Virus record (IMG/VR): IMGVR_UViG_3300020204_000176
Span: 1-36,497 of that record
Direction: 5' to 3' (one strand)
Source: a virus
DNA length: 36,497 nt
Both the position numbers and the translations under genes were made by a program. Under the pieces are notes generated by a model that had not been told where the DNA came from, made no database searches, and worked only from the letters and a program-made list of their open reading frames with translations. This document shows positions 1 to 36,497 of this stretch, piece after piece. Within the stretch, counting starts at the first letter, position 1. Every line of letters starts with the position of its first letter.

Positions 1-1162
1 CGTTTTTAGTATTGAAGTTGTGGGTAACCGTCGTTACTGATTGCCCTGATGCGCTTGCGGTGCAGCCCTGCGAGGCAATTCTTGCAAGAGTAGATGTTGA
101 GGTTGTAACCGCACCAACGGTCGTCTTGACACCAAGGTTTGTTCTTGCCGTAGTCTCGTCAGACGCATTCGTACCACCATGTGCAATACCGACATCCGTG
201 GCGGTCCATGTGCCAGTAGTGATTGTTCCAAGTGTCGTGATGCTTGCTTGACCGACGTAAGTGGAAGCAATATCAACTGCATCACCAGTGATTGCCGTCC
301 TATCCGCAACGACGTTGACGTTGATTGTGTTGCCGTCTTTTGACAAACCATTACCAGAAGTAAACGAACCAGTACCAGAGAATTGCGTCCAGGTAATTGC
401 ATCCGTGCCGACAGTAAGCGGTCCATTGGATGAAATGGCAAACCCGTGGTCTGCGTTCGTGGTACCTTCCTCAACGAACGTGAATGTGCCGCCCGAAAGT
501 TCGCCAGTGTCCGCAGTTCCATTTGCATCAGAAGAACGGGAAGCGGCGCCAGACGCAACGGCAACATAGATGCCGTTTTCCGAGGCGGTGTTTTGGTCCT
601 TGACGAGGACTCTGTCGCCAGCGACGAGAGTTACTCCGTCGATTACGTCGCCAGCCTCAAGGTCCTCGGCGATATTAATCGCCGCAGTTGTCGCGACGCG
701 CACCGACTTCTTGACATCAAGACCCTGACGGGCAGCGTCAACGTAAGACTTGTTGGCGGCGTGGGTGTCCTGTGTCGGGGTGCCGACATGAATCCTTCCG
801 CTACCATCACGCTTGGCGAGTGTGCCGCCAGTTGCGTCCGCTGTTGCGGCGGTTAGGTCGTTGAAATGCGCGGCGGTTAGCAAGCCCGCGCTGTCCGCAT
901 CGGCAAGATTGAGCGTGATGGTAATCGTGCCGTTTTCTTCGTTGAGTGTTATCGCATCTGTGTGCGCGCCACCCTTGACGACATTGTGGAGCATCTTTCT
1001 CCACGCGGAACCCGAATAGACCTTGATGGTGTCTTCGGTTGAGTTGTAGATGAGGCGACCCTCGAAGTTGCCCGAACCAGGGTCAGAGGACGCGAACTCA
1101 AACGTGGCATTAATCAGTTGGTTCTGATTAAGGTTTATATTCGTTAGGAACTTCTGAGCCAT
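1..1162 (-). CDS. Tail fibre protein, 3' end cut by the window edge
   Basis: The frame opens with ATG at 1162, reading MAQKFLTNINLNQNQLINA, and stays open for about 387 codons to the left edge, so the C-terminus is missing. A GTGAGG ribosome-binding sequence sits about 7 bases upstream. The N-terminal part resembles the virion-attachment start of many phage fibres. Around residues 130-260 is a familiar fibre module (an AANKSYVDAARQGLDVKKSV-type segment, then GDRVLVKDQ, NGIYV, and a W-Q-F-S-G end). It is followed by the repeat-like segment GTITTGTWTATDVGIAHGGT and then TTARTNLG, a common phage fibre signature. The role is probably host recognition at the distal tail or baseplate. It is the last tail gene seen, downstream of the baseplate genes, as expected. 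The receptor-binding tip would lie beyond the window. Confidence 0.85.
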   Translation of the reverse strand, partial: MAQKFLTNINLNQNQLINATFEFASSDPGSGNFEGRLIYNSTEDTIKVYSGSAWRKMLHNVVKGGAHTDAITLNEENGTITITLNLADADSAGLLTAAHFNDLTAATADATGGTLAKRDGSGRIHVGTPTQDTHAANKSYVDAARQGLDVKKSVRVATTAAINIAEDLEAGDVIDGVTLVAGDRVLVKDQNTASENGIYVAVASGAASRSSDANGTADTGELSGGTFTFVEEGTTNADHGFAISSNGPLTVGTDAITWTQFSGTGSFTSGNGLSKDGNTINVNVVADRTAITGDAVDIASTYVGQASITTLGTITTGTWTATDVGIAHGGTNASDETTARTNLGVKTTVGAVTTSTSTLARIASQGCTASASGQSVTTVTHNFNTKN

Positions 1163-1170
1163 TATTTACC

Positions 1171-1518
1171 TCACGTCAAATAGGCGTAACCACTGAAAGG
1201 AGCCGAAAAAAGAACTCTTATTTGTGTGTCACTATCATACACTATTTCCCCATAAACCTTGGTTGATGCTAAATCAACCACCGTGACAGACGGGCGTCCA
1301 CCGAGCGCATGCACAATCGTCCATGTGGATGAGGCAGCGTTTTGAGTATGGACATGGCGGTCATTGAGAACTGCTTCATCTACCGTCAAAGAAGTGAGGG
1401 CGGTGAAAAACGGCGCGTCCGGCCACCCTGCTATTGTTTTGGGTCCGTAGAAATCACCAGTATCTACATCAATGTAAATATCTCCGACGTTTCCGTAGTC
1501 CGACGGGATATTGGGCAT
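1171..1518 (-). CDS. Small tail/fibre-associated structural protein
   Basis: This 115-residue protein ends 8 bases before the fibre start. The N-terminus (GDIYIDVDTGDFYGPK) resembles the short particle-associated segment in many fibre and collagen-like tail proteins. The C-terminal half (W-T-I-V-H-A-L-G-G-R-P-S-V-T-V-V-D, then a FSAPFSGYAYL end) matches a beta-rich module often seen at the ends of phage tail or baseplate proteins. The start ATG overlaps the stop of the upstream gene (TAATG), suggesting coupled translation. A structural role in the distal tail is inferred from module and position; the exact function is unknown. Confidence 0.6.
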   Translation of the reverse strand: MPNIPSDYGNVGDIYIDVDTGDFYGPKTIAGWPDAPFFTALTSLTVDEAVLNDRHVHTQNAASSTWTIVHALGGRPSVTVVDLASTKVYGEIVYDSDTQIRVLFSAPFSGYAYLT

Positions 1519-1703
1519 TAGATTTCCACCTCAATCTCCCAAGGAACACCGCTCCCGTAAACCAAGGACTGCCTATTAATGAGACCTGGAATAGTTACAC
1601 GTACAACGTTTGGTTCTTCGGCAACAATTTGAACAATGTTGCGTTGGTCCTCAACAACAACATTAAAATCAGCATTATTCAGGTTCACGGGAATCGTCGG
1701 CAT
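1518..1703 (-). CDS. Small hypothetical protein in the tail operon
   Basis: This 61-residue protein begins with MPTIPVNLNNADFNVVVED. It overlaps both neighbours by one base (TGATG with the upstream gene, TAATG with the downstream gene), which supports it being a translated operon member. It has no membrane segment, Cys cluster or motif that I recognise. The alternation of short hydrophobic stretches with N, D and E suggests a small beta-structured protein. Position between two probable fibre-associated proteins suggests a minor structural or assembly role, but this is inference only. Confidence 0.5.
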   Translation of the reverse strand: MPTIPVNLNNADFNVVVEDQRNIVQIVAEEPNVVRVTIPGLINRQSLVYGSGVPWEIEVEI

Positions 1704-2056
1704 CAGCGCGTAACCTCTTTCTCCAGACGGAACTCGCCCCTCAAAACTTTAAAAACTTTACTTGTTGAGGTTTGTACGATTTCCAAATCGTAGTAACCGC
1801 CTCTTGTCAAGCCTGCCGTCTCACCTGCGGTCAATTTAAGTTCAATGATTCCACTTGCGTTATATAGAACTATGCGCCCATTGGCGGTGCTGAGTTCAAT
1901 CAAGGGGCTGCCGGACGAATCAACCTCCCGACGCACCTGCATTCTCGCCGTGTAACCAGTGAGATTGTACGGTGATTCATCAGAATCCATCAACTCAATC
2001 TCACGCACAAAGGTAGAACCTTGGTCGCATATGATGTTATATCTACCAGCCAGCAT
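1703..2056 (-). CDS. Ig-like tail-associated structural protein (BppU-like type)
   Basis: This 117-residue protein starts at ATG 2056 behind a GAGGT ribosome-binding site. Its opening (YNIICDQGSTFVREIELMD, then a YNLTGYTARMQVR segment) is typical of a small beta-sandwich family encoded next to phage tail fibres, in which a G-S/D-T-F opening and LTGYTA are hallmarks. The rest is beta-strand-like (ELKLTAGETAGL, YDLEIV, LRGEFRL). Known relatives occur as baseplate upper-protein or fibre-anchoring domains. A role in attaching the fibre to the baseplate is inferred from similarity and position. Confidence 0.55.
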   Translation of the reverse strand: MLAGRYNIICDQGSTFVREIELMDSDESPYNLTGYTARMQVRREVDSSGSPLIELSTANGRIVLYNASGIIELKLTAGETAGLTRGGYYDLEIVQTSTSKVFKVLRGEFRLEKEVTR

Positions 2057-2119
2057 TTGTTACCTCGACACAAAACCTGTGTCTTATTATAAAGGAAAAC
2101 AGATGTAGTGGTAGGGAAG

Positions 2120-2356
2120 TTACTTCTTTTTCTTGCCGTGTTCGTTAATCGCTGCTTGTGCTGCCTGAAATAGGGCGGTGGTCGTTTTGTCGCCAATTTT
2201 CGTGGAAAGCCACGCGAGGGCTGTCAAGGCGACGGGCATAAGAAATGCCACGGCTTCCGTGCTTAAACCAGCCTTATCTGCGGCATACGCAAGAACGCCT
2301 AGCGCTGCTCCCTTTACTGCTTGGTCACCCAAGTTTGCTTTTACGTTGCTGTTCAT
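2120..2356 (-). CDS. Small hydrophobic protein, possible holin
   Basis: This 78-residue protein starts at ATG 2356 with GGGAG about 6 bases upstream. Two hydrophobic stretches (about residues 14-28 and 35-51, the second reading AVAFLMPVALTALAWL) are separated by a short polar turn. The C-terminus ends in a lysine run (HGKKKK). Small size, two possible membrane helices and a basic tail fit a holin, and its place after the baseplate genes would suit a lysis gene. No endolysin is visible beside it, and the first stretch is weakly hydrophobic, so a structural or membrane-associated role is also possible. Confidence 0.45.
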   Translation of the reverse strand: MNSNVKANLGDQAVKGAALGVLAYAADKAGLSTEAVAFLMPVALTALAWLSTKIGDKTTTALFQAAQAAINEHGKKKK

Positions 2357-2370
2357 CGTTACTCCCTTAA

Positions 2371-2631
2371 CTATTCGTTATCTTCTGATTCTTCTGGATT
2401 AGCAAAATCAACTTCACCTTCGGCAAGCATTCCGCTTGCCGAGTGAAGCATCCCGTAAGCAAGCCATGGTGTCATGGTTTGAGAAACGGCTAAGTGAAGA
2501 TTTTGGGTCTCTTCATCGGCAACTTCTGCGATGATGATGTAATTTGTGACGATTTTGTCTGGCAAGGCGTTTTTGATGGAATTCTGAATATCTTGCATCA
2601 TTTGCTCTTGCTTCGCATCGTCGTCAGACAT
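2371..2631 (-). CDS. Hypothetical acidic protein
   Basis: This 86-residue protein starts with MSDDDAKQEQMMQD and ends in an acidic tail (EESEDNE). The centre is a hydrophobic beta-like stretch (IVTNYIIIAEVAD) followed by QTMTPWLAYGMLHSASGML. I do not recognise a named family. It lies 14 bases before the possible holin and about 67 bases after the gpI-like tail gene, in the same direction. Its acidic character and lack of a signal peptide suggest a small cytoplasmic or virion-associated protein. No function can be assigned. Confidence 0.5.
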   Translation of the reverse strand: MSDDDAKQEQMMQDIQNSIKNALPDKIVTNYIIIAEVADEETQNLHLAVSQTMTPWLAYGMLHSASGMLAEGEVDFANPEESEDNE

Positions 2632-2698
2632 TGCACCACCCTTCTTCGGGATAACACAATTTTACACGATACTTTCCCACAGGACGGTGAGGAAACAT

Positions 2699-3997
2699 TT
2701 AAGATATTAGTTCGTGGGTTACTATGAGCCCCAGTGGTCGCGCAGGTTCAAGCACCAGCAAAACATTCGGGTTTGATTGACCGACCGACAAACCACTAGA
2801 GCCATAAGTTTGACCTATTTTGGTTTGGAATGCAACCGTATTCACACCAACCGTATAATTTACTGTTTTGTCGCCATCCAACAAAAGTTTTATCGCTTCA
2901 ACCATTGCAGTAATAGTTCCCGCGTTATGACCGTAGTATCCGTTTTCTACCTGCCATTTAAAGAACGCAGCAACACCGCCAGAAAGTCCACCAACTGATG
3001 TTTCTGACGTCGCAATTACAGAAGTTGAATCCAAAACACCGGAAGTTGCGCTGTCCAAAACAAATTCTGTCCACTCTTCGCCCTCAGTGGATGGCTCAAA
3101 AGTTACAATAAGTTCTCGCCCCCTGAACTGAGCCAACCACTTCAATTGGTCTAATCTATCTATCAATATCGGTGAGATGAGGGCATTATATGTTTCAATC
3201 TCCGATTCCTCAAAACCTTGACTTTCATTTCTATAAATGAAAGATTTTAAGGTTTCTTGAACCTTTGTCAACGAATGTGTCATGACATCAAATAAACGAA
3301 TCAAAGGAAACTGCACAGAATTCGTCGTCGGGTCTGCAAAATCGTTTTCTAGCAACAAGTTTGGCAACAACGGAACACATTCTAAAAGAAACTCGTTTTC
3401 AAACGCATCACCCAACATGGTGATAGTCGGACGAGAGATGTTCACATCCCCCGCAACCGAATCAAAAACGATTTCAATTTCAAACCCCATGGCATAGCGA
3501 ACATCATTTCCGTCGTCTGTCAAAGCCAGCATTCTCGCCCGTAATAGTTTCCATGTCGGCTCGTCCTGTACGCCGAGCAGATAGTGCAGGGTTCCCCATT
3601 CTCCCACAACCCTGTCGTTTGCATCGGTGGACAGTTCGTAATTGCCAGTTGCTGTGTTATATGTAGCCACTGTCCTGATATTTCTCATTCGCAAAACACA
3701 ATTTTTTGTAGCACGAACCCAAACAAAAGACACAATGTCATCGTTCAAATCTGTGGCACCAGAAACCGAAAATTGTGAAGGAATGTCTGTTGCGGGGTTC
3801 AACCAATCATTGAAGTACACGGACCCCGAAATATCGCCGTTTGCCAGTAAAGACCCGTATTCTGAATCCTGATATACGGTCGTGCTAGGGGACAAAGAAA
3901 GCCCACCTTCGGCACGCCACAAATCGCTCAACTGAGCGAAGGCAACAGGCTCCCTGAATATTCTTTCTGATTCATCAATGTAATTAACTACGGTCAT
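2699..3997 (-). CDS. Baseplate/tail protein, P2 gpI-like, with N-terminal extension
   Basis: This 432-residue protein starts 2 bases after the baseplate J-like gene, the usual J-then-I order in contractile-tail phages. The C-terminal half carries gpI-like features: LDQLKWLAQFRG (the L-x-W-L-A segment), then FFKWQVENGYYGHNAGT leading into AIKLLL, which corresponds to the region after which gpI proteins have an R/K-GT-x2-A helix. Typical gpI proteins are about 180-230 residues. Here about 190 extra N-terminal residues are rich in beta-strand-like segments (AEGGLSLSPSTTVYQ, CVLRMRNIRTV, RPTITMLGDAFEN). The protein probably links baseplate wedge to fibre. The family call is moderate; the N-terminal domain is unassigned. 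Confidence 0.65.
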   Translation of the reverse strand: MTVVNYIDESERIFREPVAFAQLSDLWRAEGGLSLSPSTTVYQDSEYGSLLANGDISGSVYFNDWLNPATDIPSQFSVSGATDLNDDIVSFVWVRATKNCVLRMRNIRTVATYNTATGNYELSTDANDRVVGEWGTLHYLLGVQDEPTWKLLRARMLALTDDGNDVRYAMGFEIEIVFDSVAGDVNISRPTITMLGDAFENEFLLECVPLLPNLLLENDFADPTTNSVQFPLIRLFDVMTHSLTKVQETLKSFIYRNESQGFEESEIETYNALISPILIDRLDQLKWLAQFRGRELIVTFEPSTEGEEWTEFVLDSATSGVLDSTSVIATSETSVGGLSGGVAAFFKWQVENGYYGHNAGTITAMVEAIKLLLDGDKTVNYTVGVNTVAFQTKIGQTYGSSGLSVGQSNPNVLLVLEPARPLGLIVTHELIS

Positions 3998-3998
3998 G

Positions 3999-5405
3999 TC
4001 ATGTAGCCGTAGTCGTGCAATTACCGATAGGTATCGCTCCTTTTTGCAGGAGTGTTATATCACCGCCAGCAGCCGTTGCAAGTAAGGGTACCGCAGACGG
4101 AAGCGTTGACACAACAGAAACCACATAGGACACACCGTCAACTTTTGCTGCCATCGCACTCAATTTTCTTTGGTCAATGGAAGATTCAAAATCCCATCCG
4201 TTAATAGAAAGGTAATCCTCAACTACTTTAGAAACAGCAAGCGAAACGGACGCAGTAGAAAAATTTGCTAGTGTTTTTACAGAAATAGCAACATCGACAG
4301 CAAAAGTATGCGTATCGTGCATATAAATTTTCAAGCCAGCAACTGTCTTGAGTTCCAAATCTTCTTCAATTATCAACTTTTGTGCGACGGATATCGGTTC
4401 ACCTTCGGAATCACACATTGATACCGACACGGCGCCACCAACATTTGCAGTTGCAAATTGCATTCCGTTGGCAAGATACACATGCCCTACGGTCGTCGCT
4501 GCGGAAGCGATGTCGGCATTGGTTCTTGAATAAGTAAAAGTTGTGGAAGTTGGTGTTGCCACAACCATGTATGTTCCGTTATACACGGTATTTGTCATCT
4601 TGGCGACGACAACAGAGTTGCCAACACTCAATTCATGCGCATACCGTGTAGTCAGAGTCACGGTATTCGCAGCGAGAACAGCGTTAATCACGTCAGTTTG
4701 TTTTGCCTGCGTCAAATCGTAAACCTTAAATCTTGCGACAGTTGGATAGGTGGTGGCTATATAGTCCGTCATTTGTGAGGCTGTTGCAAGTGACTTATTC
4801 AAAGAGCCGAGAAACGTTGCGCCTCTTGAAAAGTACTCCTCATCTGTTTCTGCGTCAGTTCCTTTTGTGCTCAGCGAAGCCAAGGTCATATCAAAAATGA
4901 ACGGGCTCGTTGAAACGAGTGTAAGTGGTGACCCGACTGGGATATCGGGATACTCCGATGGCGTAACAGCCTCAACTGCTGTGGTTCCAGAAGTATTTCC
5001 CGAAGCGATGACCAAATCGTTGATGGTCTCAAACAAAAACTGTGTCAATACACCATCAACCAACACGTCAAACGAAACAACGGTTCCAGCGCTAATTGTC
5101 ACGCCGGTGTTTACGGTCACGTCAAATGTTACGGTTCCTTCCGATGGTGTGGCACTAATTCTGTTGAAACCCATGAGTTTCAGCAATCCCTCCATCAACC
5201 CGTTTGGTAGACGGTTGGCTGCGTCAACCATGTATGCCGTTTGAAAGGATGTCGCCTCTAGGAGGGCATTTTCAACTGTTCCGAGTCTCGGAGTGAATTC
5301 AGGAAAAGATGTTTGTGCATACTCAACCGCATCTTCGTAAACCTCATCCGCATCTAAGTCAAAAACGGTGAAATCTACATATTCTTGAAAATTTGGGTTG
5401 GACAT
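3999..5405 (-). CDS. Baseplate J-like wedge protein (gp47-like)
   Basis: This 468-residue protein is a good match to the baseplate J family. It has an acidic, helix-rich N-terminus (Y-A-Q-T-S-F-P-E-F-T-P-R, then a hydrophobic helix), the LMGFNRISATPSEGTVTF segment, and GTDAETDEEYFSRGATFLG, equivalent to the G-x-D-x-E-t-d-e-e-y-R signature of J proteins. At the C-terminus are a strand pair and SINGWDFESSIDQRKLSAMA. It forms part of the baseplate wedge ring. Unusual is an inserted beta module at about residues 238-312 (see findings). It lies between the gp25-like and gpI-like genes, which supports the assignment. Confidence 0.88.
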   Translation of the reverse strand: MSNPNFQEYVDFTVFDLDADEVYEDAVEYAQTSFPEFTPRLGTVENALLEATSFQTAYMVDAANRLPNGLMEGLLKLMGFNRISATPSEGTVTFDVTVNTGVTISAGTVVSFDVLVDGVLTQFLFETINDLVIASGNTSGTTAVEAVTPSEYPDIPVGSPLTLVSTSPFIFDMTLASLSTKGTDAETDEEYFSRGATFLGSLNKSLATASQMTDYIATTYPTVARFKVYDLTQAKQTDVINAVLAANTVTLTTRYAHELSVGNSVVVAKMTNTVYNGTYMVVATPTSTTFTYSRTNADIASAATTVGHVYLANGMQFATANVGGAVSVSMCDSEGEPISVAQKLIIEEDLELKTVAGLKIYMHDTHTFAVDVAISVKTLANFSTASVSLAVSKVVEDYLSINGWDFESSIDQRKLSAMAAKVDGVSYVVSVVSTLPSAVPLLATAAGGDITLLQKGAIPIGNCTTTAT

Positions 5406-5407
5406 AA

Positions 5408-5713
5408 TTAGGTAACTTTCTTAAATTTTATTTTTAGATTAATATTTCCGTCGCTATCTGCTCTCGTTACTGTTGAGTCTTCAGAAACTAGGATTTCTGG
5501 AACATACGATGCCGCCTCGTTTATGAGGGTGGTCAAAGATTTACCCGAAAAAGAAGGGTCGTCTATACCGAAAAGTCTGCTCAATGCAAGTTCGCCTTTT
5601 TGTATTTGTATCGCGTTTCCGAGCAGCGTTGCATAAAATTCGTCGGTGCCGTCAGTAATCGTTTCCATTGTGCTGTCGAAATTGAAAGCAATAGGCAGAC
5701 GTAAAGTGTTCAT
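5408..5713 (-). CDS. Baseplate wedge protein, gp25/gpW-like
   Basis: This 101-residue protein directly precedes the J-like gene (2-base gap) and overlaps the spike gene by a few bases. Length and architecture fit the gp25-like lysozyme-fold wedge family: an N-terminal L-P-x-x-F-x-F segment, a central helix with LLGNAIQIQKGELALSRLFGI, then Y-V-P-E-I-L-V and a C-terminal strand (NINLKIKFKK). Residues of the family's usual W/G-E-R motif are only partly kept (KGELALSRLFG). In known phages this protein joins J to the tail tube and hub. The call rests largely on size, order and general pattern. Confidence 0.7.
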   Translation of the reverse strand: MNTLRLPIAFNFDSTMETITDGTDEFYATLLGNAIQIQKGELALSRLFGIDDPSFSGKSLTTLINEAASYVPEILVSEDSTVTRADSDGNINLKIKFKKVT

Positions 5714-6114
5714 AGTTTTCCGATTACCACGCCTTCATCCAAAGAGTCGTTAATCAAGAGTACCACCACGCGGTCTCCGACAACAGGCAAGACGAGGGAA
5801 CCGTACACGCCTTGAATATCGGTTGTGGATGAACTCAATGATGCACTCGTCAAAAACGTTCCACCATCGGGGTCGGCAGCGGATGTAGTGGTAACTGTTT
5901 GCTTGACCGGAGTCACAACTTGGTTCCTAAACGGCTGAATGCATTTGTACGGACCGACAGCAGCCTCAATATTGATTGCGGGAATCCTAACAAATACTGT
6001 TTTTGTGGCGGCGGTGACAGCCGTGACAATACCGATGTGCAACGAAGAAGAACCTTCTTTGTTCGTTGCGAGAGAATCTGCTCTACTCAACCGAACATCA
6101 AAACCGTCATCCAT
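5710..6114 (-). CDS. Baseplate spike/hub OB-fold protein (gpV/gp45-like)
   Basis: This 134-residue protein begins MDDGFDVRLSRADSLA. Its central and C-terminal parts look like an OB-fold: HIGIVTAVTAATKTVFVRIP, then YGSLVLPVVGDRVVVLLIND and the ending EGVVIGKL. The pattern GDRV-VLLIND-x5-VVIG is typical of gp5/gpV N-terminal domains that cap the tail tube as the central spike. No long C-terminal triple-beta-helix repeat or lysozyme domain is present, so the piercing needle is either short or supplied by another protein. Position between the hub (gpD-like) and the gp25-like gene agrees. The gene partly overlaps its downstream neighbour. Confidence 0.72.
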   Translation of the reverse strand: MDDGFDVRLSRADSLATNKEGSSSLHIGIVTAVTAATKTVFVRIPAINIEAAVGPYKCIQPFRNQVVTPVKQTVTTTSAADPDGGTFLTSASLSSSTTDIQGVYGSLVLPVVGDRVVVLLINDSLDEGVVIGKL

Positions 6115-6116
6115 GT

Positions 6117-7226
6117 CTATTTGGACCCTCCGCCGATGACTACAGCCTCGGCTATCTTTTCGTTCATTTTTCTTTTGTCTTCTGGCGCAAGTTTAGTCGT
6201 AGTCGCAAACGCTATCGAAATAGGTTCTGGCCGACCGAATTGATACTTCACACTTGTTATCAGGTATGCGTTGTCAAAACCGTCCTTGTAATTGTCATCT
6301 GCAAACACGTTCTTCCCATTAACCATCAGCCACGGAATGACGGTCATGCCTGCCCGCAACCTATAGGCAGAGCCTTCACCTTTTCCGTATAAGGGTCCAC
6401 CCCAAATTTCTGCGGAACCCTCAGACTCCTTTACGGAATCTTCCGACCTTCTAACGCTCGGCGCTTTCAACAACAGTAATCGTTTTGTCTCAGGGTCTAT
6501 CCCCTGAAACGCCTCATGGGGATACAGGAGAGGAACATAATACAATTTTCGGGGTTGAAGTTTTCCTTCGTATGTTTCCACTTTCACGAGTTCGGTTTGC
6601 TCAAAACCCCATCTGCCCAACAACCATTGTGGAGACCCAAAAAACAGTCGTCCGTTGGACACAAAAGTCAAAAAATTTATGTCTTGTGCTGCGCGCAGCA
6701 AAACATCAAACACGGAATCTTTATTGTTCTTGGTTTTGACTTTAATTGTGGACTGCTTTACGCCTTTTACCTCTTCAATGTATGGAATCAAACCAAACTT
6801 ATTTGCTACTTTGCGAGCGAATTCAAACCCCGTAGAAGAGCGGTAGGACTGAGGTGTTTTGTCCTCTTTCATTTCTTGCACCGCTTTTGTTCTGCATACA
6901 AGACGAACAAGAAAGTATCCATCGTCTGCCTGTGAAATCTCAATGACCGAAATCCTAAAAGTCTCACCAAATCCATTCGGGTCCTTATCTCCACCTTTAA
7001 ACAAGATTGGTGTTGATACCTGAAAATAATTGTTGCGGTACATCTCCAAATCTTTGTCGGCGATATCTACCGTTAACTGTGAACAGCCATTGACGGTGTA
7101 TTCAACTTCCAGATTGATAACATTTTGTGCTATCTCAAACCGTCTACGATTAACTCCGTCTTTGACCCAAGGCGGTTGACGCTTGGACGCATTCCAGTCA
7201 ATAATCAAAACGTTGTCATCAATCAC
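6117..7226 (-). CDS. Tail hub protein, gpD/gp27-like
   Basis: This 369-residue protein has a GTG start at 7226 behind AAGGGGG. It matches the late-control D / gp27 / XkdQ-type hub family in layout. An N-terminal beta domain (EVEYTVNGCSQLTVDIAD) is followed by the segment FEFARKVANKFGLIPYIEE, the usual helix before the inserted domain, and later VFDVLLRAAQDINFLTFVSNGRLFFG, a strong hub-family signature. Near the end is GMTVIPWLMVNGKN followed by a VKYQFGRPEPISIAF strand pair. It probably forms the trimeric hub on which spike and tube sit. It lies between the LysM-type tail protein and the spike gene, the standard order. Confidence 0.78.
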   Translation of the reverse strand: MIDDNVLIIDWNASKRQPPWVKDGVNRRRFEIAQNVINLEVEYTVNGCSQLTVDIADKDLEMYRNNYFQVSTPILFKGGDKDPNGFGETFRISVIEISQADDGYFLVRLVCRTKAVQEMKEDKTPQSYRSSTGFEFARKVANKFGLIPYIEEVKGVKQSTIKVKTKNNKDSVFDVLLRAAQDINFLTFVSNGRLFFGSPQWLLGRWGFEQTELVKVETYEGKLQPRKLYYVPLLYPHEAFQGIDPETKRLLLLKAPSVRRSEDSVKESEGSAEIWGGPLYGKGEGSAYRLRAGMTVIPWLMVNGKNVFADDNYKDGFDNAYLITSVKYQFGRPEPISIAFATTTKLAPEDKRKMNEKIAEAVVIGGGSK

Positions 7227-7230
7227 TTAG

Positions 7231-8040
7231 TTACCCCCTTGACAATTCCAACTCAAGTCGCTTCCTCCACGCAGCCTGAGTTTCATTCGCTCTTCTTACA
7301 ATGTCAATACCCGCAGCGGCTGCTTTTATAATCAGTTCACTGATGGGGATTGATGGCGGTACTTTTTCTTTGTCTGGACATTCTTTTGCGTACTTTTTGG
7401 GGCAACATTTCTTCCAATGGGGGCAATCGGGTTTCGGCGGTGGTTTCTCCAATTTGGGGATAGCGGTAATATTTTGAAAAGGATTCCTGTTCTCAATCAT
7501 GCTCAAACGACAATTAGCCTGCGTAACTTGGTTTAGTTTGTTCCTGCGGACAGAATCCACATTCAACTCAACAATACTAAAAAACAAGTCGGTGAAAACA
7601 CCGGTCGCCGACTGCTCTTTCGACATATTCCTATAAGCGTGGGGAGTGGTCAACATTCTGTCATAATTCAAAATCTGTATCACGCGTTGCGAATTAGCAG
7701 CCATTGACCGCAAGACCTCAATATGTTCGTCAACGGACTGAACCAAACCATCACCAGGAACCGCGAGAGTAAAAGTAATGTCAACAGACATCAAGCGATG
7801 CGCTTTGAAAAACACAAGCGGCGTCGTGCCGGGTCGCGGAATTTGTGCCACCTCGTCACCCAACTGATTGTATGTAATTGATATCGGATTGTACGGGAAA
7901 ACAAACCGAACCTCAGGGTCTGTTCTACCCTGTTCGGGATGCATCACCAATGTCAACGGTTTGGAAAACCCTGACGGAACACCAAGCAGCAGTTCACCAA
8001 GTGAAGTGTTTGCGTTCATGCGGATAGTCAACGAAGCCAT
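7231..8040 (-). CDS. Baseplate/tail protein with a Cys cluster (XkdP/gp53-like position)
   Basis: This 269-residue protein lies between the tape measure and the hub, where XkdP/gp53-like initiator proteins are found. The N-terminal two-thirds is beta-rich (VRFVFPYNPISITYNQLGDEV, SVDITFTLAVPGD, FFSIVELNVDSVRR) and resembles tail proteins that often end in a LysM domain. Unusually, residues 200-226 hold a proline/lysine-rich stretch with four Cys (206, 212, 213, 221; pattern C-x5-CC-x7-C). This is followed by an amphipathic C-terminus (IPISELIIKAAAAGIDIVRR, then TQAAWRKRLE). The end is similar in style to a short LysM-like or connector helix region. Function in joining tube to hub is inferred from order. 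Confidence 0.6.
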   Translation of the reverse strand: MASLTIRMNANTSLGELLLGVPSGFSKPLTLVMHPEQGRTDPEVRFVFPYNPISITYNQLGDEVAQIPRPGTTPLVFFKAHRLMSVDITFTLAVPGDGLVQSVDEHIEVLRSMAANSQRVIQILNYDRMLTTPHAYRNMSKEQSATGVFTDLFFSIVELNVDSVRRNKLNQVTQANCRLSMIENRNPFQNITAIPKLEKPPPKPDCPHWKKCCPKKYAKECPDKEKVPPSIPISELIIKAAAAGIDIVRRANETQAAWRKRLELELSRG

Positions 8041-8046
8041 AAATGA

Positions 8047-11000
8047 TTAAGTCCTTCTCGCGCCACCGGTGCTGCCCACAGTGACTCCACCGCGTTCATT
8101 CGTGTCTCTAAATGCGGCTTGAATTTCGTTGATGATTCTGTCAACTGTTGCTTTGTCTGCGAGCGGTGAAACAACGCTCACATTCACCACTTTTGATGTC
8201 TGCGCTGACGGTAAGACAGATGGCTGCATGTAAGAACCCATCGGAACTTTTGGTCTATTGACTTCCGCCAACCGGTCAGGGGAAAGCAACATTCCCGCTA
8301 CTTTGAGGTTCCCCGTTTTTGAAGTCGTATCCTCTTGAATTTGGTTTAAAAGGTTTTGCAGGAAGAAACCTCCCTGACCCGCCATCGCCGGGTCCTTTAA
8401 TTTTGTTGTAATAAGTCCCATGATTTCTTCGTTTGTTAACTTTTCCATTCCCTTGCCAGTTCTGACAAGGTCACCTAGTTCTTGCTGTGCGGTCGGGTCT
8501 GATTTGATGTACTTTAAAATATTTTCATTACTACTAACTTCATTCATGCGGGCTAGGACTGCGTCTTTTTGTTTATCGGTCAAATTCTTCAAAGTACCAG
8601 ATTCCAAACTTTCTTTAACAGCGACTTGCATAGTTCCAAATGCGCCCAACGGACCAGCCTCAGTGGTGCCGAACATAAGAGTATCTTCCAAAAATTTGTC
8701 AACTGTTTCTTCGTTGAAAAGTCCGGTAGCAAGAGCAGCCTCTGAAGCATCTACATTCTTTCTTGACTCGCGTCTCTTCCTATCTTGTTCAAAAACATTC
8801 ATCGCACCAGTCGTGACAGCACCGGTGAATTTTGCTATTTCGGCACGCATCAACCCCATTTGTTGGGTTGTTGTCTTACCGACAAGTTGAATAACATCTT
8901 TCAAACTCAGCATTTTTGTTCGCAAATTAATGCCAGCCTCTTCCGCCAAAGCGTTCAACTGGTCGGTTCCCACTCCGAGTGTTCGTTCCGCAAGAGCCGC
9001 ATTGTCGGTGAACTGTTCTATTTCCCTATCAAATTGTTCCATTTTTAGTTGAAATGCGGTGACATGCTTGTTGTATTCTTCCATGTGCTGAACTTCTTTT
9101 AGATTGGCTTCGTGTTGCTTTATGGCTTCTTCTCTTGCCGTAGCAAGAGCAGCGATGTCACCAGCAGCAAAAGCCTCTTCCGTTGCTTGCGTATAATTGT
9201 CAACAAGGCTTTTTCCCATTTCGCGAGCGGCTTTTTGTTGTTTGCCGGAGTTCATGTACCCACTGATTCCACCGACAACAGCACCTATCGCCGCGCCCAC
9301 ACCAGTTCCGATAATCGGTACAACGGAGCCGACCGCTGCGCCGATGGCTGCTCCAGCAAGGGCGCTAGAGCCAGCAGACATCGCCCTAGACGATTTGCTG
9401 TCATTCTTGAACTTGCTTCCAATGATGTTGCCCGCGGCATACGAACCTCCGGCTATCGCTGCAGCACCTGCAAGACCAGCCGCACCCATTGTGCCACCAG
9501 AGGAACCAAGTCTCCCAAAATTTCTTCCTCCGTCTGCCCTTTGAAACATTCCTGGCATTTTTATTGCTTGTCCACCCATCATGGACAATATTCCGCCACC
9601 AGCCAAAGCGATACCCGCACCTTGTTTCAGTGCACCACCAGTAGTGCTGGTATCACCTGCGGTTGCCATCAAACCCATGCCGGCGGCGGTGGAGAGCATG
9701 CCACCTATCGGCATTGCATACATTTTGTCCAAACCTCGCCCCATTGCTGCTGGTGCTCCTCTAACAGCAGATTGAATTCGCTGCTGTCTACTCATGTGCT
9801 GTGCGGACGCTTGCTGATAGGACATCGGTCCGCCCACGGGTGCGCCACCAGCGCCCATCGGTCCGCCAACGGGTCCGCCATTCACAAAAACATTATTTGC
9901 CCGAATCGACATATCTTTCCCAAACATCTTTCCAAGTGTGGTAAAGAATCGGCTGAACAAAGTTATGGACGCATAGATTGCGATTATTGCACCAATCGCA
10001 TTACCTAATTTCCCGCCCATCTTCCCGAACAACGCCATCATTCCTTTCATCAACTTGGTGAACAACTCCAATAATTTGGTCATCATTTTCAGCATCAGCC
10101 CAATCGCTGGCAATGCAGCAAAAAATGCTTCCTTCAACATGTTCGCGTAATCACCAATAGCGCCAATCAAATCGACGATGATTTTCGCAAATTCCTCTAG
10201 GGCAGGTTTATTTTTCAAAACCAAATCAGACAGAACATCAATACCACCAGCAAATTTATCTTTCAAACCTTCAAAAATCGGACCAAAGAACGACTCGTTG
10301 AGAGCCTTTCCCGCTGGCTTGAAACCTCTCGCCCAATCTTGCAGTCTGTCACCGAACCCTCCCACCGCATCAACAATTTTGCCCATTTGTTGCAAGAATG
10401 TTGGAGTCGTATTCAGGTAACGATTCATTAAAACAACGAACTTGTCGGTAATTTTTGCTACGGCTTCCTCAACATCGCCAAAAAAACCGGTTCCGAATTG
10501 TGATATTAACGGACTTAACCTTACGACAGTAATTTTCAATTGGCGGACGATGTTGTCAAACAGGTCGCCTGCGGGTTGGAGAAACTGTGTTCCCAAGTCT
10601 CCGAGTACTCGTTTAACGTCCGTCATTCCCTGCTTGAAACGACCGATGAGCGTGTTGTTCAACGCATCAAGTTGACCAGCGTATTTTTCTTGGAAAGTTT
10701 TTCCGAGTGTGCCTTCGGCAGCCGCCGCAAAAAACTCGTCAGATGTTTTAACACCAAGTTCTTTAGCCTCTTTAATAATTTTTTCAAAATCAGGACCCAA
10801 TTCTTTGGCAACGTCACCGGCACCACCCAAACCGTCTTTCTGAACTTTCGCCAAAAATTCGGCAAGTTTTTCACTGCCCTTACCGATATCCCCACCACTG
10901 CCAGCAACGACATTCATCAATCCCTCAAACGCGGCTACGGTGTTACCCGTAACCGCTTTCTGTTTGCTGAGAGTGGCGAAAGACTTCTGCAAAGACTCAG

Positions 11001-11628
11001 CACCCACAACCGCGAGTTTCGTATTTAAGGTGAACATGTCCATCGCCTGACTCGCAGCAATGAAACGGTCAGCGGTATTGGCTGCCCCTTCGGTATACAT
11101 CGGCGCAAATTGAACTGACGCAAACTCTTGCTGTGCCGCAACTGCCGTAGTAACCGCAACTGCCAGACCAGCAGCGGTATACGCCAAACCGCTCATGGCT
11201 GCTTTATATAACTTTATGAACCCAGGACCCATAGCAAACAATGCACTGATAGTCCCCAAACCAGCGGCAAGCAAAGGTATTTCAATTAACGACAACTTGT
11301 TTATTAACTTAATAAAACCACCGACGGCGCCAATCAACTTTCCTATGTCTTGACGGAAAGCAAAGGTTTCTTTCAGCAGTCCTGCATATCGTCCCCTCAA
11401 CCGATTCAAGTTGCGATTCTGTCTATTCAACAGATTGTTGAGGCGGTTGTTGTCGTTATTGGTTCGGTTTCGCTCTCGGCTGGATTCGCGTTCTGCCCGT
11501 CTACCGCGTTCCCGCTCGTCGTTTAATCTTTCTTCTTCGTCACGAAGACGACGCAAAGCCTCGCGTGTTGCCTCAATCTCCGCTATGTCGGAGTTGACTT
11601 CAATATTTATTACTACACGCTCTGGCAT
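8047..11628 (-). CDS. Tail tape measure protein
   Basis: At 1193 residues this is the second-longest gene in the window and lies directly after the tail chaperone gene, as tape measures do. The first 80 residues are a charged coiled coil very rich in R, E and N. Hydrophobic, probably membrane-interacting segments follow at about 95-165 (with GLAYTAAGLAVAVTTAVAAQ), at about 540-570 (GNAIGAIIAIYASITLF), and as a glycine-zipper-like region (GAAIGAAVGSVVPIIGTGVG) around 755-790. Long helical stretches run between. No lytic transglycosylase or peptidase domain is obvious. At roughly 1.5 angstrom per residue the tail would be about 180 nm. Start ATG 11628 has GGAG 8 bases upstream. Confidence 0.9.
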   Translation of the reverse strand: MPERVVINIEVNSDIAEIEATREALRRLRDEEERLNDERERGRRAERESSRERNRTNNDNNRLNNLLNRQNRNLNRLRGRYAGLLKETFAFRQDIGKLIGAVGGFIKLINKLSLIEIPLLAAGLGTISALFAMGPGFIKLYKAAMSGLAYTAAGLAVAVTTAVAAQQEFASVQFAPMYTEGAANTADRFIAASQAMDMFTLNTKLAVVGAESLQKSFATLSKQKAVTGNTVAAFEGLMNVVAGSGGDIGKGSEKLAEFLAKVQKDGLGGAGDVAKELGPDFEKIIKEAKELGVKTSDEFFAAAAEGTLGKTFQEKYAGQLDALNNTLIGRFKQGMTDVKRVLGDLGTQFLQPAGDLFDNIVRQLKITVVRLSPLISQFGTGFFGDVEEAVAKITDKFVVLMNRYLNTTPTFLQQMGKIVDAVGGFGDRLQDWARGFKPAGKALNESFFGPIFEGLKDKFAGGIDVLSDLVLKNKPALEEFAKIIVDLIGAIGDYANMLKEAFFAALPAIGLMLKMMTKLLELFTKLMKGMMALFGKMGGKLGNAIGAIIAIYASITLFSRFFTTLGKMFGKDMSIRANNVFVNGGPVGGPMGAGGAPVGGPMSYQQASAQHMSRQQRIQSAVRGAPAAMGRGLDKMYAMPIGGMLSTAAGMGLMATAGDTSTTGGALKQGAGIALAGGGILSMMGGQAIKMPGMFQRADGGRNFGRLGSSGGTMGAAGLAGAAAIAGGSYAAGNIIGSKFKNDSKSSRAMSAGSSALAGAAIGAAVGSVVPIIGTGVGAAIGAVVGGISGYMNSGKQQKAAREMGKSLVDNYTQATEEAFAAGDIAALATAREEAIKQHEANLKEVQHMEEYNKHVTAFQLKMEQFDREIEQFTDNAALAERTLGVGTDQLNALAEEAGINLRTKMLSLKDVIQLVGKTTTQQMGLMRAEIAKFTGAVTTGAMNVFEQDRKRRESRKNVDASEAALATGLFNEETVDKFLEDTLMFGTTEAGPLGAFGTMQVAVKESLESGTLKNLTDKQKDAVLARMNEVSSNENILKYIKSDPTAQQELGDLVRTGKGMEKLTNEEIMGLITTKLKDPAMAGQGGFFLQNLLNQIQEDTTSKTGNLKVAGMLLSPDRLAEVNRPKVPMGSYMQPSVLPSAQTSKVVNVSVVSPLADKATVDRIINEIQAAFRDTNERGGVTVGSTGGARRT

Positions 11629-11671
11629 GCCTTACTCCGTTGTTAAACGGATAACGAGCGCTCCAGCAGAA

Positions 11672-12354
11672 TCAGCGACTGTTTCGCTTTGCTTCTGCTT
11701 CCTGTTTTTCTCTATCCTGTGCTATAACTTTAGCACACGCCAACCTGATAAACCATTCTTCATCCGAACAATCAAGCAACCGTATCGGGTCGGTATGCCA
11801 AACCTCACCTAACCTTGCCGCGGTTATGACGCGAGCGTCTTGGACTAATTCGACGAACGCGTCTTCGTAGGGTCCAACGAAGACTCAACGTTTTCCCCAT
11901 ATCCAGCAGCCTCAATGATTGCCACCGCGGCGGACTCAACGTGGGGTTCAACACCAAAAAATGCGGTCACACAGTCTGGATGCGGGCGAGAGGTGTCTGT
12001 CATTTCCATGATTTCGGGCGACGCAAAAGTCAACTTGACCCCGCGGGCGTCCTCAACGAATTGGTCGTTAACCAAGATGCCTTTGCAGGTGGCGGCAATA
12101 AGTTGGGCAGAAAACTTGAGGGTATCCAAACCCTTCTTGCTGTCTTCGCCAGCGTTTTTGCGCCATGAACGCAACTGATTCTGTGAGATGTTCGGAGAAA
12201 TACAAATCAAAACACCCGGTCGTTCGGGGACATTGATGTAGATATCTTCCCGTTCAATCTTCTTTTTAATAACTTTTCGGAGTTGTCCAAGGACGTTATC
12301 CGTTTCGTTATTGGTTTCGTTATCGTCGTCTGAATTGATGGTGATGTTGCTCAT
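11672..12354 (-). CDS. Tail assembly chaperone, long form by -1 frameshift (G-T type)
   Basis: Reading the short chaperone frame and shifting to the -1 frame inside 11848-11884 gives an extra open segment ending at the TGA at 11672-11674. It reads YEDAFVELVQDARVITAARL, then a W-H-T-D-P segment, LLDCSDEEWFIRLACAKVIA and a charged QDREKQEAEAKRNSR end. An acidic-W-hydrophobic helix followed by a charged coil is typical of the T part of G/G-T chaperone pairs. If the ribosome slips at GGACCCT (11869-11875), the fusion is about 227 residues. It ends 43 bases before the tape measure start. The protein would bind the tape measure during tail assembly and be absent from the virion. The slip is inferred, not proven. 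Confidence 0.7.
11845..12354 (-). CDS. Tail assembly chaperone, short form (G type)
   Basis: This 169-residue protein has an acidic, N/D-rich N-terminus (MSNITINSDDDNETNNETDN). A helical middle follows (LGQLRKVIKKKIEREDIYINV; GLDTLKFSAQLIAATCKGIL). It sits between the tube gene and the tape measure, the fixed place for the tail chaperone. The frame ends at TAG 11845-11847 after SSLDPTKTRSSN, inside the region where the -1 frame is already open. Its ATG at 12354 has no convincing Shine-Dalgarno sequence (GTTCGTCCT upstream), and a small hairpin lies between it and the tube gene. Both would keep its level far below that of the tube. Confidence 0.75.
   Translation of the reverse strand: MSNITINSDDDNETNNETDNVLGQLRKVIKKKIEREDIYINVPERPGVLICISPNISQNQLRSWRKNAGEDSKKGLDTLKFSAQLIAATCKGILVNDQFVEDARGVKLTFASPEIMEMTDTSRPHPDCVTAFFGVEPHVESAAVAIIEAAGYGENVESSLDPTKTRSSN
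11869..11875 (-). other. Candidate -1 slippery site GGACCCT
   Basis: In the chaperone frame the codons are TTG GAC CCT ACG. Slipping back one base lets the tRNA on CCT re-pair with CCC perfectly; the P-site tRNA for GAC would re-pair poorly with GGA, so the heptamer is not canonical. The shift must occur between the -1-frame TGA (11885-11887) and the zero-frame TAG (11845-11847). Within that short interval no better X-XXY-YYZ heptamer is present. Confidence 0.4.
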
Positions 12355-12394
12355 AGGACGAACACTAGCATGAGATTAAGCACCTGAATGCAAC

Positions 12395-12410
12395 AAACCT
12401 GTAAAGGTTT
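12395..12410 (-). terminator. Small hairpin after the tail tube gene, possible attenuator
   Basis: A perfect 6-base stem with a 4-base loop (AAACCT / AGGTTT, loop TTAC on the minus strand) lies 7 bases after the tube stop codon. On the minus strand it is followed only by TGTTGC-like sequence, so the U-tract is poor. It is the only hairpin between the tube and the chaperone and could lower transcription into the chaperone gene or protect the tube message 3' end. Confidence 0.35.
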
Positions 12411-12416
12411 TATTTA

Positions 12417-12890
12417 TTATGCCGGGTCAGAACCAACCGAAACGGTGGAGATGCTGAAAGTCATTGCGAACGTTGCAGGGGTTCCCGAAGTCGCATCACC
12501 GTCAGGCTCGGTCAAACCCACTAGCAGTGCACTCGTGTACTGTCTGTCCGCACCAGGAACTGCAATATCACAGTCAAAAACGTGGACATCAATGTTGTAT
12601 CTAGCGCGACCAACAAGTTGACGCAAATCCTGAATTTTCTGCAAAAATGCTTTGTCCTGCGAAACATAACCAGTTACGGTGATGTCGCCGATTTCTGCTG
12701 GAGCGCACAGAGTCTCAGGGAACAGGTCTCCACCGTGATACACCTTCTCCACTGCTGCGGTGATTTCGCCACCGCTAACCTGCGTAAAGTAGTCGGGGAA
12801 AGTCGGAAGACTTGCGCCTGCAAGAGGCTTAATCTTCGCAACAATCTGACGCTGTGTAGCGAGGTTCTTGAAAAGTGTTGGACGAGCCAT
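12417..12890 (-). CDS. Tail tube protein
   Basis: This 157-residue protein lies directly after the sheath gene and starts at ATG 12890 with GGAGG about 6 bases upstream. It opens MARPTLFKNLATQRQIVAKI, with a beta-rich core (GDITVTGYVSQDKAFLQKIQDLR, ARYNIDVHVFDCDIAV, ATFAMTFSISTVSVG) suited to the two-sheet tube fold of contractile tails. Size and position are right for the hexameric tube subunit (gp19/XkdM/FII-like). The strong ribosome-binding site agrees with a high-copy structural protein. The family call is from pattern and order, not a clear motif. Confidence 0.78.
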   Translation of the reverse strand: MARPTLFKNLATQRQIVAKIKPLAGASLPTFPDYFTQVSGGEITAAVEKVYHGGDLFPETLCAPAEIGDITVTGYVSQDKAFLQKIQDLRQLVGRARYNIDVHVFDCDIAVPGADRQYTSALLVGLTEPDGDATSGTPATFAMTFSISTVSVGSDPA

Positions 12891-12901
12891 CTATTCCTCC
12901 G

Positions 12902-14365
12902 TTATTCCAGTGCCGTTGTCAAGTTTGACTTAATGATGTCAACATTGATTTTGTCGCCAATGCTTGATACGCGAACACCGATACGAGCCTTGACCAGACC
13001 CGTCTCAAGTTGAGCCGCTGGATTGATTGACGCATCACACTTGATTGTGTAACCGTAGTCAATCCTTCTACCGAGGGTATCAAACCCCTCGTAGAAACCG
13101 CCAGCGATTCTTACGGGCTCAAGAACACCTTGTAGGGCGTTGATGATATTTGCAAAAACCACAGAGCGACCGTCAATGGTGGAGAACACCAACTCGTCAA
13201 GTTCTTTCTCTGCCTGAACAATGATGTAGTTGATGACATCTCGTGCGTTGATGAAACGCCACTGTGCTGTAACCGTTGAGTGCGAACGCGCACCGTACAC
13301 TCGGACACGACCATTTGCGAGGCGCAACGGGTTGACCCTGTCCGCCTCCATCGCGTCTGCGTCGCTTCTGCTGACAGACAGACTCAAGCCGGAAACGAAG
13401 CGAGCCTCGGACGCCACACCTGCGTAAGCCTTCCAAGGACCAGCATCATTGTGGGTTCGGGAGCGAACAGCGGCAACAAAACCGTCTGGCGGAATGCTGA
13501 CGGTAACCGCACCGACAGGAATCTCAATGTATGGATGATAGAACGCCACATATTCGTGGTATTCGGTACCCGTGTAGTTTGTTGATGCCGTGCGTGCCTG
13601 CGCCAAAGTCGCACTGCTTGAAAACGAGAGCAAAGCAATGCGATTATTGTCGTGTGCGTGGGTACGAATAGCGTCATAGAAAGTTGCATCACTTGAACCA
13701 GTTGCCACACCAGGGATGGCAACCGAGCCAGAGCCAAGGTCTGAATTAAATTTAGTCAGGGCAGACTGAAAATCTGATTTGGCGATGCTTCCATCTGTTC
13801 CAGAAGCGAATGATGCTGAAGCGGCGGTGGCAAGCAAGGCAGTTGAGTCAGCACTCGCGGTGAGCGCGGCAGTAAAGTAAGGCTCCGCTGCGGATGAAAA
13901 ATTGATTGATGTTACCGCTTCACTAAGACTCGTGAGACCTGACGCGGCAAAAATCTCAGTACCGTCATAGGAAACAGACATATCAAAGTTCGTGCTGTTG
14001 TTCGTGACCGCAACAGCCAAATCATTACCCCAAGTACCTTTTCCGACAGCAGTCAGCGTGATACCCGCGGCAGATGACGGAGCAAGAAGAGCCGTGGATG
14101 CGCGAACAGCAGCAGAAGCAGTTGCCTTTGCAACATAAGCCCGCACGCCACCCTCTTCAAAGAAAGTACGAAGCGTGTAGTAGGTGAAATGTCCTGCGAC
14201 ATGACCACCGAACTTGGTTTCGTAATCCTCAAGAGAGGTAACAAGAACTGATTCTTGGTCAGTTCCTCTTTCGGTTTGACCGACGACAAAGAACGTCGCC
14301 GCTGGCGCTGTTCCCGTATTCACCGCACCTGTGCGGACTGCTGTTGAAATCGTTACTCCGGGCAT
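12902..14365 (-). CDS. Contractile tail sheath protein
   Basis: This 487-residue protein begins MPGVTISTAVRTGAVNTGTA and contains the sheath signature FFVVGQTERGTDQESVLVTS, then DYETKFGGHV. Mid-protein there is an extra Ala/Ser/Thr-rich domain (about 130-215). The C-terminal third carries the conserved sheath core: DGFVAAVRSRTHNDAGPWKAYAG, VNPLRLANGRVRVYGARS, RFINARDVINYIIVQAEKEL, and the final strand after the AQLETGLVKARIGVRVSSIG segment. It forms the outer contractile tube and proves a myovirus-type tail. The start ATG at 14365 has GGAGGG 8 bases upstream. A 114-base leader separates it from the previous gene, the longest non-coding gap in the window. Confidence 0.93.
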   Translation of the reverse strand: MPGVTISTAVRTGAVNTGTAPAATFFVVGQTERGTDQESVLVTSLEDYETKFGGHVAGHFTYYTLRTFFEEGGVRAYVAKATASAAVRASTALLAPSSAAGITLTAVGKGTWGNDLAVAVTNNSTNFDMSVSYDGTEIFAASGLTSLSEAVTSINFSSAAEPYFTAALTASADSTALLATAASASFASGTDGSIAKSDFQSALTKFNSDLGSGSVAIPGVATGSSDATFYDAIRTHAHDNNRIALLSFSSSATLAQARTASTNYTGTEYHEYVAFYHPYIEIPVGAVTVSIPPDGFVAAVRSRTHNDAGPWKAYAGVASEARFVSGLSLSVSRSDADAMEADRVNPLRLANGRVRVYGARSHSTVTAQWRFINARDVINYIIVQAEKELDELVFSTIDGRSVVFANIINALQGVLEPVRIAGGFYEGFDTLGRRIDYGYTIKCDASINPAAQLETGLVKARIGVRVSSIGDKINVDIIKSNLTTALE

Positions 14366-14414
14366 CCGGTACCCTCCGTCATTGTGTGCAACCTTTGAAA
14401 ATTGCTGTACTGCG

Positions 14415-14447
14415 AGTATACATTAGGCTAGTTATCTTAAAACGCAA
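14415..14447 (-). promoter_or_regulatory. Candidate sigma-70-like promoter for sheath and tube
   Basis: In the 114-base gap before the sheath, the minus strand carries TATACT (14415-14420), one mismatch from TATAAT. TTTTAA lies 16 bases upstream and TTGCGT 21 bases upstream, so the -35 element is uncertain. The -10 element is about 50 bases before the sheath ATG. A dedicated promoter would suit the most abundant tail proteins. Weak evidence. Confidence 0.35.
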
Positions 14448-14479
14448 CTCATTGGAATCCAGTGAATAATTAGTACGCA

Positions 14480-14803
14480 TCAAGAATCGCTTCTCTCGGG
14501 AACTGTCTCATCTGGGGCAACAGGAAGGTCTTCTTCCTTGATGTTCGGGGATGATTCTTCGGCGGCTTTCGCTTTCTTCCCATTTTTTTTTGCGGATGTG
14601 GGCTGACTTCCGTTCTCGGACAGAATCACGAGTAGTCCTGCATCAGCCAATTCGGTGATTGCGCTGTTTTGTGTGACCCACGCAGTGGTTTTACCCGGTA
14701 AAAGGTGACCCTCTGTGGTTACCTGAAGAAAGCCGTTTGTTTCGTTCCAAACTTTTACCATGCCCACTTCACCAACAAATGAAGCATCTAGTTCAATTCT
14801 CAT
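14480..14803 (-). CDS. Hypothetical tail-module protein with disordered charged tail
   Basis: This 107-residue protein starts with ATG overlapping the previous stop (ATGA). Residues 1-65 look like a small folded domain (GEVGMVKVWNETNGFLQVTT, then ITELADAGLLVILSENG). The remainder is low-complexity and charged (AKKNGKKAKAAEESSPNIKEE, then an acidic end). I recognise no family. Operon position between the probable terminator gene and the sheath suggests a minor tail or neck assembly role. Confidence 0.5.
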   Translation of the reverse strand: MRIELDASFVGEVGMVKVWNETNGFLQVTTEGHLLPGKTTAWVTQNSAITELADAGLLVILSENGSQPTSAKKNGKKAKAAEESSPNIKEEDLPVAPDETVPERSDS

Positions 14804-15402
14804 TCTTCGTCCTCCCGTAAGTTGACGGTTTCAAGTTCCACGCCATCGTACGCGCCAACTTGTTCTCTGTAAATTATTTCATTTATGCTCAAAGTATACC
14901 CCAAATACGCTCCAGCCAATACTCTTTCGCCTTTGATGAGAGTCAAATCAGAAAATTCTTCGGAAAGTGTTGACTCATCTATCCTGACATCACAGCCGAA
15001 GGTTGAATCGTGTCTACTCAGCGATGGTCTATCCAGCAATGAAGAGCGAAGAACGGTCGTAAGTCTGTCCCTCATCAAAGTAACCTGTTCAGAACCCTCG
15101 GTCTTTGTCCACACATATGTTCGCATGTTGTAATTGACCCTATATAGCGGGTCACCCTCAGGTCCGAGCATCAACCGCTCAAAAGAATTCGTAGAAATGG
15201 CTACAGTTATTAGAGTCGGCCAGTGGTCAAGGGCAATAGGTTCATATGTCAGGAACAGTTCTGGTGTTGGTAGTTCTCGGTCGTCAAGATTCCATCCCGT
15301 TCTGTATCTTGTCATTCTAGTTCTAAAGTCGTTAGTCAGATAATCATTTACATAAAACTTGGCGAACTGCGCGCCCTGCATCAACTCGTTATACGAACTC
15401 AT
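14800..15402 (-). CDS. Probable tail terminator/neck protein
   Basis: This 200-residue protein is translationally linked on both sides by ATGA overlaps. It is mostly alpha/beta (ELFLTYEPIALDHWPTLITVA, NYNMRTYVWTKTEGSEQVTL, RDRLTTVLRSSLL). Its position right after a gpG-like completion protein and before the sheath is that of the tail terminator (gpU/gp15-like), which caps the sheath and tube and joins the neck. Terminators are commonly 130-270 residues, so the length fits. I see no specific motif, so the call rests on synteny. Confidence 0.5.
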   Translation of the reverse strand: MSSYNELMQGAQFAKFYVNDYLTNDFRTRMTRYRTGWNLDDRELPTPELFLTYEPIALDHWPTLITVAISTNSFERLMLGPEGDPLYRVNYNMRTYVWTKTEGSEQVTLMRDRLTTVLRSSLLDRPSLSRHDSTFGCDVRIDESTLSEEFSDLTLIKGERVLAGAYLGYTLSINEIIYREQVGAYDGVELETVNLREDEE

Positions 15403-15881
15403 GGCAACAACTGACCGTTGGCAACACCGATAGTTCCGTCAACCACATACTTGCCCGTAATCAAAGCCAACTGACTAGCAAAACCTGCTGGCTCGTAAAC
15501 AAGTTGACGTTTCGGCATCTTGTTCGTGCCGTACTGATGAAACTTTGCGTACTCCACATGGGTTCCGAATTCTGCTGTCGTGTCATTTATTCTGTTTGCT
15601 GGTCCATTCAAATTGCGCAACGAATTAAAAAGTTTCTTAGAAAGAACCATGTCTGGTCTGCCGGGAAAATTTCTAGACTTCCACTCTGCGTACTGTGGGT
15701 CTAGTGGAGCCCATCCGCCAACGGGCAGACCGCCTTGTGCAAAGTTTGCTCCATTCATCAAACCTAGTTCTCGTTTAGCCCAACGAAAAACAGGTTTGAA
15801 ATCACGAGAGCGTTCAATCATCTGCTCCATTTTGATAATTGCCAATGACGCATTTACATGAATTTTTATGTGGACAGACAC
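15399..15881 (-). CDS. Phage virion morphogenesis (gpG-like) tail completion protein
   Basis: This 160-residue protein has the characteristic morphogenesis-family ending: HVEYAKFHQYGTNKMPKRQL followed by VYEPAGF, equivalent to the Y-A-x-x-H-Q-x-G-x3-x-P-x-R signature. The middle (GWAPLDPQYAEWKSRNFPGR, then LSKKLFNSLRN) also fits: a W-x-P-L...Y segment followed by L-x-x-T/SG...L. Mu gpG and the wider tail completion family act at the head-tail joint. The gene is preceded 2 bases upstream by the connector and overlaps the next gene by 4 bases. Confidence 0.8.
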   Translation of the reverse strand: MSVHIKIHVNASLAIIKMEQMIERSRDFKPVFRWAKRELGLMNGANFAQGGLPVGGWAPLDPQYAEWKSRNFPGRPDMVLSKKLFNSLRNLNGPANRINDTTAEFGTHVEYAKFHQYGTNKMPKRQLVYEPAGFASQLALITGKYVVDGTIGVANGQLLP

Positions 15882-15883
15882 GA

Positions 15884-16522
15884 TTAAATCCTAACTCGCC
15901 GCCACTTTTTAATTGACATTAGTTCACGCTCCAAAAATCCCGTATCAAGAGGGGCAACATTTCGTGTCTCTAAATCCTTAATACCGACCACATCGTCGTG
16001 CATATTTTGCATTTCTCGCGTTGCCGCTCGTAACACCAGCAACTTAAATGCTTTTATTGACGAACCGTCAAGACCCGCAGTGTATTCAATTGTGACTTTG
16101 TCATTCGCATAAGCGGTGTACAAATCAATTCCGTATTTCCTGACGACATAGTCTTGGTGCTCTTCTTGCTCTTCGTTAACGCTCGGGTCGTTTGGTCTGT
16201 TGATTATCACCGACTGAACTGAAACCACGGGGGAATGCTCTAGATAAATGGTTGGTGGTGGTGCTGCAAGGTTTCCTATTTCCCGTGTCGCCCCATCGTC
16301 GCCAGCGTCATCGTAATCATAAAGAAATGAAGTTAACGGAACACCCATGTGATTATTTGGCATCGTATATATGTCTGTGAATTCCTGAACCTCTACGGGT
16401 CTGTTGAGAAAAGATTCAAGTTCACTCTGTAGACCTTCCAAGACATATTCGGCAGCCTGCTCTTGTCGGTTTGAAAACCGAATGTCCATGTAGTTCTGCA
16501 ACTCAGTAACCGTAACGAGCAC
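15884..16522 (-). CDS. Head-tail connector/adaptor protein
   Basis: This 212-residue protein starts at GTG 16522 with AGGAGG about 6 bases upstream. It opens LVTVTELQNYMDIRFSNRQ with a following helix (EYVLEGLQSELESFLNRP), the usual gp6-like connector pattern of an opening V-T-x-x-E-L-x-x-Y/h followed by a long helix and a PV strand. Later YLEHSPVVSVQSVIINRPND and VTIEYTAGLDG followed by KLLVLRAATREMQN fit the same family. It would bind the portal exit and the tail completion protein. It is unusual in being remote from the portal, which is on the other strand 7 kb away. Confidence 0.7.
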   Translation of the reverse strand: MLVTVTELQNYMDIRFSNRQEQAAEYVLEGLQSELESFLNRPVEVQEFTDIYTMPNNHMGVPLTSFLYDYDDAGDDGATREIGNLAAPPPTIYLEHSPVVSVQSVIINRPNDPSVNEEQEEHQDYVVRKYGIDLYTAYANDKVTIEYTAGLDGSSIKAFKLLVLRAATREMQNMHDDVVGIKDLETRNVAPLDTGFLERELMSIKKWRRVRI

Positions 16523-16536
16523 GGTTCACCTCCTGA

Positions 16537-16935
16537 TTAACGACGACGAGTACGACGTCCCTCAAGGCGGTTGGCAGCACCTCTCGCAACACGAGCGAGG
16601 GCTCTACGAACACGCCCTACCCTCGGTGCTGTACGGGTTGCCGCTGCTGGTCTTCCACCACCCGCACGACGGGGATTACCAGCGGCGCGACCTGCTCTTC
16701 GTGCAGTTTGACGAGTTGCATCTCTTCCACGCTCAGCGGCTTGTGCGGCGCGGCGACCAGCCAACAGTTCGCGCTGACGGCGACGGTAATAACGGGCGTT
16801 GCCAGGAACTGTTCTTCCACCCACTCGGCGTGGTCGGCGAACGAAACGACCGCGGCGGACAACGTTCCCACGGGTATCAACATCCGTACGGAACTCAATA
16901 TCCTCAGTCAAATTGCGTCGTCGTGGACGTGGCAT
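16537..16935 (-). CDS. Arginine-rich, lysine-free, protamine-like protein
   Basis: The start ATG 16935 is preceded by an excellent GGGAGGACT site, so this frame is chosen over other open frames here. Of 132 residues I count 43 arginines and no lysine, with many Ala and Gly; estimated net charge is above +30. Only residues 8-25 (NLTEDIEFRTDVDTRGNV) look non-repetitive. The composition is like a DNA-packing protein (protamine, virion core protein) or an RNA/DNA-binding tail. It sits between the PAPS-reductase/ParB pair and the connector, in the late operon. A structural scaffold or disordered connector accessory protein is also possible. No family recognised. Confidence 0.65.
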   Translation of the reverse strand: MPRPRRRNLTEDIEFRTDVDTRGNVVRRGRFVRRPRRVGGRTVPGNARYYRRRQRELLAGRRAAQAAERGRDATRQTARRAGRAAGNPRRAGGGRPAAATRTAPRVGRVRRALARVARGAANRLEGRRTRRR

Positions 16936-16990
16936 AGTCCTCCCAAAGTGTCACACTGACTTTACCACAATTTTATTGCCTGTACTCAAA

Positions 16991-17539
16991 CTACCTATCT
17001 TCATTGGGTGGGCGCTCAATGAAAGATGACGGCACCTCACCCTCTGTGGGAACTTCTACGGGAACCCACGCCCGCGAATATTCATACTTTTGTAAATTTT
17101 TTTTCTTAATTAGGTCTCCCGTGAGCAGTAGTTCCAATTCGTCATCAGACATGGCAAGAATTGCCGCCAAATCGCGCTCCCCGTATTTAGCGGAAACAAT
17201 TATTTTGTTTACAACCGAACTTAGGCGCACGGGATGCACGAATCCACGCGCACGGTTTAAGCGAACATGTAAAACCATGGCATCAATCTCGTCCACATCA
17301 TGAAAAACGACAGGGATTAAGTCACCATGCTTTTTACGAAACCGCTCATCCGTGCACACGACATTCCATCGCTCCGAGCCGTCAATAATTGAATTGTCAG
17401 AAACCCGAACAACAATTGGTTGCAGCCATCCCGATTCGGTCAACGATGTTTTCAATAACAACAAGTCGGGTCGCAAAATGCTTGTGGCTCGCCATTCGGG
17501 TGGACGAACTGCCGTTTTGGGCAACATTTGAATTTTCAT
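16991..17539 (-). CDS. ParB-like nuclease-domain protein, IbrB-like
   Basis: This 182-residue protein overlaps the PAPS-reductase-like gene by 4 bases (ATGA) and has a strong AAGGAGATGA site. The N-terminal 60 residues carry the ParB/Srx fold signature: LQPIVVR (39-45) and IIDGSERWNV (51-60), equivalent to the ParB P-I-x-V-R and D-G-x-R-R boxes, with S-E-R replacing the common E-R-R. A basic helix region follows (HVRLNRARGFVHPVRLS). It lacks the CTP-dependent partition protein's long C-terminal dimer domain, so it is not a plasmid ParB. PAPS-reductase plus ParB-like pairs are known as IbrA/IbrB and recur in phages. Exact activity is unknown. Confidence 0.75.
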   Translation of the reverse strand: MKIQMLPKTAVRPPEWRATSILRPDLLLLKTSLTESGWLQPIVVRVSDNSIIDGSERWNVVCTDERFRKKHGDLIPVVFHDVDEIDAMVLHVRLNRARGFVHPVRLSSVVNKIIVSAKYGERDLAAILAMSDDELELLLTGDLIKKKNLQKYEYSRAWVPVEVPTEGEVPSSFIERPPNEDR

Positions 17540-18672
17540 TGGAAATCATCTCCTTGTTCTAATGCTTTCATCCGCATGGTGTGTGCTCTTGTTTTCGGTC
17601 CTACAGGTGTTGGGGTTGATTGATGGAACTCGTTCAGCAAAAGGGTGCGTATTAGATATTCAAGAGGAAAACCGAACGGGTCTACCGCACGTTTCTTTCT
17701 AAATTTGGATGCAAAAGCCATCGCTTCAATTTTTATTCCTTCTGACAACATGTTGTCATCTATGCATCGTTTGACCCCGTCCCAGTTGTCCGAAGCGTAG
17801 GAAGCAATAAGCGTCTCAATATCAAAATACTCCCAATAGCGACGCTGTGCGTCAATCTGCGGAAAACACCTGACGAGGGCATCGTAAAAATCTGGTTCCG
17901 TCATAATCACATCGCTCATACGCCTAGCAGCGACAGAATGCAAAGGAATACCGACACGAGAATTGCTTCCGCTAACAAGGGCATAGTCATAGTATTTGCA
18001 GTACTCTGCGCCGTGCTCAACGGCAACAAACTTCATTACATCGTCAGCCGTCCAATCGTAAATTATTTTTGCAAACTTCAACGGAATGGATTTCGGTAAG
18101 AGAAAAGGCGTGACAATATAATTCTCGTGAAGTTTTTGCACACATGACCTGTAGCGAACCATTGACTCGTTTGCGCGGACACCAGTTATGAATGCAGTCC
18201 GTCCTTTCTTGCCCTGCATCGTGTAGTAATCAACAATCTTTGGTGATGGTTGAGAATGGTCAAAACCAAAGTTTTTACCCGTTATCGCCCACGGCGGAAT
18301 AGAACGCGTAAGACGACCCTCTTCTTCTCTCTGCTTTGACCACAGCAATAAATATTCGCGCCGACCAAGAACCCACACCTCCTGTGAAGACGGCAGGCAA
18401 TACCACTCCATGTCAACCCAGGAATAATTGCGAACCGTATTTACAAATTCAATAACAGATGGGCTCACCATTTCTTCATCGCGAAAAATCACTTTTACGG
18501 GTCCGAGACTCCGTTCCTCGTGAATTTCTTTGGCGAGATACAAAATTGCGGTTGAGTCTTTCCCACCCGAGAACTGCACACAGACGGTATCAAAGGTGTC
18601 GTAAACATGCCGTATTCGTTGTCTCGCGGCATCAACGCAAGAAGTATCCAAAAACAGTCGCCGTCTCGCCAC
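17536..18672 (-). CDS. PAPS-reductase-family protein, IbrA-like
   Basis: This 378-residue protein has the PP-loop nucleotide-binding motif SGGKDST at about 35-41, an acidic F-R-D-E-E element at about 63-67 and the downstream GVRANESMVRYRSC at 164-177, typical of PAPS reductase/ATP pyrophosphatase enzymes. The segment IYDWTADDVMKFV also fits the family (W-x-x-x-D-V/I). No CCxxRK-type sulfite-reductase C-terminal Cys is clear, so classical PAPS reduction is unlikely. Partnering with a ParB-like gene points to IbrA/IbrB-type function, possibly nucleotide or nucleic-acid modification. The start is GTG at 18672; another possible start is the TTG at 18651. The domain is certain, the role is inference. 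Confidence 0.85.
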   Translation of the reverse strand: MARRRLFLDTSCVDAARQRIRHVYDTFDTVCVQFSGGKDSTAILYLAKEIHEERSLGPVKVIFRDEEMVSPSVIEFVNTVRNYSWVDMEWYCLPSSQEVWVLGRREYLLLWSKQREEEGRLTRSIPPWAITGKNFGFDHSQPSPKIVDYYTMQGKKGRTAFITGVRANESMVRYRSCVQKLHENYIVTPFLLPKSIPLKFAKIIYDWTADDVMKFVAVEHGAEYCKYYDYALVSGSNSRVGIPLHSVAARRMSDVIMTEPDFYDALVRCFPQIDAQRRYWEYFDIETLIASYASDNWDGVKRCIDDNMLSEGIKIEAMAFASKFRKKRAVDPFGFPLEYLIRTLLLNEFHQSTPTPVGPKTRAHTMRMKALEQGDDFQ

Positions 18673-18698
18673 ACGGCGATACTACTCGTTCTAGAAGA

Positions 18699-19340
18699 TT
18701 AGTTGCGGATATTCGTTCCGTCCAGCGACCTATCGTCCTCATCATCAAGGTGCTGTTGGGCATCCTCAAAAACCCATTTCCCTGTCAGCGTTTCCCATAA
18801 TGCTTCGTCTAAAACGGTCGGCTCAAATTCGTACTCTTCCATCAACTGCTTGTGGCGCTGAATGGCTTTTCGGAAAAACTCAACTACCGAACCATCGGTT
18901 GAAAGAGTTCCATTTTTTGCGAGAATAAGTTTTGCAACATCATCAACACGCTTATCCACATGGAATCGGAAACTTGAAATCTTACGCTTCCGCTCTTCCA
19001 AATTCCGCGTGCTTTCGCTAATTCTGTATTTTCCTTCTTCCCCCATATCGGAGAATCGCTCAACCACGCCAGCCAATTGTTTCTCAATACCAGTAACTTG
19101 ATAGTTGAGACTGTCTGCCAAGGCGGTCAGGGCACGATGCCAACGCTCAAGATTCTTGCTCTCGTGGAGAAATTTAACCCCGTCTACATTTGCTCGCTTC
19201 TTGACCTCTAGCGCTACGAGTTGGGCAAAATCTTCATCGTTCATATTTGGTGTCACTGCGACCTGTCTATTGTTCTTTTGGTGATAATAACCACGTGAAT
19301 GGTTTGATTCTTTAATCCTATACAAATCCTCGTTATACAT
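18699..19340 (-). CDS. Hypothetical helical/coiled-coil protein in the recombination cluster
   Basis: The open frame runs further upstream, but that part overlaps the nuclease gene; the ATG at 19340 (MYNEDLYRIKESNHSRGYY, 213 residues) begins 22 bases after its stop and is the better start, although its ribosome-binding sequence (AAGGGGA, about 12 bases away) is distant. The product is largely helical with heptad-like stretches (VTGIEKQLAGVVERF, RISESTRNLEERKRKISSFR, HVDKRVDDVAKLIL) and ends in an acidic tail. I do not recognise the family. Its neighbours suggest an accessory role in recombination or DNA handling. Confidence 0.55.
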   Translation of the reverse strand: MYNEDLYRIKESNHSRGYYHQKNNRQVAVTPNMNDEDFAQLVALEVKKRANVDGVKFLHESKNLERWHRALTALADSLNYQVTGIEKQLAGVVERFSDMGEEGKYRISESTRNLEERKRKISSFRFHVDKRVDDVAKLILAKNGTLSTDGSVVEFFRKAIQRHKQLMEEYEFEPTVLDEALWETLTGKWVFEDAQQHLDDEDDRSLDGTNIRN

Positions 19341-19362
19341 GGTATTTATATTCCCCTTGTTG

Positions 19363-20127
19363 TTATTTGCTCCAAACAGGGCAAATAGTTTTGAAGTGAC
19401 ACCAACCGCATAATGGGCTTGGCTTGGCTTCAAAAACGCCCGATTCGCATCGTTCGTCAATCATTGCCCTAGTTGTAACAATTTGTTGTTTGACTCTCTG
19501 AATATCGTCTTCTGTTGGAACACAAGAAAGCCTAACCCCCTCTTTTAGGTAGAGCAAGTCCAAGTTGCCTATCGGTTTATTAAACTCGTCACTTGTCAAA
19601 ATTCCATAGATAATCAGTTGGTCAAATTTGTCGCCCTGCCACTGTCGGCGAGGTACCTTTCCTGTTTTGTAGTCACTGATATTGACTCTTCCGTGTTTAT
19701 CTATATTCCAACGGTCAATGATTCCCTTGACCATTACACCGTCAATTACTCTATTGAATTCGGTTTCCGTACCGTCAAAATTTATTGTTTGAGGGTCTTC
19801 CAATCTCCAAACATTTTCTAAACAAAACCATATTTGCCATCGCATATCCCTGATTTCTTCCTGTTTGTTACGGACAGCCTGCCCTGCTTCATCTTGGAAT
19901 TTAGCCCAAATATCACCAGCCAAGTAGCGAGCCATCTGAACAGTGCGCTCGTCTGGATGTAATTTATAGAAAACTTCAAGAATCTCATGAACAATGGTGC
20001 CGACCAAAGTGGCGAATGTGGCAGGTTCTTTTATTCCATCAATCCGAGAATATTTATATTTAAGTGGACACTGGTGAAATGTGGAAATTGAACTTGCCGA
20101 TAAGTAATCAGGTGCCTTAAGGGTCAA
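19363..20127 (-). CDS. Cas4/RecB-like PD-(D/E)XK nuclease with iron-sulfur Cys set
   Basis: The start chosen is TTG 20127, one base after the stop of the annealing protein, with an AGGCGA sequence upstream; a longer GTG reading has no such site and overlaps the previous gene. In this numbering (254 residues) the Cas4/RecB-like motifs are: Cys20 (TFHQCPLKYKYS), His47 (GTIVHEILEVF), Asp138 (GIIDRW), Asp152-Tyr-Lys154 (NISDYKTGK), Gln170/Tyr174 (QLIIYG) and the closing C240-x2-C243-x5-C249 triplet (CGWCHFKTICPVW). Together the four Cys fit a 4Fe-4S cluster. It is probably the exonuclease that makes single-stranded DNA for the Rad52-like partner. Confidence 0.85.
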   Translation of the reverse strand: MTLKAPDYLSASSISTFHQCPLKYKYSRIDGIKEPATFATLVGTIVHEILEVFYKLHPDERTVQMARYLAGDIWAKFQDEAGQAVRNKQEEIRDMRWQIWFCLENVWRLEDPQTINFDGTETEFNRVIDGVMVKGIIDRWNIDKHGRVNISDYKTGKVPRRQWQGDKFDQLIIYGILTSDEFNKPIGNLDLLYLKEGVRLSCVPTEDDIQRVKQQIVTTRAMIDERCESGVFEAKPSPLCGWCHFKTICPVWSK

Positions 20128-20128
20128 G

Positions 20129-20794
20129 TTATTCGCCTGTTTCTGCCATTGTGCCACCAAATTTAAGCCGTACGATTTCCGCACTGATGATATTCAATTC
20201 TTCAGCAGTCATTTCGGAAAGTTTTTTTTGCGTGCCCTTGCTGTGGTCAGACCAAAATGCCTTGACTTGCTTCTTTGCATCATCATCCAAAGAGTCGAAC
20301 ATTTCTTTGACCTGCACCGATTGAGACGCGGACGAAGAAGCGGACTGTGTCGGTGATGCCTCAATCGCCTGTTCAATTTCAATCGCGTCTTCACTGCGTG
20401 CGAGATACAAGCCGATGCCGAAAGCCTGTGCCGCTTTCTTCAAAGCATCAGAAATTGCGCCCTTGAACTCGTCACCCAAATCAAGGATTGCTCCCTGCTT
20501 GGTGCGTTTGATTTTCTGACCACCAATACCGTCGCGGACGATTGTGCTGAACTCGCTCAGGAAATATTCAACGCGGACATGCGCAATCACAAAATCGGGG
20601 TCTGTCGGGTCGCGATGACAACTCTGAACAGTCATTGACCACCTGTCAACACCGAAAACTTTGTTCAGTCGGTTGATGACTTCACTGACAGGGATGTAGG
20701 TGAGACTAACCCCGCCCTTGTTGATTGAGCGCTCCATCTCTCGCGGGAACTGCTCTGACAGTTGAGCGTAAAGATTCGGGTTGTTGTTTGTCAT
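20129..20794 (-). CDS. Rad52-family single-strand annealing protein
   Basis: The start is taken as ATG 20794 (MTNNNPNLYAQLSEQFPREM), preceded by AAGGAG; the frame upstream is basic and overlaps the previous gene. This 221-residue protein carries Rad52/Sak-type features: the LTYIPVSEVINRLNKVFGVD opening with a W-S-M strand, DFVIAHVRVEYFLS, RDGIGGQKIKRTKQG, and the helix EFKGAISDALKKAAQAFGIG then LYL, a hallmark of the family. The C-terminal third is an S/A/Q-rich linker plus a helical segment, probably for partner binding. It would anneal single strands during phage recombination or concatemer formation with the adjacent nuclease. Confidence 0.85.
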   Translation of the reverse strand: MTNNNPNLYAQLSEQFPREMERSINKGGVSLTYIPVSEVINRLNKVFGVDRWSMTVQSCHRDPTDPDFVIAHVRVEYFLSEFSTIVRDGIGGQKIKRTKQGAILDLGDEFKGAISDALKKAAQAFGIGLYLARSEDAIEIEQAIEASPTQSASSSASQSVQVKEMFDSLDDDAKKQVKAFWSDHSKGTQKKLSEMTAEELNIISAEIVRLKFGGTMAETGE

Positions 20795-21318
20795 CGGATT
20801 TGCTCCTTGTGGACGATGATGTTTGTTTTTGCTTCGCCAACTTCGCAGTATTGGTCTGCGTTGATGCCGATTTTTGAAAGTTCTTTGACTCGCCAATATG
20901 AGGGTTGAACATAGTCAAGAAGTTTCATTGCTATCTCTTCTGATGTCATAATTACTTCGCCCGTATCCAAATCCACCGACATTTGACCCAACCTACGCAA
21001 AACCTCACGAGTCAAATCCTCGTGATTCCACGCTTTACGGTCAGAACCAATCTTCTTTTCTACAGCCTGCCCATTGGATGAGGCGGTTGGAATGTCGGGA
21101 AGTTTGTCAATAATTTGGGTTGAGTAATCGCCATAAATCAGACCGATTTCAGCCTTGATTTTATGCAACAAGACCAAAGCGTCAACGAGCGACTGAATGT
21201 CATCGCTTGCAACAACCGCCTTCAGATGTGAATCAAGGGCAATCATTTGCTTGCGGAAATCCGTCAATGGGGAAATCAGTGACGACTGTTCCCATGCTTC
21301 GTACGCTTTATCGGTCAT
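20791..21318 (-). CDS. Hypothetical protein of the recombination cluster
   Basis: This 175-residue protein begins MTDKAYEAWEQSSLISPLTD behind AAGGGGTGAC, and its stop overlaps the next start by 4 bases. Residues 15-75 look helical (DSHLKAVVASDDIQSLVDAL, LLHKIKAEIGLIYGD), the C-terminal half has alternating helices and a basic/acidic mix (DLTREVLRRLGQ; EEIAMKLLDYVQPSYWRVKE). I do not recognise a family. Linkage to the Rad52-like gene makes a DNA-metabolism accessory role plausible. Confidence 0.55.
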   Translation of the reverse strand: MTDKAYEAWEQSSLISPLTDFRKQMIALDSHLKAVVASDDIQSLVDALVLLHKIKAEIGLIYGDYSTQIIDKLPDIPTASSNGQAVEKKIGSDRKAWNHEDLTREVLRRLGQMSVDLDTGEVIMTSEEIAMKLLDYVQPSYWRVKELSKIGINADQYCEVGEAKTNIIVHKEQIR

Positions 21319-21326
21319 GTCACCCC

Positions 21327-21584
21327 TTATATAGTTGGAATCTTCTTGCCCAATACTACTGACAAACGGGTCATCGTGTCAAGGCTCGGGGAGAAATGAC
21401 CATTTTCAATACGGTTTACCGTTTTGCGGTCAATGCCTGCGAATTCGGCAAGCGTGTCCTGACTGAGTTCAGCCTTGATGCGATTATCTTTGCACCAATC
21501 GGAAACAATCTTCCTGCTCTTTTTTGAAGCACCGACGAGTTGTGATTTGCTTGGTTTTGGGGTCTTTTGTGTCTTGGTTGCCAT
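21327..21584 (-). CDS. XRE-family helix-turn-helix protein
   Basis: This 85-residue protein starts at ATG 21584 behind GGAGGT. The N-terminal 25 residues are basic (KTQKTPKPSKSQL). Residues about 36-82 form an HTH_3-like domain: LSQDTLAEFAGIDRKTVNRI followed by ENG, ending PSLDTMTRLSVVLG, the usual Cro/C1 pattern. It may regulate the divergent transcription at 22.9 kb or the operon itself. A small-terminase role is an alternative because it follows the large terminase directly, but small terminases are usually larger and on the other side. Confidence 0.85.
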   Translation of the reverse strand: MATKTQKTPKPSKSQLVGASKKSRKIVSDWCKDNRIKAELSQDTLAEFAGIDRKTVNRIENGHFSPSLDTMTRLSVVLGKKIPTI

Positions 21585-21599
21585 TGTGGTATTACCTCC

Positions 21600-22904
21600 T
21601 TACACAATGATAGTGACTGGTCTCCTTTGAGGCAACCCCAAACCCGTCAAAAACACAAATGCCCCCACAGCCGAGTCAACTTGGTCGTCATGGGTCATGG
21701 CTTCGGGAAAAGCCGAAAATTCGTCCAACCAATCAGTCAACCAGCCACCGCGGACGAGGCGGACATTACCGTTTGCTACGGCAGCCGAGAAAGGTCGTGC
21801 CCTTGTGATTTTATCCCCCGTTGGGCGCTCACCCAACAGGTCATAACCCGGTACCACATATCGGGCGTATTGGTCAATAAGTGCCTTACCCGAAGAGCCA
21901 GGTTCTTGCTCCATTCTAATGGGAACCGTCAATCCATCTTCTTTGGCTGTTTGGGCGATAAAAGCCTCAACCTTGTCGGATTTAGCCCTTATTTTCCGTA
22001 CATCTATTACATAGGCAACACCCTCATGAAACATCATTAGTGTCCCCACCGTCCAGTCGGGGTCGGGGTTGCTTGCGTTCGGCTCGGTAGATGCCAAGTC
22101 CCAATATCGGACAAAACGAGAAGCATTCTGTATTTGTGGCAATTCCGTGTAATCAATTATCGGGAAATTGGTTCTATCAAACAGGCTTCCTAGCGTGGTT
22201 GCCCACCAATCACCGCTCTCAAGCCTCTTTCGTTCAATCGGGTCAAGGACGGAAAGAGCCTGACGGTATGACTCGGCATCAATTCCGGGGTTGTCCGTCA
22301 AAAACGAGGGGACAAATACCCTACCCGAAGACCTACCCTCTACGATAAATCGTTGCCTCACCCAATTCGGGGCAGGGTTGGATGCCGCCCTCATGCGTAG
22401 GGGGACTTTGGAAAGTTCGCCACTGGCGGGTCGGCGCAAACGAGAAAACAGATACCGATAATCGGACTCTCTGATTTCGGTGACTTCATCCATTCCAATG
22501 AACTGAAATTCTGAGCCCTTGTACCTAAGAAAGTCGTTCGTGTTATTTAAATATCCAAAAGAAATTCGTGCCCCCGACGGGAACGTAGCCACATAACTAT
22601 TTGCGTTCCAATGAACTTCCTCATTGCTGACACACCAAGATTTAAAACGGTCCATCAACGCACCAGGCAAAGCAAGGTCAGCGTAGGTTTTTCTGAACAA
22701 AATCGCAGAATAATTCGGTATGTCAACGAATTGCAGTGCCGACATTAAAAGAGCGGATGACTTACCACCACCCGCTGCTCCACCGAATAATGCTTCCAAA
22801 GCGTAGGTACGAAGAAACACTTTTTGTGTGACGGACGGTATTTCTGGACAAAACAACGGCTCCTTCGGTTGTAGGTAATCGTAAATAGATTTCCAATCAG
22901 TCAT
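21600..22904 (-). CDS. terL: Terminase large subunit
   Basis: The start is ATG 22904 (MTDWKSIYDYLQPK), 434 residues; a TTG twelve bases upstream lacks any better leader. ATPase: Walker A GAAGGGKS (about 42-49) and Walker B FIGMDEVTE with Asp139-Glu140. Nuclease: RYWDLAST with Asp269 (about 266-273), EQEPGSSGK, and HDDQVDSAVGAF (405-416). These are the standard acidic positions of TerL nucleases. It packages DNA into proheads at the portal. Unusually it is on the strand opposite to the portal, so the two packaging partners are transcribed divergently from a 76-base gap. No small terminase is recognised beside it. Confidence 0.93.
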   Translation of the reverse strand: MTDWKSIYDYLQPKEPLFCPEIPSVTQKVFLRTYALEALFGGAAGGGKSSALLMSALQFVDIPNYSAILFRKTYADLALPGALMDRFKSWCVSNEEVHWNANSYVATFPSGARISFGYLNNTNDFLRYKGSEFQFIGMDEVTEIRESDYRYLFSRLRRPASGELSKVPLRMRAASNPAPNWVRQRFIVEGRSSGRVFVPSFLTDNPGIDAESYRQALSVLDPIERKRLESGDWWATTLGSLFDRTNFPIIDYTELPQIQNASRFVRYWDLASTEPNASNPDPDWTVGTLMMFHEGVAYVIDVRKIRAKSDKVEAFIAQTAKEDGLTVPIRMEQEPGSSGKALIDQYARYVVPGYDLLGERPTGDKITRARPFSAAVANGNVRLVRGGWLTDWLDEFSAFPEAMTHDDQVDSAVGAFVFLTGLGLPQRRPVTIIV

Positions 22905-22980
22905 GGGTTCCCGCAATTTGTTTAGGTTTCAGGCATAATGTACTATGGATTAGCATGCATTTTTGCTAGGGTGACAGCAA
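22905..22980. promoter_or_regulatory. Divergent control region between terminase and portal operons
   Basis: This 76-base gap must hold signals for both strands. On the plus strand TTGTTT (22918-22923) and TACTAT (22941-22946) are 17 bases apart, a weak sigma-70-like promoter. A short inverted repeat (TAGCA ... TGCTA around 22951-22968) could be an operator. No clear -35/-10 pair is visible on the minus strand. The plus-strand ribosome-binding sequence is probably AGGGTG. Weak evidence. Confidence 0.35.
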
Positions 22981-23154
22981 ATGAACAAGTTCAATTTTCG
23001 CAGATTTCTCACCCGCACAAGTGCAGCCAATTCTCTAATGATTTTATTTTTAGTGGGAACATCGGTGGGTGCGGGAATGATTTTACTACCAGCAGGATTT
23101 ATCGTTGGTGGTATTGCATGTGGTTTGCTCGGCTTTCTGCTTGGGTCTGAATAA
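22981..23154 (+). CDS. 57-residue membrane protein ahead of the portal
   Basis: This short gene reads MNKFNFRRFLTRTSAANS, then LMILFLVGTSVGAGMILLPA and GFIVGGIACGLLGFLLGSE. The N-terminus is basic and two hydrophobic stretches (about 19-36 and 38-55) are rich in Gly, a pattern of a hairpin membrane protein. Its stop overlaps the portal start (TAATG), so it is translated with the portal. AGGGTG lies about 7 bases upstream of ATG 22981. It could be a holin-like or superinfection-exclusion protein, or a membrane anchor for head assembly. No family recognised. Confidence 0.6.
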   Translation: MNKFNFRRFLTRTSAANSLMILFLVGTSVGAGMILLPAGFIVGGIACGLLGFLLGSE

Positions 23155-25379
23155 TGGCGTGGAATAGTCCCTCAAATAAAGGCACTCCCCCCGTAGAGGA
23201 GAAGGCGCTAAGTCCTGGCGCGCCAGTTGTTTATGACATAGGCAAAACGGGAAGACCCTATAAAGACGGTTGGGATATTGAGCGTGCTTACCGCGAGGGT
23301 CATCAAAAGATTACTTGGGTGTTCCGATGCATAGACGCTATTGCGGGTAATCAGGCGCGTCTTCCCATGATGCTCCGTAAGGACAATGACCAACGAGGCG
23401 AGAGAATTAAAACTCGCCGACCGATTCTTGAATTGCTCAACTCAAAATCAAACATCGGAGAAAACTCCTTCATCTTCCGCTACAGGCTGTCAGCGCAACT
23501 CATGATGAGTAGCCGTGGAGTATTTATTGAAAAAGTAAAAGGTCGTGACGGTCGTCTTATCGGTCTGCAACTTCTTCCCCCACAGCACACCGCTCCAATT
23601 CCAGATGTCAAAAATTTTGTTGCAGGTTATGAAGTTGACATGCGCAACGGCTTCAAAGCCACACTCAAACCCGAAGATGTTTGTTGGATTCGCCGCCCGC
23701 ATCCACTTGACCCATATCTTTCCATAACCCCCATGGAATCTGCGGGCATAGCCATTGAACTTGAGAACCTATCCAAGTTATACAACCGCAACTACATGCT
23801 GAATGATGGGCGACCTGGCGGATTGCTCGTCGTTCGTGGCGACATCCAAGAGGACGATAGGGAAGAACTCAAAAACCGTTTTCGCGGAAATCTCACCAAG
23901 GTCGGTGGAACAAGCGTTATCGCATCGCAGGACGGGGTTGATTATGTAGACACATCATCCTCCCCTCGCGACGCTGCGTACACAGAAATGAGAAGAATTC
24001 AGAAAGAAGAAATACTTGCCGCTTTCGGTGTTCCAGAATCCGTAATCGGAAATGCTGCTGGAAGAACCTTTTCTAACGCTGCCGAAGAATTGCGAGTGTT
24101 TTGGATGGAAACAATGACCCCGCACCTCCATACACTTGCACGCGCCCTAGATGAACTTGACGATAAATACTATGTGGATTTTGATACTTCAGATATTCCA
24201 ATTCTGATTATCGCCAAGCAAGAACGAGAGCGCTACCACATGGACGAATTTCAGCAAGGTCTGATTTCGTTAAACGAGTATCGCGAGGCGACAGGAAAGA
24301 AAAAGGTTGAGTCGGAACTTGCCGACTCGTTGCTGTCTAACCCGAATCTTACTCCCATTGCAAACACCGAGAAACCATTCAAGGCTGACCAACAGCAACC
24401 AGTTGACATGGTTGGTGTTGACCAAGGAGCGCCCGCAGGTGGCGGTCTACCTCCGATGGAGGGCGCTGCGGAAATGCCACAACCTGCACCACCGGCACCG
24501 ATTCCTGCGCCCGAACCCGCAGGAGCAGCGACGCAAGGGGCAGCACCCGCAGGAGCGCCAGAAACAGGCGCACTACAGCCCCAACAACAATTAAGCGAAT
24601 GGGAAACCCTTCAGCATGAAATCAACAGAAAATTTGTTGAGGGTGTGGAAACAAAGGCTGACGAAGACACTAATAGGTGGACAGAAATTTTGGACAGGAC
24701 GCTTGAACGTTTGTTTGAGCGTCAGCAGAGGGTTGTGACCGAGAAGGCTTTCGGCAAGAAGGCTTTGAAAGCGTTAGAGAACGGAACGCTTACCGCCGAT
24801 ATGTTTTTTGATACGAAAGTGTGGAATAAACAATTGGCTGACGATGTGAAGCCCGTGATTCTTGCGATTTGTAACGAGGGTAAAGATTATGTTTCGGCTC
24901 GTTCAAACATGCCAGCAGAGGTTGACCAAGAAGAACTTGAGCGTTTGGCTCAGGAACAGATTCAGCGCATGCAACAGGCGAATCAGTCAACATTTGAGGA
25001 AATTGCTGCAGCGGTATTGGTTGCGTTGGCTAGTGGCGGAGATGAAGACAAATCCGCCCTGTTACGAATTGCGCTTGCCGCAATCTTTATCAACTTGTTG
25101 AGAAAACGTCGCCGTGCGATGGCAGAGCATGAAGCACAATCAGCGTTCAACGCAGGTGTCTATGTTTCTGGCAAGTCTGCTGGCGGGTTAACAAAGACTT
25201 GGTTGACGCGCAAAGATGCCAAGGTTCGCGCAGCGCACGCCTTCTTGGAGGGAAAGACTGTAGATTTCGGGGAAGGGTTTGCTGTGAGTGGTTCCATGTT
25301 GCGTTTTCCAGGTGACCCGCTCGCGCCACCATCGCTGACCTACAACTGTAGATGTCGCATCCGATTGAGGTTTGAGTAG
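23154..25379 (+). CDS. Portal protein fused to MuF head-morphogenesis domain
   Basis: This 741-residue protein has an HK97-type portal at about 30-400. Signatures include ITWVFRCIDAIAGN, the PLDPYLSITPMESAG segment, the loop DGRPGGLLVVRGD, and the tail helix SNAAEELRVFWMETMTPHL. A Pro/Ala/Gly/Gln-rich linker spans about 405-480. The C-terminal part ends in the MuF signature: TKTWLTRKDAKVRAAHAFLE at about 684-703, then FRFPGDPLAPPS-like residues (LRFPGDPLAPPSL) and YNCRCRIRLRF. MuF proteins are minor head proteins beside or fused to portals. It overlaps the 57-residue protein's stop. A fused portal-MuF ties one MuF copy to each of 12 portal subunits. Confidence 0.9.
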   Translation: MAWNSPSNKGTPPVEEKALSPGAPVVYDIGKTGRPYKDGWDIERAYREGHQKITWVFRCIDAIAGNQARLPMMLRKDNDQRGERIKTRRPILELLNSKSNIGENSFIFRYRLSAQLMMSSRGVFIEKVKGRDGRLIGLQLLPPQHTAPIPDVKNFVAGYEVDMRNGFKATLKPEDVCWIRRPHPLDPYLSITPMESAGIAIELENLSKLYNRNYMLNDGRPGGLLVVRGDIQEDDREELKNRFRGNLTKVGGTSVIASQDGVDYVDTSSSPRDAAYTEMRRIQKEEILAAFGVPESVIGNAAGRTFSNAAEELRVFWMETMTPHLHTLARALDELDDKYYVDFDTSDIPILIIAKQERERYHMDEFQQGLISLNEYREATGKKKVESELADSLLSNPNLTPIANTEKPFKADQQQPVDMVGVDQGAPAGGGLPPMEGAAEMPQPAPPAPIPAPEPAGAATQGAAPAGAPETGALQPQQQLSEWETLQHEINRKFVEGVETKADEDTNRWTEILDRTLERLFERQQRVVTEKAFGKKALKALENGTLTADMFFDTKVWNKQLADDVKPVILAICNEGKDYVSARSNMPAEVDQEELERLAQEQIQRMQQANQSTFEEIAAAVLVALASGGDEDKSALLRIALAAIFINLLRKRRRAMAEHEAQSAFNAGVYVSGKSAGGLTKTWLTRKDAKVRAAHAFLEGKTVDFGEGFAVSGSMLRFPGDPLAPPSLTYNCRCRIRLRFE

Positions 25380-25394
25380 TTCACACGTAACGAA

Positions 25395-25423
25395 ATGACA
25401 CTTTACTGAAAGTGTTGCATTAT
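25395..25423 (+). promoter_or_regulatory. Candidate promoter with overlapping 7-4-7 inverted repeat
   Basis: In the 75-base gap after the portal gene, ATGACA (25395-25400, one mismatch from TTGACA) and CATTAT (25418-25423) are 17 bases apart; TATAAA at 25421-25426 is another -10 option. ACACTTT / AAAGTGT (25398-25404 and 25409-25415) forms a perfect inverted repeat between them, suited to an operator or a small hairpin. No U-tract follows, so it is not a good terminator. Confidence 0.4.
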
Positions 25424-25454
25424 AAAAGATGTAAATAGTTTAAAGTTGTAGGGT

Positions 25455-28124
25455 ATGTCTGATGTGATGCAAACCGCCGCCCTTGAAATGACCGAATACA
25501 AGGCATCACAAGGTCAAATCAACATTGACGAAGCCCAAGGAATCGTTGAAGCGTTTGTTGCTGGTATCGGGAACAAGGACTCCGTAGGTGACATTATCGT
25601 CACGGGTGCGTTCGCCGAAAGCCTAAAAAGACGTAAACCGAGAGTGGTTTGGGGTCACGACTGGAATTCACCAATCGGAAAAGTCCTTGATATCTACGAG
25701 GTTCCACGCACCGACCAACGCCTGCCAGCAAAGATGCGTAACGCAGGCATCGGCGGATTATATGTTCGCGTGCAATTCAATCTCAAGTCAGAACGAGGAA
25801 GACAGGCGTTCGCCGATGTTTCGTTCTTTGGCGAAGAGCAAGAGTGGTCAATCGGATACAAAACCCTTGACGCCGACTTTGACCCACAGAGAAATGCGAA
25901 CGTTTTAAAGAAAGTTGAACTGTACGAGGTTTCTCCCGTGCTTCATGGAGCAAATCAACTAACAGGGACAATCAGTATTAAGGCAGACGAATCTGTCAAG
26001 GGCGCTTCGGGTAGTCCATGTTGGGATGGTTACAGACAGGTCGGCATGAAACCTGGCAAGAACGGAAAGATGGTGCCGAATTGTGTTCCGATAGGAGAAA
26101 AGGGCGAACAACTAAGAGACCCCAAGGGTGGTCTCACCGCAGCGGGTCGTGCACACTTCAACCGTACCGAAGGTTCAAACCTCAAGCCAGGTGTGAGGGG
26201 TCCTGCTGATACGCCTGAGAAGATGCGTCGTAAGGGTTCTTTCCTGACGCGTTTCTTTACAAACCCGAGTGGTCCGATGAAGGACGAAAAGGGACGCCCG
26301 ACGCGCTTGGCGCTTTCCGCCGCTGCTTGGGGAGAGCCCGTTCCACAGGATAGGGAAGCAGCAGCAAAACTCGCGGCTAAGGGTCGCAGACTTTTGGAGC
26401 GCTACGAGAACTCCAAGAAAAAGAAGAGCGACGCCGTAGATATTGACGAAATATACAAGATTGCCGAGCAGTTCGTAATGTCTGACGAATCCTTTAAGAA
26501 AGAACAAAAGATATTCGTTCTTGAGTCTCTGCAAGAGAAGGGAATCGTCCCAACTTCAGAAAAAGGAATGCGTCCTGAGTTTGAGAACATGATGCGTGCA
26601 CGCATGATGGAACAGTTCAAGAAACAGCGCATCATGGCAATGCTCGCTCAGATGCTTGAAAACCGCGACGACGACGAGGAGGAAAACGAAGAAGAAGACG
26701 ACGGGATAGAAGCAGCAAAACCCGAACTTGGACGTGCGCCCAATCTTCCGCTCGCGCTCGCCAAAAAGTTTGGAGGAGCAATCCGCATTCGTGAGTCCGA
26801 CGCTAACTCCGTAATCTTTGACCACAGAGGACAAAACGGTATGAACACGCTTCGTGTTTCGTATCACTTTGAAGACGGAAAGTTTATGTTTGGAGACCCA
26901 ACGCAAGTAAAACCAAAAGTGGTTTATTTGAACATGAGCGGTGACGAAGTGCCCGGCTCATCCGACGCATCGCGTCGCTACGAAGATAGATATGAAATGG
27001 ATGAACAACCGCAAGTGCCACTTGGTGTCAAACCCAAGTCACCCGAGAAGGTTGACCCGCTCGGCGGTCTAATTCCGCAAGAAGTTATCACGGCAAGAAC
27101 CCGTGGCTACGGTCCGCGTAGGGGCAATCTTGAGCGTCTGCTCCGATATTGGCGTCCAATCATGCGCAAGCCAGGTGGTTTTCGCCGTTGCCGTGTAATT
27201 CTTGCTAACCATCCAGAGTTGTACCCGTTGAACAATATTTGTGCTTGGCTACACCACGAAACAACAGGACTCTGGCCGAATGAAGGGTGTCATCATCCCG
27301 GCATGAAGAATTGTCGCAAGAAATTGAAAGGTGTTGTACGCGGAACGATTTGGAGCGACCGTGAGTGGAATGAGCGTTTGCGGAATCTTGTGAGCCGAGG
27401 AAGAAAAGATGGTCAGTTGCTTGAGGAAGACATTTTAGATATTTTTGGTGACCAAGGCTCGGAAGAATTAAATTTTGAATTGATGGAGGATGTCGCTGAA
27501 AAAATGGCTGTTGGCATGATTGGCGATTTTGAAACGGAAAACCCTGCCGAAGAGGAAAAACAGGCTTACGAGGCTCTGCGTGAATTCATGAATATGGAAC
27601 CCGAATTTGTCTCTTACATGACTGGCGATGACAATTGGATGATGGAGGGCGAAGACGACAACGACGAAACCATTGAAATGCCGATATTGGTGTCGGGTGG
27701 CGGAGGCGGCTGTGGTTGTGGCGGTGCGTGTGGAGGTGGGGGCAAGGAGATGATTGCGGCTCTCGCAGCAGCCCTTTCCGACATGATTAAGAGCGCCGAG
27801 GATGAGATGCAAATCAAGGGTGCACATATCAACGGTGACAATGTTCAGCGTTTGAAAGATGCTTACGGCATTCTCACAACTGTCTTCCAATACGGTGGTT
27901 TGGACGAGAAGCCATATTTGGTAAAAGCCAAAGGCATGAGTGTCTACAACCTTAAATCTGCTATTGACCCCGTTTTGGAGTTCTACGGCATTGACTCTGA
28001 GGCAACAGAACAGGGTGTCAGGTTGTTCGGAATTGACTGTGCACCCGATGATGCCGTAGACGCATTATCTTCTGTGCTCCAAAGATTAGAATCATCAAAA
28101 AATGCGACAGTGTTGCATAGGTAA
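25455..28124 (+). CDS. Prohead protease multidomain fusion
   Basis: This 889-residue protein starts with an HK97-type prohead protease (about 1-178): VEAFVAGIGNKDSVGDIIV, catalytic His68 in VVWGHDWNSPIG, Ser132 in EWSIGYKTL, and VELYEVSPVLHGANQLT. Typical prohead proteases have about 200 residues. Here follow a Cys-bounded stretch (189-210), a DUF6321-like domain (about 220-317; DPKGGLTAAGRAHFNRTEG, GSFLTRFFTNPSGPMKDEKG), a helical acidic segment (330-420), a Cys/His-rich domain (549-625; C579, C596, H600, H601, C612, H613, H614, C620), and a Gly/Cys tract (748-763) with a helical end. The tail may act as a scaffold-like cleavable region or carry extra head functions. The ATG at 25455 lacks an ideal leader; GTG 25464 or ATG 25467 are alternatives. 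Confidence 0.85.
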   Translation: MSDVMQTAALEMTEYKASQGQINIDEAQGIVEAFVAGIGNKDSVGDIIVTGAFAESLKRRKPRVVWGHDWNSPIGKVLDIYEVPRTDQRLPAKMRNAGIGGLYVRVQFNLKSERGRQAFADVSFFGEEQEWSIGYKTLDADFDPQRNANVLKKVELYEVSPVLHGANQLTGTISIKADESVKGASGSPCWDGYRQVGMKPGKNGKMVPNCVPIGEKGEQLRDPKGGLTAAGRAHFNRTEGSNLKPGVRGPADTPEKMRRKGSFLTRFFTNPSGPMKDEKGRPTRLALSAAAWGEPVPQDREAAAKLAAKGRRLLERYENSKKKKSDAVDIDEIYKIAEQFVMSDESFKKEQKIFVLESLQEKGIVPTSEKGMRPEFENMMRARMMEQFKKQRIMAMLAQMLENRDDDEEENEEEDDGIEAAKPELGRAPNLPLALAKKFGGAIRIRESDANSVIFDHRGQNGMNTLRVSYHFEDGKFMFGDPTQVKPKVVYLNMSGDEVPGSSDASRRYEDRYEMDEQPQVPLGVKPKSPEKVDPLGGLIPQEVITARTRGYGPRRGNLERLLRYWRPIMRKPGGFRRCRVILANHPELYPLNNICAWLHHETTGLWPNEGCHHPGMKNCRKKLKGVVRGTIWSDREWNERLRNLVSRGRKDGQLLEEDILDIFGDQGSEELNFELMEDVAEKMAVGMIGDFETENPAEEEKQAYEALREFMNMEPEFVSYMTGDDNWMMEGEDDNDETIEMPILVSGGGGGCGCGGACGGGGKEMIAALAAALSDMIKSAEDEMQIKGAHINGDNVQRLKDAYGILTTVFQYGGLDEKPYLVKAKGMSVYNLKSAIDPVLEFYGIDSEATEQGVRLFGIDCAPDDAVDALSSVLQRLESSKNATVLHR

Positions 28125-28142
28125 CGACAAAGGAATACTACA

Positions 28143-29741
28143 ATGAGTTATACTTCTAGAACAGGTTTACCACAAAAGACAGCAAAGTATCAGTGTGTAG
28201 TGTCGGGCGCGAAACGCTTGGCTCCATGCGCAGGATGCCCCAATGCAAAGGCTTGCCTCGTCAAGTCAATGCAATATAAGGAGTCAGGAAAAATGGCAGA
28301 GACACCGACAGTCAAACTGAATGCGGACGGCAGCATTGGGTGCGCCAAAGGTCTTGAGATTGCCAACTGTGGATACAAGCCGGGTGCAAAAGTTTGTGGA
28401 AAGTGTGGCGCTGCTGCTGTTTCCGTAAAAGGTATGGGCAAAGGCAACTATGAATCGGATTGGGTTTCCGATGATGACAAGAAGCCGAAGAAGATGATGC
28501 AACCGATGGTTGACGGCGAAGAGGACGATGAAGAAGAAGACGGAAAAATGATGAATCAGGATTCCGACCCTCTCAAGAAGAAGAAGTCCAAGAAAATGAT
28601 GGGCATGAAGCCCGGTTCGGTCATGGAAGAAATGGCTTCGGAAGAAGAGTCCGACGACGAGGAAGAGAAGGAGATGAATAGAGGCATGCCGACGGCATCG
28701 CCGACCACCGCTCCAATGGACGACGAAGAGGACGATGACGACGAATCCATGATTGATGACGAAGAAGAAAAGATGTGGAACGAACTAGAGGACATGGTCA
28801 AGAAGCGTAAGAAGGCTCGCAAGAAGCGCATGGCTTCCATGGGCATGAAGTCAGCCGAGTTCGCTGGCGACGATGACGCATTCGTATGCGGTATTGAACG
28901 CAAGATGTACGGCGGTGGAAGTTCACCTTGCGCCAATTGCCCGGGTGGTTGCGAACCGCACAACGATATGCCGTCACTCCTTGAAGTTGAAGGCATTGCC
29001 GAAGACATGTTCTCAGGCAAAATTCTTGACTCGGGATACGCAGACCTTTCGGACATCTTCGTCGTTGACATTCAGCGCAAAGACGGCAAACCGATTGAAG
29101 CATACTTTGATGGCTCAACTGGCGAGTGCATGGGTTGGCACCTTCTCAATGAAGACCTCATTGGTGAAGTCGGTGTCGTTCCCGGCGATAAAGTCATCTC
29201 GTTTGACGATGCGGCGGATATCGCTGTCAAGTCAATTGAGGGTGAAGTTATCGCAGTTGACGCAGACATGTTTGAGGGCTACGACGCTTACGCCGTTGAA
29301 ATTGAGGGCGTAGACGGAAAATCCTACGATGTGTTCGTCGGCGTTGACGGAGAAATTCTTGGCTACGACGAATACGACCCCGAACAAGCAAACGAAATTG
29401 AAGAAGAGGTCGCCGACCTTGCGTTGAAGCGCATGTACAGCGACGAGCGACGCAAGGAGTTGGCGGCTCAGGGTCACGCTCTACCGGATGGTTCTTATCC
29501 AATTGTTGATGAGGCTGACCTGAAGAATGCGATTCAGGCTTATGGAAGAGCAAAAGATAAGTCAGCAGCCAAGACTCACATCACAAAGCGGGCAAAGGCT
29601 CTTGGGCGCGCAGAGTTGATTCCCGATGAGTGGAGCGACGGGGAAAAGGTTTTGTCGGACGACGAAGCGAAGAAGTTCATAGGTGATTTGCTTGAGTTTG
29701 AAATGCTCACTGTTGAGCAGGACATCAACCCAACGAACTAA
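28143..29741 (+). CDS. Modular Cys-cluster/PepSY/DUF6582-like head-region protein
   Basis: This 532-residue protein has three four-Cys clusters: C18-x10-C29-x2-C32-x5-C38, C67-x8-C76-x8-C85-x2-C88, and C249-x13-C263-x2-C266-x3-C270. They are probably metal-binding knuckles. Between clusters 2 and 3 is a very acidic/lysine/methionine-rich segment (105-240). Residues about 275-410 look like two PepSY-like repeats (FVVDIQRKDGKPIEAYFDG; DAADIAVKSIEGEVIAVDAD; YAVEIEGVDGKSYDVFVGVD). Residues about 436-498 (RRKELAAQGHALPDGSYPIV, DLKNAIQAYGRA, ITKRAKALG) match a DUF6582-like phage module. It may be a scaffold or internal head protein, as it occupies the slot after the protease, but that is inference. 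Confidence 0.7.
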   Translation: MSYTSRTGLPQKTAKYQCVVSGAKRLAPCAGCPNAKACLVKSMQYKESGKMAETPTVKLNADGSIGCAKGLEIANCGYKPGAKVCGKCGAAAVSVKGMGKGNYESDWVSDDDKKPKKMMQPMVDGEEDDEEEDGKMMNQDSDPLKKKKSKKMMGMKPGSVMEEMASEEESDDEEEKEMNRGMPTASPTTAPMDDEEDDDDESMIDDEEEKMWNELEDMVKKRKKARKKRMASMGMKSAEFAGDDDAFVCGIERKMYGGGSSPCANCPGGCEPHNDMPSLLEVEGIAEDMFSGKILDSGYADLSDIFVVDIQRKDGKPIEAYFDGSTGECMGWHLLNEDLIGEVGVVPGDKVISFDDAADIAVKSIEGEVIAVDADMFEGYDAYAVEIEGVDGKSYDVFVGVDGEILGYDEYDPEQANEIEEEVADLALKRMYSDERRKELAAQGHALPDGSYPIVDEADLKNAIQAYGRAKDKSAAKTHITKRAKALGRAELIPDEWSDGEKVLSDDEAKKFIGDLLEFEMLTVEQDINPTN

Positions 29742-29745
29742 TCGT

Positions 29746-29943
29746 ATGCGTAAACCGGGTTATGAAACCGCTGGTCAGTATCAGACCCAAGGAACTAATC
29801 AGCAGGTTTCGGGCGTTGTTTCAAAACTCAATGCAGAACAAGAACCCCAAAGTGAACAAACAGATGACAAAGTGGAAGACGATAAACCCAAGAAGTCTAG
29901 AAAACGCAAGAAAGTGTCTTCCGACGAATCAGTTTCAGATTAA
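29746..29943 (+). CDS. Small charged protein
   Basis: This 65-residue protein starts at ATG 29746, 4 bases after the previous stop. It is polar and probably disordered: an N-terminal Gln/Thr/Gly stretch (YETAGQYQTQGTNQQVSGVV), an acidic middle and a lysine/arginine run (KPKKSRKRKK) before a short acidic end. Composition suggests a DNA- or partner-binding tail or small scaffold. No family recognised. The next gene starts 13 bases later with its own strong ribosome-binding site. Confidence 0.5.
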   Translation: MRKPGYETAGQYQTQGTNQQVSGVVSKLNAEQEPQSEQTDDKVEDDKPKKSRKRKKVSSDESVSD

Positions 29944-29955
29944 AAAGGAGAGACG

Positions 29956-32900
29956 ATGAATTCGTCTCTTGCTTATACCGCGAATCAGCGAGTAGAGCGC
30001 TACAGAAAATCCGTTGAGTTTGTTGCAGAAGATGTGCTGCTCTACAAGGGATTTCTCGGTCGTTCGTTAAAAGAACGCGAAGGCTTGTCAAGTGTGGGCA
30101 CGAGAGCAGCGCGTGCTGCTGGTGTGATTGTTGATTCTTTGGGCAAGTTGCGATGTCCGCCGGGTACTCCTAATGCTAATCAGTTCACAGATTTGCAAAT
30201 GTCGAACTGTATGGTGCCGGGTTTGGGTGCTGCGAGGCGAGCCGCTCAAAAACTTGCTAATTCAACCCAATCGCTAATAGACAATGCTCAAAAAATGTTG
30301 CGTGGTCCTGACGGTAAAAAACTTAAGGGCAAAGCAAAAGTTGCAGCGCTTGCCTCTTTGGTTGCTTTGGATGTCATGGACTATCTGAACATGGACGGAA
30401 GTGGTTCGTTGTCTGCGTCTACTCTCGCTTTGGCGGAAGTGTTGCGCTACGGTTCGTCACAAGTAGCCGAAGCAGTATTGGACAGACTTGTACGACAGGG
30501 CAAAATTACCGAAACTCAGCGCAAAAATATGCAAGCGATTCTAGACAAAGTTGCAACGACACAAAGATTTGGTGGACTTGCAGAATACATAGTCAGTCGC
30601 ACCGACTTGGCAGTTCGTAAGAGACGAATGAAACCAACTCGTCGCGAGAATATGGTTCCGAATGTCGTTGAATTGGTGGACGACACCGTAGACGCTGCGA
30701 CACAAGCAAAGTGGGATGCGTACGTTGATGGGCTGAATATTCCCAATGCACCCGAACGCGAAAGGGTGGAAGTTAACACCGTTGAAGAGGGGGTTGTCGC
30801 TCTTCTTGAAGGCAAGATTGTTGACATGCCCGATGTTGAGGGTGCTCACATGCTGATGGATGAACTCGGGCACATTATTGCAGATTTGGAGGAAATGCAC
30901 AAGAATGGGGAAATTGATGACGTAACTCTTGAGAACGCTGTTTTTGATTTGTGTCAAATAACCGTGAAGGGAACAAGCGCATTTTGCTTGGGCAACAAGG
31001 GAATACCGCGATACTTGATGCCACAGGCGGAAGGTAAACCAGTAGCGGGTTCAAGGGCTCAAAAAGCATTTGATGCGCAAGTAAAGGTTTTGCAAGATGC
31101 GGTTGATAAAGCAATAGCAGATGGACGTCCGCAAGCCGAAATAGACGAATTGCAAAAGAAATTAGACAAGTTCGTTAAAAAAGGTGAAATTAACGGACAG
31201 AAAGATATGTTGGCATATCTTGCGGAAAGAGGTATCAAGCCGAGAGTCGGGGAGGACGGCAAAGAGGTCGGCGTAGAAATGGTGCCGTCAACAAAACTTA
31301 AGGCAACTCAACGAGACATGCAGGGTCACAAAGTTGTCGGCATGATGCGTGCCAAAAAGAGAGGCGAATACGACCCAGGCAAAGAAGCCGTGTTTGTATC
31401 TAAGGACGGATACATTATTGACGGACATCATCGTGTTGGTGCACAAGCAGGAATGGATTACCAAGACGGGGTACTTGGAAATGACCACCAAATGCCAGTC
31501 ATCGTGTTGGATGCAAACATTTCGGAAATATTGCCTGTGGCGAATGACTGGACGCAAGACTATGGCATACAGAGAAAGACTGTTGCGCAAACGTCTGAGG
31601 GCGGACCAACAGCAGTTGACATTTTGGATTTGGTGAAGCAAAAACGCGCACAAAAAGCACAAGAAGCGCTTGGACAAGTTGACAGCAGAATTCCCGACGT
31701 CGATTTGACTACGCAAGATATCGGCTTGCCCAAAACCGATGCGGATGAGGTTATTAAATCAGTTACACCAAAACTCAAATCACCAAGACATCTTGATGTC
31801 GCCACGACGGTAAGTTCGGACGCACTTTTGCCAAGTGCTCCTGAACAGTCTGTCCGACCCCCAGGGTATGCACAAATAACCGTAGATGCTGAAAAATTTA
31901 ATGCCGAACTCAAAGAAAAAACTAATGCGCTTTTGGACAAACACGGCATAGATAAAAATAAGCCCCCATCCCAACAAATAGATGAACTTGCAGGCAAAAT
32001 GGGCGTGGTTCTGCAAACACCCATTGAAAAACAACTGGATACTGCTGTGACTTGGATGGAAGAACAAGGTATGGCTAAGGCGAACATATTATTGGAAGCA
32101 GACCCAAATCATTCAGCGGAAATTAATGCCTACCGCAAGATAAAAGGTCAAGCAATCATTGACGCAATAAATTCAATGCGAAATGACAAGGGTCAACCGG
32201 GTTGGATGAAGAAAAATGCGGAAGGAAGAGAAACCGTAAAACAGGCGATTGCGCAAGGATATCTAGAAGCACTCGTCGGTATGGACGAAATTTTTAAAGG
32301 CGCCCCCAATCTAAAGGGAGGCGTCATGCTTGAACTCCACGGTGTTGATGGACCAGCCTCCATGAATGACGCGGCTGGTTATGCACAGGTCGGTATGCGC
32401 GGTGACGGAAAAGTAATGGCAAAAGTTTCGCTAGTACCGGACTCGATGATTTTTGACCAAACGAAACAAAATGTACTGCCCAAAGGTCAGGGGATGACTC
32501 AGACTTTGCGTTTCATGGGGGCGGACGACCATCAGGTTGGACTCGCCATTCATGAGGGTGCACACGCTGAACATTTTATGCACCAATTTAAAACGCTCGG
32601 TATTGAGATGGGCGAAAACGCACCATCCATCAGTGAACAAGTAAGAAATAGGGGAGATAAACTTTCTGATTCATACATGGGCGTAATGTTCTCTAAGCGA
32701 TATGACTTCCCTAAAGATGCGACATGGGATGAAGTTGAGGAAGAAATCAAGAGCAAACGGAAACGCCCCTCTTTTAGAAATTTTGTTGACGGACCGGAAC
32801 ACAACCTAAATCAATATCTGTTTGATGTTGCGACGGCAGAGATGCTGAAAAGTAGGGGTGCTGGTGGCGCACCAGATTTGTCTTCTTCTGACCTAGAAAA

Positions 32901-33564
32901 GTTGGCTTGGGGCACTGCGCCCAAATCAAAATATGCAACCGAACTTATTGAAGCGGTAGAGAACTATGAGCGTGACCTGATGTTTCCAAATGTGAACCCG
33001 TTTGTACCACCGGGCAAACAGTTCAATACGATGAGTCGCGAAGAGGCTGCCGCGGTAAGACAGCAGGCTGTAGATGCGGTACAACTAAAACTTCCAGAAG
33101 GCTATGAACTGTTTGATGAAGATGGAAAACCCGTTACAAAACAACAGTTGGTTGATGCAGTCAAACAAGCCATGGGCGGAAAGAAAATTGCACAAGTAAG
33201 CCAAGAATACAAACCGATTTTGGATGCATACTTGGGTATCGACTCTCAGAAGATAACCACCAACGGGGTGGACAATCAGGAAGTGATGAGCGTGCTAGGT
33301 GTCGCGTCACAGTACGGGCAGACGAATGTGATGGAGGCTGTAGCAGAGTCACGAGTTTTGGATGTGTTTACAAGACAATTCGGTAGTTTCCGAGCGTTGG
33401 ATGATTCACCCAAAAAAGCGAGAGAGATGTTGGATAGACTTTTCTCTGAATCGAGCGTTCCACCCATGGGCGCCCCACCGTCCGCGGCTGAATATCAGGA
33501 AAACATTCAAAAAATCATCGCGGCAATACCGAGATTACGCAGAGTTAAAGCAGGAGCCCAATGA
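29956..33564 (+). CDS. Large polyvalent-type virion protein with ParB-like and zincin-like motifs
   Basis: This 1202-residue protein starts behind AAAAAGGAGAGACG. Residues 66-85 hold the shared R-C-P...T-D...C motif, followed by GLGAARRAAQKLANS. Around residues 475-520 is a ParB/Srx-like module: VFVSKDGYIIDGHHRVGAQA, then MPVIVLDANISEIL. Residues 866-876 hold HEGAHAEHFMH, a zinc-peptidase HExxH with a third His at the metzincin distance, though Gly at the usual place is His. The rest is long helices and linkers. Large phage proteins mixing ParB-like and metallopeptidase domains are known as polyvalent proteins and are thought to be delivered with the DNA. Packaging in this virion is inferred from its head-gene location. 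Confidence 0.75.
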   Translation: MNSSLAYTANQRVERYRKSVEFVAEDVLLYKGFLGRSLKEREGLSSVGTRAARAAGVIVDSLGKLRCPPGTPNANQFTDLQMSNCMVPGLGAARRAAQKLANSTQSLIDNAQKMLRGPDGKKLKGKAKVAALASLVALDVMDYLNMDGSGSLSASTLALAEVLRYGSSQVAEAVLDRLVRQGKITETQRKNMQAILDKVATTQRFGGLAEYIVSRTDLAVRKRRMKPTRRENMVPNVVELVDDTVDAATQAKWDAYVDGLNIPNAPERERVEVNTVEEGVVALLEGKIVDMPDVEGAHMLMDELGHIIADLEEMHKNGEIDDVTLENAVFDLCQITVKGTSAFCLGNKGIPRYLMPQAEGKPVAGSRAQKAFDAQVKVLQDAVDKAIADGRPQAEIDELQKKLDKFVKKGEINGQKDMLAYLAERGIKPRVGEDGKEVGVEMVPSTKLKATQRDMQGHKVVGMMRAKKRGEYDPGKEAVFVSKDGYIIDGHHRVGAQAGMDYQDGVLGNDHQMPVIVLDANISEILPVANDWTQDYGIQRKTVAQTSEGGPTAVDILDLVKQKRAQKAQEALGQVDSRIPDVDLTTQDIGLPKTDADEVIKSVTPKLKSPRHLDVATTVSSDALLPSAPEQSVRPPGYAQITVDAEKFNAELKEKTNALLDKHGIDKNKPPSQQIDELAGKMGVVLQTPIEKQLDTAVTWMEEQGMAKANILLEADPNHSAEINAYRKIKGQAIIDAINSMRNDKGQPGWMKKNAEGRETVKQAIAQGYLEALVGMDEIFKGAPNLKGGVMLELHGVDGPASMNDAAGYAQVGMRGDGKVMAKVSLVPDSMIFDQTKQNVLPKGQGMTQTLRFMGADDHQVGLAIHEGAHAEHFMHQFKTLGIEMGENAPSISEQVRNRGDKLSDSYMGVMFSKRYDFPKDATWDEVEEEIKSKRKRPSFRNFVDGPEHNLNQYLFDVATAEMLKSRGAGGAPDLSSSDLEKLAWGTAPKSKYATELIEAVENYERDLMFPNVNPFVPPGKQFNTMSREEAAAVRQQAVDAVQLKLPEGYELFDEDGKPVTKQQLVDAVKQAMGGKKIAQVSQEYKPILDAYLGIDSQKITTNGVDNQEVMSVLGVASQYGQTNVMEAVAESRVLDVFTRQFGSFRALDDSPKKAREMLDRLFSESSVPPMGAPPSAAEYQENIQKIIAAIPRLRRVKAGAQ

Positions 33565-33785
33565 GCAACACAAGTGGAATTGAGCAGATTCACTGGACTG
33601 GTTTCGAATGGATTATTGTTTCCCCTGATGCCAAGGAGCAGTGGTATAAAATTATCTTGTATAAGGAAAAATTGTTACCTCGCGAATGGCAACTTCTACA
33701 AAACCTCAGACCGAAGGTTATGGTTCCGCCGTTGGTGATTACAGACAACAACATCAACGAATTGCGAAAAACTTGGAATAAGTAG
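33561..33785 (+). CDS. Small hypothetical protein
   Basis: This 74-residue protein begins MSNTSGIEQIHWTGFEWIIV; its ATG overlaps the previous stop (ATGA), supporting coupled expression. It is rich in aromatic residues early (two Trp, one Phe) and basic in the middle (WYKIILYKEKLLPREWQLLQ), ending in INELRKTWNK. No Cys and no membrane segment. I recognise no family; it may be an assembly partner of the large protein just upstream. Confidence 0.5.
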   Translation: MSNTSGIEQIHWTGFEWIIVSPDAKEQWYKIILYKEKLLPREWQLLQNLRPKVMVPPLVITDNNINELRKTWNK

Positions 33786-33849
33786 ACAATCTACTGACTT
33801 ATTGAAACCTAGCAATAAGGTACAATCGGATAGCCAGCCTCATGTGGCT
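33781..33849 (+). promoter_or_regulatory. Intergenic block with three inverted repeats and a possible -10 box
   Basis: In the 83 bases between genes are AGTAGA-CAA-TCTACT (33781-33795, including the upstream stop codon), CTTATTG-N8-CAATAAG (33798-33819) and AGCCA-N8-TGGCT (33832-33849). TACAAT (33821-33826), one mismatch from TATAAT, sits between the second and third repeats; the only -35-like sequence is TTATTG 16 bases upstream, which is poor. None is followed by a U-tract. It may be an operator-promoter region or a messenger-processing block for the next gene. Confidence 0.35.
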
Positions 33850-33868
33850 CACCACGGCAAGGGCATAG

Positions 33869-35221
33869 ATGCATAACGGGCTCAATACTTCAATCGCAAC
33901 TCTCATCAGGAAACGACCTCATGCGCCGCGTGGGGCGAAGAGTGTCCGCCGCACGATAATCCCCCTAGAGAAACAGTTGACTGTACGTTTTGATGAGACC
34001 GCAGAGCAACACGACATCACAACATCTCCATTGCTGTACATGCGCACAGAAGGTCGCTTATCTGAAAAAAATATTGCGAACTACAAGACCGCAATGTTCC
34101 TGAGAAAGAAGCAGGCAAGACTTTCTGCACCGATTGATGTGTATCACTATGAACAAAAAGTCGGTCTCGTCAGGGCTCGTTCTGGTCTCGGCAGAGCCGC
34201 ACAGGCTGTGGGCAGTATATTGACGCCCGGCAATTTGAGTGCTATTCGTAGTCCGATTCGTTCCGCAATCTGGCGTGGTTTGACACCAGGTGGTGGTGGA
34301 GGAGGTCGGCGAAGAGGTGGGGAACGCGGATACCGATGCCCTGCGGGTTTTGAATTCGGTGGACGATTTACCGACAACGCATTCTCCACTTGTGGCGCAC
34401 AATTGTTTGGAATTCCAGGTCCGCTTGCTTTGTTGGCTCGTGCGGTTCGTGGTGCTATTAACGCCCCCGAAGCGCGTATTACGAGCCTTTCGGAAGTAAT
34501 TGAAGGAAACGCTTCACCCGACCGAGCCGTACAGATTCAACGCATGGCACAAATCCCACGAAACCCTGGTCCAAACAAACCCCGTTTTGCCCGTTCGGTA
34601 TCTGAATCAATCACCGTACTTCAAGGCGCTCCCGCTGGTGAGGGACGCATGATTCGGCGAGATGGAATTATTTTGCGACCGCTAGTTCCTTCTTCTGTGT
34701 TGCGTGAGTTCGGCGGAAATCCCGACATGTTGGATGGTGCGATGATTCGCGCCGTGCAAATCCCGCGAGAAATTGCTGCCGACGATGTTGCCCTGCTTGC
34801 TGGTGCCTCAATGCAAAGAATCTCATTTGTCGCACCAAACGGTGTAGTGATGACTATTGAGCGCCCCCGCCCGTTGACTGTTGGTGAACGACGAAAGTTT
34901 GGCAGACAGTTGAATCGCGCAATCGGAGAAACAGACCAGTATGACCCAGGTGCAAGCATCCGACAGTTTGCCGAGGGAACAAACGGCGCGTTCAAATACA
35001 CAGAAACATACGGCAAAATCCCTGACCCATTATCATTCGTTGAGATAACTGGCGAAGATGGAGTTAAGCGTCGCGTCCGTAAGTGGGTGTACGAAACATT
35101 TATCAAAAAGAGCCGAAGATTGGGCTCAACGACACGACAGCAGGCTCAGCGTCGCGAAGAAATCGCACGCGAAGGAAGAGAAGCCGTTGAACGGCTTTCG
35201 GGGGCAGATAAACCTCTATGA
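33869..35221 (+). CDS. Head-region protein with the shared Cys motif
   Basis: This 450-residue protein starts at ATG 33869 behind AAGGGC. Its N-terminal 135 residues are basic (RKRPHAPRGAKSVRRT). A Gly-run plus arginines (GGGGGGRRRGGERG, about 141-154) leads to the shared motif YRCPAGFEFGGRFTDNAF, then STC (155-175), followed by GPLALLARAVRGAINAPEAR. The centre and C-terminal half (about 190-420) contain beta/alpha segments (RDGIILRPLVPSSVLREFGG; PNGVVMTIERPRPLTVGERR). The C-terminus is helical and basic (STTRQQAQRREEIAREGREA). The stop overlaps the next start (ATGA). No family recognised; probable virion component by location and motif. Confidence 0.6.
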   Translation: MHNGLNTSIATLIRKRPHAPRGAKSVRRTIIPLEKQLTVRFDETAEQHDITTSPLLYMRTEGRLSEKNIANYKTAMFLRKKQARLSAPIDVYHYEQKVGLVRARSGLGRAAQAVGSILTPGNLSAIRSPIRSAIWRGLTPGGGGGGRRRGGERGYRCPAGFEFGGRFTDNAFSTCGAQLFGIPGPLALLARAVRGAINAPEARITSLSEVIEGNASPDRAVQIQRMAQIPRNPGPNKPRFARSVSESITVLQGAPAGEGRMIRRDGIILRPLVPSSVLREFGGNPDMLDGAMIRAVQIPREIAADDVALLAGASMQRISFVAPNGVVMTIERPRPLTVGERRKFGRQLNRAIGETDQYDPGASIRQFAEGTNGAFKYTETYGKIPDPLSFVEITGEDGVKRRVRKWVYETFIKKSRRLGSTTRQQAQRREEIAREGREAVERLSGADKPL

Positions 35222-36497
35222 AGAAAGTCTTTTTTGTTCGCCACAAACGCGACAATGCGCCATATCTTTTGGTGACAGTAAATCCGGGTGGTACAGATTT
35301 TCAACCACTTTCTGATGAGGCAGATGATGTCGCTGATGTGTTTGACTCCGTTTATAGGAATCGTCCAATCAATAAGCAAGAATTAGACGCTGCTCTTGAC
35401 GACGATTTCACGATTGAGGGTCCGATTAACCCGACGCGAGGCAACTTGAATCTGCTACAGGACTTTCTATCGGACACAAATCAGCCCTTGTCGCCGCGCA
35501 AAAGATATCCGTCAGCAAAATCGTTTGATATTTCTTCAGTTCCCCTCGGATTCTCCGACAAAGACGGCAAAGTCAATCTCACCGAATACAAGGCACGGAA
35601 CTTCATCTACGAACAAACAAAGTCAACATTCAATTATGAGGTCAAGCGAGTTCGCGCTCTTTGGGACCCGGGTTTGTCAATCCCTGGCACGGGAAGGCGC
35701 GGAGGATGGCGATGCCCTGTTGGGACTCGTTACGGCGGTCAAATCACCGACAGATTCGGCAGAAACTGCGGATGGGGAGTTGCTCGTCGTATCGCGAATG
35801 CAATTACCAACATTGGCGAACGGATGGAAAACCTTGACGACCGACGCAGGGGTCGCCGTGTGGAGCGTCGCAACCGAAGAATGTTGGAGCGTCTAGGTCG
35901 CGCAGAAGGCGCAGGTCGCGCTGAGCGAGGTTTGCGTGGTATCGCTGAGGTTCTTGATGGTGGAGAAGCAACACCGGCTCCCGCGCCCGAGCGTCCGCGT
36001 GGGCGTGGAGTGCAGGCGCGTCGCAGAGCCCGTAATACGACTGAGGCTTTGGCTGATGCACGCGATAGGGGTTTGCGTGATTCGGAGCGTCGCCGTGTCC
36101 GCAGAGAACTAGAGAAGCCAGGTGCGGCTCGCACAGGAGAGGTTGACGAGCGAACGGGTGACGACCTTGATGATGCCGAGAAAGCAATGCTTAGCAAAAT
36201 CAAACCTGTTCTAGATGGTTATAATTACAATGGCTTTTACGCCTTCTTTGACGATAAAGAAAACACTTTAGACAAACTTGTTCAAAAAGGATATTTTGAA
36301 AAACCCATAAAAGGTCCCTTTGACGGCATGCGCAACGGCGAGCGGTACATTCTTAGAACAGATGAAGTGTGGTACCCACTTACCAACAAAGGAAGACGAT
36401 ATTTCGGAGTCACCGATAGCCGTTTGATGGACCCCGAAGAACAAGTTGACAAACCAAAGAAACCACAAGCGCCACGCAAGCGTCCCCGCAATGCACG
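35218..36497 (+). CDS. Head-region protein with the shared Cys motif, 3' end cut by the window edge
   Basis: Starting at ATG 35218 (ATGA overlap with the upstream stop), the frame is open to the right edge for about 426 codons. It opens MKKVFFVRHKRDNAPYLLVT. Residues 157-163 (GTGRRGG) lead into the shared motif WRCPVGTRYGGQITDRFG, then RNC (164-184), followed by GWGVARRIANAITNIGERM. Residues about 190-320 are extremely Arg-rich with Glu and Ala (RRRGRRVERRNRRMLERLGR), likely long basic helices or disordered DNA-binding stretches. A folded domain of about 60 residues follows (KIKPVLDGYNYNGFYAFFDD; NGERYILRTDEVWYPLTNKG). No family recognised; a nucleic-acid-binding virion protein is the inferred role. 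Confidence 0.6.
   Translation, partial: MKKVFFVRHKRDNAPYLLVTVNPGGTDFQPLSDEADDVADVFDSVYRNRPINKQELDAALDDDFTIEGPINPTRGNLNLLQDFLSDTNQPLSPRKRYPSAKSFDISSVPLGFSDKDGKVNLTEYKARNFIYEQTKSTFNYEVKRVRALWDPGLSIPGTGRRGGWRCPVGTRYGGQITDRFGRNCGWGVARRIANAITNIGERMENLDDRRRGRRVERRNRRMLERLGRAEGAGRAERGLRGIAEVLDGGEATPAPAPERPRGRGVQARRRARNTTEALADARDRGLRDSERRRVRRELEKPGAARTGEVDERTGDDLDDAEKAMLSKIKPVLDGYNYNGFYAFFDDKENTLDKLVQKGYFEKPIKGPFDGMRNGERYILRTDEVWYPLTNKGRRYFGVTDSRLMDPEEQVDKPKKPQAPRKRPRNA

Follow-up and report, generated by a model that had tools for sequence, protein, structure and literature searches.

Three adjacent genes in the head cluster of an uncultivated virus encode proteins that carry the same 20-residue, Cys-bounded loop. 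This module is almost certainly real and common to its carriers, and on balance we favor the view that these residues form the core of a tag, located N-terminally, by which virion cargo is docked in or targeted to the head. The stretch of DNA analyzed, here called the window, is a complete IMG/VR virus record, linear and 36,497 bases in length, which is probably a fragment of a larger genome. The loop is borne by a clade of HK97-type, contractile-tailed phages that have not been cultivated.

The Cys-bounded loop in the window and beyond

With all six frames of the window read, the pattern R-C-P-x-G-x6-[FI]-T-D-x5-C has three matches only, and it has none in 100 dinucleotide shuffles of the window. 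The three copies, which the original prediction had described as identically spaced, are all in frame and in place on the plus strand: RCPPGTPNANQFTDLQMSNC in protein A (30151-30210, residues 66-85 of 1202), RCPAGFEFGGRFTDNAFSTC in protein B (34334-34393, residues 156-175 of 450) and RCPVGTRYGGQITDRFGRNC in protein C (35710-35769, residues 165-184 of a 3'-open ORF of 426 amino acids). In two of them, B and C, a Gly/Arg run does precede the loop. The Ala/Arg-rich stretch behind the loop also matches its earlier description. The claim that the remaining parts of the three proteins are dissimilar holds for A versus B and A versus C, but not for B versus C. The latter pair is related by BLASTP (E = 1e-6, residues 44-209 / 99-208) and has in common a short element upstream of the loop, [YF]-K-[AT]-x-x-F, represented by NIANYKTAMF in B (34070-34099, plus strand) and NLTEYKARNF in C (35575-35604, plus strand).

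A scan of 2.9 million viral contigs of IMG/VR with the motif written as a 60-base degenerate pattern matched at least 120 stretches, as against one match for a control pattern with one N fewer, which provides an estimate of chance. Among the matches listed there are 161 in-frame occurrences of the motif, with many contigs having two to four copies. A profile of the motif run against 50 whole records recovered one to five copies in every one of them (50/50), always as one cluster on one strand, with weak stray matches only elsewhere in these records. Chance or low-complexity convergence, which might be invoked as the motif is short and its context Gly/Arg-rich, can be set aside as having a negligible probability: the shuffles, the excess of database matches over the control, the clustering in the 50 records and the invariant columns described below together rule it out.

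Single-linkage clustering of the carrier proteins merged all of them into one group because they are mosaic, whereas clustering on their non-motif parts yielded essentially three gene families, A, B and C. No unrelated, non-virion carriers were present among the clustered proteins. The profile search had been proposed as a way of asking whether matches fall in head clusters, and they do, both in the 50 records and in 15 relatives whose gene order was mapped; a preponderance of matches in unrelated, non-virion proteins was looked for and not seen. Some phages have B and C joined as one polypeptide with two loops. The motif lies 49-650 residues from the N terminus, mostly at 49-270; it is invariant in 40 B homologues, and its Cys columns together with the R, P and T columns are invariant in A2 and A4. 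A tblastn search of cultured phages with three tag consensus sequences returned nothing credible, and a scan of genome contigs gave 15 matches, of which six are genuine and the others due to chance. The genuine ones are MAG contigs assigned to Phycisphaerae, Verrucomicrobiales and Gammaproteobacteria. Literature searches found no published description of the Cys-loop motif.

The head cluster and the three carrier proteins

Across the 15 mapped relatives the typical order is terminase (on the opposite strand), followed by portal-MuF, prohead protease, a P0007-like protein, A, a 210-residue protein, B, 0-3 copies of C and the major capsid protein (MCP); a few relatives are without A or C, or have a cluster that extends past the sequence examined. 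In the window, the head cluster starts with a portal-MuF fusion (23154..25379, plus strand), followed by a prohead protease of the S78 type (25455..28124, plus strand; Peptidase_S78 match, 3.2e-12), which also contains DUF6321, a domain for which our literature searches found no paper that names it, and further Cys/His-rich segments. Next is the acidic Cys-rich protein P0007 (28143..29741, plus strand), kept between the protease and A in relatives. The MCP that follows C in relatives is of the HK97 type, and its absence from the window is explained by the window ending inside C. The MCP of L152 matches 3qpr with 1.1e-60, and an HK97-fold MCP with a delta domain, alongside an S78 protease, defines the head as HK97-type. 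When relatives were entered via the portal rather than the motif, the motif was present in 25 of the 29 contigs that extend 8.5 kb or more downstream; among the other four, two have it further downstream, as found by whole-record search, and two are just 14 and 17 kb long.

This region has several further features. The window protease has another Cys-bounded loop, CWDGYRQVGMKPGKNGKMVPNC (26019-26084), and loops of the form CxG[AI][HR]...W[ML]PC are repeated in proteins directly before the MCP (L152; G043 25162-26295). A conserved Cys/His-rich segment, GPRRGNLExLLRYWRPIM...CAWLHHETTGxWPNEGxHH, lies inside the protease in the window (~27160-27370, protease residues 570-640) and elsewhere makes up a gene of its own or the N-terminal part of B (L160, L054); it is a wandering domain that possibly binds zinc. 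Between the tail and terminase genes of the window is a phosphoadenosine phosphosulphate reductase gene (17536-18672, minus strand), also conserved in relatives.

Protein A (29956..33564, plus strand, 1202 amino acids) combines the tag with ParB-like and HExxH metallopeptidase-like cargo. The ParB/sulfiredoxin-like signature DGHHR occupies residues 489-493 (31420..31434, plus strand), within a segment (residues 433-545) that matches phrog_2859 with 1.2e-15. The designation metallopeptidase-like is prompted just by the HExxH motif, HEGAH at residues 866-870 (32551..32565, plus strand), which is present in 11 of 13 A homologues; a PDB sequence search with A gave no match. Protein B (33869..35221, plus strand, 450 amino acids) couples the tag to a C-terminal domain (~residues 230-450, 34556-35218) for which AlphaFold2 gives pLDDT above 90 in most blocks. 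A fold search of the PDB with the B model retrieved no match at E <= 0.001, and the modeled domain might possibly represent a new fold. B, a conserved protein of ~450-700 amino acids, resembles a structural protein more closely than it does variable cargo. Protein C (35218..36495, plus strand, 426 amino acids present, 3'-open) consists of an N-terminal domain, the tag, an Arg-rich stretch and cargo. Neither B nor C of the window (P0005, P0006) has a Pfam, NCBIfam or PHROG match. The motif region itself is predicted by AlphaFold2 with pLDDT of 55-70, the tag of A being of low confidence.

The composition of the segments next to the loop brings up the idea that the tag ties proteins to packaged DNA, with the Arg-rich stretch behind the loop binding DNA and thereby bringing in the cargo. 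C proteins indeed have long Arg-rich runs directly behind the loop, and B and C have Gly/Arg runs ahead of it. However, no Arg-rich run of this kind is present in the A families, and the conserved loop has hardly any basic character, leaving this an improbable account.

A constant core, exchangeable cargo and candidate processing sites

When 26 A and C proteins are aligned over 5885 columns, invariance is confined to R66, C67, P68, T78 and C85 (numbering of the window A protein). Profile-profile comparisons among A, B and C aligned 32-52 columns around the core with E-values of 3e-7, 4e-11 and 3e-10, and comparison of their 60-residue flanks with the core removed detected nothing. The presence of a conserved core in three families with unrelated flanks suggests a common partner. 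Downstream of the tag, parts are exchanged freely. The two C genes of L099 have tag units that are 97% identical and unrelated downstream cargo; similarly, the window A protein is 73-75% identical to L091, L085, L083 and L012 in the tag unit and has no similarity to them in the cargo. More generally, in pairs of C proteins with tags that are 85-100% identical the alignable downstream part is on average just 23%. Cargo domains recognized in relatives include PI3/4-kinase-like, HipA-like kinase, NUDIX and exonuclease (RNase_T) domains. A Cys loop placed near the start of giant proteins with a changing remainder therefore resembles a loading tag.

Candidate sites for the prohead protease lie close to the loop. 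The PDB chains of HK97 gp5 have 385 residues at full length and 282 in the mature form, so that the known cut falls between K103 and S104, within K-S-L-G. In 9/10 MCPs of the clade, K[ST][IL]G is found where the delta domain ends, matching the position of the HK97 cut. The A families have a comparable K-x-L-G ~33 residues before the loop: K[STAG][LI]G occurs 30-38 residues ahead of it in 20 of 43 non-redundant proteins versus 0.3% of control windows, and a looser pattern in 39 of the 43 versus 6.6%. In the window A protein the candidate is K-G-F-L-G (residues 31-35, 30046..30060, plus strand), followed 35 residues later by the RC of the loop; going by this resemblance, A may be cleaved there, and with the cut upstream of it the loop would remain near the mature N terminus. 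B and C show no enrichment of the MCP-derived pattern, and their Lys sites take another form. Weaker candidates in the window are E-Q-K-V-G of B (K97; 34157..34165, plus strand; family form EVK[AV]GL) and Y-E-V-K-R-V of C (K143; 35644..35652, plus strand). K159 of L099, at the C candidate site, is invariant in 21 C proteins. One might instead regard the motif as a site that the phage's own protease recognizes or cleaves, given that it adjoins the protease gene and is near these candidate sites. Yet the peptides that look like protease sites in these genomes differ and are genome-specific, while the motif is constant across genomes and has two invariant Cys, and we regard this as even less probable than the DNA-binding role.

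The carriers are also depleted in cysteine, by roughly tenfold. Outside the motif pair they contain 0.74 Cys per 1000 residues versus 7.5 in other ORFs, with the value being lower in each of 16 genomes; for comparison, the MCP has 0.9 and the tape measure protein 0.3. In B (450 amino acids) and C (426 amino acids present) the motif pair are the only two Cys. We infer that the depletion is an adaptation to virion life and that the two retained Cys together form a disulphide or a metal site. Overall, it is quite probable that the carriers of the Cys loop are virion-internal. The suggestion of the original prediction that the loop is a modular tag on head-cluster proteins has thus found support in the conserved core, the swapped cargo and the location between protease and MCP, as well as in the polyvalent-type cargo, the cysteine depletion and the MCP-like protease sites.

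If the loop is such a tag, A, B and C would be made as precursors beside the portal and the prohead protease and docked inside the prohead by their N-terminal region, of which the Cys loop forms the end. The S78 protease may trim a propeptide at a Lys ~33 residues before the loop in A, and possibly in B and C too. The loop, closed by a disulphide or a metal between its two Cys, would be kept near the mature N terminus, and the cargo enzymes behind it would exit the head with the DNA.

Alternative loops, giant proteins and known head-loading systems

Two giants at the C position, in G003 and G037, have the C N-terminal domain (E 4.6e-13, 8.4e-11) with D-x-D-x-DG-x-V-x-EG replacing the Cys loop. 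This EF-hand-like DxDxDGxVxEGT loop comes after a Gly/Arg-rich stretch and no protein has both loops; instances are L166/L164/L165 (G037 49745, 55190, 59428), L170 (G003 41978) and L149 (G013 86675). Some giant head proteins of relatives have this EF-hand-like loop and some have neither module, so entry does not depend on the Cys loop alone. Such replacement at an equivalent position in the N-terminal domain of C is what interchangeable folds would produce, and it favors a different interpretation, in which the loop serves as a structural staple (a disulphide or metal knuckle) within an N-terminal domain. That assembly domain would make up an internal core or scaffold with cargo attached to it, and the loop would not itself be the recognized signal. 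The conservation of B over its full length, with cargo that hardly varies, and the fact that the loop pair are often the sole Cys of the protein also agree with a staple. The core is, however, far better conserved than its surroundings and common to three families with unrelated flanks, and we consider the staple rather unlikely, though the most serious competitor of the targeting tag.

The giants of relatives have in addition repeated linker pentapeptides: GMRSR 25 times in G003 (L169-L170, L177), ISGRM 10 times in G005 (L146-L147), PSGSM 10 times in G022 (L158-L159) and RLSSG 10 times in G004 (L144-L145, L188), compared with at most three occurrences of any 5-mer in shuffled controls. These peptides are genome-specific and nearly absent from the ordinary proteins of the same genome; no repeated linker peptides were found in the window. 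We suspect that they are polyprotein cleavage sites. Two of the single ORFs are very large for phage genes, with 5254 residues (L188, G004 73952-89714) and 5441 residues (L159+L180, G022 57156-73479). It is conceivable, and we propose it only tentatively, that an interchangeable N-terminal loop, Cys or EF-hand-like, loads a changing set of effector polyproteins of up to 5000 residues into the head, and that the phage's own protease then cuts them at the genome-specific linkers to release separate enzymes for injection. If true, such loop-addressed, protease-cut effector polyproteins would be a virus counterpart of polymorphic toxin delivery.

Very few phages, T4 and P1 among them, have provided known signals for loading proteins into the head, and the sequences of these signals show little conservation. 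Such targeting signals, the T4 capsid targeting sequence (CTS) and that of P1 DarB, are not known to need a Cys loop, a point against the tag reading. MuF-domain fusions join a virion domain to exchangeable effectors; the window portal itself ends in a MuF domain, but A, B and C have none, their carrier being the Cys-loop tag.

According to PMC5694885, the T4 CTS is a propeptide of 10-20 residues which is removed by cleavage. Like that signal, borne by the internal proteins and Alt, the Cys loop is an N-terminal element common to several differing, unrelated head proteins of one phage, which are in the path of the prohead protease; unlike it, the loop is downstream of the candidate cut and would stay on the mature protein. 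In P1 DarB the N-terminal 30 residues are enough to package a reporter (PMC9024508). That signal too sits on a very large antirestriction/polyvalent protein, but no Cys loop has been described for it, and the present module is common to three gene families and swapped among cargoes. Ejection proteins of the giant phages SPN3US and phiKZ have N-terminal propeptides of more than 100 residues cut by the prohead protease, according to the available text of PMC5694885, which reports no repeated Cys loop. They are comparable in the long N-terminal regions on head-internal proteins and differ in their S80-type protease, which cuts after Glu, as opposed to S78 and a K-x-L-G type site. The closest parallel in terms of cargo is seen in the polyvalent proteins (Iyer et al. 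2017), which are large, multidomain, equipped with HExxH and ParB-like domains, encoded among head genes and thought to be injected (PMC5512222). Likewise, the window A protein has two effector-type domains, ParB-like and HExxH, in one large polypeptide, and the motif proteins are encoded among late/virion genes. The available portion of PMC5512222 describes no Cys-loop tag or repeated linker peptides, and the word 'cysteine' is absent from its main text. Judged by domain signatures, the cargo uses the same repertoire as polyvalent proteins and may be similarly injected.

A tag that can be recognized and exchanged would make it possible to list the injected proteins of an uncultured phage just from sequence data. 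It would bring many new effectors into view and provide a means of loading HK97-type heads. The linker peptides, specific to each genome, suggest that virion polyproteins can be encoded by giant phage genes.
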